Assembly (NCBI GenBank): GCA_027623995.1
Contig: JAQBUF010000017.1
Span: 1 to 56,027, forward strand
Origin: Nitrospirota bacterium
GTDB lineage: Bacteria > Nitrospirota > Nitrospiria > Nitrospirales > UBA8639
Direction of reading: 5' to 3'
DNA length: 56,027 nucleotides
Shown piece by piece: positions 1 through 56,027 of the stretch (position 1 is its first letter; each line of letters starts with the position of its first letter). A model generated the notes under the pieces. The model was not told the origin of the DNA, searched no databases, and saw only the letters and a program-made list of their open reading frames with translations. A program made the translations under genes and the position numbers.

Positions 1-280
1 CCACGTGACGTCACCGCCGTGACTGGCCGCGTCTATCCCCCGGGCAGACTCGCAGGTCGAAGGGAGGTGCCGTCGCGCGATCAAGGGTTCGGACATCGTG
101 AGGAGCCTCCCCGACAGGCTTGGCCGAATCGAGTGCACGTTCGTGACGGACTGCTCGTTCGTCTCAGGTTGCTCTCCACCCTTCCTCACGGAAACGCCGT
201 GACCACTGTCGACTTCAGGCTGGTCACGTTCGCCTGAGAGGGACTTGCACCCTCCTGATCAAACGCCTTCACAGGCGCAC
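1..280 (-). mobile_element. group II intron, 5' part (domain I), cut by window edge
   Basis: Read on the minus strand, the stretch begins at 280 with GTGCGCC, the usual GUGYG start of bacterial group II introns. A short hairpin follows (GCGCCT paired with AGGCG), then GAGGGTGCAAGTCCCTC at 254-238, the stem with GUGCAAGUCCC loop that is typical of early domain I. The rest, to base 1, is structured, visibly richer in G+C than the neighbouring genes, and has no convincing protein reading frame. The insertion lies inside a REPIN-like repeat: the intact copy at 17696-17806 ends GCAGCTAC, while here the sequence reads GCAGCTA and then the intron. The 5' exon is therefore a hairpin followed by a few bases, as for class C introns, which home to hairpins and terminators. 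The reverse transcriptase gene and the 3' end would lie outside the window. The intron class is inferred; the intron identity rests on the 5' motifs. Confidence 0.72.
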
Positions 281-390
281 TAGCTGCACGATCTCATCGT
301 GCCTTCTGCCCAGACACCAAATGCGACTGACGCCTGGAAGAGGCAGCATCCCTTCGACGGGGGCTCAGGACAGGAAGATGCTGCAGCTAC
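281..390. repeat. REPIN-like element, copy 1 (interrupted by the group II intron)
   Basis: This 110-base copy matches base for base the reverse complement of 17696-17806; only the terminal base is lost, replaced by the first intron base. It has two inverted REP-like ends. One end carries the hairpin GCACGAT-CTC-ATCGTGC (285-301). The other, read inward from 390, is GTAGCT followed by a stem GCAGCATC/GATGCTGC with a long loop. A GTAG tetranucleotide followed by a palindrome is the usual build of REP sequences mobilised by RAYT transposases; no RAYT gene is present in the window. An open frame starting inside this repeat (321) runs into the methyltransferase downstream but is not its real start. 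Bases 391-533, between repeat and gene, hold only the ribosome binding site. Confidence 0.8.
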
Positions 391-533
391 AGGAAACACT
401 TGGAGACATTCTTGCTCTCAGATCATTATCCAAGGTACAAACAGCCTTTAGAAAATCCTTTATTTCGAAGTCTTTTAGATGCCAATCTATTGATACTCCT
501 CAAAAACAATACAATGTTAAAGGAGATTCGCGC

Positions 534-1544
534 ATGAACCAGGTCCCTACGCCAGAAAAAATCATGCACCTGGGAATGGCCTTCTGGGGATCAAAAACGT
601 TACTCAGTGCAGTCGAGCTAGAGGTATTTACCGTTCTGGCCAAACACTCCCTGAATGCCGACTCCCTGCAACAACAACTCGGCCTTCATCCACGAAGTGC
701 CCGAGATTTTTTCGATGCGTTAGTCGCCTTGGGCATGTTGCATCGACAGGATGGTCAATATTCCAATACTCCAGAGACCGATCAATTTCTTGACAAAGCG
801 AAACCGTCATACATTGGGGGCTTTCTCGAAATGTCGAATGCCCGCCTGTATCGCTTTTGGGGATCATTAACGGAAGGATTAACAAGCGGGCAACCTCAAA
901 ATGAAACCAAAGAGGGCGGCAACTTTTTCGACACGCTTTACAGCGATCCGGCTCGACTCAAAAGTTTTATGCAGTCTATGACCGGCTTGAGTATGGGAAC
1001 TAGTATGGCCATTGCCCAAAAATTCCCATGGAAAGACTATCAGACCTATATCGATATTGGATCAGCTCAAGGAGGCCTAGTCGTCCAAGTTGGGAAAGCC
1101 CACCCTCATCTCACTGGTGGAGGGTTTGACTTACCGCCAACCGGACCAATCTTTGAAGAATACGTCGCATCCTTTGCACTCAGTGACCGATTTACCTTTA
1201 TGCCCGGGGATTTCTTTCATGACCCCTTACCGAAGGCCGAAGTGTTATCCATGGGACACATTCTGCATGATTGGGATTTGGACCAAAAGAAGATGTTGCT
1301 CAAGAAAGCCTATGAGGCACTGCCCAAAGATGGAGCCTTGATCGTTTTTGAATCACTGATCGATGATGATCGGCGCGAGAATGCCTTTGGGCTATTGATG
1401 AGCCTCAATATGCTCATCGAATTACCCGGTGGCTTTGATTACACGGGCGCGGATTGTTGTGAATGGATGAAAGAAATGGGGTTTCGAGAAACCAAGGTGC
1501 TTCACCTTGCTGGCCCAGAATCCATGGTGATTGGGATTAAATAG
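534..1544 (+). CDS. SAM-dependent O-methyltransferase (COMT/acetylserotonin type)
   Basis: This is a 336-residue member of the plant-COMT-like O-methyltransferase family (Methyltransf_2), which methylates hydroxyl groups of small aromatic or polyketide substrates; the substrate cannot be told from sequence. Residues 1-100 form a helical winged-helix dimerisation domain with the pattern [15 protein letters not shown]. The SAM-binding loop [10 protein letters not shown] lies near residue 172, an acidic FDLP follows, and [13 protein letters not shown] near 241 holds the His-Asp pair used as general base. The C-terminal ESMVIGIK is the usual final strand. The start at 534 is preceded by AAAGGAG. 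The longer open frame from 321 only translates the REPIN and a linker of 71 residues with no family resemblance. It is convergent with the FKBP gene, 19 bases away. Confidence 0.85.
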
Positions 1545-1563
1545 CGACGGTGGGAAACCTCGC

Positions 1564-2115
1564 CTACTCCGCATGGGGATGAGCTGGGGGCTTCTGAATA
1601 TCTAGCACCTTCACATCAAAATACAACACTTGCCCAGCGAGCGGATGATTGTAATCGAGAATAACCTCGTCCTCCCCAATTTCCTTGATGCGTGGATACA
1701 CGGGACGACCCGTACTATCCTGACCTTCGACAAGTGCTCCAATTTTTAAGGATTCTGGCGGGATACGAGACTTATCGGCTTCCATATAGGCATGCGTATC
1801 GACCGGACCATATCCATCTTCAGGCTGGACGACAATTTTTTTGGACTCCCCCACGGCTAATCCTTTGAGTCCGTTCTCCAAGCCTGGCATCAATTGTTGA
1901 AGTCCATGAATATAGGAAAGAGGGTCACCGCCAACATTGGTATCCACCACGATTTGATCGTCCAAGCGAAGCGTAAACTCGATGGACACCAATTTGCCTG
2001 CACGGACGATAGCTGCCGAGGCTTCCTCAGCGCTGACGATAGAAAGACTCCCCAGAGTCAACACGAGGCCTATGCAGATGGCCACGCAACTTAAAAAACT
2101 ATACCGACCCAACAT
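1564..2115 (-). CDS. exported FKBP-type peptidyl-prolyl isomerase
   Basis: A 183-residue protein with an N-terminal signal peptide (FLSCVAICIGLVLTLGSL, cleavage probably after SAEEA) and an FKBP domain from about residue 33. The SlyD-like layout is clear: VDTNVGGDPLSYIHG, then MPGLENGLKGLAVGESK, VQPEDGYGP, and the closing DYNHPLAGQVLYFDVKVLDI. SlyD-type FKBPs combine proline isomerisation with chaperoning; the signal peptide places this one in the periplasm. ATG 2115 follows AAGGGG, so the 33 extra upstream residues are not used. A paralogue with the same plan lies at 32456-32998. Confidence 0.87.
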   Translation of the reverse strand: MLGRYSFLSCVAICIGLVLTLGSLSIVSAEEASAAIVRAGKLVSIEFTLRLDDQIVVDTNVGGDPLSYIHGLQQLMPGLENGLKGLAVGESKKIVVQPEDGYGPVDTHAYMEADKSRIPPESLKIGALVEGQDSTGRPVYPRIKEIGEDEVILDYNHPLAGQVLYFDVKVLDIQKPPAHPHAE

Positions 2116-2249
2116 GAAACACCCCTTCCAACAACCGTAAGTCAAAACCGCTTTCACTAAATATTTCCTTCGTACCTTACCAAACCATGGCGTGACGATG
2201 CCAATGGACATCACAAACTTCCAAAGTCATTTGGCAATATCCTTAAGAA

Positions 2250-2582
2250 TTACGCAGCTTTCAACGCCTCTTGCTCGCTGGAAAAGTAATCAACGAGAGC
2301 AGGAATATTCGTTGGCTCCAGTTTCTTTCGAATGAAGGGCTGTGGATTCACGAGACTCAGTCGAATCCCCTGTTGGCGTAGCTGAAGATAGGCCATAAAC
2401 AATTTACCAATGATCCACGGCTCGGTGCTATTCATTTGAGTTAAGTTCAAAACAATATGACGACGTTGAGCAATTTGCGCTGCCAGAAACGCCGCTTTCA
2501 GCACCATCCACTCAGACTCGTCGATTGCACCAGAAACCATGATCACCCGGGCATTTTTTTCCCAGTAACCAGAAATTTCCAT
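2250..2582 (-). CDS. STAS-domain protein (anti-sigma antagonist-like)
   Basis: A 110-residue single-domain protein with the STAS fold order: N-terminal strand VIMVSGAIDE, helix with LKAAFLAAQ, strand HIVLNLTQMNS, helix IGKLFMAYLQLRQQG, strand LSLVNPQPFIRKKLE, and an amphipathic C-terminal helix. STAS domains act as phosphorylatable switches that bind anti-sigma or sensor kinases. The phosphosite region reads NSTEPW, so Ser or Thr is present but the usual Asp-Ser-x-Gly is not. The start follows AAAGGAG. No kinase or phosphatase gene adjoins, so the partner is unknown. A decayed relative lies beside tRNA-Thr at 55653-55877. Confidence 0.75.
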   Translation of the reverse strand: MEISGYWEKNARVIMVSGAIDESEWMVLKAAFLAAQIAQRRHIVLNLTQMNSTEPWIIGKLFMAYLQLRQQGIRLSLVNPQPFIRKKLEPTNIPALVDYFSSEQEALKAA

Positions 2583-2826
2583 AAGCCACTCCTTTGCAAA
2601 TAAACCTCATAGGCAACAATTCACAGGCTTTCCTGTACATACCGACTTTTCATCCACCGTACCTACTCTAATCTAGCAAACCTTGTGCCTAAGACATCCA
2701 CATCACCAACATCGTTTACGAAACATGGAAACTCCGGTCCCTGATCACTCCCTTGCCCAATCAGGTAGCCCCTTGGTATGACTTGGACCATTCCAAATCC
2801 ACACGATGAAAAAGGAGCAGACTGCT

Positions 2827-3264
2827 ATGAGTACCTTACCCTATCCACGAAGTCCCAAGGAACAACTGTTCGGCCTCTGTCACCTAGGACGATTAGTCGA
2901 TAAAATCCGAATGCGCAACGCAGGACAGATACAAGATTACAATTACTTGACCACAGGCTTTGATAAATATTTACTCGATCATCTCGCCATTAAAGGCGAG
3001 GACTTCGAACAGCGTGTTTTGCGAGGCGGTTCAGATGAAGAAATTTCGGCTTGGATTCAGGACAATGCCAAATCGTTAACAGAGGAAGAGAAGGCGGAAT
3101 GGAATACGATGGTTCGAGAAGGAGAGCCAAAAAATGACATGGCGCAAGGACGTTTTGATGCCTTGCTTACTGGCATCGCCCAAAAACGCGGAGTGCCCAT
3201 TGAACAACTGCCCAAAATCACCAAATGGGTCGATGCCATTGATATGGATGAAGATCGTTTATGA
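2827..3264 (+). CDS. DUF5069 domain protein
   Basis: A 145-residue soluble protein that resembles the DUF5069 family: PRSPKEQLFGLCHLGRLVDK near the start, YNYLTTGFDKYLLDHL, and EEISAWIQDNAKSLTEEE. The family has no established biochemical role; members occur in Nitrospira and in planctomycetes, often near stress genes. The body is helical and highly charged with no signal peptide. ATG 2827 is chosen over 2806 because AAGGAG lies 10 bases before it. The 244 bases upstream (2583-2826) hold no gene. It converges on the cupredoxin gene, 32 bases away. Confidence 0.7.
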   Translation: MSTLPYPRSPKEQLFGLCHLGRLVDKIRMRNAGQIQDYNYLTTGFDKYLLDHLAIKGEDFEQRVLRGGSDEEISAWIQDNAKSLTEEEKAEWNTMVREGEPKNDMAQGRFDALLTGIAQKRGVPIEQLPKITKWVDAIDMDEDRL

Positions 3265-3296
3265 AAATCCCCACGAAAGGGTGGAGTCCAAACTAG

Positions 3297-3695
3297 TCAC
3301 TCAACGACCAGAGTACCTATCATCCCACGCTCAATATGTCGTGGCTTTCCACAGACTATTGAATAGACTCCTGGCTCTTGTGGGGCTGAAAACATCTCTT
3401 CTTTGGTGGCACCTGGCCCAGCTTCAATTTCCCAAAAGACCTTGTCCTCGTCGTCATCGTCAAAGGGGAGAACAACCTCGGCTCCTTGTTTAAGCAATAC
3501 CCATTCATGTTCTTGCACAGCATTGTTTATCAAGGAGAGAGCAACCTCCTGTCCAGCATCAACGGTCAAGGCATTCGGCATAAATTGAAAATCTGATGCC
3601 GTCACACGAATGGTCTTACCAGGATTCCCCCCACACCCTATGAGGACCCAAAAAAATGCTCCTATGAACACGACAGCCAACCTTCGTTGTATCAC
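3297..3695 (-). CDS. lipid-anchored cupredoxin-like protein
   Basis: A 132-residue protein with a lipoprotein signal (FWVLIGCGG, Cys21) and one cupredoxin domain. The type 1 copper ligands are all visible: His63 in QEHEWV, then Cys115, His120 and Met125 in SIVCGKPRHIERGM. It should bind blue copper and shuttle electrons, or guard copper, at the membrane face of the periplasm. An acidic patch of six Asp/Glu lies between the ligand loops. The start is GTG at 3695, preceded by AAGGGGGAG. It stands alone, between DUF5069 and dimethylargininase. Its electron partner is unknown; soluble copper carriers are common around nitrite and nitrogen oxide metabolism. Confidence 0.8.
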   Translation of the reverse strand: MIQRRLAVVFIGAFFWVLIGCGGNPGKTIRVTASDFQFMPNALTVDAGQEVALSLINNAVQEHEWVLLKQGAEVVLPFDDDDEDKVFWEIEAGPGATKEEMFSAPQEPGVYSIVCGKPRHIERGMIGTLVVE

Positions 3696-3770
3696 CGCAC
3701 TCCCCCTTCACAGAATTTGACTAAAAATGGCACAAAATACTTCTCCCAAATCTCTCCTCCTAACATAACG

Positions 3771-4532
3771 TTAATTAACGATAAGGCTCAAACACGTCAC
3801 TCCCGCTTCAGCCTTTGAGAATTCGCTGAGATGCACCTCAGTGACGGGATAACCTTCCATCCGAATCAGGTCAAGAGTGATAGGATATGCGGCATTGGCA
3901 AGAATACCTTGCGGCACATGCAACACATTAGCGCCAAACGGTTCGGTGGATGGCACAGGCAAGAGACGAAACTGCTTAAACAACTCCACATCTAGCCATA
4001 AAGGATTCACCAACAACGTCTTATTATCAAGCGCGGTACAAGCGGTTTTGAGATGAAGACAGTGTTGGATGCTTACCATAGTGACATCATAACCCAAAGG
4101 TTCTACAATTTCTCTCAGAGCTTCCACCCCGAGGTGGTTCGTCCGGGATGATACCCCCACGAACAACCTTGTACCCACGCGTAACACATCCCCGCCCTCA
4201 ATCGTGGCAGGAGGCGATATGGCCACAAGTCTTCGGAGTCCAGAAAGAACCGGACGAAGTGAAGTCACCTCTCCTTGCCGTGAAGCCGTGCCCATGGTGG
4301 TCACCACAGCCAGCTCATCAAGGACAATGGCATTGTCTTCAATAAATACGCTATCGGGATAGGCGTCTAAAGGAGGAAGTTCTTCAACCTCTACACCCAT
4401 ATCTCGAAGGGCCTGACAATATGACTCATGTTGTTTGACGGCAGAGTGAATGTCGATAGGTCGGCGAGAAACATGCGTGACCTCACAGCTCATCAATGAC
4501 GAAGATGGCTGCCGAGTGAGTGCGAGAGTCAT
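3771..4532 (-). CDS. dimethylargininase (DDAH-like)
   Basis: A 253-residue member of the guanidino-modifying enzyme superfamily, close to dimethylarginine dimethylaminohydrolase, which cleaves methylated arginine to citrulline and methylamine. The substrate and catalytic residues of DDAH line up: Asp60, Glu65 and Asp66 in YPDSVFIEDNAIV, Arg85 in ASRQGEV, Arg130 in VGVSSRTN, His160 in CLHLKTA, and the nucleophile Cys247 in AGVTCLSLIVN. Length is that of bacterial DDAH and shorter than arginine deiminase. No Shine-Dalgarno is clear before ATG 4532; ATG 4493 is an alternative. A PRMT-like methyltransferase, a possible source of methylarginine, lies at 20749-21702. Confidence 0.85.
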   Translation of the reverse strand: MTLALTRQPSSSLMSCEVTHVSRRPIDIHSAVKQHESYCQALRDMGVEVEELPPLDAYPDSVFIEDNAIVLDELAVVTTMGTASRQGEVTSLRPVLSGLRRLVAISPPATIEGGDVLRVGTRLFVGVSSRTNHLGVEALREIVEPLGYDVTMVSIQHCLHLKTACTALDNKTLLVNPLWLDVELFKQFRLLPVPSTEPFGANVLHVPQGILANAAYPITLDLIRMEGYPVTEVHLSEFSKAEAGVTCLSLIVN

Positions 4533-4619
4533 ACGAAGTTAGAGAACAGGTGTATGGATAATTTTTGGGCACATTGAATCTAGATCGGTGAAGAGATAAG
4601 ACGAAACGTCAGAAAATCC

Positions 4620-4991
4620 CTAACGTTTTGAGGAAACTTTTTTGCCTTTGGTGGATTTTGGTTTCGTTGAGACCTTGGCCTGACCGGCCACGTCATAAGA
4701 ACGCTGCGCCCACAACGCCGCCTCATGTGGATCATCAAAAATATCATCAGGCGCGACATAGTAGGACATTTTCACCACCTTGTCGCCCTTGTCATATTCA
4801 AAAGGGCCCAAACCCTTTGCGATAAATAATTTTGCAATCTCTTTATCAGCCTTCAAGTACAACGTGTCATCGGCAACCAAACCGAACATGGTTCCTTTGT
4901 AATAAATACCATATCCCCCAAACATCTTCCGTGCTTGAATTAGGCCGAACTCCACGAACACTTCTTTTAAAAATTCGACAAATTCAGACAT
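4620..4991 (-). CDS. TfoX N-terminal domain protein
   Basis: A 123-residue protein made of the TfoX/Sxy N-terminal domain: ARKMFGGYGIYYKGTMFGLVADDTLYLKAD, then FEYDKGDKVVKMSYYVAPDD, followed by a Lys/Ser-rich tail. In gammaproteobacteria the full-length protein controls competence genes; the isolated domain is widespread and its role elsewhere is not known. The second TfoX domain is absent. No other competence gene is near. The tail from about residue 105 is low-complexity and basic and could touch nucleic acid; that is a guess. Confidence 0.8.
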   Translation of the reverse strand: MSEFVEFLKEVFVEFGLIQARKMFGGYGIYYKGTMFGLVADDTLYLKADKEIAKLFIAKGLGPFEYDKGDKVVKMSYYVAPDDIFDDPHEAALWAQRSYDVAGQAKVSTKPKSTKGKKVSSKR

Positions 4992-5046
4992 CAGACGAGG
5001 CTTCTTAAGTATGCGAGAAATTCAACTAAGACCGTTCAGCCATCTT

Positions 5047-6048
5047 TTACACATTCAGATTAATGCTAATCGGAAAGTGGTCAGAGGCATTGAGCAGGTC
5101 GGTTTTCAACGGTTTGGCATTATCGTTCTGGTAAGGATTCCAAATCTGAAACGGGACTTGCCCAGACGTTTTGAGACCAGAGGATATGAGAATGTGGTCG
5201 ATTAGCACGTTAATGTATGTCTCCGTGATGCGATCCTTAAACCGAACAGTCGAAGGCTTCCACCCCATCGCCCCCCATACTGGCTTGCCAGCATGATTCC
5301 GAAGGAGACGGTCTGGTTCAAAGATGCTGCCCATCAAAATCTCTACTCCACTACGACCATATCGCATTTCGTATTCGTCCATACCGGGGCCATCGTTGAT
5401 ATCACCCATCACCACCACTTGATGGCCCTTGTCGAGCCATTCATCCACCCGACGGCGAATCCAACTACATTCTGCAAAGATCTTGAGCCGGTTCCGCCTA
5501 GACTCCCGCTCAAGATGGACCATGTCCATACTACTGAAGATACCTTTGGATTTAGTATGCGCCACGATGAGGCGAAATTCTTTTTCTGACGCCTTTACCG
5601 TTACTTTGACTTCAAGCGGTGGGCGGTAATGTTTATAGACTTCCTTGATACGGTCATCGTCAGTATCAATATAGTACTCCCCATCAAAACGCGGGTTGGA
5701 CTTCGAGGTGTTCGATCCCCCAGGGGCATGCAAGACTGTCAGGACAGTGGGATCATACAATACTGCGATTTCTTGTTCACCGCCGGAAACATACCCAACC
5801 TTGGCTTTACTGGTGCGAAGTCCGAAATGAGATGCAAAATTCTCGAGCTTCGTCACAGTGGATTGGGCCCCCGAGGCCGTTTAATTTGGGGCTTCAACGA
5901 TCCCGATTAAATCAGCGTTGACCTGCGCAAGAACCTGGTGAATCGCCTCTAATTGTTTCACTGCCGCTTGGCTAGTTTTCAGCGAATTATTGGCATTAAA
6001 TAGATGGTTAAACCATTCAATGTTGTACGAACAAAGCCGAATAGCCAT
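5047..6048 (-). pseudogene. endonuclease/exonuclease/phosphatase family gene with an in-frame stop
   Basis: One frame of 333 codons encodes an EEP-fold (DNase I-like) phosphodiesterase, interrupted only by a TAA at 5883-5881, codon 56. Before it lies LCSYNIEWF and LIGIVEAPN (the catalytic Glu); after it, in the same frame, come TASGAQSTVTKLENFA, VVMGDINDGPG and the closing NASDHFPISIN, so every family motif survives. ATG 6048 follows GGAGG. Only a base substitution is needed to explain the stop; there is no frameshift. It may be a recent pseudogene, a sequencing error, or two separately translated pieces (GTG 5856 could restart but lacks the catalytic Glu). The family cleaves phosphodiesters in nucleic acids or lipids; no signal peptide is seen. 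Confidence 0.8.
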
Positions 6049-6211
6049 AGGACCCTCCATTGAGTTAGATAGCGCACGAATGCATATACAACCAAGACTT
6101 ACTCTCGGGAAAAACCCTGAGGGTTTGGCGTAAACGCACCTGCGAATGCGCACCCCCAAATGATCAAGCAGGATACCTGTCGAAACGAACTATGGGTGAG
6201 GTGTCACATGC

Positions 6212-6670
6212 TCATTCCCGATAAGGTTCAAGCAATTTAAGATCATGCATGTGTTCAAGAGCCACTTGTTCATCATCGACATAGACGCCCTCGGGAAAAC
6301 GAACATAATACCGCTGGCCATTCTTTGCACCAAAATTTTCGACTTCGACAAACCCCTCCCACACACCAATGTGAGCACTCGGCGATAATATCCCGAAACT
6401 CGAAGTGAGCTTTCGTGTGACGGAAATTCTCCCCGGAGGAATTTTCATAAAATAATAACTGCCAGCCTCTACCTCAGCCACCACCCTTTCATTCACCGCA
6501 ACTAGGTTGTGCTCACCATCGGGCAACAGCTCAGAGGGTTGATAGAGATAGAGCAATGCTTGGCCTTCCTCAGGCACCGCTGGTTGCAATTGGGGACTCG
6601 CACAACCAAAGACCGTCACCATAAGAATACACAGACCCAACTCAAAATTGCGACGCCAAATGGTTCTCAT
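6212..6670 (-). CDS. DUF2846-like lipoprotein
   Basis: A 152-residue protein with a lipoprotein signal (CILMVTVFGCASPQ). The body, ALLYLYQPSELLPDGEHNLVAVNERVVAEVEAGSYY interrupted by loops and ending in GQRYYVRFPEGVYVDDEQVALEHM, is a small beta sandwich resembling DUF2846, a family of envelope lipoproteins of unknown role. ATG 6670 has a strong GGAGG 6 bases upstream. It stands between the broken EEP gene and the diiron protein; spacing to either is too wide to claim an operon. Confidence 0.7.
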   Translation of the reverse strand: MRTIWRRNFELGLCILMVTVFGCASPQLQPAVPEEGQALLYLYQPSELLPDGEHNLVAVNERVVAEVEAGSYYFMKIPPGRISVTRKLTSSFGILSPSAHIGVWEGFVEVENFGAKNGQRYYVRFPEGVYVDDEQVALEHMHDLKLLEPYRE

Positions 6671-6741
6671 TAACCTCCTCCTCTCATATCTCGCAGGGTT
6701 TCCAGTACATTGAAGAAACCTCTATGGGGTGATCAAGATTT

Positions 6742-7470
6742 TTACACGGTGAATTCTTTAGCAAGAGCACGCAAGAGTGTGGCCCCGTCACCTTGCCAGG
6801 CACTGCCATGCATACAGGCAAGTGTTGTTGGATTGGTTGAGGCAAGCCTTTCAAGCATGACACCAGCGTTTTTGGTATGAGAAAAATAATCCATCTGCTT
6901 GCGAAATTCTTCGCTCGGGCCAAGAATATCCGACTCTGTTATTGGGGGAAGATCATCGCCTCCCTGCGTGAACAGGTCGCCACAGAATAACGTGGAGGTG
7001 TGTTCTTCAAACAAATATCCACATTCCCATCCATGCGGCAGATGCGGAGTATCGAACCAACGCACAGAATGCTTCCCCAAGGAAACAAGCTCTCCATCGG
7101 CCATTGCACGTGGTGCTCGGTCAGCGAGGTCGCCGATTGAAACCAAGGCAGCCACCGCACCACACAGCGGAACGGCTTGGGGTGCGACAGCCAACCATTC
7201 ATTGAGTGAGCCACATTCATCGGCCTCCACATGCGAAAACGAAATATAGCGAAGCCGTTCAACAGAAAGAAGACTAGCCACCGCTTCACGCACAAGGGGA
7301 AACATCTTTCGCGGGCCAGTATGAAAAAGCAACGACTCCTCATCGACAATAAGATATTGATTAAACGAAAACCCACCAGCTCCTGAAATCAACACTGGAG
7401 TATTGATGCGATAAATCCCATCAACAATCTCATGCACATTCGTTCCGGAGTCATTATTCGTGACGACCAT
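6742..7470 (-). CDS. metallo-beta-lactamase-fold diiron protein (ODP/flavodiiron-like)
   Basis: A 242-residue protein resembling the oxygen-binding diiron proteins, the stand-alone lactamase-like half of flavodiiron proteins. The iron ligands are seen in SHVEADECG (His-x-Glu-x-Asp), in HLPHGWECG, in LFCGDLFTQGG (bridging Asp), and in LACMHGSAWQG. The flavodoxin domain of true flavodiiron enzymes is missing, so oxygen or nitric oxide sensing or binding is more likely than full reductase activity unless a separate partner exists. ATG 7470 follows AAAGGGG; the frame is open for 24 codons further without family likeness. Cytoplasmic; no neighbour gives a clear operon. Confidence 0.78.
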   Translation of the reverse strand: MVVTNNDSGTNVHEIVDGIYRINTPVLISGAGGFSFNQYLIVDEESLLFHTGPRKMFPLVREAVASLLSVERLRYISFSHVEADECGSLNEWLAVAPQAVPLCGAVAALVSIGDLADRAPRAMADGELVSLGKHSVRWFDTPHLPHGWECGYLFEEHTSTLFCGDLFTQGGDDLPPITESDILGPSEEFRKQMDYFSHTKNAGVMLERLASTNPTTLACMHGSAWQGDGATLLRALAKEFTV

Positions 7471-7578
7471 CAAGTTTCCCCTTTCAGGAATGGTGTAAAT
7501 CTGCATGCAAAGGCCAGCATTTCCAGGAATGGAATCAATCAAGCACCCCTATCATCATGAGGGAAAATTATTTCTTTC

Positions 7579-10500
7579 TCAAAATCCGTTCGCGAGGTAC
7601 TCCATCAGGAGTACGAGGCCATACCCGCCAGAAGGTAGCGCAATAGCCCCAAAAATTGGATGGACCGTAATTGGCATAAAGGCCCCATGCCGATTATTCT
7701 TAATCGCATCAATTGCCCGTTCAATGTGGCATTTGGTTTCTTTGTCAGCAGGATCTTGATCGTTTAAGGGAAGCCATCGATCATGTAATTGAGAAAGGGC
7801 CGCACGCCGGGCCTTTTCCGCTGAACGCCGTAACGCCACGGCGTTTCCGAATGCATACGCGACATTCAAAAACGTGAGAATGGCAAGGCTCAGAGGAAGA
7901 TCCCAATGATCAAAATAGGGATGTCGCGCCACAGCCATGAGAAAAACGATGACAAAAGGATAGTAAATGAGGTGACCGATCACTGCCGTCCGTTGCGCGA
8001 TAAAATCGATGCACAGCCATTCATGCACACATGTACTGTCGACTCCTCGCTTGCGGGCTTCCTGTGCAAGAAATTCCTCAGGCCATTGAATGGTTTCTTC
8101 CACGAGATGTTTGATTAATCGCCGACACAGGCGAGTCGCATCCACGACAAAGAAAATCAACAACACCATTCCCAGCACGCTCGCCATAAGGAACGCAATA
8201 TTCATAGAAAAACAAGCGGGCCCTCGACAAGGCGTATGAGGCAGGCCAAACAGTTTCATCAACAAGGCGCCAAACACTAGGTACAGCACGGCCTGCAAGA
8301 AAAAACGCAACCATCGATTATCCCAGCGACCCAGACGTCCATAGTCAAGCCACAACTGTTGGATAGAAGTCCTTCCTAAGGATTGCGGATTCCAAAAATG
8401 AATGCCAATCAATCGTTCATACCATGGACCCTGAGGATCACCTTTCGGTAATTTCGGCAGAGGAAAGGCCTTCCGCAATTGGATTTCATTGTGACGCAAG
8501 CTCCAGCCCGAATACAGGAAAAATACACCGCAGAGAAGAAATGCCAACACGCGAAGCGCCTGGGTTGGCCAGACACTCAGGCCTTCCGTCAGGACAAACG
8601 GCTCGCCGTCGGCTCCATCGTTCATCGCGCACGTGGCCAAGCCAAAGACCAATCCGATACCCATTGCCGTGAACACCCAGAATTTCCAACTCCTCACAAG
8701 TTGAAGACATTCATCCCACACCTGACTACTAATCAACATGGCACACCACAAAATCACAAGGCCTGCAAGCGAAATCCAAAAAATAGTCGAACCGCTCATT
8801 TGTGAAGGACGTTGCATGGCGAGTTCCAACGCTGGCTCCAAATCCAACCGCACAGGGTGAATACCCCGTGGGCTGCCAGGCTTATCAAGCGCGCTTAAAT
8901 CATAGGGACCATGACGTCCGATTTCATACATTCGGGGAGGGATGTCATCAAAAACCAGTCGGTTCTCTTTCTCCAGCAAAGCCTGCCTCACCGTAAAGAA
9001 GAACGACGTTTGATAACTATCCCGAAAGGGTGGGATCAGTTTTTGAAGATCTTCCCGAAGTTCAAGCCCAAAGTGTGAAGCAATCACCAGATTTCGAGTC
9101 CATGTCCATTGATCTGGGTGGGCCAGTTGCGCATCCAAGTCCGTGGTAAAAAAAATGGCCTGAGGGAAATTACTTCGGAGAGCCTGCAGGATTAACAATT
9201 TGTCATAGACATCACTGCCCAACACTCCAATCGCCCGATACCCACCTGGGATCTCCGCCGCCGCCTGTTGAAGTGTCTTGACCAATCGACGGACGTAATC
9301 TAATTGACCTCGCCCCTCTGGAAGCTCTTTACCTTGCTTGACATGCTTGACTCCATCCGCCCCTTTTTCTTTGGATGAACGATCCCGACTGTCCTGACCC
9401 CCTTGCTTCGGTGGAAGCTCCCCGTCAAGACCGCCCAGGTAGGAATAATGGTGTGCCCATTGAGGCCAACGGTCGCGACGAAGCTCATTGATCTGATTTT
9501 CCAGTGCAGGACTGGGCGAACCCTTCCCGTCATTCTCTGCCACCGCGGCAAATGTACGAGGCAACACTCGGCCATACAATGAATCCCATTCAGAAATGAG
9601 AGCCACGGGTTGAAGACATTTGGAATCTGAACAGGAAGCCGTGATATCCACATCCCGAAGTTTCAACTCTTTGACCAACTGCTCCGCCAACATCGCATCG
9701 GTCCCGATTGTTCGGAATAGGGTAATGCCTGCCTCATAAAAAATTTCCTCCACCCTTCGAGGTTCAAGGGGCCATGACAGGGGATGCTCGACCGTCGATG
9801 TGGTGGATGGATGAATGGCTTCCGCAGTAGGAGAATCCCCGATCAAAAAGGTATCCTCCGTCGTGGCCCATGAAGAAAAAATCTCAACCCCCTTCAATGC
9901 GTCAAAAGTCCCTGGATTTTTTTTCGCCTCTTTTACCATGGCAGACAGACCACCAGAACCACGAGGCCCAAGAATTCTGAATTGAGGTGCGGCATCCCTA
10001 AAATGCTGCTTCAGTTCACTCACAAGTTGAGACAATCCCGCCAATGGGTTTTCGCTAAAATCCTGTCCTTTGAGCCACAAGATCAGGACCGGGAGCGCTT
10101 GGCTTCCAAGACTGGGCTTAGGCCTATACCACTCCACCGGCACGAGTAATGGCGCACAGGACGACGGTTTACAAGGCGGACGGTGCCATGTAAAGAAACG
10201 AATATACTCAGAGGCATCGGGAAGATATTCAGAAGCCCCGAGCGCGGAGACGAGAGCGTAGCGATGACGCAAACGCGACTCCACCCCCTTGGAATAGGGG
10301 CTACCGTCGACCATGACGGGCATGATGAGGAATGGAGAATGGTTCGGCGCGAGCCGCTGAATCACGCTCGTCAAATCACTCAACTTATGATGGTCATGCT
10401 GGTCCTCAGGAGAGACTTTGCTCTCCTTCCTCTGCTGCCGCTCTTTGTCCAAATGGTCATCAACCGCTTCAAACGGGTCTTGCCAGAGTCGAGACTGCAC

Positions 10501-10659
10501 ACGATCATCCCCCACAAACACCAGGTTTTCGGCTTCCTGTCCAATGGGCCTTGAGGTATTCAGCGGTATCTGAGAAATAAGCAAACCACTCACCACCGCC
10601 ACGAGGGCCAGCATACTCGTGAGAGGGAATTTGGATTGATCGTTGGGTGAGTCAGCCAT
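7579..10659 (-). CDS. large membrane protein of unknown function (1026 aa)
   Basis: I do not recognise this protein as a named family. It has an N-terminal membrane segment (MLALVAVVSGLLISQI), then about 580 residues that should lie outside the cytoplasm, then roughly eight hydrophobic segments from about residue 620 to the end, for example TIFWISLAGLVILWCAMLIS and VIGHLIYYPFVIVFLMAVA. The outer part has two halves that look like alpha/beta folds, with VLILWLKGQDF, FRILGPRGSGGL and later YRAIGVLGSDVYDKLLIL and AIFFTTDLDAQL, a pattern recalling type 1 periplasmic-binding domains. Several Cys pairs (PPCKPSSCAP, CSDSKC) suggest disulfides. A sensor or receptor is a guess. It is transcribed alone from the promoter at 10823-10851. 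Confidence 0.7.
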   Translation of the reverse strand: MADSPNDQSKFPLTSMLALVAVVSGLLISQIPLNTSRPIGQEAENLVFVGDDRVQSRLWQDPFEAVDDHLDKERQQRKESKVSPEDQHDHHKLSDLTSVIQRLAPNHSPFLIMPVMVDGSPYSKGVESRLRHRYALVSALGASEYLPDASEYIRFFTWHRPPCKPSSCAPLLVPVEWYRPKPSLGSQALPVLILWLKGQDFSENPLAGLSQLVSELKQHFRDAAPQFRILGPRGSGGLSAMVKEAKKNPGTFDALKGVEIFSSWATTEDTFLIGDSPTAEAIHPSTTSTVEHPLSWPLEPRRVEEIFYEAGITLFRTIGTDAMLAEQLVKELKLRDVDITASCSDSKCLQPVALISEWDSLYGRVLPRTFAAVAENDGKGSPSPALENQINELRRDRWPQWAHHYSYLGGLDGELPPKQGGQDSRDRSSKEKGADGVKHVKQGKELPEGRGQLDYVRRLVKTLQQAAAEIPGGYRAIGVLGSDVYDKLLILQALRSNFPQAIFFTTDLDAQLAHPDQWTWTRNLVIASHFGLELREDLQKLIPPFRDSYQTSFFFTVRQALLEKENRLVFDDIPPRMYEIGRHGPYDLSALDKPGSPRGIHPVRLDLEPALELAMQRPSQMSGSTIFWISLAGLVILWCAMLISSQVWDECLQLVRSWKFWVFTAMGIGLVFGLATCAMNDGADGEPFVLTEGLSVWPTQALRVLAFLLCGVFFLYSGWSLRHNEIQLRKAFPLPKLPKGDPQGPWYERLIGIHFWNPQSLGRTSIQQLWLDYGRLGRWDNRWLRFFLQAVLYLVFGALLMKLFGLPHTPCRGPACFSMNIAFLMASVLGMVLLIFFVVDATRLCRRLIKHLVEETIQWPEEFLAQEARKRGVDSTCVHEWLCIDFIAQRTAVIGHLIYYPFVIVFLMAVARHPYFDHWDLPLSLAILTFLNVAYAFGNAVALRRSAEKARRAALSQLHDRWLPLNDQDPADKETKCHIERAIDAIKNNRHGAFMPITVHPIFGAIALPSGGYGLVLLMEYLANGF

Positions 10660-10822
10660 AAAGATTCATCAACATCCACTGCAGAGAATGTCAAAAAAGG
10701 AAACAGAAAAAAGGGATGACAGAAGAATGTGATAGAGATGAATCTGGAAAGTTGAGGCCATCCATGGCGTTCAATCTTAAAATATCACGTGGTTGATTGG
10801 AAATTTTGCTTCGGCGATCGGT

Positions 10823-10851
10823 AGTATAACCTGCCTGACGATTATTGCCAA
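10823..10851 (-). promoter_or_regulatory. sigma-70-type promoter for the 1026-aa membrane protein
   Basis: On the minus strand TTGGCA (10851-10846) is followed after 17 bases by TATACT (10828-10823), five of six matches at each box. Transcription would start near 10816 and leave a leader of about 155 bases before ATG 10659. The whole gap 10660-10965 has no gene; nothing else was recognised in it. Confidence 0.5.
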
Positions 10852-10965
10852 TTTTTAAAAGGACGGGTTTCCGGGGATAACCAATCGCTTAATGAAACTG
10901 GAAATGACGAGATCAGAGACCAAATTGGACAACTGAAGATCGAATGCTCAGAGAGAATCAGACTC

Positions 10966-11346
10966 TTACCCCTTCGCTTCAAAATCATCCTCACGAATTT
11001 TTGCCGCACCGTCTTTCTGTAACACCCAGACCTCCTTATGGATGACCCCATGGGCCTTATTCATTTTCCAATTCGACGTTAAGACGCCACAGGTTTCATC
11101 AATGACCTCAATCTTGGGATCGACATATTCAACTTCGGAAAATCCATCGTCAATGAGCTTCTGCCAAAAGGCCAAAATTGATGCAGTTCCTGTGAACGTA
11201 CCAAACGGCCGTGCATGCATCACGGCATCGCTTTCATAATGGGCGACACACCCAGCCGCATCACCTATATTGAAAGCTTGCGTCCAAATTGTGCTCGCCT
11301 TGTTAATCGCTTCAATGACAGTAGTCTGTTGTTCCTTGGTCGCCAT
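10966..11346 (-). CDS. SnoaL/DUF4440-like NTF2-fold protein
   Basis: A 126-residue cone-shaped NTF2-like protein: IWTQAFNIGDAAGCVAHYESDAVMHARPFGTF broken by a short loop, then ILAFWQKLIDDGF, and three strands ending GVLTSNWKMNKAHGVIHKEVWVLQKDG. This fold covers small isomerases, cyclases and ligand-binding proteins, so the substrate is open. GGAGGAG precedes ATG 11346 and the gene begins 5 bases after the ligA stop, so it is probably the last gene of the moxR-ligA operon. Confidence 0.72.
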   Translation of the reverse strand: MATKEQQTTVIEAINKASTIWTQAFNIGDAAGCVAHYESDAVMHARPFGTFTGTASILAFWQKLIDDGFSEVEYVDPKIEVIDETCGVLTSNWKMNKAHGVIHKEVWVLQKDGAAKIREDDFEAKG

Positions 11347-11351
11347 ATTCT

Positions 11352-15288
<3,937 letters not shown>

Positions 15289-15337
15289 GAGACAACGTCA
15301 GAATCCAGTCACAACACAAAATTAACAACACTAAAAA

Positions 15338-16285
15338 CTACCGGTCAGGATGCAAGGGATCATCCTGTTCAAAAAAGAAATCTCCTAACCCCCGAGGTAG
15401 GGCCTGCTCTCCGATGGCTCGCTTGCGTTGACGAGAGAGGCCTTCGAGATCCAACGCCTCTTCCCCCACGACTTTGATCAGTGCTTCTCGCCACATATCG
15501 TCGCGAGACATGGGATGCGAGGGATCTTGGGCTAGCCGCTTCAGGGCATACTGAAGCAGATGAATCCCATCTCGTACGGAAAAACTTAAATCCAATTGAT
15601 GCGCTTTCTGCAAAAAATCCACGGTCAGCAGGAGCGTATCTTCTGGTGCAAAGGGCAGATGATATTGCAAGATCGCCAATTCATGCTCTCGAGTTGGGAA
15701 TTCTAGTTTCAAGCTGGGTTGTAGGCGTGACAAAATGTAGTCCGGCACCTCATAGGTCGAGGCATCTTCATTCATGGTCACACAGCACCGAAAGTCAGGA
15801 TGGGCCTTGATTTGAATTCCTGCAATCACCGATTCCACACATCGGCGATGATCCAGCAATGGTGCCAGGGAAGCCCAGCTTTTCTCATTCATCCGATTGC
15901 CTTCGTCCAACAAACACACGCCCCCCTTGAGCATCGCCGTCACCAAGGGAGAGGCTTGATAGGTAATGGTCCCGCCCTCGGCAATCACAGGGGTAATGAG
16001 TAAATCCTCAGGCCGAGTATCTGCGGTACATTGGTAAATGTAGAGGGCTTGCTTTCGTTCACGGGCCGCCGACATAGCCAAAGTGGTTTTGCCAATACCC
16101 GGCTGACCGATCACCCGTGGACACAGTGGGAGATCTTTGTCGGCAATCACCAACCAACAGGCCAACAACTGCAGCAGGACCTCACGATCCCCGATCCATT
16201 CTTGATCAGAAACGTGCGATTGGGCCAACCGTAGGGAAATGCCTTCAACTTCTATCTGTCGTGACGATTCTTTATGTGTGGTCAT
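15338..16285 (-). CDS. MoxR-family AAA+ ATPase
   Basis: A 315-residue AAA+ ATPase. Walker A is GQPGIGKTT at residues 60-68, Walker B is [12 protein letters not shown] at 121-132, sensor 1 is CCVTMNED, and [16 protein letters not shown] gives the arginine finger region. MoxR ATPases act as chaperones that insert metals or assemble complexes, usually with a VWA-domain partner. Here the partner seems to be the TraB-like protein 49 bases downstream. Within the family the helical lid ([15 protein letters not shown]) is standard. The Shine-Dalgarno is weak. A possible promoter upstream (TTGACC, 17 bases, TACTTT, near 16349-16377) is too poor to call. Confidence 0.88.
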
Positions 16286-16525
16286 CTCATCTCACGCTCG
16301 TCTCTGTGGAAATATTTCAACCATTCAGGGTAAGATATGGAAAGTAGCATAGCCTCTACAGACGGTCAATTGAAGAGAGAAGACATACAGCTTCAGACCA
16401 TGTTACCCCATTTGACATTCATTGAATCTCAATCTATTCTTTCGCTCTAAGTGCTCTCCTAGAGAGAACCTACAATAATTTTGTCATTGCAAATCTTTAT
16501 GAAAAACGGTGGAGGAAATCTGACC

Positions 16526-17143
16526 ATGGTCAAGACTCAGCATGCAGATAAATACGCACATGATCACTCATGGCGAATCAAGCGAACAATTGGTTTGTCC
16601 CTCATCTGCATTCTCAGCAGCGGATTATTGGTTGGCTGTGTGAGTTCTGAAAAATACGAATCGGAAAAAGCCCGGGCCTTGAACTTTCAACGATTGTTAG
16701 CCCAGGAAGAAAAGCGAACTGGCGAATTGAATTCGGAGGTTCAATCTTCCAAACGCCAACTCGCGTCCTTTGAATCACAGAATAAAGACCTGGCCGTGGA
16801 ACTTGATGCCTTACGGGATCAAATGAGTCGGCAGGACAGTAGCATGCGCAAAGACTCTGTTCCATCCGATCTTTCGCCATCATCGGATTCCTCATTATCC
16901 GAACCCTCTCTTTCGGAATTTGGATTAAGCGACTTATCATTCAATGAATCGGATTTCAAAGATTTTGGCGAAGTCAGTAACAGCGGCGGCAGCGGAGAAA
17001 CGACTTATTACACTGTTCAGCGAGGCGATACCCTCTACCGAATCTCAAAAGACCATGGCGTTACCGTTGGCCAACTTAAAGATTGGAACAACCTCATCGG
17101 CAGTACGATTTCGATTGGCCAACGATTAGTGGTGAGCCAATAA
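16526..17143 (+). CDS. LysM-domain lipoprotein with coiled coil
   Basis: A 205-residue envelope lipoprotein. Residues 19-40 are a lipoprotein signal ending in SGLLVGC. A coiled coil of about 70 residues follows (YESEKARALNFQRLLAQEEK, LNSEVQSSKRQLASFESQNK), then a Ser/Asp-rich low-complexity spacer, and a C-terminal LysM domain: TYYTVQRGDTLYRISKDHG, then NNLIGSTISIGQRLVV. LysM binds the glycan chains of peptidoglycan, so the protein probably tethers the membrane to the wall. ATG 16526 follows GGAGG; an upstream TTG at 16481 has none. It is divergent from moxR. Confidence 0.85.
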   Translation: MVKTQHADKYAHDHSWRIKRTIGLSLICILSSGLLVGCVSSEKYESEKARALNFQRLLAQEEKRTGELNSEVQSSKRQLASFESQNKDLAVELDALRDQMSRQDSSMRKDSVPSDLSPSSDSSLSEPSLSEFGLSDLSFNESDFKDFGEVSNSGGSGETTYYTVQRGDTLYRISKDHGVTVGQLKDWNNLIGSTISIGQRLVVSQ

Positions 17144-17224
17144 CCTACTCCCACAATTGACTGTTCAGCCAGATGGAAACTTAAGGAAGAGAATTGGCAG
17201 GAGTTTTACAACTTACCTACGATC

Positions 17225-17428
17225 CTAGGACGCAGGCTTAAACTTTGCGGCATCGATCACTGACCATAAGTGGATTACCCATCCGAGAAACACAAACCAT
17301 AACGCAGCCGCCAGGACAAACATGATCGCGGCTCGTACCAAACGCCCTTGTAACAGCTGGCCCAATCCTGGAATAAAAAAGCTACATAACGCCGCGAGAA
17401 CATTCCCGCCAGATCCTTGACCAGCCAT
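17225..17428 (-). CDS. small two-helix membrane protein
   Basis: A 67-residue protein with a motif like the TM2/PspC-like small proteins: VLAALCSFFIPGLGQLLQGR, then LVRAAIMFVLAAALWFVFLG and IHLWSVIDAAKFK. PGLGQ with a Gly turn and a short polar tail is common to many small bacterial inner-membrane proteins of unknown role. AGGAGAAACAG stands before ATG 17428. Immediately upstream the 10-mer TTATCACTAA is tandemly repeated (17440-17460). Confidence 0.72.
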   Translation of the reverse strand: MAGQGSGGNVLAALCSFFIPGLGQLLQGRLVRAAIMFVLAAALWFVFLGWVIHLWSVIDAAKFKPAS

Positions 17429-17695
17429 CTGTTTCTCCTCTTATCACTAATTATCACTAACACGCGTTGATCTGAGCACTTCGTGAATGCCTGCCATACT
17501 ATCGCATGTTCGAGTCTCAAAACTCTAGCCCGAAACATGCCTTGTTCGCTTGCCCCCTCTTCCTTAGGAGAAAAAAGAGTCGTACAAAATTTATGGTTCT
17601 GGCAGCACAATATGATCAACTGCCAATAATTTTGAATCAGCACTCCTGGGTGATAGCTCCTCTCCTTTTTAAGGCAACCGCGCTGCCAATCTTGT

Positions 17696-17806
17696 GTAGC
17701 TGCAGCATCTTCCTGTCCTGAGCCCCCGTCGAAGGGATGCTGCCTCTTCCAGGCGTCAGTCGCATTTGGTGTCTGGGCAGAAGGCACGATGAGATCGTGC
17801 AGCTAC
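17696..17806. repeat. REPIN-like element, copy 2 (intact)
   Basis: An intact 111-base element with inverted ends GTAGCTGC and GCAGCTAC. The left half has the stem GCAGCATC/GATGCTGC with a long loop; the right half has GCACGAT-GAG-ATCGTGC. Its reverse complement equals bases 281-390, and the flanking bases differ, so the ends are sharp. Such pairs of inverted REP hairpins (REPINs) move with RAYT transposases in trans. Confidence 0.82.
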
Positions 17807-18076
17807 CCAAGAAAGAAGGTTTGCAGAAATGGGGGGCAGGGAGAAGAAATTCCATGAATCCAGAAATGAATGCCGGTAGGGAGCACCCCATGTTGTCGGT
17901 ATGATCCAAGAATCATTCACACCACAGCCACAGGCTCTTCTGCAAAGGAACAATTCTCAAAATAATCCCAGAGATTGTATTCCTATCCTCTAAACACCAA
18001 CCGACTTCACATTCTTACCTTAAAAAGAAAAACGAAATCTGAGTCATGGACTAACCAACGAAACTTACCTCTACCA

Positions 18077-18105
18077 TTGATTCCTCTGCACGACTAAGAT
18101 ATGAA
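18077..18105 (+). promoter_or_regulatory. possible promoter of the tail-sheath gene
   Basis: TTGATT (18077-18082) is separated by 17 bases from TATGAA (18100-18105). Four of six bases match at each box. The start point would fall just before AAAGGAG and ATG 18128. This is suggestive only. Confidence 0.35.
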
Positions 18106-18127
18106 GACCCCCAAAGGAGAATTATTC

Positions 18128-19285
18128 ATGGCCCCTCACATTTCATACCCAGGTGTGTACATCGAGGAAATCCCTTCGGGGATGAAAAAAATTCGATTTG
18201 TCCCAACATCCATTACTGGCATCGTGGGTTCATTTGTCAAAGGCCCTCTCAATGTAGCTAAGCGAGTGAAGAGTTGGAAGGAATGTACTCACATATTTGG
18301 AGAACTGAACAAAAAACACTTGGCATCGTATTCAGTCAAACAATTCTTCGATAATGGGGGAACAACGCTTTGGGTTGTCCGCACCCAACCCCAGATTTCT
18401 CCAACAGCCCCAGCTCTCATACAGGGCGTCCACGCATTAGCCAAAGTACAATCTCTGAACATTGTTGTTATTCCCGAGACGCATCAATTAGAAACACGTG
18501 CTGCATCGATCGTATATCGTGAAGCCATCTCACTCGCCGAACAACATCAGGCCATGTATATTCTTGACCCTCCCTATCAAGGAAGAAATTCAATGCCCTC
18601 TGCGAAAATGACATCCTGGGTAGCCAGACAAAAAACCTTAGGCCATTCACAGGTCGTCATCTATGCACCAAGTGTACAGGTGCGCGACCCTCGCACGGCC
18701 AAACACACGACACGTATTCCCGCCAGTGGAACCATTGCTGGCCTATGGGCTCGAATCGACCACACCCGAGGAGTCTGGAAAGCTCCGGCTGGAACCGAGG
18801 CGACCTTGCGGAAGGTGCAATCCTTGGAACGGCAAATGACTACCCAAGAAATGGAAGGCCTCACAAACAAAAATATCAATGCCTTACGGCGCCTGCCTTC
18901 AAACAACATTGTCACTTGGGGTTCTCGAACGCTATCCTCAGATCCGGAGTGGAAGTATATTCCAGTTCGCCGGATGGCATTGTTCATTGAATCGAGTGTT
19001 CAGCGTGGAACCCAATGGGTGGTCTTTGAACCAAACAACGAAGCACTCTGGGCCAACATTCGCCAAAGCGTGGAAAACTTTCTTCAAGGATTATTTCGAA
19101 AAGGTGCATTTGCAGGGTCAAAGCCAGCGGAGGCTTATTTCGTGAAATGCGGACATGACACCATGTCCGCGAACGATCGACAGATTGGGAAAGTCAACAT
19201 CATCATTGGATTCGCCCCACTGAAACCCGCCGAATTTATGATACTCACCATTCAACAAGAAGCCCAAGCACTGGGGAAGTCGTAA
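18128..19285 (+). CDS. contractile tail sheath protein, orphan
   Basis: A 385-residue protein resembling tail sheath subunits of contractile phages and extracellular injection systems. The N-terminus has the hallmark YPGVYIEEIPSG, followed by TSITGIVGSFVKGPLN and KQFFDNGGTTLWVVRT. The C-terminal domain is the best preserved: WKYIPVRRMALFIESSVQRG, VVFEPNNEALWANIRQSV, GSKPAEAYFVKCG and VNIIIGFAPLKPAEFMIL. Sheath subunits polymerise around the tube and contract. No tube, baseplate, spike, terminator or AAA ATPase gene is within the window; the next gene, a pseudouridine synthase, starts 32 bases later. AAAGGAGAA precedes ATG 18128. Either it is a relic, part of a split system, or it was recruited for something else. 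Confidence 0.88.
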   Translation: MAPHISYPGVYIEEIPSGMKKIRFVPTSITGIVGSFVKGPLNVAKRVKSWKECTHIFGELNKKHLASYSVKQFFDNGGTTLWVVRTQPQISPTAPALIQGVHALAKVQSLNIVVIPETHQLETRAASIVYREAISLAEQHQAMYILDPPYQGRNSMPSAKMTSWVARQKTLGHSQVVIYAPSVQVRDPRTAKHTTRIPASGTIAGLWARIDHTRGVWKAPAGTEATLRKVQSLERQMTTQEMEGLTNKNINALRRLPSNNIVTWGSRTLSSDPEWKYIPVRRMALFIESSVQRGTQWVVFEPNNEALWANIRQSVENFLQGLFRKGAFAGSKPAEAYFVKCGHDTMSANDRQIGKVNIIIGFAPLKPAEFMILTIQQEAQALGKS

Positions 19286-19317
19286 TTCGGCAATTCTAAT
19301 TCGATAAAAGTTGCATC

Positions 19318-20265
19318 ATGATTACTGAGTTTGTCATCACGCATGGAGAAACACGGAAACGGCTTGATGTCTTTCTGTGCCATCGTGAGCCAGATATTTC
19401 ACGCACCAGGATTCAGCGATTAATCGAATTGGGCCGAATTCGTCTCAACACCACGGTCGTCAAACCCAGCCACATCATCAAGCCAGGCGACCGCATTATC
19501 ATGGACACCCCGCAAGCCGAATCATTCACGATTGAGGGAGAGGCTTCTCCATTAAATGTACTCTATGAAGACGATATGCTCTTGGTCGTGAATAAACCAG
19601 CAGGCATCGTCATACACCCGACTTCAGGGAATTGGTCGGGGACATTATTGAATGCCCTACTCGCTCACTTCCAAACACATGACAAAAACGGAAGGGACTC
19701 GCTGGACATACCCAAGCCGGGGTTTGTTCATCGGCTCGATAAACATACTTCAGGGGTGATGGTCGTAGCTAAAACGACTGAAGCCCATCGTGCGCTCGCA
19801 TCGCAATTCGAACGGCACACGATTACACGGGTGTATGAGGCCTTACTTTGGGGTACGCCACAAGACACGAACGGAGTGATTGATCTGGCAATCGGGCGAG
19901 ATAGTCAAAACAGCAAACTTGTTTCAGCGAACACAGCGCGTCCCAAACATGCCGTCACAGAATATCGAGTGGTTCGACATTTTGGCGACAAGGTCTCCCA
20001 GGTGCAGCTCTATCCCAGAACAGGCCGAACCCACCAGTTGCGCGTTCACACAGCCTCGATTGGATGCCCCATTTTAGGCGATACGACGTACGGGGGGAAA
20101 AAGGTGGGAAACATTGAAGAGCTCATCATTCCACGCGTGATGCTCCATGCCAAAACATTAGGCTTTCAACACCCTACATCTGGAACCGTTCAAGAATATT
20201 CTGCCGACCTCCCCCAGGACATGCAGCATATTTGCCAGGTTCTAGAACATCGAGAGCGCAAATGA
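19318..20265 (+). CDS. RluA-family 23S rRNA pseudouridine synthase (RluD-like)
   Basis: A 315-residue enzyme that converts uridine to pseudouridine in 23S rRNA. The N-terminal S4 RNA-binding domain covers residues 1-70 (RLDVFLCHREPDISRTRIQR, RIRLNTTVVKPSHIIKPGD). The catalytic domain has VVNKPAGIVIHP, the active-site HRLDKHTSGVMVVAKT (Asp nucleophile), and LYPRTGRTHQLRVH. RluD modifies the helix 69 loop; RluC and RluA have the same build, so the exact target is uncertain. The Shine-Dalgarno is poor. It may share a transcript with the sheath gene. Confidence 0.92.
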   Translation: MITEFVITHGETRKRLDVFLCHREPDISRTRIQRLIELGRIRLNTTVVKPSHIIKPGDRIIMDTPQAESFTIEGEASPLNVLYEDDMLLVVNKPAGIVIHPTSGNWSGTLLNALLAHFQTHDKNGRDSLDIPKPGFVHRLDKHTSGVMVVAKTTEAHRALASQFERHTITRVYEALLWGTPQDTNGVIDLAIGRDSQNSKLVSANTARPKHAVTEYRVVRHFGDKVSQVQLYPRTGRTHQLRVHTASIGCPILGDTTYGGKKVGNIEELIIPRVMLHAKTLGFQHPTSGTVQEYSADLPQDMQHICQVLEHRERK

Positions 20266-20272
20266 GTTTTTT

Positions 20273-20308
20273 CCTCACGCATCACGCATAACCCATCACG
20301 CCTCACGG
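20273..20308. repeat. degenerate CACGCAT repeat tract
   Basis: The tract reads CCTCACGCATCACGCA, then TAACCCATCACGCCTCAC: four to five imperfect copies of a 7-9 base unit near TCACGCA. It lies between the convergent rluD-like and cupin genes. The same unit occurs in both directions between trpE and trpG (37264-37395). Confidence 0.6.
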
Positions 20309-20316
20309 TTTTTTCC

Positions 20317-20673
20317 CTACTCATCTCGGTGGACATTATCCGGTGAGAACGACGGCAAACACACCGCCATATACTCCGCCCCTTCGTCTCCAGGTGTGCT
20401 ATAGCGCACCCATTCACCACGAGGAGCTAATACGCCTTCGCCAGCCTTCACATCCGTCGCGCCCGCTTTGGTCTCCACTCGAAGACTGCCTTTCAGCACC
20501 ACCGTATATTCGTCGAACTCCGGAGTCTGCCCAGGCTCTAGCCACCCACCAGGACTCGTCATTTTGGCCATGCTCAGGGCTTCGGTCTGTGAATTCACTC
20601 GACCAAAAAACTCTTCGATCAGTTTCGGCTTGTTCCCTGCTGGCTTAATAACTGTAGGTCCCTTGATGTGCAT
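20317..20673 (-). CDS. cupin-domain protein
   Basis: A 118-residue single cupin barrel: SPGGWLEPGQTPEFDEYTVV, LKGSLRVETKAGATDVKAGEG, VLAPRGEWVRYSTPGDEGAEY. The usual metal ligands are only partly present (no His-x-His in motif 1, Glu retained), so metal binding is uncertain. AGGAGA precedes ATG 20673. It follows the PRMT-like gene by 75 bases and may share its transcript. Confidence 0.78.
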   Translation of the reverse strand: MHIKGPTVIKPAGNKPKLIEEFFGRVNSQTEALSMAKMTSPGGWLEPGQTPEFDEYTVVLKGSLRVETKAGATDVKAGEGVLAPRGEWVRYSTPGDEGAEYMAVCLPSFSPDNVHRDE

Positions 20674-20748
20674 AAAATTGTCTCCTTCTATGAATGAGAT
20701 ACCTTATGAATATTTGGAAGAAAACCAGAGAGGCAAAAGAAGGAAGGC

Positions 20749-21702
20749 TTACGTAGCCTGAGGTTTAGGATGGTTTGAAAAATTATGAGGAGACCCGCGC
20801 AGGGTGGATTGTTCAAAGCGCTGGCCGTTGATATCCACGTTCCAATGCCAGTGTTCTCCATTCCCGGTTGATGACACCTCAACGAAAATTTGATGGCCTT
20901 GCTCAACCCTCACTGGTTTTTCAAGAGGAAAAAACGCCAATCCCCAATGAGAGGCTTTGTCACTCGGCCCATTGGATAATCGCATGCCAGGAAGAAGGTC
21001 AGCATTAAACCACCCGGCAAACCCATGGCATCGTCCTCGGCGTGAAGCATAGACGGAAAATTTTGTATCAATTTCGGCCAGCGTTGTTTCAGCAAACACG
21101 ATAGGCGCCGTCCGTGTCGGCTGGGCCAAAAATGTTCCTTCATGAAGTTTCAAAGGATGAAAATTATTCACAGTCAGTTCCCTGATAGGAGAAAAATCAA
21201 ACCCTTGGCAGCCATTCACCCAAAAATCCACCACATGTTCATAAAATTGTGGCATCTCAACTGGGACAAGGAATAATTCCAAACTATGGGGAATCATCTT
21301 TCCCCCTGGTTTAAGAAACCGGTCACGGGCATCAGTCAGTGAACCCAAGATGCCTTCTTCAAATCCGAACGTGCCCATGGTCTCAGTCACAATCACGTCT
21401 GCTTTTTCAGGCAATTCAACATTGAAGGACACGTCATTGAAAAACGTAATCTTATCCTGATATCCATTCTTCGCAGCCACGAGCTTAGCCATCTCGATGA
21501 CCGCTTCACTTTCTATAGCATACACATGCTTCGCCCCAGCACGCCGAGCCAATAACGAAAGAATCCCCGACCCGCAGCCCAAATCCACCACCACATCCCC
21601 AGCCTTCACCACGCGCGATATGGCCTGCCCATAAGCCCCAGTCCGCACATCATCCACCAGCATGGACAAGTGGTAATTAATGAAATCTGTATATTTCGTC
21701 AT
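20749..21702 (-). CDS. protein arginine methyltransferase-like enzyme
   Basis: A 317-residue class I methyltransferase with the layout of type I PRMTs. Motif I is VVVDLGCGSGIL (residues 37-48), the acidic post-I is YAIES, the double-E loop is VTETMGTFGFEEG (Glu107 and Glu115/116), and the beta barrel carries CHGFAGWFNADLLPG, LSNGPSDKASHWGLAFF with Ser251-His252-Trp253 where PRMTs have Thr-His-Trp. PRMTs transfer methyl groups from SAM to protein arginine side chains. Bacterial members are rare and mostly uncharacterised, so another acceptor is possible. Length is that of a catalytic core alone. It lies downstream of kynU (122 bases) and upstream of the cupin gene. A DDAH-like enzyme is found at 3771-4532. 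Confidence 0.75.
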   Translation of the reverse strand: MTKYTDFINYHLSMLVDDVRTGAYGQAISRVVKAGDVVVDLGCGSGILSLLARRAGAKHVYAIESEAVIEMAKLVAAKNGYQDKITFFNDVSFNVELPEKADVIVTETMGTFGFEEGILGSLTDARDRFLKPGGKMIPHSLELFLVPVEMPQFYEHVVDFWVNGCQGFDFSPIRELTVNNFHPLKLHEGTFLAQPTRTAPIVFAETTLAEIDTKFSVYASRRGRCHGFAGWFNADLLPGMRLSNGPSDKASHWGLAFFPLEKPVRVEQGHQIFVEVSSTGNGEHWHWNVDINGQRFEQSTLRGSPHNFSNHPKPQAT

Positions 21703-21824
21703 AGGGTTTTCAATTCGCGCATAAGAGAATTGTTGATTCTTGAATCAGGAACCTAAGCCTACAATCTACTTTAACGCGATAGCAAGGTAGGGTTTACGAG
21801 GAAGAAGTAGAGGCAATGGGTCGA

Positions 21825-23048
21825 TTATACCTCTTGCAATAAACCGGCGAGTTTTCCAACAGCCTCAACAATTTCTTCATCTGCCGTGAGGATGTCCGGG
21901 CATATTCGGATGAGGCCGTCTCTGGCATCGACGATGATCTTGAGTTCCCTGAGCTGTGAAGCAATCGCATCTGCTGACTTATTTGCAATCGCTAGAAATG
22001 CGCCTCGTCGATCTGGATGGCCTATGGGTTGAAGGTTTTGTTCTGCCAGGAGATCGGTAAGCCTTGCTTGCAGTTTGAGGGAGTAGGCTCTCAGCCGTTC
22101 CACACCCATGGCTAAGGTAAAGGTCAACCCGGCTTTGGCTTGATAATATGGCAGGATGGGTGGGGTGGATTCGAGAAAGGCATTGCCTCCCTCGGCAAGA
22201 AATGGAGTTTCAGGTCGTTGAAAAGCGAAGGGTTTAGGTTGGGCAAACCAGCCGGTATCAAGAGTCTTCAGGGAACCCGTTAAATGGTTGGGATGCACAT
22301 ACAACCAACAGGCGCCTGGTCCACCTCGTAAATATTTGTAACACCCCCCAATGGCGAAGTCGGCGTTCAATTTCTCGATATCTATGGGAACCACACCTGT
22401 CGCATGGTACAGATCAACCAATACGCGTGCGCCTCGTGCTTGAGCTTCGCGAATCAATTGGGCCAACTCGCTTAAATATTGACCGGTGTTGAATAACACC
22501 ATGGACAGAACAACCAAAGATTTTCCTCGCGGGACGGCCTTGAGAATATCGTCTTCATGATAGACGCCATGATCATCGGGGCCGACCTGAATCAATTCAA
22601 CTCGATCACGTTGGGCATAGACTTTGAGGATATGATCGACAGAGCCAAACTCTGCAGCGGTCGTCACGACTTGGATCTTCTCGTCGTAACAATTCAGGAT
22701 CGCGCGTAGGCCTTGCCCAGCGCTGCTCTTGGGAATAATGCAATCTTCGCGTGGGGCATGAATCAGTTGGGCAATCTGTCCACGAAAGGCCTGGATTTCA
22801 GTGAGCCAATGATCCCACGCCCCATCCATGCCCTCATACCAAAGGTCCAGGGCTTGCTGAACATCTATAGCGGTCTGATCTAATGGACGTCCTAAAGAAT
22901 GATTGGCGAGATAGATTTCTTTTCGTTTAAGCACCCGAGAGAACAAAGGATGAATTGAACGAACAAGCGCACCTTCTTCTAAAGGGCCAGGGCCAAGGGC
23001 TTTTACATGCTTTTGAATTTCGTTATCCATCGATTTCAGTACGGACAT
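21825..23048 (-). CDS. kynU: kynureninase
   Basis: A 407-residue PLP enzyme of the aminotransferase class V fold that cleaves kynurenine to anthranilate and alanine. [18 protein letters not shown] at the start, [17 protein letters not shown] is close to the cofactor phosphate loop (here [12 protein letters not shown]), [16 protein letters not shown] holds the Asp that contacts the pyridine nitrogen, and [19 protein letters not shown] holds the Schiff-base Lys. ATG 23048 follows GGAG and overlaps the end of the dioxygenase gene by 26 bases, which points to translational coupling. The product anthranilate is also the substrate of TrpD encoded at 38 kb. Confidence 0.9.
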
Positions 23049-23880
23049 CGAAGAGCTCCGGGAAAAACGTTAAATCGAGAGCACGTTTGAGATATCCCAC
23101 GCCTGATGACCCGCCGGTTCCTCGTTTATACCCGATAATCCGCTCTACGGTTTTCAAATGTCGAAAGCGCCACAGGTGAAAGTTTTCTTCGACATCGACC
23201 AACTTCTCACACATTTCATACGCTTTCCATTGAGCTTCAGGATCGTCATAAATCTGCTTGAACACGGACACCAGCGTTGGATGACGGACGTGCGCTTTGG
23301 ACCAGTCTCGCTCAAGACATTCTTCAGGGATAGGATACCCACACCGCGCAAGATATCGCAGGAACTCATCGTACAAACTGGGTGCATGGAGAATCTTGGC
23401 AATCTCTTGGTACACCGGCTCACTATACTGAAACACTTCAATCACATCCGCATTTTTGTTACCGAGAATGAACTCTATTTTTCGATATTGCACTGATTGG
23501 AATCCAGACGCATGGCCCAATACCTTGCGAAACTGGGCATATTCATTCGGCGTAAGCGTCTCCAAGACCGACCATTGTTCGAATAATTGTCGTTGAATTT
23601 GTTTGACGCGCGACAGGATCTTAAAACATGGGTTGAGATTATCTTGTTGAATATGCCGGATCGCCGCCTGCAGCTCATGCAGGATCAGCTTCATCCAGAG
23701 TTCTGAGGTTTGATGCTGAATGATAAACAGCAGCTCATCATGATGGGGAGGATTACTCAGCGGCTTTTGGGCAGATAAGAGTCGATCGAGATCAAGATAT
23801 CCCTCATAGGTCAACTGACCACGAAGGTCGAGTTTGATACCCGCTTCAATTCCTGGCTTATGTTTTTGAGAATCGCTCAT
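23023..23880 (-). CDS. kynA: tryptophan 2,3-dioxygenase
   Basis: A 285-residue haem dioxygenase opening the indole ring of tryptophan to N-formylkynurenine. Family signatures: [38 protein letters not shown] with the distal His and substrate residues, [14 protein letters not shown], and [21 protein letters not shown] with the proximal haem His. The length fits bacterial TDO. AGGAAGCG precedes ATG 23880. kynU overlaps its end. No kynurenine formamidase (kynB) gene is seen nearby; that step must be encoded elsewhere or be done by another hydrolase. Confidence 0.95.
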
Positions 23881-24310
23881 CGCTTCCTACCCCGATCACC
23901 CTGGCTTCTCACACCACCAAAATTTTCAGTGATAAAAAAGTGAGGCAAAGGTCCACGAACTCAATGCGAATAGGATACCTCAGGTGCGTGAGTAAACCAA
24001 TACAATACGCATCAAACCTGGAGGGCCTACATTCCAATAGTGATTTAACTTTTCATACGCTCCATTTTTTTACGCGCACTGGTCCTGAACTTTGGACAGA
24101 ATATGCACTTTGTAGCTGCGGCATCTCATGCCGCCTCTTCTTTTATTTTCAGTCCCATGAAAAGGCTTGAAGAGAGCACGATGAGATCGTGCAGCTACAA
24201 AAGAAATGAACCGTAGGCCCCTTCCATTTTGGCAAAGAGGCAATCTTTATGCGTCTTATCACTTGCTATTCAATGATGTGGAGACAGCATCTCGGCGACT
24301 GAATTGATGA
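23881..24310. other. gene-free stretch with a REPIN-like element
   Basis: About 430 bases between the kynA and RmlD-like genes. No frame here has a ribosome site or family resemblance. The only structure seen is the repeat at 24112-24198. Confidence 0.55.
24112..24198. repeat. REPIN-like element, copy 3 (variant)
   Basis: An 87-base element bounded by GTAGCTGC and GCAGCTAC. The left hairpin is GCGGCAT-CTC-ATGCCGC, the right GCACGAT-GAG-ATCGTGC. The right hairpin is the same as in the two 111-base copies; the left one and the spacer (about 30 bases) differ. This shows one REP head with at least two partner heads. Confidence 0.75.
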
Positions 24311-25141
24311 TTAGTCCAACACGCTGGATAAGGGCTGAGAAAGGTTACCCTCATAGGCAGTCGCTAGCTCGACGCGGCCCAAGTGAGGATGTGTTTGTTG
24401 ATGGCGAGTTTCAATATTGAAGGTGGTAGGAATGTTATACTTGCGAATCAAAAAATTCGCTAACTCCACACGCGACATCACCCTGGTTCCTGCAATATGG
24501 CCAATCCCCCTTTCCTTGCTTTGGGCAAGCTGCATGACACGAGTGGCTAAATCTTGTTGCCACACGACCGAACGGCTTTCATCTTCAATGATCGTGATGG
24601 GCAAGTTGCGTTTGGTACGGTACCGCAACCAATCCAAATGACCACTACGTCCATCTGGGGACTCCCCAATCCCAAGCCCAGTTCGGATCACCAAGGTGCC
24701 TGGTCTCTTCAAGACACATTGCTCGGCTTCGACCCGTGTCCGTCCATACACACTGATTGGGGATGGGCATGAATTTTCTGTGTACACCCCATCTCCCCCA
24801 AACACATGATCGGAAGATACATAGACCAACCGTGTGTGCTCAGGCAATGCCTCAATGACTCGCCCAAGTTGCTGCACATTCATGTCATACGCCCACTCGG
24901 GAGAGACTTCACACTTTGGCACGTCACATACCGCATGACAGTATAGCAGCAAGTCCGGCAGTGTGCGCTGAAACACATCAGCAATCCACGCTGGATCATG
25001 CAATTGAAGGGCAGGCCATTGACGAACGGCTTTCGCTCTATTCCCAGGTGAGATAAATGGCAGCACGGTCTTGGAAAACATCGTGGCGAGGTGAAAGCCA
25101 AGCAGGGAGGTGGCACCAAATAAGAGGGTCGAAGGAAGCAT
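24311..25141 (-). CDS. RmlD-like NAD(P)-dependent sugar reductase
   Basis: A 276-residue extended short-chain dehydrogenase near dTDP-4-dehydrorhamnose reductase. The nucleotide loop is LLFGATSLLGFHLA, the central Ser region is VYVSSDHVFGGDG, and ISVYGRTRVEAEQ is the catalytic motif. Here Tyr is kept but the usual Lys (YxxxK) is Arg, so activity may be altered. VWQQDLATRVMQLAQ and IGHIAGTRVMSRVELANFL follow the family to the end. ATG 25141 is taken; a TTG 7 codons upstream keeps the same frame. No other rhamnose or nucleotide-sugar gene adjoins. Confidence 0.8.
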   Translation of the reverse strand: MLPSTLLFGATSLLGFHLATMFSKTVLPFISPGNRAKAVRQWPALQLHDPAWIADVFQRTLPDLLLYCHAVCDVPKCEVSPEWAYDMNVQQLGRVIEALPEHTRLVYVSSDHVFGGDGVYTENSCPSPISVYGRTRVEAEQCVLKRPGTLVIRTGLGIGESPDGRSGHLDWLRYRTKRNLPITIIEDESRSVVWQQDLATRVMQLAQSKERGIGHIAGTRVMSRVELANFLIRKYNIPTTFNIETRHQQTHPHLGRVELATAYEGNLSQPLSSVLD

Positions 25142-25369
25142 GAGGATCCGAAAATTTGTCAATAATCAATATCGAAGGTTCACGACCAAAGAGTATAGCC
25201 CTGTCACGTCATTGGCAACCTGGGGGTTATAAAAAGAGAACGACTTCGTAGTTGATTAAGATTTTGTGGTTTTTACCGACCGGTTTTAGAGAGAACATGT
25301 TCATACTGGACGGAGCGAATCCAGACCAGCACAAAAGAAGAATTTCAACTAAAAAAGTTTGAACTCGTC

Positions 25370-26089
25370 ATGGAAATGCTTATCATTGTCAGTTTTATCT
25401 GTGTCATCAGCATCGGTGTAATCTACTGGTTTTGGTATCCCGCGCCAACCACAGGAAATTCTACCAATCAAGAACAAGACAATTTTATTGAAACCTATGT
25501 GTTTCCCTCGTTTATTGAACATAAGGTTAAGGCGAAATACCCACACCTCTCTGAGCACCAAGTCTCTCTGGTGCTCACCGGCCTGAGAGATTTTTTTCAT
25601 GCCTGTCAACGAGCCAGCCGTATCATGGTTGGCATGCCATCCAAAGTTGTAGATGTCGCGTGGCATGAATTTATTCTCGACACCAGGGAATACCAATATT
25701 TTTGTGAGCGGGCCTTTGATCGATTTCTCCATCATACGCCGGCTGAAGCCATGCCCAGCGAAGCCGATGCGCAGAAAGGATTGAAACGTGCTTGGCATCT
25801 CGTCTGTACACGAGAAGGCATAGATCCTCACTCCCCGACTCGACTCCCCTTGCTGTTCGCGCTGGATACGATAGTGAATATACCCGATGGGTTTACCTAT
25901 ACCCTTGATCCTCAAGATGGAGACGGCGCTCCCTATTGTGCTAAACAGATTGGTTGGATTTGGGTGCCTAATCGGCAAGACCCTCCCAAGCGTTTGGAAA
26001 CCGTATCCACCTCAGGAACGCGAAAAAGTACTGGTGGCTGCGGAAGCGGCTGTGGATCGAGTTGTGGAGGAGGATGCGGAGGTGACTAG
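25370..26089 (+). CDS. membrane-anchored protein with Cys/Gly-rich tail
   Basis: A 239-residue protein with an N-terminal membrane helix (MLIIVSFICVISIGVIYWFW), a soluble domain resembling the glycine-rich/DUF1399 type (VVDVAWHEFILDTREYQYFC), and a C-terminal tail GGCGSGCGSSCGGGCGGD. The tail could bind metal or form disulfide links. The family function is unknown. A motif of Trp-His-x-Phe with nearby Cys and His could also be a metal site; this is inference. No ribosome binding site is clear. The HNH gene starts 43 bases later. Confidence 0.65.
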   Translation: MEMLIIVSFICVISIGVIYWFWYPAPTTGNSTNQEQDNFIETYVFPSFIEHKVKAKYPHLSEHQVSLVLTGLRDFFHACQRASRIMVGMPSKVVDVAWHEFILDTREYQYFCERAFDRFLHHTPAEAMPSEADAQKGLKRAWHLVCTREGIDPHSPTRLPLLFALDTIVNIPDGFTYTLDPQDGDGAPYCAKQIGWIWVPNRQDPPKRLETVSTSGTRKSTGGCGSGCGSSCGGGCGGD

Positions 26090-26132
26090 AACTAAGGTAG
26101 AATAGAGGGAAGCAAAGGAAAGAATCTGAACC

Positions 26133-26462
26133 ATGAGTAGTCCCTACAGAGGTCGGCACAAATTACAACGGCTGCAAAAGCCTCAAAGTAACCGCCCAGC
26201 AGACGAAGTCGTCAAAGAACTCAAACAACAACAGGTTAACAAACCCACCTATCGCGAACAATCACTGAAGATTCATGGTTTGATCTGCGCGAAATGCGCT
26301 CGCGAATTCGATCTCACCAATAAACATCTGCTCACCGTCCATCATAAAGACGGCAACCACCACAACAATCCCTCCAATGGCTCCAACTGGGAAAACCTCT
26401 GCGTCTATTGTCATGATGATGAACATAGCCGAGGGATTCTTGGGGACTATTTAAATTCGTAA
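26133..26462 (+). CDS. HNH nuclease, YajD-like
   Basis: A 109-residue HNH endonuclease. The zinc and catalytic residues are plain: CAKCAREFD, LLTVHHKDGNHHNN, NWENLCVYCHDDEHS. This is the YajD/HNH class of small single-domain nucleases with two CxxC knuckles and a central His-His-Asn. They cut DNA non-specifically or in repair and phage contexts; no target can be assigned. The N-terminal 40 residues are basic and disordered. AAGGAAAG stands some 14 bases before ATG 26133. Confidence 0.88.
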   Translation: MSSPYRGRHKLQRLQKPQSNRPADEVVKELKQQQVNKPTYREQSLKIHGLICAKCAREFDLTNKHLLTVHHKDGNHHNNPSNGSNWENLCVYCHDDEHSRGILGDYLNS

Positions 26463-26487
26463 AATTTTTCGAATTCTAGACTGTGCC

Positions 26488-28305
26488 CTAAAACGGCAAC
26501 TTCAACCCACCTGGGAGTTTGTCAGTGAGTCCTTTGGGTAGGACTTTCTTGGGCAGACCTTCTTTAAGCAAACCTTCCAGTAGATTATTTTCTTTCGTCA
26601 ATCGGCTGGTCAGGTCACCGCCAAGGGAATCCAGCCCACCAAAGGAGCTGGTGAGGCTCTTGAGGGGTTCAGTCACCTTAGCGGAAATGGCGGACTGCAG
26701 ATCTCTTCCAAAACTCGCTGCTAGGTTTTTTACCATTTTGCCCGCCGCGTCTTTCAAGAGGCGATCGAGTTCGGAATGAATCTGTACCTCATACTGCTGA
26801 AGGGTTCCTGTCACGTCAGCTTGCACCGAGAGCGTTGAAATATCTGAAACCGCGCCACTTAAGGCTTTCGTCAACGGATTGGTATCACCCGGTTTTCCTG
26901 CTGAGACTTGAAGCGATGACAATTGGGTAATTCCGGTAACCGTAATGGCTTGACCGCGCAATTCCGCATTCACCGTCACATCGGAAAATCCATTGTTAAG
27001 CGCCACGGGCCAATTCGGTTGAGTCGACAAGGCGACAGGCTGGATTCGATACCATTTCGCACGAAATTGTATAGTATCTTGAGGTTGAACTGCATCACGA
27101 TGATCCAAGACCCCTTCAATTGTGACATCTTGAAGGTCTTTCAACTGCTCTCCAGCAAACGCAAAGGTAAGCGGAAGGCCAAGGATGCCTTGATTCGGAG
27201 TAAGGTTTTCGATTCGGCCGCTTAATTCACCGATATCTAAAAGCAATGATATTTTAGCCAAACGAATTAAAAATTCAGGTAAAGGTTCATGTTCCTTAAA
27301 ATGAATATCCTCGCCCTCGCCCCGCATCGGACCGGATTGTTTCTTGGTCGAACCACCCTCGGCCTCCATACCCTCAAGATACGGCTGCACCATCTCATAA
27401 TAGGCAAAAGCGTCTTTGAGCTTTTCCCCAATGTGTTTTCCCAATAAGGTTTGGCCAAGATTCGCCAAACCTTGCGGAGACAAACTATATTTTTCTTTGA
27501 GCCGTTGCACATCACGTTGCGGGGCGGTCTGAACCTGCGCCATACGCTGATTCAATAAGGCCACCTTTTCATTGAACTCCTTTCGGGCCGATTTCAAATT
27601 TTCGAGATCTTGTTCAATCTCCTGCTTGATGGCTTTGAGTTCTTCCACGCTACCGAGCACTCCTCCGACTCCTCCTTTGGTCGATGACTTCAGGCCTTCA
27701 ATGCGTTTCTGATATTTGGCAAATTCCGCTTTCCCAGGCAGGGTCTCCAGGCGTTGTTTCCAAACCTCACGTTCCCGCTGAATATCCTCCTGAATGGCTC
27801 GAATGAGTTTTAACGTTTCAAGATCTTCTTGCTCTAAAATCTGTTGCACATTCGGGACCTCAAGCGGGGGCAGACTAAACGTCGAATCCTCTTTTGATTG
27901 ACCAACAGCAGCACTTTGCGCCCGATCATCAATTGCCCCTGAGATCGCCCGAGCCGTCCCAAACCGCACGCCTTCGACAGTCATCTCATCAATGATGACC
28001 TTGCGCCGTAACAATTGCAGGCCATCCAAGTTCATGGTGAGACTCGCGATTTCTACCGAGTTCGTCATTGGCTCATCAGGATTGGTAACTTGGAGACGTG
28101 TCAGTGCCAAGCCTGCTGGGAACAATGTAAGGTCGGCAGCCCCCAGCTCGACCTTCGCCCCAACCGCTGCGGTCCCCTCTTCTTCGATTTTGGTTTTCAC
28201 CAGCCCATCCACGACCAAGAGCCAAAGTAAGCCCATCGCCCCGACAAAAACGACAAAGACGCCCAGTCCCCACCAGCGAATCATACCGGTCTTCGGTTGG
28301 GTCAT
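26488..28305 (-). CDS. TIGR03545 family membrane-anchored protein
   Basis: A 605-residue protein of the TIGR03545 family. Residues 10-35 form the single membrane anchor (GLGVFVVFVGAMGLLWLLVV), then an AsmA-like beta region (VELGAADLTLFPAGLALTRL), a long coiled-coil stretch (roughly 150-290) with LEDLETLKLIRAIQEDIQRE-like heptads, and a C-terminal beta-rich part. The role is unknown; its gene always tends to sit with TIGR03546, as here: the start ATG overlaps the stop of the upstream gene by 4 bases. GGAGG stands before the start. An envelope transport or lipid role is an inference from the AsmA-like part. Confidence 0.85.
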   Translation of the reverse strand: MTQPKTGMIRWWGLGVFVVFVGAMGLLWLLVVDGLVKTKIEEEGTAAVGAKVELGAADLTLFPAGLALTRLQVTNPDEPMTNSVEIASLTMNLDGLQLLRRKVIIDEMTVEGVRFGTARAISGAIDDRAQSAAVGQSKEDSTFSLPPLEVPNVQQILEQEDLETLKLIRAIQEDIQREREVWKQRLETLPGKAEFAKYQKRIEGLKSSTKGGVGGVLGSVEELKAIKQEIEQDLENLKSARKEFNEKVALLNQRMAQVQTAPQRDVQRLKEKYSLSPQGLANLGQTLLGKHIGEKLKDAFAYYEMVQPYLEGMEAEGGSTKKQSGPMRGEGEDIHFKEHEPLPEFLIRLAKISLLLDIGELSGRIENLTPNQGILGLPLTFAFAGEQLKDLQDVTIEGVLDHRDAVQPQDTIQFRAKWYRIQPVALSTQPNWPVALNNGFSDVTVNAELRGQAITVTGITQLSSLQVSAGKPGDTNPLTKALSGAVSDISTLSVQADVTGTLQQYEVQIHSELDRLLKDAAGKMVKNLAASFGRDLQSAISAKVTEPLKSLTSSFGGLDSLGGDLTSRLTKENNLLEGLLKEGLPKKVLPKGLTDKLPGGLKLPF

Positions 28306-28823
28306 CCGCCACCTCCAAGATGGGGCAGAGATTGGTACAAGTGGTACACCTTGCTAGCCTTGAAAAATTGCATGAGTCGCGTTTTTTCGACCCATGCCAA
28401 TACATGCTCACGGTAGCGCCGTACCAAACTATTGGAGAGAACGTACAGAGGAACAAAGAGCACGAGGGAGAAAGCGACACTTCCCATCACGATGGTGTTA
28501 TTAAAGCGAGCCAAACGCCAAAGAGTGGTGCTATAGAGAGAAGTCCACAGACCTTCAAGCGAAGAAGCGGTCAGGATCTGAAGCCCGTTCCAATGAAACA
28601 ACGGGTCCAGTAGATACGCTAATCCTGAGAAAACTGCTACCCCCAGGAGAAAGGCCGAGAGGTTCACACGGAGGATCAAGATGAGCAGGAGCACGACCAG
28701 ATTATGCAGACTCACGAATGGCGTCAGCCCCGCTACCATGGCCAAGCAAAAACCTAGAGAAATCTGCCCAGGATTAGTTTCAGAATTTAGGACTCGGAGC
28801 AATCGTGCCAATAATCGCAGCAT
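28302..28823 (-). CDS. TIGR03546 family membrane protein
   Basis: A 173-residue integral membrane protein of the TIGR03546/DUF2062-like type: QISLGFCLAMVAGLTPFVSLHN, then VVLLLILILRVNLSAFLLGV, FHWNGLQILTASSLEGLW, and IVMGSVAFSLVLFVPLYVLSN... with a C-terminal cytoplasmic helix. It is translationally coupled (ATGA) to TIGR03545 downstream, and the two probably act together. The start at 28823 lacks a clear ribosome site. A 196-base gap separates it from the divergent transporter gene; no promoter there is convincing. Confidence 0.85.
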   Translation of the reverse strand: MLRLLARLLRVLNSETNPGQISLGFCLAMVAGLTPFVSLHNLVVLLLILILRVNLSAFLLGVAVFSGLAYLLDPLFHWNGLQILTASSLEGLWTSLYSTTLWRLARFNNTIVMGSVAFSLVLFVPLYVLSNSLVRRYREHVLAWVEKTRLMQFFKASKVYHLYQSLPHLGGGG

Positions 28824-29019
28824 GGCGTATTTTACCGTTAAAGGATAAGGATGGGAACAGTTTAATTGAAGGAATCATTTCCGGCAGACTCAACCGGACG
28901 GATGAGTTCCAGGGATGTAGACCATATATATTTCACCAGACTTGCTGGCCTCTAAACTTTCCAACTGGCCACAGAGTGGTACCTCGGCTATCCTATAGAA
29001 ACAAGGACACCTTCAAAGC

Positions 29020-30597
29020 ATGAGTTCCGCCTCCCAACAGAGTTGGTCTGATTCTGCGCGTGCCTTTTTGGACCCACGAGTCATGGCCATGCTATTTCTC
29101 GGATTCTCAGCCGGGATTCCCCTTCTCTTAATTTTTTCGTCCTTATCCCTATGGTTACGTGAAGCCGGAGTGGAACGGGCCGCAGTCACCTTTTTTAGTT
29201 GGGCCGCGCTAGGCTATTCCTTCAAGTTCGTCTGGGCTCCTCTCGTGGATACCTTACCTCTTCCAGTTCTGACAAAGATGTTTGGCCGACGACGAGGATG
29301 GATGTTGCTGGCACAATGCTCCATCATTGCAGCCATTGCAGGCATGGCTTTCATCGATCCTGCAAAGGGAGAATCCAGCCTAACACTCATGGCACTAGCC
29401 GCCGTGCTGCTTGGGTTTTCATCTGCCACGCAAGATATCGTCATTGATGCATACCGCATTGAATCCGCAGATAGCCTACTACAAGCCATAATGTCATCAA
29501 CCTATATCGCAGGCTATCGCATCGGCATGTTGGTGGCTGGTGCCGGTGCCCTATTTCTCGCAAGCGCCTTCGGGTCGACTCAGGATGCCTATAACTACGA
29601 GGCCTGGCAGTGGTCCTATTGCATCATGGCGCTGGCAATGCTCATAGGTGTGGGTACGACACTTGTCATCCCAGAACCACAGACGCATCGACCTCCATCA
29701 ACCGCCCACTCAACCAAAGATTATGTAGGATTTTTGCTCATGTTTGTGGCCGCTGTCACTGGGTTCATTCTCACGTTCTACTACACGGCCAACCTCGCGG
29801 AAGACTTCACCAATAGACTCACAGAAGTTTTTAGCTCCAAACATTTCGTCGCCTTTCTCGTCGAAACACTCAGACTGGCAACGGGAGTGCTTGTGGCATG
29901 GCTGATCTCCACAGTTATGATTCGTATGGGCATGGTGAACCGACACATGATGGAGCACACCTACGTGGCTCCAGTGAAAGATTTCTTTGAACGCTATGGT
30001 GTGAAATCAGCCCTATGGCTTCTGGCGCTGATTGGGGTCTATCGGATTTCCGATATTGTTCTGGGGGTCATCGCGAACGTGTTTTATCAAGATATGGGTT
30101 TCACCAAGATTGAGATTGCGAGTGTGGTAAAAACCTTCGGGCTATTAATGACCATCGCCGGGGGTTTTCTGGGCGGGATTCTTTCAGTGAGGTATGGTGT
30201 GATCCGCATCCTATTCTTAGGAGCCCTTCTCTCAGCCGCCACCAACCTTCTTTTTATGGTACTCGCTTCGATGGGGCACAATCTCGAAATGCTCTACCTT
30301 GTCATCTCCATTGATAACTTGTCCGCAGGATTAGCTAGCGCGGCCTTTGTCGCGTTTCTCTCCAGCCTCACAAACATTCAATTCACCGCCATGCAATATG
30401 CCATCTTTAGTTCTCTCATGACCTTGTTCCCCAAAGTTCTAGGTGGCTACTCGGGCACAATGGTCGATAGCATCGGGTATTCAAACTTTTTCATCATCAC
30501 AGCCCTCATGGGCCTTCCCGTGCTCCTACTGGTATGGCGAGCGAACGGGTATCTTGAAATTGACAACTCTGCCTCTAATTCCCAAAAAGAATTATAG
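29020..30597 (+). CDS. AmpG-like MFS permease
   Basis: A 525-residue major facilitator with about 14 membrane segments. The amino part is AmpG-like: MLFLGFSAGIPLLLIFSSLS, FFSWAALGYSFKFVWAPLVD, GRRRGWMLLAQ, and LLGFSSATQDIVIDAYRIE, where the last motif is a hallmark of AmpG. AmpG imports GlcNAc-anhydromuramyl peptides for cell-wall recycling and beta-lactamase induction. A long inserted region between TM6 and TM8 (residues 215-330) is bigger than in E. coli. AAGGAC precedes ATG 29020. No other recycling gene is adjacent. Confidence 0.85.
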   Translation: MSSASQQSWSDSARAFLDPRVMAMLFLGFSAGIPLLLIFSSLSLWLREAGVERAAVTFFSWAALGYSFKFVWAPLVDTLPLPVLTKMFGRRRGWMLLAQCSIIAAIAGMAFIDPAKGESSLTLMALAAVLLGFSSATQDIVIDAYRIESADSLLQAIMSSTYIAGYRIGMLVAGAGALFLASAFGSTQDAYNYEAWQWSYCIMALAMLIGVGTTLVIPEPQTHRPPSTAHSTKDYVGFLLMFVAAVTGFILTFYYTANLAEDFTNRLTEVFSSKHFVAFLVETLRLATGVLVAWLISTVMIRMGMVNRHMMEHTYVAPVKDFFERYGVKSALWLLALIGVYRISDIVLGVIANVFYQDMGFTKIEIASVVKTFGLLMTIAGGFLGGILSVRYGVIRILFLGALLSAATNLLFMVLASMGHNLEMLYLVISIDNLSAGLASAAFVAFLSSLTNIQFTAMQYAIFSSLMTLFPKVLGGYSGTMVDSIGYSNFFIITALMGLPVLLLVWRANGYLEIDNSASNSQKEL

Positions 30598-30637
30598 AGT
30601 CCAGAGAAACGTTACTGTGGTTTCTGAAAGAGACGGG

Positions 30638-30874
30638 TTAGTTTTGATGAGCCATTCCAAAGTACTGATCAAAGGCTCGTAGCGAAAGGGAGGGAGCGTC
30701 CATTGGCAACTCACTATCCTGAGCAACCAACTCCCAAATGTTGTCTAAATAGGTGATAAATAAATCGTCTGGAAAGTCTGAGAAGATTGGAACCAACCAT
30801 CCTTGCGAGATTCGCATAGCGCTATTTGGTAACAGCATAACTTTACGGTGATTATCTTTACGCCGAATCTGCAT
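30638..30874 (-). CDS. small hypothetical protein (78 aa)
   Basis: A 78-residue frame with AAGGGG 5 bases before ATG 30874. The sequence MQIRRKDNHRKVMLLPN, RISQGWLVPIFSDFPDD is not recognised. It converges with ampG. The start signal supports it; the lack of any family likeness keeps it uncertain. Confidence 0.45.
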   Translation of the reverse strand: MQIRRKDNHRKVMLLPNSAMRISQGWLVPIFSDFPDDLFITYLDNIWELVAQDSELPMDAPSLSLRAFDQYFGMAHQN

Positions 30875-31255
30875 ACAAGCCCCTTGATTACCTAGTCGTA
30901 AAATTTCTCGCTATTTATTGCCAAATTTAATACTCCGCCATTCGACCCAGCCCAACCGAATTCACCTTTCTAGCAAACTCTCGATCCAACATAATGTGAT
31001 CATGGTCACAAATTTCAGTCTAGTTTTACTACCTGAGGCCGAAATTACCATAAATTTCATTTATATGGCCCTGAAATATTCAACAGCCCAAATATTTGTT
31101 TCGACTTCGCTCCACACCAGTCTGAATGATGTTGCCAAAGAGGGCATAGATTTATAGGAAGAATGAGTGTACGATGTGTCGCGAAATATCCGAAGACGTT
31201 GAGGCGTTTTCCTTAGAATTTTTTCCATATTCACTGCCAAGGCTATCTCGCTTTT
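30875..31255. other. gene-free A+T-rich stretch
   Basis: About 380 bases with short frames only, none with a ribosome site plus protein-like composition. Nothing else is recognised. Confidence 0.5.
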
Positions 31256-31459
31256 TTATCTGGACCTAATACCTAGACTTCTTAATCTCCGATCCAATTT
31301 TTTGGCATTGGCCTCGACCTCAAGAAAGTCTGGCATCTCACAACTTGGATTAAGGTGCCGACAGTAACCGAACAACATATTCTCTTTCCCATGCCATGAA
31401 ATAGCATCATCACGGCATGGCTTCCAATACGATATGCTAATAAGAATGTGATCGAACAT
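31256..31459 (-). CDS. doubtful small ORF (67 aa)
   Basis: A 67-codon frame with GGGGA before ATG 31459. Its sequence (HLNPSCEMPDFLEVEANAKK and a basic tail) is not recognised. The only support is the ribosome-site-like sequence; it may be spurious. Confidence 0.25.
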   Translation of the reverse strand: MFDHILISISYWKPCRDDAISWHGKENMLFGYCRHLNPSCEMPDFLEVEANAKKLDRRLRSLGIRSR

Positions 31460-31551
31460 TTGAAATTTCCCCAAATACCTCATTCAACGATCATCATTCA
31501 GATGACCGAATGGGTGAGAAACAATGGCTATGCCAATAAAGGAGAGGTATT

Positions 31552-32238
31552 GTGAGAATAGGATTAGTTGCTGAAGTGAAATGGGAAGTTCGTGAAGTCT
31601 GTCGCCAACTGAATATGACGTTGGTGGACCCAGAGGATCAAATATGGGGGGCAACCCTGAATGGACATGACGTTCGCCTCTGTTTATCAGGAATGATTCC
31701 CTCAATTGCCAAGGAACGCGTCACGCGCTTTCTTTATAATCATAAACCCGAGCTCATGATCTCCTGCGGCTTGGCAGGAGCACTTCATTCTAAGGTGGTG
31801 GTTGGGGACCTGATCGTGCAGACCCTGGACAACACCCTCTCGGCACATGCCGACCAAGCCCTCACAAAACAAGGCATCTCTTTTCATCTTGGGCCATTAG
31901 TCACCGTTTCCAAACCAGTATTGACTCCTAAAGCCAGAGGCGAAGTATCAGCCACCAGTCAGGCCATCGGCGTGGATATGGAAAGCCAAACCATCGCGGC
32001 ACTCTGCCGTGAACGAGGAATTCGGTGCATGGCCATTAAAGGCGTATCCGATGGGGTCGATGATGATCTGTCTGCGGTCCTTGGCGGATTTGAGATTATC
32101 CACATTCCCAAGATTGCAAAACATGTCCTGTTCTCCCCATCAACCTGGGGGCTGGCTTCCCGAATGGCTCGGCAGAGCTACTCGGCAGCTACAAATCTTG
32201 GACAAGGTGTCTGGGCCACCCTTCAAGGGGTGCATTAA
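31552..32238 (+). CDS. nucleoside phosphorylase-like protein (MTAN/hopanoid-type)
   Basis: A 228-residue protein of the PNP/UDP phosphorylase superfamily. MISCGLAGALHSKVVVGDLIV is the phosphate/ribose region, IGVDMESQTIAALC holds the Met-Glu pair that binds the ribose hydroxyls, and AIKGVSDGVDDD has the Asp used as general acid. The short form with VDMES and no MTAN-specific loop resembles the set annotated as hopanoid-associated phosphorylase; which substrate it splits is unclear. The start is GTG 31552 behind AAAGGAG. No hopanoid gene adjoins. Confidence 0.78.
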   Translation: MRIGLVAEVKWEVREVCRQLNMTLVDPEDQIWGATLNGHDVRLCLSGMIPSIAKERVTRFLYNHKPELMISCGLAGALHSKVVVGDLIVQTLDNTLSAHADQALTKQGISFHLGPLVTVSKPVLTPKARGEVSATSQAIGVDMESQTIAALCRERGIRCMAIKGVSDGVDDDLSAVLGGFEIIHIPKIAKHVLFSPSTWGLASRMARQSYSAATNLGQGVWATLQGVH

Positions 32239-32455
32239 GGAGGGGTAGGCTCTTAACAACCCAAGAGTCTCCACAAAATTTTGTAAAAAACATGAAACTG
32301 GGGCGTTTCTCATAGCGAACTCAAATGTTGTTTTGTTACAATTTAAGTATTATTGAAACCTTGGAACCGCTCGCCTTTTCGTCTTCTCGGCCAAGAGCCG
32401 CGATCCTTTCCAGTCTATCGTGTTTACCTTTTAATTGTTGCGAAGGAGCAGTCTT

Positions 32456-32998
32456 ATGTCTTTACCTCAAATGGCATTGAGGGCCGTATGTGCGTTTATG
32501 CTTTCCGTCACCATGGTTCCAAGTATTGCCCTAGCCGAAGCTCCAGGGAATGGCGATAGCTTACCGATTTCCGATGGAAAACTCGTGTCGCTGGAATACA
32601 CCCTGACCTTGGAAGACAAAAATGTATTGGATACCAACGTGGGCGGAGATCCCTTGAATTTCACCCAAGGCACGCAGCAAATCATTCCTGGTTTAGAAGT
32701 GGCATTGTTAGGGATGAAGCCCGGGGAACGTAAACAGGTCATCATTGAGCCTAAAAACGGTTATGGCGAAGTAGATGAACAACGGGTCAAAGAAATTCCT
32801 ATTGAACAAATTCCAGCTGATGCGCGAAAGGTTGGCATGCAATTAGAAGGTCAAAGTCCCAACGGCCAGGTGATTCGCTCAACGGTCAAAGAAGTCAAAG
32901 AGAAAATGATCGTCTTAGATTTCAATCATCCCTTAGCCGGGAAAAAACTTTTTTTTGATGTCAAAGTATTGGATGTCAAAGCTAACTCAACGCCATAG
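32456..32998 (+). CDS. exported FKBP-type peptidyl-prolyl isomerase
   Basis: A 180-residue protein with a signal peptide (ALRAVCAFMLSVTMVPSIALA) and an FKBP domain (SLEYTLTLEDKNVLDTNVGG, IIPGLEVALLGMKPGERK, DFNHPLAGKKLFFDVKVLDV), the same plan as the gene at 1564-2115. AAGGAG precedes ATG 32456. It should assist folding of proteins in the periplasm. It ends ahead of a strong hairpin at 33018-33054. Clear paralogues, far apart, hint at specialised clients. Confidence 0.88.
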   Translation: MSLPQMALRAVCAFMLSVTMVPSIALAEAPGNGDSLPISDGKLVSLEYTLTLEDKNVLDTNVGGDPLNFTQGTQQIIPGLEVALLGMKPGERKQVIIEPKNGYGEVDEQRVKEIPIEQIPADARKVGMQLEGQSPNGQVIRSTVKEVKEKMIVLDFNHPLAGKKLFFDVKVLDVKANSTP

Positions 32999-33017
32999 CA
33001 ATTACGCAGCGATTCTC

Positions 33018-33054
33018 ATCCCGGGACCTATGAAATTCCGTAGGGGCCCGGGAT
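33018..33054. terminator. strong hairpin between convergent genes
   Basis: ATCCCGGGACCTA pairs with TAGGGGCCCGGGAT across a 10-base loop, with one unpaired step. It lies between the FKBP gene on the plus strand and the RelE-like toxin gene on the minus strand. No T run follows on either strand, so it may block both transcripts by structure or protect the ends; intrinsic termination is not certain. Confidence 0.5.
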
Positions 33055-33121
33055 CCTCACCTGTCCATCCTCTCCAATTTTCACAGTGCTGTTGAGAAAA
33101 CAGCACGCAAGAAGTTGAGTT

Positions 33122-33397
33122 TCATAGTAGACCTCGTCGATACAACTCTTGGCGGCGACTGATCCGATGAATGTCGACGACGTTATCTTCCCGATCAATA
33201 GAATACAGAATACGCCAGTCTGCCACGGCATACTGAGACAGGGTGGGCAAGTCGGACGCCAAAGGTTCATGCCGTAGATTATCAACATTCGAAGCAAGCC
33301 ACTTCGTCTTCTCAAAAAGACGTTGCGCAATGCCTTGATCGATATGCCGAAGATCTTCAATAACCGCAGGCAGATAGGCTACTCTAAACCATGCCAT
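33122..33397 (-). CDS. RelE/ParE-family toxin
   Basis: A 91-residue RelE-superfamily toxin: VAYLPAVIEDLRHIDQGIAQ, then LASDLPTLSQYAVADWRILY and VVDIHRISRRQELY. RelE-type toxins cleave mRNA on the ribosome; ParE-type act on gyrase, and the sequence alone does not decide. The catalytic Arg and Tyr positions are filled (R-I-L-Y, R-I-S-R-R). The antitoxin gene ends 6 bases upstream, so they form a module. Confidence 0.82.
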   Translation of the reverse strand: MAWFRVAYLPAVIEDLRHIDQGIAQRLFEKTKWLASNVDNLRHEPLASDLPTLSQYAVADWRILYSIDREDNVVDIHRISRRQELYRRGLL

Positions 33398-33403
33398 ATC
33401 TCG

Positions 33404-33607
33404 TTACCACCGTAGCCCGAGTTGTTCAGCAATATCATCTCCAGTGACACGATCCGAAGAAGCCAACGATTCTTTTAACCGTGCCCGTACGGTTTCATCC
33501 AGAGGTAAGCCCAAATCCGGATCACCCAACAATTCACATAACCGATCATCCACAAGTCCATTCACCAACGCCTTAAAGTCCTGTTGAGATAATTCTGCAA
33601 GGTTCAT
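33404..33607 (-). CDS. antitoxin of the RelE-like module
   Basis: A 67-residue acidic protein, ELSQQDFKALVNGLVDDRLC and GLPLDETVRARLKESLASSD, located just upstream of the toxin with the usual antitoxin-first order. The length and acidic helices fit a RelB-like partner that binds and blocks the toxin and represses its own promoter. No palindromic operator is obvious upstream. Confidence 0.7.
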   Translation of the reverse strand: MNLAELSQQDFKALVNGLVDDRLCELLGDPDLGLPLDETVRARLKESLASSDRVTGDDIAEQLGLRW

Positions 33608-33742
33608 GACAAGGCCTTTCTTTATCGATATATGTTTTACGCATCATTCATTATCAGAAAATTCATGGTTCCCTGATCCTACGAAGATGCAAACAGTGGC
33701 TGCACTGTAACCGGACATTTTAAGAAGGAAAAGGAAGGAATG

Positions 33743-34543
33743 TTACGATTCTTCTTGAATAGGATTAGCCAAAACCCCGATGTGTTCGATTTCAATACTG
33801 ACCTGGTCACCAGCTTTAAGAAACACTGGCGGAGTTCGCGCGAACCCTACACCCTGCGGAGTCCCTGTTAAAATTACCGTGCCTGGCAATAAAGTGGTCC
33901 CTTCACTCAGAAAACTAATTAACGTTGGCACATCAAAGATCATATCGGCGGTCGTTGAATCCTGCATGGTTTCGCCATTGAGTGTGGTGGTGATTTTGAG
34001 ATTATTTGGGTTAGGAATGTCATCGGGTGTGACTATGCAGGGGCCAAGCGGACAAAACGTATCAAAGGACTTCCCCCGACACCATTGTTTGCCTCCACCT
34101 TCCTTTTGCCAACGTCGTGCGCTCACATCATTAGCGCACGTGTAGCCCAACACATAATCCAAGGCTTCATCTGGAGAAACATTTTTGGCAGTCTTCCCGA
34201 TAATCACGGCCAACTCACATTCATAATCCACCTGGCCAGGTGCCACCTTGGGAATCACAATAGCATCGCCAGGATTATTGAGAGCATTCCTCGCCTTGAT
34301 GAACAACACGGGATGTTCTGGAATCTTGGCCCCCGTCTCCTCAGCATGTTGCCGATAGTTCAGTCCAATGCAGAGAATCGTCGGTGGGGTTACTGGAGCC
34401 AGCAATTTCACCACTGAAACAATCTGCTCGGTCACGGTAAATGTTTCGAAAAGATTTCCCTCTATCAGTCGTGCTGACGTCTCATCGACCAGCTCTCCAT
34501 AGCAAATGGCACCCGACGAAGGTTGAAACCGAATAATTTTCAT
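33743..34543 (-). CDS. fumarylacetoacetate hydrolase-family protein
   Basis: A 266-residue FAH-fold enzyme. Metal ligands: [15 protein letters not shown] (Glu-x-Glu) and the downstream Asp in [10 protein letters not shown]. The binding loop is [20 protein letters not shown] and the closing [19 protein letters not shown] is typical of the acylpyruvate hydrolase/HHDD isomerase subgroup. It splits or isomerises carbon-carbon bonds in dicarboxylic 2-oxo acids; the true substrate is open (acylpyruvase or oxaloacetate decarboxylase are both known in the fold). AAGGGG precedes ATG 34543. It lies 28 bases after def and is probably cotranscribed. Confidence 0.85.
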
Positions 34544-34571
34544 GAAAACCCCTTCAGCATCCTAGCCAGAT

Positions 34572-35105
34572 TCATCGTTTCCAATATTGCTCATACTCTC
34601 GTAAATGTGTCAGCGATGACAGATCTGGCAAACGGTCTAAAAACACCTGGCCATTTAAATGGTCAATTTCGTGTTGGACGACCCGTGCATGAAAACCTTC
34701 GGCATCAAACCGAACCTTTTGGCCATGTCGATCTAGACCTTTCACGGAGACACGAGCCCATCGGGGAACCAGGCCACGTAAATCCGGCACGCTAAGGCAG
34801 CCCTCCCATCCTTGATCTGAGTCTTCACCATGCTCAACGATCTTCGGATTCACTAACACCATCAGAGGAACCTCAGCTTGGTGAGGGTATCGTGGGTTCT
34901 CAGGCGAGACTTCAATAGCAATGATTTGCTGGGACACATGCACCTGTGGGGCGGCAATCCCCACTCCATGGGCATCACGCATGGTCGCAATCATATCATC
35001 AATAAAATGCTGGATGGCAGGCAGTTGTAACTGTTCAACCAACACAGCATCCGCCCCACTTCGAATATTCGGGTGCCCAAGGCGGGCAATTTTCAGCAAC
35101 GGCAT
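34572..35105 (-). CDS. def: peptide deformylase
   Basis: A 177-residue peptide deformylase that removes the formyl group from new proteins. All three motifs are present: HGVGIAAPQV, EGCLSVPDLRG with the metal Cys, and QHEIDHLNG with the two metal His and catalytic Glu. Length fits the bacterial type I form. No usual partner (fmt) is adjacent; the FAH gene follows instead. The Shine-Dalgarno is weak (GAAAGCG). Confidence 0.95.
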   Translation of the reverse strand: MPLLKIARLGHPNIRSGADAVLVEQLQLPAIQHFIDDMIATMRDAHGVGIAAPQVHVSQQIIAIEVSPENPRYPHQAEVPLMVLVNPKIVEHGEDSDQGWEGCLSVPDLRGLVPRWARVSVKGLDRHGQKVRFDAEGFHARVVQHEIDHLNGQVFLDRLPDLSSLTHLREYEQYWKR

Positions 35106-35303
35106 GGTACGCTTTCGTCTAATGGTGTCTCATCCACACAACCATCTCACTGTATCATGTCCCTAGAAATAAGGAATCCCCTTACACCTCAGTATTTATT
35201 GCCGCCAAACTCACGTGTTTTGATTTTTAAAATGTATTGGTGCTACAAATCCTACATCCCACAAATATCCATGTTTGGCATTATATCTCTAAGGAGCATC
35301 GTC

Positions 35304-35594
35304 ATGAAATTTATGGTGACCTACTCTATTCATCCTGACAAACGACACCAGGCCCTCCAAGCCTTTTCGCAGATGACTCAAACCGACGATCTTGCCGACC
35401 TTGGCGAGAACATCACCTTCATTGGGCGATGGCATAATCTCGGGGGCGGAACAGGCATCGCCATTCTGGAAACGAACAATGCGCAAGCCCTTGCGCGTTG
35501 GGCCGTTAATTGGAATCACATCATGGATCTCGATGTGCAACCCGTCATCGACGACGCCGAAGCCCGCGCCATCGGCAAACAAAAATGTGGGTAA
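35304..35594 (+). CDS. DUF3303-like small protein
   Basis: A 96-residue protein like DUF3303: MVTYSIHPDKRHQALQAF, IGRWHNLGGGTGIAILE, LARWAVNWNHIMDLDVQPVID. The fold is a dimeric alpha-beta barrel of ferredoxin-like type; function unknown. AAGGAG precedes ATG 35304; the 77 codons of open frame upstream have no such likeness. Confidence 0.72.
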   Translation: MKFMVTYSIHPDKRHQALQAFSQMTQTDDLADLGENITFIGRWHNLGGGTGIAILETNNAQALARWAVNWNHIMDLDVQPVIDDAEARAIGKQKCG

Positions 35595-35766
35595 TCTTGG
35601 CTTCAACAATAAATCCTACATTATTCCTCTCAGTTTTCATCTCCGGTTCAATCTGATACCTGGCTCACCTGTGTTCTCTACCATATTGTTGGTTTCCCCT
35701 TTTCGACGCAGTCAATCCCACCGCTTTTATTGACTTGTTTTAAACCTGCATGATACCGTGCCAATC

Positions 35767-37263
35767 ATGAAAAAACCTTGTTATTCAGTGGGTTTTGTGG
35801 ATTTCTGCCAACTCTCGGGCCAAGGAAATTTGGTGCCGGTGTATCGAGAAATCTTGGCGGATTTGGAAACCCCCGTCAGTGCCTTCTCCAAAATCAATAC
35901 CGGGGATACCGCTTTCCTGTTTGAGAGTATTGAAGGTGGTGAGAATTGGGCGCGCTATTCATTTTTAGGGAGCAGTGCCACTCAGGTTATTTGGGAAGAG
36001 CGCGGTAAGCTGAAGATTAAAAAGGGACGCAAGACCCAAACAATTCCTTTAGGGACGAATCCCCTTCAACATATTCAGAATATGTTGGCTGAATTTCAGC
36101 CGGTTTCAGTCCCAGGGCTACCCCGGTTTGTGGGTGGGGCCGTGGGCTACCTCGGCTATGACGTGGTGCGCTATTTTGAACCTATTCCAGCACACCCCAA
36201 GGATTCCGAACATCTGCCCTTGATGGCCTTTCTGCTCACAGACACCTTACTGATTTTTGATAACGTCGCACATACCATCAAGGTTGTGGCCAATGCCTCG
36301 ATTACTTCACATGCCAAATCATCGCTAAAGAAAACCTATACCGACGCCACCACTCGAATAGAAAAAATTATTGCCAAACTTAGAAAGCCACTTCCCCGAC
36401 GAACCACAACTCAACGCACACAAACTCCAAAATTCACCTCGAATATGACGCAACCCACTTTTGAAAAAATGGTACGGCGTACAAAGGAATACATTCAAGC
36501 AGGAGATATCGTCCAGGCTGTCGTCTCGCAACGATGGAAGACGAAGATTCGGACGACGCCCTTAGAGATTTATCGCGCACTTCGCGTAATCAATCCGTCC
36601 CCATATATGTTCTATCTTCGTATCGCCGGAGTGGAATTGGTGGGATCATCACCTGAAATCTTGGTCAGATGCGAAGAAGACAAAATTGTGGTTCGACCAA
36701 TCGCGGGCACGCGCAAGCGCGGCGTCACCGCAGCTCAAGACCAGGCTCTGGCAGAAGAACTCCTTGCTGATGAAAAGGAACGAGCCGAGCACGTGATGCT
36801 GGTGGACCTCGGACGTAACGACGTCGGACGAGTGGCCAAATTTCAAACCGTCACACTTGATTCGTTTATGACCGTCGAGCGATATTCCCATGTGATGCAC
36901 ATTGTGTCGCAAGTGACGGGTACGTTGCAGGATGACCAGAATGCGTATGACGTCATGAAGGCCTGCTTCCCCGCAGGAACAGTCTCTGGCGCGCCAAAAA
37001 TTCGCGCCATGCAAATCATTGAAGAACTCGAACCCACTCAACGCGGACCCTATGCCGGTGCGGTGGGATATTTCAGTTTCTCTGGAAATATGGACACCTG
37101 TATTAACATTCGCACAGTGGTCATCAAAGGCAAGCAGGCCTTTGTACAAGCAGGAGCTGGAATCGTGGCTGACTCTGATCCGACCACCGAATATGAAGAA
37201 ACCTGTAATAAAGCGCGCGCCATGATGCGCGGTATCGAAGTGGCTGAGCAGGGATTAGAATAA
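35767..37263 (+). CDS. trpE: anthranilate synthase component I
   Basis: A 498-residue TrpE, the chorismate-binding subunit of anthranilate synthase. The N-terminal region includes AFLFESIEGGENWARYSF, where LLES-type residues bind inhibitory tryptophan. The catalytic domain has VVRPIAGTRKRG, AEHVMLVDLGRNDVGRVA, GTVSGAPKIRAMQII and AGAGIVADSDPTTEYEET. ATG 35767 is chosen; GTG 35758 in the same frame is possible, and neither has a good Shine-Dalgarno. It is the first gene of the trp operon. The gap before it holds only a weak promoter candidate (TTGACT near 35730); no leader peptide with Trp codons is seen. Confidence 0.96.
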   Translation: MKKPCYSVGFVDFCQLSGQGNLVPVYREILADLETPVSAFSKINTGDTAFLFESIEGGENWARYSFLGSSATQVIWEERGKLKIKKGRKTQTIPLGTNPLQHIQNMLAEFQPVSVPGLPRFVGGAVGYLGYDVVRYFEPIPAHPKDSEHLPLMAFLLTDTLLIFDNVAHTIKVVANASITSHAKSSLKKTYTDATTRIEKIIAKLRKPLPRRTTTQRTQTPKFTSNMTQPTFEKMVRRTKEYIQAGDIVQAVVSQRWKTKIRTTPLEIYRALRVINPSPYMFYLRIAGVELVGSSPEILVRCEEDKIVVRPIAGTRKRGVTAAQDQALAEELLADEKERAEHVMLVDLGRNDVGRVAKFQTVTLDSFMTVERYSHVMHIVSQVTGTLQDDQNAYDVMKACFPAGTVSGAPKIRAMQIIEELEPTQRGPYAGAVGYFSFSGNMDTCINIRTVVIKGKQAFVQAGAGIVADSDPTTEYEETCNKARAMMRGIEVAEQGLE

Positions 37264-37395
37264 ATGCGTGATGCGTAAGGCGTGATGCGTAATGAGTAAA
37301 AACTTAAGAATACATCTCGGGCCTCTTCACGCATTACGTATCACGCATCACACCTATCTATTTAACGCTTCACACTTCACGCTTCACGCTTCACG
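37264..37395. repeat. CACGCAT-type inverted and tandem repeats between trpE and trpG
   Basis: Right after the trpE stop, 37264-37297 reads as ATGCGTGATGCGTAAGGCG and continues with the same unit. The opposite orientation, TTCACGCATTACGTATCACG and on, lies at 37326-37352, so the two arms can pair. Then come four near copies of the heptamer CGCTTCA at 37366-37395. trpE and trpG are normally close or fused, so 141 bases here is wide. A tract of the same unit is at 20273-20308. Confidence 0.7.
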
Positions 37396-37404
37396 GTAAT
37401 ATTA

Positions 37405-37998
37405 ATGTTATTAATGATCGACAACTACGACTCCTTCACCTACAACCTGGTGCAATACTTTGGGGAGTTAGGTGCGGATATTCATGTCTATCGAAATGAT
37501 AAGATTTCCGTCGAAGAGATCGAACAACTCAATCCCGAACGTATCGTCATTTCTCCTGGCCCATGCACCCCGAAAGAAGCAGGAGTCTCGGTGAAAGTCA
37601 TACAGCACTTTGCCGGAAAAGTTCCCCTCCTCGGAGTATGTCTTGGGCACCAATCATTGGCCCATGCCTTTGGTGGAGAAATCATTCGAGCAGAACGTTT
37701 GATGCATGGCAAGACCTCGATGGTGAGTCACGATGACCAAACGATCTTTGCTGGACTCCCGAATCCTTTTGAAGCGACACGCTATCACTCGCTCATAGTG
37801 AACCGAGAAACCCTCCCCGGCGATTTTGAAATCTCCGCCATGACCGATGCTGGGGAAATCATGGGACTCCGCCACTTGCCTACTGGAGCCGAAGGAGTTC
37901 AATTTCATCCAGAATCAATTCTCACCAAAGCCGGCATGGATCTCCTCAGAAACTTTCTCAAACTCGATCCCTCAAATGATGACCCTCAATCGGCCTAG
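37405..37998 (+). CDS. trpG: anthranilate synthase component II
   Basis: A 197-residue class I glutamine amidotransferase that feeds ammonia to Trp[21 protein letters not shown] opens the fold, [17 protein letters not shown] holds the nucleophile Cys, and [11 protein letters not shown] the His and Glu. It may also serve PabB, as in organisms with one shared amidotransferase. There is no Shine-Dalgarno before ATG 37405; the repeat tract lies just upstream. Confidence 0.94.
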
Positions 37999-38009
37999 TA
38001 CGAGAAGTG

Positions 38010-39032
38010 ATGATGATTAGAGAAGCCCTCAATACAATCGCCGATGGTGGTCACCTTACAGAAAAAGAAGCGCAGGAAGTCATGCTTCACATCATGCAAG
38101 GCTCGGCTTCTGATTCGCAGATAGCTGCCTATCTCATGGGCCTTCGCATGAAAGGCGAAACCGTAGAAGAGATCACGGGATCGGTGAAAGCCATGCGAGA
38201 GATGGCCATTCGCATCCATGTGGGCGCTCCAATCGTGGTGGATACCTGTGGCACTGGCGGGGATCGAGCCAACACCTTCAACATCTCAACCGCCGCAGCA
38301 TTTGTCATCGCCGGTGGCGGCATGACCGTCGCCAAACATGGCAATCGGTCCGTGTCATCCAAATCAGGAAGCGCTGACGTCTTATCAGCCCTTGGCGTGA
38401 ACATTGATCTGTCACCAGAGCGCGTAGAGGCCTGCGTGAATGAAGTTGGTATTGGGTTTTTATTTGCCCCGCTCTATCACGGCGCGATGAAGCATTGTGC
38501 CAAGCCACGAGCCGACATGGGCATTCGAACGATGATGAACATTCTTGGGCCGTTATCGAATCCTGCAGGAGCCACCATTCAGGTGCTCGGGGTTTATGAT
38601 CAAGCACTCACAGAAAAACTCGCGCAAGTGTTGATTCGTTTAGGCACTCAACATTGCTTTGTGCTCCATGGGAAGGATGGGTTGGACGAGATTACGCTCA
38701 CCGATTTCACTTATGTCTCTGAAGGCAAAGCCGGTCGCATCTCCAGCTATCATATATCCCCTCAGGACTTTGGATTAGAAAAAGTGAATCCTAGGGAATT
38801 AACAGGCGGCACACCGGAACAAAATGCCGTGATCATCAAAGACGTTCTGAAAGGCCGACGCAATCCAAAACGCGACATCGTCCTGGTCAATGCCGCTCCG
38901 GCGTTTGTGGCAAGTGGGAAAGCTAAAACCCTGAAAGAAGGATATGAGCGGGCATCCGAAGTCCTAGACAGTGGAGCCGCACAGGAGAAATTTGAACAAC
39001 TGGTCAAATTTACCATTCAGGGTGCCACATGA
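38010..39032 (+). CDS. trpD: anthranilate phosphoribosyltransferase
   Basis: A 340-residue TrpD that joins anthranilate to PRPP. VDTCGTGGDRANTFNIST is the phosphoribosyl loop, KHGNRSVSSKSGSADVL binds anthranilate and pyrophosphate, and LGPLSNPAGATIQVLG is typical. GTG 38007 and ATG 38013 are alternatives. It follows trpG by about 11 bases and overlaps trpC by 4 (ATGA), so translation is coupled. The substrate can also arise from KynU at 21825-23048. Confidence 0.94.
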   Translation: MMIREALNTIADGGHLTEKEAQEVMLHIMQGSASDSQIAAYLMGLRMKGETVEEITGSVKAMREMAIRIHVGAPIVVDTCGTGGDRANTFNISTAAAFVIAGGGMTVAKHGNRSVSSKSGSADVLSALGVNIDLSPERVEACVNEVGIGFLFAPLYHGAMKHCAKPRADMGIRTMMNILGPLSNPAGATIQVLGVYDQALTEKLAQVLIRLGTQHCFVLHGKDGLDEITLTDFTYVSEGKAGRISSYHISPQDFGLEKVNPRELTGGTPEQNAVIIKDVLKGRRNPKRDIVLVNAAPAFVASGKAKTLKEGYERASEVLDSGAAQEKFEQLVKFTIQGAT

Positions 39033-39883
39033 TTCTCGATCGAATCATCGAACATAAGATCGCTGAATTACGTCGAAAGGAAAGCCGTGGGCATCTGATC
39101 AGTCTCAAAAGCAAAATTGCCGATCAGCCCGGACCATTAGGGTTTATTCAAGCCTTAGAAGATGCCTACACACCCACCGCCCCGGCCCTGATTGCCGAGG
39201 TCAAAAAAGCCTCCCCAAGCAAAGGGCTCATGCGCCCTGAGTTCAAGGATCGATTTAACCCTGTGGAAATTGCCCAGGCCTACAAAGATCATGGAGCGGC
39301 GGCAGTCTCCGTCCTCACCGATCAAGAATTTTTTCAGGGCTGTTTGGATTATCTCGAACAAGTCAAAGAGCACGTGGGGTTACCCGCGTTAAACAAAGAG
39401 TTCATGGTCGGAGATATTCAATTCTACGAAGCCCGTGCCTACGGGGCTGATGCCGTACTCCTAATTGCCGCCGCCCTCGACCGATGGCAACTGGAAGACT
39501 TTTATGCCACAGCCAAAGGCTTGAAACTCGATGTGCTCATTGAAACACACAATGAACGCGAACTCGATACTGTGTTGGAACGTGTGCCTCAGGTGAAACT
39601 TATTGGAATCAATAACCGGGACCTCAAAACTTTTTCAACGGATTTGAGCATCACGGCAAGGCTGGCCAAGCGCATCCCAGCCGATAAGATCATCGTCAGT
39701 GAAAGCGGCATTCACACAAGAGAGCATGTGTTAGAGATTCTAGAAGCGGGAGCCAAGGTCATGCTCGTGGGCGAATCACTGGTGCGTGCCAAAAATATTG
39801 GAGAAAAAATTCAAAGCCTCTTGCCAACTCCACAAACAGAGAGCGAAGAAGAGGAAGTCACTCAAGGCCCCCGCTGGATTTAG
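39029..39883 (+). CDS. trpC: indole-3-glycerol phosphate synthase
   Basis: A 284-residue TIM-barrel enzyme that closes the pyrrole ring of indole. LIAEVKKASPSKGLMRPEF carries the catalytic Lys-Ser-Pro-Ser loop, LNKEFMVGDIQFYEARAYGA a second Lys and Glu, LIGINNRDLKTF and VSESGIHTREH bind phosphate. A monofunctional form, separate from TrpF. A short Glu-rich tail (SEEEE) is added at the end. A hairpin TCGACC/GGTCGA (39884-39903) and the palindrome GATCACCGTGATC follow before trpF. Confidence 0.95.
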   Translation: MILDRIIEHKIAELRRKESRGHLISLKSKIADQPGPLGFIQALEDAYTPTAPALIAEVKKASPSKGLMRPEFKDRFNPVEIAQAYKDHGAAAVSVLTDQEFFQGCLDYLEQVKEHVGLPALNKEFMVGDIQFYEARAYGADAVLLIAAALDRWQLEDFYATAKGLKLDVLIETHNERELDTVLERVPQVKLIGINNRDLKTFSTDLSITARLAKRIPADKIIVSESGIHTREHVLEILEAGAKVMLVGESLVRAKNIGEKIQSLLPTPQTESEEEEVTQGPRWI

Positions 39884-39922
39884 TCGACCAAGACTTCGGT
39901 CGATCACCGTGATCAGTGGATT

Positions 39923-40567
39923 ATGAATACTTGTAAAATCAAAATTTGCGGTATTACCAACCCCATCGACGCATTGCATGCAGTTGATGCCGGAGCCGAT
40001 GCACTAGGCTTTGTCTTCTATAAAAAGAGTCCTCGTCATGTCTCACCTAATGTCGTGAAAACCATCATCGGCAATTTGCCCCCGTTTGTGTTGCCCATTG
40101 GAGTGTTCGTCAATGAAGAGGCGCAGGTTGTTCGAAACATTATGGATGAATGTGGTTTGGCCCTGGCGCAAATCCATGGTGATGAAACTGCGGATTATTG
40201 TGAATCTCTAGGTCGTCCAGTTATTCGAGGAATTAGATTACGTGATCGTCATACTTTAATGGCTATGGCCGAGTACAAGGGCCGAGCCCGAGTTCGAGGG
40301 TTTGTGCTGGATACCTTTTCGGACGCGGCCTATGGCGGAACCGGAAAAACCGCAGATTGGACCTTGGCAAAAGAAGCGGCGGGGTCATTTTCATTTTTAC
40401 TGGCTGGAGGATTATCGCCAGAAAATGTACAAGAAGCCATCCTCCAAGTTCAGCCCTATGGCGTCGATGTCAGTAGTGGGGTCGAGGCCAGTCCAGGGAA
40501 GAAAGATCCTGCTAAAATTCAAGCATTTATTCAAGCAGTGAAACTTGTTTCATGCCCAAACCAATAG
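39923..40567 (+). CDS. trpF: phosphoribosylanthranilate isomerase
   Basis: A 214-residue TIM barrel that isomerises phosphoribosylanthranilate. KICGITNPIDALHAVDAGAD has the catalytic Cys, VLDTFSDAAYGGTGKTADW the catalytic Asp and phosphate loop, and LAGGLSPENV with YGVDVSSGVEA closes the site. The Shine-Dalgarno is weak. It is fourth to fifth in the operon, 39 bases after trpC. Confidence 0.94.
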   Translation: MNTCKIKICGITNPIDALHAVDAGADALGFVFYKKSPRHVSPNVVKTIIGNLPPFVLPIGVFVNEEAQVVRNIMDECGLALAQIHGDETADYCESLGRPVIRGIRLRDRHTLMAMAEYKGRARVRGFVLDTFSDAAYGGTGKTADWTLAKEAAGSFSFLLAGGLSPENVQEAILQVQPYGVDVSSGVEASPGKKDPAKIQAFIQAVKLVSCPNQ

Positions 40568-40645
40568 TTATACTGCGCATCTCCGAAAGAAACCTCTCCC
40601 ATCCATTGACGGGATTAAGACGTAACGGATTGTATATCAGCACTC

Positions 40646-41839
40646 ATGCCATCCATTCCTGACAAACGCGGTCGATTCGGCAAGTATGGGGGACAGTATG
40701 TTCCTGAAACCCTCATGCCGGCGATGCTGGAACTTGAAGAAGTGTATGCCCAAGTTCGTCGAGACAAAACCTTTCAAAAAGAACTTCAGGACTGCTTAAC
40801 ACACTATGTCGGACGACCAACCCCGCTCTACTTCGCCAAGCAACTCACCAAAACGTTAGGCGGGGCCAAGGTGTACCTGAAGCGCGAAGACCTCTGTCAC
40901 ACCGGTGCGCATAAGATTAATAATGCCGTTGGTCAAATGCTGATGACCAAGCGCATGAAGAAGAAACGAATCATTGCAGAGACCGGTGCGGGGCAACATG
41001 GTGTCGCTGTGGCTACTGTGGCCGCCATGCTTGGGCTTGAAGCCGAAATCTATATGGGCACGGAAGACATGGAACGCCAAGCGTTGAATGTCTTTCGCAT
41101 GCGATTGCTTGGAGCAAAAGTCACAGGAGTGACTGCTGGCAGCCGAACCCTCAAAGATGCCATTAGCGAAGCCATGCGCGATTGGACGACCAATGTTCGG
41201 ACCACCCATTACTTGCTAGGCTCCGTGTTGGGAGCCCACCCCTACCCCATGATGATCCGTGACTTTCAATCAATCATAGGACGTGAAGCCCGTAAACAAA
41301 TTCTTGCGGCCGAGGGAAGACTCCCGCATTGTTTAGTGGCCTGTGTCGGCGGTGGAAGCAATAGTATTGGGCTGTTTTATCCTTTTGTTGGGGATAAAAA
41401 AGTTCAAATGGTCGGTGTCGAAGCCGGGGGACATGGACTGACCAGTGGCAAACATGCCGCACGTTTTTCCGGAGGAAGTCCAGGGGTCCTCCATGGGACC
41501 ATGACCTACCTCCTGCAAGACAAAGATGGACAAGTCAATCTCACCAATTCAGTTTCTGCTGGCCTCGATTACGCTGCAGTTGGTCCCGAACATAGCATGC
41601 ATCATGATACTGGCCGCATTCGTTATACCTCAGCAAATGATGCAGAAGCTCTGAAAGCGTTTGACTTGCTGTCTCGTGAAGAAGGCATTATTCCGGCATT
41701 GGAAAGTGCTCATGCCGTGGCCGAAGTCGTGAAACTCGCTCCGACCATGAAGAAAAATCAAATCCTCATCATGAACCTTTCAGGGCGTGGGGATAAAGAT
41801 GTCAACCAAATCGCACGCATGCGCGGCATTCCTTTATAA
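40646..41839 (+). CDS. trpB: tryptophan synthase beta chain
   Basis: A 397-residue PLP enzyme that joins indole and serine. [19 protein letters not shown] carries the Schiff-base Lys, [17 protein letters not shown] the indole and serine site, and [16 protein letters not shown] the phosphate cradle. The usual TrpB1 type. It begins 78 bases after trpF and ends 2 bases before trpA. Confidence 0.97.
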
Positions 41840-41841
41840 CC

Positions 41842-42645
41842 ATGATGGCCTCACCCAATCGAATCGCTGAAACATTTAAATCCCTTGCTGCCAAGGAAGA
41901 GAAGGCGCTGATCCCCTACATCATGGCGGGCGATCCCTCATTGGCTGATACGGAGGCCCTTGTCCTGGCTTTGGAACAAGCCGGCGCGGACCTTATCGAA
42001 CTCGGCGTGCCATTTTCCGATCCCATTGCCGATGGGCCGGTCATTCAAAAAGCGGCTGAGCGAGCACTGCTATCCGGCACTTCACTTCGACGCATTCTTG
42101 GTACGGTAAAAACCTTACGGACTAAGACACAAATTCCCATCATTCTCATGACCTACTACAACACCATCATGGCCATGGGGGAAGAAACGTTTTGCCAAGA
42201 CGCTGTGGCTGCGGGAGTTGATGGAGTGATCGTTCCGGACATGCCGCCTGAAGAAGCGGATATTTTACACAAGGCCACCCAAGCCAATGGGCCATGCCTG
42301 ATTTATCTCTTGGCGCCCACGAGTACGGCCGATCGAAAAACGGAAGTGATTCGACGAACTCAAGGTTTTATTTACTATGTCTCAATCACCGGCATCACTG
42401 GCGCCAAACTACAAGGGCTACCCGACATTGAGAAAAATGTTCGCGCGCTCAAGAAAAAAGCAAAAAAACCCATTGCCGTGGGTTTTGGGATTGCCACACC
42501 GGATGATGCTCGACGAATGGCAGCCTTTGCTGATGCGGTGATCGTTGGCAGTGCTCTCGTCAAAATTATCGCGAAGTATCAACAGGACCCCGACCTCGTG
42601 AAGCACGTCAAAACCTTCACGCGACAGCTAAAAAACGCCATTTAA
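41842..42645 (+). CDS. trpA: tryptophan synthase alpha chain
   Basis: A 267-residue TIM barrel that splits indole-3-glycerol phosphate. LIELGVPFSDPIADGPVIQ holds the catalytic Glu and Asp, IPYIMAGDPSLADT the start of the barrel, and GFGIATPDDAR with IVGSALVKI the phosphate site. It follows trpB by 2 bases, so the two subunits are made together. The next gene, NFACT, starts 26 bases later on the same strand. Confidence 0.96.
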   Translation: MMASPNRIAETFKSLAAKEEKALIPYIMAGDPSLADTEALVLALEQAGADLIELGVPFSDPIADGPVIQKAAERALLSGTSLRRILGTVKTLRTKTQIPIILMTYYNTIMAMGEETFCQDAVAAGVDGVIVPDMPPEEADILHKATQANGPCLIYLLAPTSTADRKTEVIRRTQGFIYYVSITGITGAKLQGLPDIEKNVRALKKKAKKPIAVGFGIATPDDARRMAAFADAVIVGSALVKIIAKYQQDPDLVKHVKTFTRQLKNAI

Positions 42646-42671
42646 ATCCTACTACCCTTCACAAAACGTCC

Positions 42672-44114
42672 TTGGGTAAAAGGTACAAATTCCCTTTGGC
42701 TATTTCCCTCGACCATCTCTCCCAAGTGCTCGTCGAACTCAAGCACACTTTGCTTGGGGGGAAAATTCAAAAAATTGCTCAACCCCTGCCAGATTCTCTC
42801 TCCTTTGATATTAGAACACCTGGTCAGACAGTCACACTATTTATCTCAACCCACCCGCAAACCGCGCGCATTCACGCATTAACCCAACGTCTGCCAAATC
42901 CAACCACGCCCCCTTCATTTTGTCAGTACTTACGAAGTCACATCCTCGGCGCGCAAATTGCCCAGGTCGTGCAGGTTCCGGATGATCGAGTCGTGGTGTT
43001 GACGCTTTTCGCAAAACAAAAAACGCAGTATCTCGTCGCCGCACTCACAGGACGCTCAGCCAATCTTTTCCTCGTGAATCAGGATAAGGAGGTGATTCGG
43101 TCACTCAAGCCAGACACCCAGGCCTCCCAACGAATCCGCTCCTACTTTGACACAGGACAGGCGCAAGACCAATCAGAGTCAGATGAGCACCTCGCACCAG
43201 ATTCCTTACCTCGCCCATTGACCATCTCAAACATGCTGGAAGAGACCTTTCACGAACTTGAGCACAATCAAGTCCAACGACAGCTCCAAGACCAGCAACT
43301 CGCGGCCTTCCGCAAAGCCATCAAAAAAGCCCAACGCCGAGTCAATTCACTCGCTCAAGACCTTGAGAAAGCCCATCGATATTGCGAATATGGTCGCTAT
43401 GGAGAACTTCTCAAGGGACAACTTCATGACATAAAACGAGGACAGTCTGAAATTACTCTCGTTGATTATTATGACGAACAACTCCCGGAGCTCACCCTCC
43501 CGTTAGACCCCTCGAAGGATTCAACCTGGAATCTCAATGACTACTTTCGAAAGCATGGAAAATACATGGGTGCCGAGCGTGAAGTGCGACCACGCCTTGA
43601 GCAAGCTCAGGCCGAGCTCAGCAAACTCACCGAAGAATTTCAAGCAGCAGAACGTGGCGAGATGAAACTACCGGACACTCCAAGCCCCAAGATACCAAAG
43701 ACTCAGACGTCTTCCACAAAACAACCCAAAAAAGCCACACCCTATCGGCGATACGTCTCAGAAGAAGGGTTTTCAATATTAGTTGGGAAAAGCGCCAAGG
43801 ATAATGATGCTGTGACCTTCAAGGTTTCCAAGCAGGACGACATGTGGCTCCATGCCCGAGGAACACCTGGGTCTCACGTGATCATCGAACTAGAAAAGAA
43901 AAAACAGCTTCCGCCCGAAACATTAAAAGATGCCGCAACACTGGCCTTGTTTTATAGCGATCTACGGAAAAGCGGAAAAGGCGAGGTGATATATACCTTG
44001 CGAAATAATGTCCGAAAACCCAAAGGCGCCAAACCCGGATCAGTAACCGTCGCCCAAGAAAAAACTATCTGGGTCTACGTCGATGAAGCACGCTTAAAAC
44101 GATTAAAGGAATAA
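42672..44114 (+). CDS. NFACT (RqcH/Rqc2-like) protein
   Basis: A 480-residue protein of the RqcH/FbpA/Rqc2 family. The N-terminal NFACT-N domain (LVELKHTLLGGKIQKIAQP, FCQYLRSHILGAQIAQV), a coiled-coil middle (residues 195-330), and the NFACT-R domain (GFSILVGKSAKDNDAV, DDMWLHARGTPGSHVIIE) are seen. RqcH binds stalled large subunits and adds C-terminal alanine tails for degradation. This one is shorter than B. subtilis RqcH (about 570) and the helix-hairpin-helix part is not evident, so tail synthesis may differ. The start is TTG 42672; no ATG is near in frame. It may be read from the trp transcript. Confidence 0.85.
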   Translation: MGKRYKFPLAISLDHLSQVLVELKHTLLGGKIQKIAQPLPDSLSFDIRTPGQTVTLFISTHPQTARIHALTQRLPNPTTPPSFCQYLRSHILGAQIAQVVQVPDDRVVVLTLFAKQKTQYLVAALTGRSANLFLVNQDKEVIRSLKPDTQASQRIRSYFDTGQAQDQSESDEHLAPDSLPRPLTISNMLEETFHELEHNQVQRQLQDQQLAAFRKAIKKAQRRVNSLAQDLEKAHRYCEYGRYGELLKGQLHDIKRGQSEITLVDYYDEQLPELTLPLDPSKDSTWNLNDYFRKHGKYMGAEREVRPRLEQAQAELSKLTEEFQAAERGEMKLPDTPSPKIPKTQTSSTKQPKKATPYRRYVSEEGFSILVGKSAKDNDAVTFKVSKQDDMWLHARGTPGSHVIIELEKKKQLPPETLKDAATLALFYSDLRKSGKGEVIYTLRNNVRKPKGAKPGSVTVAQEKTIWVYVDEARLKRLKE

Positions 44115-44271
44115 GTGTCTTCTATGACAGCAGACTAGCGACCCTTTAAATGTGGCAATGCAAGACTTCCAGCCTGAAAGATGCTAAATTCATGGTCCAC
44201 TATTCCAGGGGTAGACCAAGTTTGACATTCCATTAATCAATTACAAAAAATCCAAAAAGGAGGACATTATC

Positions 44272-44823
44272 ATGAAAGTATGTTGGGGGTTTCTTGGTAC
44301 AATTGCATTGTTCTTTTTTATGTCACAGGGGGTAAAGGCTCAAAATCTGGATTTCAGTACTGATTCAAAGAAACAAGAATTCATCATGCTTCTGTATTTA
44401 GATTCCATGATATATCCAGAAATTTATGATGATCATGTATCTGTTTTTCGGAAAAACCCTGAAGCTAAATCTTGCATGAGATCTTTTAGATCGAAAATGG
44501 CTGAAGCGAGCACAAAACTTGATCTGACATGCAGCCATCAGCAATATGAAGCCGAAGCCTTTCATAACTGTATTGAACAGAACCCACCAGAAAAATTGCT
44601 CCGGTGGTCTGAGTCACAATTACAATCATTTGTGCGTCCAGACGGGTTTTATTCAACAAAAAGTCCAAATCAGGGATGCGTGCCATGGACTAGTACCCTT
44701 GCAGGAGATTTCGCATCAACACAAAAACAGTTTTTGGGGGCAGCAAAGCATGAAACAATTGTTAAAACGGTATTTCAATTCTTTATACCGTTTATCGAAA
44801 ATTACCCCTGCGAGATTCAATAG
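44272..44823 (+). CDS. secreted Cys-containing protein of unknown function
   Basis: A 183-residue protein with a signal peptide (FLGTIALFFFMSQGVKA, cleavage near residue 24). The mature part has five Cys (KSCMRSF, LTCSHQQ, FHNCIEQ, QGCVPW, YPCEIQ), as for disulfide-bonded periplasmic proteins. No family is recognised. AAAGGAGG before ATG 44272 is one of the strongest ribosome sites in the window; a TTGACA lies at 44222 but a matching -10 box is not clear. Confidence 0.65.
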   Translation: MKVCWGFLGTIALFFFMSQGVKAQNLDFSTDSKKQEFIMLLYLDSMIYPEIYDDHVSVFRKNPEAKSCMRSFRSKMAEASTKLDLTCSHQQYEAEAFHNCIEQNPPEKLLRWSESQLQSFVRPDGFYSTKSPNQGCVPWTSTLAGDFASTQKQFLGAAKHETIVKTVFQFFIPFIENYPCEIQ

Positions 44824-45244
44824 TATCGAGGGATTCTTGGACTAACAAAAGAAGATTTTCCATTGGGATTCAAGAGTCCGTAATTTGAAAGCTATTGTAA
44901 AATCTGGTGTATGGCCAGCATTCAAACGGCGACTCGGTCTGTTTATTGAACGTCTTTTTCATCCACAAAGGGGTTCCCTGCAATCACTTTTGCGAGATCG
45001 GCAAACCCGCGAAGCTTTCTTAAGTTTTTCTCTGCACATTGTTCGAGTTAGGACATCAAGTGTAAGATTCTGTCACAGGTCATGCACTATTTGGTCTTGG
45101 CGGTTCGGTGACGATTCGTGGCAAACGTTGATTCGATCGGATTGAAAAATATTCTGATACCCAAAGAGCTAAACCCTGCCTGAGATTCTACCTACCAAGC
45201 CTGCATTGAACGGCTTAAATTTTTCCTCAACTCTCACATGAGGA
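44824..45244. other. gene-free stretch
   Basis: About 420 bases with no supported gene. One open frame (44885-45145) starts with TTG and shows no protein family. Reading in several frames suggests a decayed coding remnant, not identifiable by eye. Confidence 0.5.
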
Positions 45245-46036
45245 CTACTCCCCTACCCGCACCAACATCCCTCGTTCCTTACACACGGAAAAGGTGTATT
45301 GGTAGATTCCAATGATAATGAGGAGATAGAAGGCGTTTAGACCTGTGGCTAAGCCAAGGTGTTCCCAAGGGATGTTTTGGTTGAGCAATACGTCACGCAT
45401 GCCTTCAAACACATGGGCGGCGGGGTTTGCTAAGGCTACAGGTTGAAGCCAGGATGGAAGGACAGACACCGGATAAAAGACACAGGAAATCGGCTGAAAG
45501 AGAAACACCAATCCCCATGCCAGCACTTCGGCTTGCTGGCCGAATCGCATTATCACGGACATGGTGAGAATGCCGATGATCCAGCCCGCGGCAATGAGAT
45601 TGAAGGCAAAGGGAATGAGCGTGAGCCCCATGATGAACACGTTGTAGGAGTAAAAGAATAGCGCGGAAAAGGCCATAATCACCGAGACTGCCGCCACTTT
45701 GAATACACTCATGGCCATGGTGGCGACCAGGAATTCTCCTGCGGTGAGAGGGCTCGCAAAAAGGTTCATGAGGTTTCTAGACCATATTTCTTCGAGAAAC
45801 GAAATGGTGATGCCTTGCTGAGCCCGAAACAGAATATCCCAAAAGATTAGTGCGCCTAAAAAAAATGTCACGGCGCCATGCAAGCCTTTTCCTTCTTGCG
45901 CGAGATACATGGTGATGAATCCCCACACCACCAAATCCAGCAATGGCCAGTAGAATATTTCCAGCAACCGAGGGAAGCTCCTTCGGTAGAGGTAGAGATG
46001 TCTGGAAATCATCGCGTTGATTCGACCAATATTCAT
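45245..46036 (-). CDS. ABC-2 type exporter permease
   Basis: A 263-residue integral membrane protein with six membrane segments and the ABC-2 plan: YWPLLDLVVWGFITMYLA, FFLGALIFWDILFRAQQG, then VIMAFSALFFYSYNVFIMGL, and near the end FLFQPISCVFYPVSVLPSWL and NPAAHVFEGMRDVLLN. It pairs with the ATPase 18 bases upstream. The substrate is unknown; its place beside a multihaem cytochrome hints at an envelope role. Two of each chain would make one exporter. Confidence 0.85.
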   Translation of the reverse strand: MNIGRINAMISRHLYLYRRSFPRLLEIFYWPLLDLVVWGFITMYLAQEGKGLHGAVTFFLGALIFWDILFRAQQGITISFLEEIWSRNLMNLFASPLTAGEFLVATMAMSVFKVAAVSVIMAFSALFFYSYNVFIMGLTLIPFAFNLIAAGWIIGILTMSVIMRFGQQAEVLAWGLVFLFQPISCVFYPVSVLPSWLQPVALANPAAHVFEGMRDVLLNQNIPWEHLGLATGLNAFYLLIIIGIYQYTFSVCKERGMLVRVGE

Positions 46037-46054
46037 GAAAAACGTAGGAACCCC

Positions 46055-46783
46055 TTATTCATCTCTGGCGATTTTTAAGAACACCTGCTCGAGATCATCT
46101 TCATCATATTGAGCCACGACTTCACTCGCCGTGCCCTGTGCGACGATCTTTCCGCGTTGCAGAAAAATGATGCGGTCGGACATTTCTTCCATCTCTCGCA
46201 TATTGTGCGACGTGTACAACATGCTCAAACCCGATGTGTCGCGATATTCTTTCAGAAAGCCTTTAATCTTGTGGGCGATATCAGGATCAAGGCTGGCCGT
46301 TGGTTCATCCAAAAACAAAATTTTGGGTTCGGTCATCACGGCTTTGGCCAGCGTGAGCCTTGACATTTGGCCAGAAGAAAGCTTGCGAGTGAGTTTTTTT
46401 CGAATATCTTCCATTTCAAGTTTTTTCACGACATCATCGATGCGGCGGTTGATATCAGACAAGCCATACAATTTTCCGGTTACTTTCAAATTTTCTTCCA
46501 CGGTCAATGCAAAGGGCATGGAAATATACGTCGAAGAAAAATTCACTTGCCGAAGAATGGTTTCTCGATGTGTCATGAGGTCTAATCCAAACATCTGGAT
46601 AGATCCTTCGGTGGGCGTGACGACGCCCAACAACATTTGAAACGTCGTGGTTTTGCCGGCTCCGTTTGGTCCGAGCAGCCCCACCGTCTCACCTGGCTGG
46701 ATTTCAAACGAAATCTGATCGACGGCGGTAAAATCGCCAAAGCGTTTTGATAGGTTTCGAACTTCAACAATGGGAGAAGACAT
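46055..46783 (-). CDS. ABC exporter ATPase
   Basis: A 242-residue ABC ATPase: Walker A GLLGPNGAGKTTTFQM, Q-loop region FSSTYISM, signature LSSGQMSRLTLAKA, Walker B ILFLDEPTASLDP, and the switch His in LYTSHNMREM. The signature LSSGQ differs from LSGGQ. It pairs with the ABC-2 permease, and its gene is 20 bases after the cytochrome gene, so it is likely in the same operon. ABC-2 systems of this size move lipids, polysaccharides or help assemble envelope metalloenzymes. Confidence 0.88.
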   Translation of the reverse strand: MSSPIVEVRNLSKRFGDFTAVDQISFEIQPGETVGLLGPNGAGKTTTFQMLLGVVTPTEGSIQMFGLDLMTHRETILRQVNFSSTYISMPFALTVEENLKVTGKLYGLSDINRRIDDVVKKLEMEDIRKKLTRKLSSGQMSRLTLAKAVMTEPKILFLDEPTASLDPDIAHKIKGFLKEYRDTSGLSMLYTSHNMREMEEMSDRIIFLQRGKIVAQGTASEVVAQYDEDDLEQVFLKIARDE

Positions 46784-46803
46784 GTATGGTTGACCGTCGA
46801 GGG

Positions 46804-47505
46804 TTAAAACAAAAAGTCGCCAATTTTATCAGGCAGATGACACGTTTCGCATTGCTTACTGAGCACCTTGCCAGCATAGGTGGATTTTCCATCGTGGCAA
46901 CGCATGCAATCCGCTACAGCTGACTTCCATAATACCGAATCTTTAGGATGATCGGGATAGTGCGGTTTTAAGTCAACCTCGATATGTCCACGAGGAAAGA
47001 CGATTGGATAGCCTTTGACTGGCTGGCCATGAACGACTCGACTATGACATGTCGTGCAGCCTTCGCCCTCACCACGTTCAATAAACGCCTCCATATGTTT
47101 GCGGTGACTCATAATCAACCCCACGTCTTTGACAGGCGAGGGTAAATCTCGTGGAGGTTTTTCTGAAACTCGTAGAATCGCTCGATGGCAGGAAATACAG
47201 ACCTCGGACGTGACATGGGCTTGAAGGTTATGCGGTTCAGTCGGTGTACCAAAGAATGTGATGGCCACATCACCCAGCCCAGCTAACACCTTGTCTTCAA
47301 TAAAGCCATGCAGGCCAGGACGAACATGGCAATCCACGCAGGTGACATCTTTATGCGATGAAGTTTTCCAACTTTCAACAGAAGGGCGAATAGTGTGGCA
47401 CGAGGCACAGAAGTCTGGATGGTTGGTGAGGGGAATGGCTGCGGCCCCAGCTAAGGCAAAAAACCCGACCGCCACCAACAAGAAGGTCACAGTCCTTCGA
47501 TTCAT
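46804..47505 (-). CDS. six-haem NapC/NirT-like cytochrome c
   Basis: A 233-residue membrane-anchored cytochrome. An N-terminal helix (VTFLLVAVGFFALAGAAAI) is followed by six CxxCH haem sites: CASCH, CVDCH, CISCH, CTTCH, CMRCH and CETCH. The first two resemble the NapC/NirT/NrfH quinol-oxidising fold; the second half is longer and carries two more haems than the four of NapC. It probably passes electrons between the quinone pool and a periplasmic partner. Its stop and the start of mobB are 2 bases apart, so it belongs to the molybdenum-cofactor operon. Confidence 0.85.
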   Translation of the reverse strand: MNRRTVTFLLVAVGFFALAGAAAIPLTNHPDFCASCHTIRPSVESWKTSSHKDVTCVDCHVRPGLHGFIEDKVLAGLGDVAITFFGTPTEPHNLQAHVTSEVCISCHRAILRVSEKPPRDLPSPVKDVGLIMSHRKHMEAFIERGEGEGCTTCHSRVVHGQPVKGYPIVFPRGHIEVDLKPHYPDHPKDSVLWKSAVADCMRCHDGKSTYAGKVLSKQCETCHLPDKIGDFLF

Positions 47506-47507
47506 AG

Positions 47508-48011
47508 TCAGGCTGAAGAAGGTTTGGGATAATGTCGGACAATCAGCTCGGCGATCCCCTCAATATCATCTCGGTCAAAGCAGGGCACGGGAGCGTCGAT
47601 TGGTTTCATAGAGACAATGGCCAATAGTCCATCCAGCGACGTATTGAGTTCACTGAGCTCTTCTCGAACCACCGCGATCTTGGGGTATCCTTCACTTTTC
47701 CACCCTTCCGCAATAATGAGGTCAATCTCACTATCCAAATAGCGATCACGAACTTCTTCAACTTTAATTTCTTCAGACACGTCAGCGAACATGGCCATGC
47801 TGCCTTTCGACAACACCACCACCGCACTGGCTCCAGCTTGTTTGTGTCGCCAACTATCTTTGCCCTCGGTATCTAATTCAAAACCATGCCCTGCATGTTT
47901 GACAGTCGCCACTCGATAGCCCGCACGAGTGAGTGCAGGAATGACTCGTTCGATCAGTGTGGTTTTTCCACTATTGGAACGGCCAGCAAAGCAAAGTATT
48001 GAGGGTGCCAT
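47508..48011 (-). CDS. mobB: molybdopterin-guanine dinucleotide adaptor MobB
   Basis: A 167-residue P-loop GTPase-like protein. FAGRSNSGKTTLIERVIPAL holds the P-loop, KHAGHGFELDTEGKDSW the switch, and LIIAEGWKSEGYPKIAVV the Walker B region. MobB aids the attachment of GMP to molybdopterin and loading of the cofactor into enzymes. ATG 48011 is taken, with a modest AAAGAG upstream; the frame is open for 23 further codons. It lies 83 bases after moeA. Confidence 0.9.
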   Translation of the reverse strand: MAPSILCFAGRSNSGKTTLIERVIPALTRAGYRVATVKHAGHGFELDTEGKDSWRHKQAGASAVVVLSKGSMAMFADVSEEIKVEEVRDRYLDSEIDLIIAEGWKSEGYPKIAVVREELSELNTSLDGLLAIVSMKPIDAPVPCFDRDDIEGIAELIVRHYPKPSSA

Positions 48012-48094
48012 GATATGATGCTCTTTTGACACTTGAATAATGAATGAAAAAAAAGATGTTGTCCTATGAAATTCGCTCAACCATACGCAGTCTC

Positions 48095-49321
48095 TTACGT
48101 GAAGCGACTGAGCACTTGCACTTTGACCGTGTCCCCAGGGTTGAGCTTCTCAATCTCTTCGGCAATATCAATAAGCCCATTGGCCTTCACCATTGAGGTG
48201 AGAATGCCAGACCCTTGTGGTCCAGTAGTTTTTACGGTGAGTTGACCATCTTCATGGGCCAATATCCCACGCAAGAAATGTCGGCGATCTGGTTGTTTTG
48301 AAAATTTCTCTTTAAACACGGCCTCAACGGTTTGTCGATACAGGTGTCGATGTCCTCCTAATTTCATCATGGCCACTCGCACGAGTTGCTCAAACGTGAC
48401 CATGGATGAGACCGGATTTCCTGGAAGACCAAATGCCAACTTCCCCTGAATTTTCCCGAACGCCAAGGGCTGCCCAGGCCGAATCGCCAATTTCCAAAAA
48501 TGCATATCCGCGCCCAACTCAGCAAAGACCGCCTTGGTGAAATCATAATCTCCCATCGACACGCCGCCGGATAATACGATGATGTCGCATCCCAACCCTT
48601 GCGCAATCTTCTCTTTCAAAGATTCCGGGGTATCCCTGGCAATCCCTAATAACACCGGAATGCCACCAGCTTCTTGAACCCCCGCCGCGATGCCATAGCT
48701 ATTAGAGTTGACGATTTTATTTTCATCAAACTTTTCATCGAGATCTGCGAGTTCATCCCCTGTCGATAGGATGGCCACCCGCGGACGTTGATGCACCAAC
48801 ACAAACGATTTCGCCAAAATCGCCAACATGCCGATTTCGCCAGGGCCCAATTGCGTACCCTTTGGAATGATGCACTCACCTTCCTTGACGTCCTCACCTT
48901 TTGGGCGAATATTCATACCCTGCGGTTCGGGTTGAAAAATTCGAACGGTGGTTTCCGACGGTTCGGTAAATTCAACGCGAACGACAGTATCGGCCCCATC
49001 GGGAACCGGAGCGCCGGTCATGATGCGAATGGCTTCACCAGGCCCCACGGACTTGGTGGCCACCGCTCCAGCAGCCAGGTCTTCAATAATCTTGAGTTCC
49101 GCTGGCCTGGTAATTTCGTGATCCTTTTTAATGTCTTCCCAGCGAACGGCAAAACCATCCATGGCTGAATTATTCCACGGTGGATTATCACGGGGAGCTA
49201 TAATATCTTCGCCCAGCACACGACCTAAAGATTCAAGCAAGCTGACCTTTTCACAGCCCAGCGTAGAGGAAGCATCCAAGACAATTTTCTGAGCGTCACG
49301 AAGCAGGGTTAAACCAGACAT
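48095..49321 (-). CDS. moeA: molybdopterin molybdenumtransferase MoeA
   Basis: A 408-residue MoeA that inserts molybdate into adenylated molybdopterin. PPWNNSAMDGFAVRW, MTGAPVPDGADTVVRVEF, AILSTGDELADLDE, VLSGGVSMGDYDFTKAV and GLPGNPVSSMVTFEQL are all canonical. ATG 49321 is chosen; the frame also opens at TTG 49342. It is 23 bases after the Mrp gene, so cotranscription is likely. Confidence 0.94.
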   Translation of the reverse strand: MSGLTLLRDAQKIVLDASSTLGCEKVSLLESLGRVLGEDIIAPRDNPPWNNSAMDGFAVRWEDIKKDHEITRPAELKIIEDLAAGAVATKSVGPGEAIRIMTGAPVPDGADTVVRVEFTEPSETTVRIFQPEPQGMNIRPKGEDVKEGECIIPKGTQLGPGEIGMLAILAKSFVLVHQRPRVAILSTGDELADLDEKFDENKIVNSNSYGIAAGVQEAGGIPVLLGIARDTPESLKEKIAQGLGCDIIVLSGGVSMGDYDFTKAVFAELGADMHFWKLAIRPGQPLAFGKIQGKLAFGLPGNPVSSMVTFEQLVRVAMMKLGGHRHLYRQTVEAVFKEKFSKQPDRRHFLRGILAHEDGQLTVKTTGPQGSGILTSMVKANGLIDIAEEIEKLNPGDTVKVQVLSRFT

Positions 49322-49344
49322 AGGGATCGTTTCTCTCGACAATA

Positions 49345-50310
49345 TTATTTGTTAACTTTTTTAAACGGACTCTTCGTATCTACCTGTACGAGCGAACCTT
49401 TTTTCTTACAGAAGTCATCCACCTTATTCGCAATACTATGGAAGGCATCCGCAGTCGGCAGATCCGAGTTGAACATCGCATAGGGTTCGCCAAAATCACT
49501 TTGTTTGACAATATCAGGATCGAGCGGAATTCTGCCTAAAAATGGCACGCCCATATCAAGCGCCGAGGCTTCCCCGCCTCCCTTTCGGAAGACTTCTATT
49601 TCCTTGTGGCAATGCGGGCAATCCAGACCACTCATGTTTTCGACAATACCGATAATCGGCAATTCGCTATCCCTCACAAACGTCACCGACTTTCGTGCAT
49701 CCAAGAGCGCGACTTCTTGGGGAGTCGTGACAATGACACAACCCGTCACTTCCCCAATCAAATCCATCGTAGTCACCGACTCATTCCCAGTTCCAGGCGG
49801 CAAGTCCACGATCAGAAAATTTAAATCGCCCCACTCCACTCCACCCAGCAATTGATTGATAAATTCAAACTTATAGGCATCACGCCAGATGATAGGATCA
49901 TCCGAGTTCTGCAACAAAAATGACATCGACGCGATTTTCATATTGTAGGCCTGGAAAGGAATGATTCCTCCACCGGTACTAATTTTTAGCCGTTCGCCCT
50001 CAGCGCCCACCATCTTGGGAATGTTCGGCCCATGGATATCCATATCGCAGATTCCCACTTCATAACCCTTTAACGCCAAACTAACCGCGATGTTGGTCGA
50101 GACGGTGCTCTTCCCCACCCCGCCTTTATTACTCATCACCAGGATTTTATAATCGATCTTCTCCATACGTTTGGCGACCAACCATCGACTATGCCCTTCT
50201 TTATCTTTTTGGCAGGTTTCATTTTCATCACAAATCGCACAAGCCCACATATAGGTGCAGGAATCCTCACTGCTTTGTGAAGGCTGAAACATTTTTAAAT
50301 CACCGGCCAT
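49345..50310 (-). CDS. Mrp/NBP35-family ATPase (Fe-S cluster carrier)
   Basis: A 321-residue P-loop ATPase. SNKGGVGKSTVSTNIAVS is the deviant Walker A motif, ICDMDIHGPNIPKMVG the switch, and GLDCPHCHKEI the CxxC that binds a bridging Fe-S cluster. It also has an N-terminal Cys cluster (WACAICDENETCQ), as in NBP35, which many bacterial Mrp proteins lack. Mrp proteins transfer iron-sulfur clusters to client enzymes. Placement beside moeA, mobB and a cytochrome fits maturation of a molybdo-iron-sulfur enzyme. AGGAGGAAGAT precedes ATG 50310. Confidence 0.9.
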   Translation of the reverse strand: MAGDLKMFQPSQSSEDSCTYMWACAICDENETCQKDKEGHSRWLVAKRMEKIDYKILVMSNKGGVGKSTVSTNIAVSLALKGYEVGICDMDIHGPNIPKMVGAEGERLKISTGGGIIPFQAYNMKIASMSFLLQNSDDPIIWRDAYKFEFINQLLGGVEWGDLNFLIVDLPPGTGNESVTTMDLIGEVTGCVIVTTPQEVALLDARKSVTFVRDSELPIIGIVENMSGLDCPHCHKEIEVFRKGGGEASALDMGVPFLGRIPLDPDIVKQSDFGEPYAMFNSDLPTADAFHSIANKVDDFCKKKGSLVQVDTKSPFKKVNK

Positions 50311-50384
50311 ATCTTCCTCCTATATCCAATTCTGATTGTAAATAAGAAATGCGTCCGAATTATTTCAAAATACGTGCAATTTAA

Positions 50385-50876
50385 TTAGGAAATAGAGTGA
50401 GTCACATTCGACGCCTTTTCCACCGTATGATCAAGTATGGGTAAAAAAGTTTCGAGATTCTCTTTTGCGCCCTTGGAGCTTCCAGGGAGATTGACAATAA
50501 TTATCGATCCTCGAATGCCTGCCGTCCCTCGTGATAACATCGCTGTTTTCACTTTCTTCAAACTTTCCGCACGCATAACTTCAGCAATGCCTGGGATCTC
50601 TTTATCAATCACATCCCGCGTGGCTTCGGGGGTCCAATCTGAGGGACGAACTCCCGTTCCCCCAATGGTCAAAATAACTTGCGGGGCTATTGTCGAACAG
50701 ATCGACAGTAGACATTCGCGAATGGCTTGTCGATCATCCGCGACGATCTCGTAGGCCAAGATCTGGATATCACGATCATTCAAATACAGCTCAAGATCTG
50801 CCCGACCCTTATCAGGAGATTCCCCGTTAAAAATCTTACTATTCACAACCACGATGGCAGCTTGAATCATTCGCAC
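50385..50876 (-). CDS. molybdopterin adenylyltransferase-like protein (MoaB/MogA)
   Basis: A 163-residue MoaB/MogA-fold enzyme: ILTIGGTGVRPSDWTPEATR is the conserved substrate loop, IPGIAEVMRAESL and AMLSRGTAGIRGSIIIVNLPG are the family marks. It adenylates molybdopterin before MoeA adds the metal. The start is GTG 50876 or ATG 50870. It lies 18 bases after tatC. Confidence 0.9.
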   Translation of the reverse strand: MRMIQAAIVVVNSKIFNGESPDKGRADLELYLNDRDIQILAYEIVADDRQAIRECLLSICSTIAPQVILTIGGTGVRPSDWTPEATRDVIDKEIPGIAEVMRAESLKKVKTAMLSRGTAGIRGSIIIVNLPGSSKGAKENLETFLPILDHTVEKASNVTHSIS

Positions 50877-50893
50877 ATGTCTTTCACAACCCG

Positions 50894-51832
50894 CTAAGGC
50901 ACGCCGACGTAGTCATCATCCCCACCTGAAGTCCCTGCCGCTGCAGTTTGTGGACGTAACCCACCAGATCCACTCTTTGGCGTTTCCGCCGGCTGTTGAG
51001 CATCGGACTCTTCTTCTTCAGTCTTGGGTTTCTTAAAGAAGCCCGCACTGATAATCCCCACCTCATAGAAAAAGTACATGGGCAAGGCCATCAGGCATTG
51101 ATTAAACGGATCAGGAGTTGGGGTCAAAATAGCCGCAAAGAGGAACGCGCCGAGAAAGGCCCACTTCCGATATTTTTTCAGAAATGGGACATCCACCCAC
51201 CCCAATTTAGCCATGAGAGTAATCGCCAGTGGAACCTCAAACACAAGTCCAAAAATCAATAAAAACCAGAGGGAAAATCCAACATAACTCGCAATGGATA
51301 TTTGGGGAATGAATCCTGCTTGCACCCCATAGGAAATCAAAAAGTTCAATGCAAAGGGAAGCACAAAAAAGAAGGAAAAACTCAAACCTAAATAAAAGGC
51401 AACGGCACTGGTAATCACAAATGGCGCCACAAACCGCCGTTCTTGCGAATGGAGACCAGGCACCACAAAGGCCCAGACCTCCCACAAAATGTATGGGGTA
51501 GCGAGAACAAGCGCAAATAACCCAGCGACTTTGAGGTTTTGCCAAAGGGCTTCGGCGGGAGACAGGAAGACGAAGGGAATCTTTGGGAGATCAGTAGGAG
51601 ACCAAGCAAGGTCCCCAGGCACAAACATGTTCTGCAAGGGAACCCGCAGCCATTGCACCAGAGTATCGGCGTAGAAAAATGTTCCGACAAAGAACAGTGC
51701 AACGATGATAACAATCTTGGTCAGACGAGCCTGGAACTCGAATAAATGCTGCATGACCGGCATTTTTTTATCCTCAAGAGGATTAAATACCGTATCATCT
51801 AGCCACTTCTTGAATCGAGACTCTTCAGCCAT
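50894..51832 (-). CDS. tatC: Sec-independent translocase TatC
   Basis: A 312-residue TatC, the receptor of the Tat pathway that exports folded proteins with twin-arginine signals. The amino motif VMQHLFEFQARLTKI is a variant of HLxELRxR. Six membrane helices follow, with FVFLSPAEALWQNLKVAGLF and FYLGLSFSFFFVLPFALNF, and LWFLLIFGLVFEVPLAITL. The C-terminal 60 residues are hydrophilic and rich in Glu, Ser and Gly, an unusual tail. tatA/tatB genes are not in the window. Molybdoenzymes such as nitrite oxidoreductase are Tat substrates, which fits the neighbours. Confidence 0.92.
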   Translation of the reverse strand: MAEESRFKKWLDDTVFNPLEDKKMPVMQHLFEFQARLTKIVIIVALFFVGTFFYADTLVQWLRVPLQNMFVPGDLAWSPTDLPKIPFVFLSPAEALWQNLKVAGLFALVLATPYILWEVWAFVVPGLHSQERRFVAPFVITSAVAFYLGLSFSFFFVLPFALNFLISYGVQAGFIPQISIASYVGFSLWFLLIFGLVFEVPLAITLMAKLGWVDVPFLKKYRKWAFLGAFLFAAILTPTPDPFNQCLMALPMYFFYEVGIISAGFFKKPKTEEEESDAQQPAETPKSGSGGLRPQTAAAGTSGGDDDYVGVP

Positions 51833-51899
51833 ACATCAAAAACTTTGAAGACTGTGACGGGTGCTCCCGGCCACAGTCTCCGATAAAGTTCAAATTCTC

Positions 51900-53405
51900 T
51901 TATTTTGGATTGACTGCCACGAACAAATTATTTCCTCGTCGACTCAACAACAACACGACCAAGGATTCTTTCTCAATTTTGGAAGCAATGCTTTGAAAAT
52001 CCGAGAGACTCCCGACTATCTCGCGATTAATCTCTTGAATCACATCGCCTTGTTGCAAACCCGCTGTCTCCGCCGCGCTTCCCGCTTTGACTTCCTTCAC
52101 CACCACTCCTGCCGTCTGCTCCGAGAGTTTCAATTGCCCTTTCAATTCAGGGGTAAGGGATTCCACGGTCAAACCAGAAAGGACGTTATCCAACTTTTCC
52201 ATTTCCGGGGGAGGAGTGGATCCACCATTTTGGGCCAAGAGGTCATCGGACGGACGTTCCCCAACCTGTACCGTCAGGGTGGTTGCTGCGCCATTTCTCA
52301 GCACAATGATCGGGACATCGTCGCCCACTCGCGTTCGAGCAACAATGTGACGAAGATGATTCACGTCTTTTAGTTTCTCGCCACGATATTCAAGAATCAC
52401 ATCTCCTCGTAGCAGCCCACCCTTGGCAGAAGGACCATTCTCATGGACTTCACTGATGAGGACACCACCAGTATGCGTATCCGGGAGTTGAAACGATTGG
52501 GCTAAGGCAGGAGTCATTTCCTGAATGGCAATGCCCATCCATCCTCGAACGACGCGACCGCTTTGCATCAAACTTGTGGCAATGTCTTTGACAATATCCA
52601 CGGGGATCGCAAATCCAATACCTTCAGATCCACCTGTTCGGGAGAAGATCGCCGTATTAATCCCAACAATTTCCCCATTCATATTAATCAACGGACCACC
52701 AGAATTCCCTGGGTTAATGGGAGCATCCGTTTGAATAAAATCTTCATATTCAGTAATGCCGACATTTCCTCGTCCTAACGCGCTGATGATGCCCATGGTC
52801 ACGGAAGACTTCAATCCAAAAGGGCTTCCCACTGCCAGCACTAAATTGCCGACCTTGAGTGTTTCATCCTTACTCCATGACACGAAAGGCAGATTGGCTC
52901 CTTCGATTTTAATCACAGCAAGATCAGTTTTGGGATCAGTGCCAATGATTTTTCCAGGAAATTCTTCTCCGGAAAAGAGGGTCACTATGATTTTGCTGGC
53001 ATCCTCAACCACATGATTATTGGTGACGATATACCCTTCAGGACTAATCAACACACCGGATCCCGCACTCATTCCTGGAGGTCCAGGGGGCCGACCACCT
53101 GGAGGCCCGGGCATTGGTGGCCCACCACCACCGGGAGGTCCACCACCTGGAGGTCCGCCAAAGGGACCGGGTGGCAATCGTCGAGGGCCTGAAGCATCTC
53201 GACCACTCACGGCCACATTCACCACCGCAGGCTGGACTTTTTCAACAATATCCGAGAAGCCCCGGGTAAAAGCTTCAGGCACCGATCCGCTCGCATGGGA
53301 TGGAGAAAGGAAATCAATACTGCCAAAACTTCCTGCGATGGCGATTGCCGTCAACATGCCGAGGCATTTGACTGTGACACATCCCTGAATGGTTTTTGTG
53401 ATCAT
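51900..53405 (-). CDS. degP: HtrA/DegP serine protease
   Basis: A 501-residue Do-type periplasmic serine protease and chaperone. Signal peptide: CLGMLTAIAIAGSFGSI. Catalytic triad: His in TNNHVVEDA, Asp in KTDLAVIKIEG, Ser in NPGNSGGPLINM. Two PDZ domains follow (residues 290-380 and 400-500). Between the signal and the protease lies a spacer of about 35 residues made almost only of Pro and Gly (PPGPFGGPPGGGPPGGGG), far richer than in ordinary DegP. AAAGGATAA precedes ATG 53405. It lies 67 bases upstream of tatC and may share the operon. Confidence 0.94.
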   Translation of the reverse strand: MITKTIQGCVTVKCLGMLTAIAIAGSFGSIDFLSPSHASGSVPEAFTRGFSDIVEKVQPAVVNVAVSGRDASGPRRLPPGPFGGPPGGGPPGGGGPPMPGPPGGRPPGPPGMSAGSGVLISPEGYIVTNNHVVEDASKIIVTLFSGEEFPGKIIGTDPKTDLAVIKIEGANLPFVSWSKDETLKVGNLVLAVGSPFGLKSSVTMGIISALGRGNVGITEYEDFIQTDAPINPGNSGGPLINMNGEIVGINTAIFSRTGGSEGIGFAIPVDIVKDIATSLMQSGRVVRGWMGIAIQEMTPALAQSFQLPDTHTGGVLISEVHENGPSAKGGLLRGDVILEYRGEKLKDVNHLRHIVARTRVGDDVPIIVLRNGAATTLTVQVGERPSDDLLAQNGGSTPPPEMEKLDNVLSGLTVESLTPELKGQLKLSEQTAGVVVKEVKAGSAAETAGLQQGDVIQEINREIVGSLSDFQSIASKIEKESLVVLLLSRRGNNLFVAVNPK

Positions 53406-53877
53406 AAGAAATTATCCTTTAAAGTGAGGGACTTAGACCGATCAGTCCTGATGGCCAAAGTAGATTAGAAATGAATTGGTTCACACACCTGTACGAAGCC
53501 CAACAAGCACACACACCACTCTGAATGAATTCTACACGAAATCCATTATTCTCTTCAAAGGGAGTCCAGTGAACCACCCAATAAGCATTTCGTCTGGACT
53601 TTCGCATAGTTGCACCAACCTGGGCAAGAACAAACACCCAGTGACGTACAAACAAGTGAGTAAAGAAATAACCTTAGAAAGTAGGATATGGGGAAGGAGA
53701 GCCCCTCGTGCCCTTTGGAGAGGAAGAATTCCCATTAATTTTGAGCAATCTGACAACCAAATGATCTAGGGATTACTCACAAAAAACAATTGTGAGATTT
53801 CTGTCAGAAGATTCGTGAGAGCTAGGAGGAAAGACTAAAAATTGTTGAGGAACTAGTGAGGTGAATCCAGAAGAAAG
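53406..53877. other. gene-free stretch
   Basis: About 470 bases between the two minus-strand genes. Two overlapping frames near 53476-53769 have no ribosome site or family likeness. An inverted repeat CTCACAA/TTGTGAG (53776-53796) could end the flagellar gene but has no T run. Confidence 0.5.
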
Positions 53878-54234
53878 TTATTCTAAAATATCTAAAACAC
53901 TGCCGACCGTATCATTTTGAATTTTCAAGGCGCGAAGGTTGGCTTCATAGAACCTTTTTCCAATGAGAAGATTGACAGCCTCTTCCCCTAAATCTACATT
54001 GGATCCCTCGAACTGAGTCAACCCATTTTCCGTTTCGCGAAAGACGGCGGGGCCAGGAGTATTCACCTGTTCAACCGATGTCGTCACTCCGCCTTGAGGT
54101 TGAACTTCTTGATTCAACGCTCGATGCTTTTTAAAACCATCCGTGTTGGCATTAGCCGTGTTATGAGCGACCGCGTTGATTTTTGTCTGGGCAGACGCCA
54201 AACCGGATAACGAGCTGTAAATTCCAGAGACCAT
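53878..54234 (-). CDS. FlgC-like flagellar rod protein
   Basis: A 118-residue rod/hook-type protein. SGIYSSLSGLASAQTKINAV and NTANANTDGFKKHRAL form the N-terminal rod domain, and AVNLLIGKRFYEANLRAL with VGSVLDILE the C-terminal one. In rod proteins these two ends pair as a coiled coil. It is shorter than FlgC (about 130-150) and no other flagellar gene is within the window. AAGGAG precedes ATG 54234. Confidence 0.8.
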   Translation of the reverse strand: MVSGIYSSLSGLASAQTKINAVAHNTANANTDGFKKHRALNQEVQPQGGVTTSVEQVNTPGPAVFRETENGLTQFEGSNVDLGEEAVNLLIGKRFYEANLRALKIQNDTVGSVLDILE

Positions 54235-54457
54235 AAGGACACTCCTTTGTGGACCCTTTGCGAAAAATTCTGGATTCCCTAATACCCTCTTCGACGAGCT
54301 CTCTAAATCCTTGAGCCACTCAAAATGGAACGTTCGCTTATAGATGGATTCTGATCACAAGGCCAAACAAATCATAAATCCAGCGCACGAAAAACAAAAT
54401 TTTGAAGCATTGAACACTATCAACTCACAACACGAGCTATAAGGATTCCAAATCATC

Positions 54458-55414
54458 ATGAGAGCCCTTCGACTCGACTCCGCCCTCCAATTTGAGGCCA
54501 ACCAAATCAATCCCACACCTCCTCCAGGGGAAGCCCTCATTCGTGTCCATCAAGCCGGCGTGTGTGCGACCGACCTTCAATTGGTGAAAGGCTACATGGG
54601 GTTTCAAGGGATTTTAGGGCATGAATTCGTGGGAACGGTCGAACAAGCCGCTGGCCATGAATATCTCAGTGGAAAAAGAGTGGTGGGAGAAATCAACGCC
54701 GCCTGCCGTACTTGTGCAACATGCCAAGCTGGGCACCTCACCCATTGCCCCAACCGAACGACCCTTGGGATCGATCGACGAGATGGCGCGTTTGCTGACT
54801 TCCTATGTCTCCCTGTCGAGAACCTCTATCCCTTGCCAGACGAGATCTCAAATGATCAGGCCGTCTTCATTGAACCATTAGCTGCAGCTTGCCAAATACT
54901 CGAACAAGTTTCGATTGTGCCAACCGATCGGGTCGTCGTCATCGGAGACGGGAAACTAGGCTTACTCTGTGCGCAAGTGTTACGGACAACCAATTGCCAA
55001 CTCACGATCATTGGGCGGCATCAAGAAAAGCTAGCCCTTCTGAAGCACCATGGGATTCAGACAACTGTAAATGTCGAAGATGTATCACCTGGTGCTGATA
55101 TTGTAATCGAAGCCACCGGTTCGCCGGATGGGCTCAAGCTGGCCAACCAACTACTTCGCCCGAAAGGCACCCTGGTGCTCAAGTCAACCTATCATGGACA
55201 AACTACATTCGATTTCACCTCACTGGTGATCAATGAAATTACGATAGTCGGCTCCCGTTGCGGCCCTTTTCCCCAAGCCATAAAACTCCTTCAAAAAAAC
55301 TCGGTCAGCGTAGAACCCCTCATCCGAGTTCGATACTCGATCAACCAAGGAGTAGAAGCCATTGAACGTGCAGCCACATCAGGAACACTCAAAGTCCTCC
55401 TGACCATGGATTAA
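54458..55414 (+). CDS. zinc-dependent alcohol dehydrogenase family protein
   Basis: A 318-residue medium-chain dehydrogenase. GVCATDLQLVKG holds the catalytic Cys and following Asp, GHEFVGTVEQ the catalytic His-Glu, and a Cys run CRTCATCQAGHLTHC the structural zinc site. The Rossmann loop is VVIGDGKLGLLCAQVL. It resembles sorbitol or L-threonine dehydrogenases; the substrate is unknown. At 318 residues it is some 25 shorter than average. AAGGATT stands before ATG 54458. Confidence 0.85.
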   Translation: MRALRLDSALQFEANQINPTPPPGEALIRVHQAGVCATDLQLVKGYMGFQGILGHEFVGTVEQAAGHEYLSGKRVVGEINAACRTCATCQAGHLTHCPNRTTLGIDRRDGAFADFLCLPVENLYPLPDEISNDQAVFIEPLAAACQILEQVSIVPTDRVVVIGDGKLGLLCAQVLRTTNCQLTIIGRHQEKLALLKHHGIQTTVNVEDVSPGADIVIEATGSPDGLKLANQLLRPKGTLVLKSTYHGQTTFDFTSLVINEITIVGSRCGPFPQAIKLLQKNSVSVEPLIRVRYSINQGVEAIERAATSGTLKVLLTMD

Positions 55415-55528
55415 GGAGCGCTACAAAAGTTGAAGAAAAAATAATCTTCACGTATTTTCGCTTCTCTCAATTTTCCAGACGACTGTACCGACCCTACTCT
55501 CTATGATATGATTCTGTTTCTGTAGCGG

Positions 55529-55603
55529 GCTGGCGTAGCTCAGTGGTAGAGCAGTGGTTTTGTAAACCACCGGTCGGAGGTTCAATCCCTCTCGCCAGCT
55601 CCA
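55529..55603 (+). tRNA. tRNA-Thr (anticodon UGU)
   Basis: A 75-base cloverleaf: acceptor GCTGGCG pairs with CGCCAGC, D arm GCTCAGTGGTAGAGC, anticodon stem GTGGT/ACCAC with loop TTTGTAA and anticodon TGT, T arm GGAGG/CCTCT-type with GTTCAAT loop, and an encoded CCA. Confidence 0.97.
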
Positions 55604-55652
55604 TTTTTCCTCCCATGACAACCTCGTACTTCCTGTCATTACTCCGATTCGA

Positions 55653-55877
55653 AATAACTGTCATCACAGCATCCTGAATCTCGCGGAGATGTTAGGAATT
55701 GACAGCCCAGGGTTAGGCCGAATCATTCTCTGCATGCGAAAATTGCGGAACCAAGGTATTCGTATGACAATATTGAATCCGGCTCCCTATATTCGCAAAC
55801 TCTTGGAGCTGTTTGGACTTCCTTCCTCCCTCCCCATCTACCATTCTGAAGAAGAGCCTTTGACCCTCGCCACCTAG
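55653..55877 (+). pseudogene. decayed STAS-domain gene beside tRNA-Thr
   Basis: In one frame, CHHSILNLAEMLGIDSPG, GRIILCMRKLRNQGIRMTILN and PAPYIRKLLELFG line up with the C-terminal two thirds of the STAS protein at 2250-2582 (VLNLTQMNS, QLRQQGIRLSLVN). The Asp-Ser-x-Gly phosphosite is present. The N-terminal strand and helix, the start codon and ribosome site are missing, and the frame runs into the tRNA region. The real loss is at the 5' end. Confidence 0.65.
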
Positions 55878-56027
55878 CCTGAGGGTTTGATTCATTTTTA
55901 GCTCATGTTTTTTCAGGCAACAAAAAATGGAAAAATTTCTCCCCAAGCAGATGACATGCCCCCATTCTTTGGCCATTCGGAATGTTAGGTTTTCTGGATC
56001 ATAATTGTCTCCGTGGTCGTCACGGAG

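Follow-up and report, generated by a model that had tools for sequence, protein, structure and literature searches.

A multicopy group II intron in the genome of a Nitrospirales bacterium, judged from comparison of its copies and relatives, very probably spreads by copying itself into REPINs without an endonuclease, the site being chosen by a hairpin together with the EBS1 and EBS3 pairings. Related introns in many phyla probably form a widespread endonuclease-less lineage outside class C that is specialized on REPs, REPINs or similar palindromes, in which the hairpin replaces IBS2 and EBS1 is re-coded for each host. The window, which is the whole of contig C16 (56,027 nt) of a genome assembled into 110 contigs (3.13 Mb), begins at its base 1 inside the repeated intron, and the assembly contains no sequence further left. 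The break 280 nt into the insertion is presumably due to the presence of several copies of this insertion in the genome. The interior of the intron is absent from the assembly of the source genome.

On the minus strand, positions 390 to 281 of the window (GTAGCTGC...ATCGTGCAGCTA) show 110/110 identity with positions 17696 to 17805. The intact copy continues with C (17806), while the intron-bearing copy switches at position 280 to GTGCGCCTGTGAAGGCG (Table 1). The first-pass annotation had recognized a group II intron from the start GTGCGCC at 280 and the GGGTGCAAGTCCC stem and had placed it just after the hairpin of a REPIN. Both readings are borne out, the first also by domain V/VI and RT/maturase sequences on other contigs. 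Nineteen related introns share the GTGCG start and the GGGTGCAAGTCCC stem, which shows compensatory changes, and the intron part of the window has 87% identity with the 5' end of L066, a complete intron. With a group II covariance model, proposed there as a check on positions 1 to 280, this part gives no match (Rfam group II models).

Table 1. Features of the intron and of its target element in the window
Feature	Positions	Strand	Basis
Group II intron, 5' part (GTGCGCC...; domain I onward), cut by the contig end	1..280	-	Direct reading; comparison with L066
Intron 5' end GTGCG; junction 281 (A, final exon base)/280	276..280	-	Direct reading; mapped relatives all start GTGCG or GTACG
EBS1 loop of the window copy, TCCTCACGAT; mismatches own site	95..104	-	Homology
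REPIN-like element hosting the intron, which takes the place of the final C	281..390	-	Copy comparison, REPIN pattern
Terminal hairpin of the REPIN, GCACGAT-GAG-ATCGTGC, 5 nt upstream of the junction	286..302	-	Hairpin scan
AGCTA, separating the hairpin from the junction (position of IBS1)	281..285	-	Direct reading; same at 5/5 intron 5' ends
Intact copy of the intron-bearing REPIN (empty site)	17696..17806	+	Copy comparison, REPIN pattern
Second intact REPIN of the family	24112..24198		REPIN pattern

The target element is built like a REPIN, with, in this order, GTAGCTG, a hairpin, CCTCTTC, a spacer, GAAGAGG, a further hairpin and CAGCTAC. Dispersed elements of this kind, with two inverted REPs and GTAG ends, occur at least 57 times in the genome under a strict pattern, compared to none for the reversed-pattern control. 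Downstream of the hairpin, AGCTAC is followed by AAAAG or AGGAA, without a T tract on the intron-sense strand; the hairpin is therefore not an intrinsic terminator, a candidate that was rejected on this ground. In its two inverted REPs, GTAG ends and dispersal the element resembles the known REPIN/RAYT systems, but it may differ in the linkage to a RAYT gene: none of the four Y1_Tnp genes of the genome carries GTAGCTGC repeats in the fetched flanks of this fragmented assembly. These RAYT-like Y1 transposase genes (L062, L063, L064 and L065 on C39, C24, C55 and C46) include two that are almost identical. GGGGTCAGGTCTTGCA and similar sequences recur near some of them, and the genes may serve another repeat family. 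Some REPINs sit within longer imperfect palindromes, in which the left flank predicts the right one. One REP hairpin contains in its loop an extra stretch, TTCCTGTCCTGAGCCCCCGTCGAAGGGA, at positions 341 to 380 and 17706 to 17750 of the window and in several other genomic copies, which looks as if a repeat had been inserted into a repeat.

The 5' end of the intron is found at five contig ends (C16, C11, C48, C66 and C82), where it lies in 5/5 cases directly 3' of GCAGCTA, each time in a different REPIN. The intron parts of C11, C48, C66 and C82 match the window sequence at 100% over their 55 to 100 nt. The proposed check of whether other introns of the genome sit at REPs thus has a positive outcome, and both the 5/5 placement and the counts of 57 REPIN matches and 0 reversed ones argue against chance. 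The 3' end, ...CCCTACCCCTAT, is present at eight places (C6, C20, C22, C38, C58, C73, C81 and C104) and is followed in all eight by CA, as in most intact REPINs. The termini GTGCG...CCCTAT correspond to the GUGYG 5' end and the AY 3' end of mobile group II introns. Domain V/VI scores above the Rfam threshold (RF00029) at four of the eight 3'-end places, all on contigs other than that of the window, and C22 encodes the C-terminal portion of an RT/maturase, with GIIM and RVT_1 domains.

Contigs split by the intron can be rejoined because the REPIN flanks are palindromic, each predicting the other. Matching of reverse-complemented 5' flanks to the 3' exons paired three of the 5' ends: C11 with C6 (score of 47, against a null maximum of 25), C48 with C73 (49 against 28) and C82 with C22 or C38 (84 and 90 against 26). 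For the window copy, none of the eight 3' ends scored above the null with the C16 flank; C104, C22 and C38 begin with CAGGAAA, matching the prediction from that flank. The 3' exon had been expected to start with C and to continue as REPIN flank, and the CA at all eight 3' ends and the three paired flanks agree with this. Intron domains and a 3' junction as well as a REPIN-related 3' flank, any of which could have been missing had the initial reading been wrong, were found. A 5'-truncated copy consisting of the last 172 nt of the intron is located at C81:12516-12687 (L053, L166), after the apparent end of a coding sequence for an FtsH-like protein; it may stem from incomplete retro-insertion or from rearrangement.

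A DNA search of 147 relatives yielded two weak matches outside the source genome, one of which is a full intron. A scan of named genomes with the RT C-terminus revealed 76 loci in many phyla, including Planctomycetota and Pseudomonadota, and 40 5' ends and 59 3' ends were located with profiles of the two termini. Where both ends are present, the introns are mostly 1.84 to 2.02 kb long, and nearly all mapped relatives end with TAT. At 24 of 28 nonredundant 5' junctions, a hairpin with a stem of 6 bp or more ends 0 to 8 nt upstream; among positions of these flanks, the share is 5.7% (p ~2e-26). The other four junctions show no hairpin of this length and distance. The sequence of the hairpin varies by host, with ATTCCCGC..GCGGGAAT in several, ATTGCCGGG..CCCGGCAAT in Telmatospirillum, TCCCACGG..CCGTGGGA in an Isosphaeraceae genome and GCGGCGATGAATCGCCGC in two genomes of Planctomycetota. 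The copies fetched from Singulisphaera sp. GP187 (11/11) share a single insertion position within a REPIN-like element, between GCGTCGNGGA and CGGCA, the fuller copies of this element having CTCGTTCCCACGG and CCGTGGGAACGAG at their boundaries. The same insertion rule thus applies in unrelated hosts whose palindromes are also unrelated, so that, as far as the compared sequences go, it holds beyond the REPIN of this Nitrospirales genome. Telmatospirillum siberiense (G425) harbors two related introns, L075 and L119, with different EBS1 sequences and inserted after two different palindromes, GGGAATGA and CGGCAATCCA.

The pairings that appear to choose the site across the clade were recovered from covariation alone. 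Windows of 29 aligned intron 5' regions were scored for pairing with the end of the 5' exon against reshuffled pairings. One loop stands out as EBS1, with means of 4.6 of 5 and 5.1 of 6 pairs (z ~10 to 11, compared to z values below 4 elsewhere), and a single column, taken as EBS3, forms Watson-Crick pairs with the 3' exon's first base in 22/24 cases (z of 6.5), in tests which treat related sequences as independent and from which closely similar copies were left out. The EBS1 loop sits in a stem-loop with compensatory changes, as expected of EBS1. Other exon stretches gave no comparable signal for an EBS2-IBS2 pairing in this test of the aligned 5' regions, absence being the weaker kind of evidence. 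The window copy, which carries the only EBS1 in the assembly, pairs at 2/5 positions with its own site, compared to 4/5 positions for L066, its closest relative, at the L066 site.

According to Pfam, the encoded proteins combine an RT with a maturase domain and lack an endonuclease domain, full ORFs being available in the relatives. Their closest solved relatives are class C maturases, and the class C assignment made in the first-pass annotation has a reading to match: an ordinary class IIC intron could be using REP hairpins like intrinsic terminators, given that the rule for such introns is likewise a hairpin followed by a short IBS1 and IBS3 (PMC7923331). Class C-like traits are indeed present, namely, the hairpin before the site (24/28), the IBS3-EBS3 pairing and the lack of an EBS2-IBS2 signal. 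However, a protein tree with the GsI, Eubacterium rectale and Roseburia intestinalis proteins and plasmid proteins as references, in which the source genome's own protein is partial, places the intron clade (97/97) apart from the solved class C maturases (100/100). The C-terminal tail, RWPNAFFADHGLFSL in L068, is also unlike that of class C. Class C membership was rejected on these two grounds, likeness to class C structures not being counted as membership, and on this evidence the introns appear to lie outside class C. With the missing T tract and an EBS1 pairing of 5 to 6 nt instead of 3 to 4, an ordinary class IIC intron is an unlikely explanation.

Group IIC introns at terminators (B.h.I1) and IIC-attC introns (S.ma.I2) (PMC4424553, PMC7923331) share with the present introns the hairpin before the junction, a short IBS1, IBS3, the absence of a detectable EBS2-IBS2 pairing and the absence of an endonuclease domain; they differ in protein class, in the length of the EBS1 pairing and in their targets, the present introns using REPINs and further dispersed palindromes that lack a T tract. 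The class E introns H.ha.F1 and H.ha.F2 of Halorhodospira halochloris (PMC7923331) are likewise non-class C introns without an endonuclease that are located after attC-like hairpins, but they are two truncated copies in a cassette array, for which neither a repeat family nor covariation with the exons is shown. REPs are also targeted by the insertion sequences ISPpu9, ISPpu10, ISPsy8 and ISPa11 (PMC1525189) and by IS481 in SBW25 (PMC11708052), which resemble the introns in that every copy sits at one REP position but are DNA transposons.

The dispersal of the targets was determined by joining 45 nt of 5' exon and 30 nt of 3' exon of 19 introns into empty sites and searching each in its own genome. 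Copies covering most of the joined site were found for 11/19 introns (L070, L074, L119, L088, L095, L096, L066, L108, L110, L111 and L105), several of them 100% identical in Singulisphaera and Telmatospirillum. For L087, L100, L104, L109 and L116, the copies that reach or cross the junction are shorter or of lower similarity, the target copies of L103 end at the junction, and for L075 copies of the closely similar L103 hairpin are present; L072 shows no dispersed copies of its target in its own genome. In total, the target or a close hairpin variant is dispersed in the same genome for 18/19 introns. Control windows ~250 nt from the junction gave at most three matches in 9/18 genomes; with the real sites, seven of those nine genomes gave 13 to 39 matches and the remaining two gave 2 and 4, the control being imperfect as several control windows lie in other repeats and some introns in repeat-rich regions.

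The strong covariation of EBS1 and EBS3 with the exons and the abundance of repeats around several introns would also suit a selection of the site by IBS1 and IBS3 alone, the palindrome being incidental since the repeat happens to be one. Five bases plus one are expected thousands of times per genome by chance, yet every copy sits at a palindrome, and the hairpin precedes the junction by 1 to 5 nt in 24/28 introns whatever its sequence, which makes this explanation improbable. The insertion base common to all copies could, moreover, reflect a single insertion, after which REPIN and intron were copied as one unit. This is disfavored and highly improbable, as the five intron-bearing REPINs vary in length (85 to 111 nt), hairpin, spacer and flanks and intact empty sites exist, one of them identical at 110/110 positions. 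A chimeric contig that joined intron to REPIN, suggested by the start of the window at a contig end in a repeat, is scarcely credible and refuted for the junction by five independent contig ends that share it and by long contigs of relatives with the same arrangement, though such an end could still account for the mismatch in the EBS1 region.

The preferred explanation, copying of an endonuclease-less intron into REPINs, involves several steps. Insertion is seen always at the same base, between GCAGCTA and C, directly past the terminal hairpin of different REPINs, and EBS1 covaries with IBS1, the last 4 to 6 nt of the 5' exon, as EBS3 does with IBS3, the base that opens the 3' exon. The intron RNP would recognize the DNA hairpin, probably in single-stranded form at the replication fork, the way other endonuclease-less introns do. 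The exact base would then be fixed by the EBS1 and EBS3 pairings, followed by reverse splicing and reverse transcription. Dispersed REPINs would offer many such sites. Insertion splits the terminal CTAC, the complement of GTAG, and should immobilize the respective REPIN. Related introns appear to apply the same rule to the palindromes of their own hosts, with EBS1 altered to match. The 2/5 pairing of the window copy's EBS1, the RDADD motif of the RT fragment in C22, the missing intron interior, the four junctions without a hairpin and the repeat-rich surroundings of some introns count against this explanation.

A review assigns the targets of bacterial group II introns to three types, namely, homing sites, terminators and attC sites (PMC4424553; see also PMC7923331). 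A group II intron of Pseudomonas putida is associated with REPs in 2/9 copies (PMC1525189), and REPs are known targets of insertion sequences (PMC1525189, PMC11708052). Group II introns specialized on REPs or REPINs were not found described in the literature searched, which included few subscription papers and does not establish priority. From the sequences, the introns described here appear to be hairpin-associated group II introns that are placed on dispersed palindromes and belong to a lineage outside class C. If this is true, dispersed palindromes constitute a further class of targets with tens of sites per genome, which would account for several intron copies per genome and for the breaks of short-read assemblies at introns. 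Hairpin-associated insertion would extend beyond class C, and the natural series of EBS1/palindrome pairs would allow the study of target re-coding by a retroelement. REPINs would be tied to the spread of the intron, as insertion splits the REPIN end.

The first bases of C22 encode the RT active-site motif (L036/L052, positions 3 to 30) as RDADD and not RYADD, which is either a sequence error or an inactivating change. Strain mixture or misassembly is possible for both this motif and the EBS1 mismatch of the window copy because both are located at contig ends in a repeat; decay is a further possible cause.
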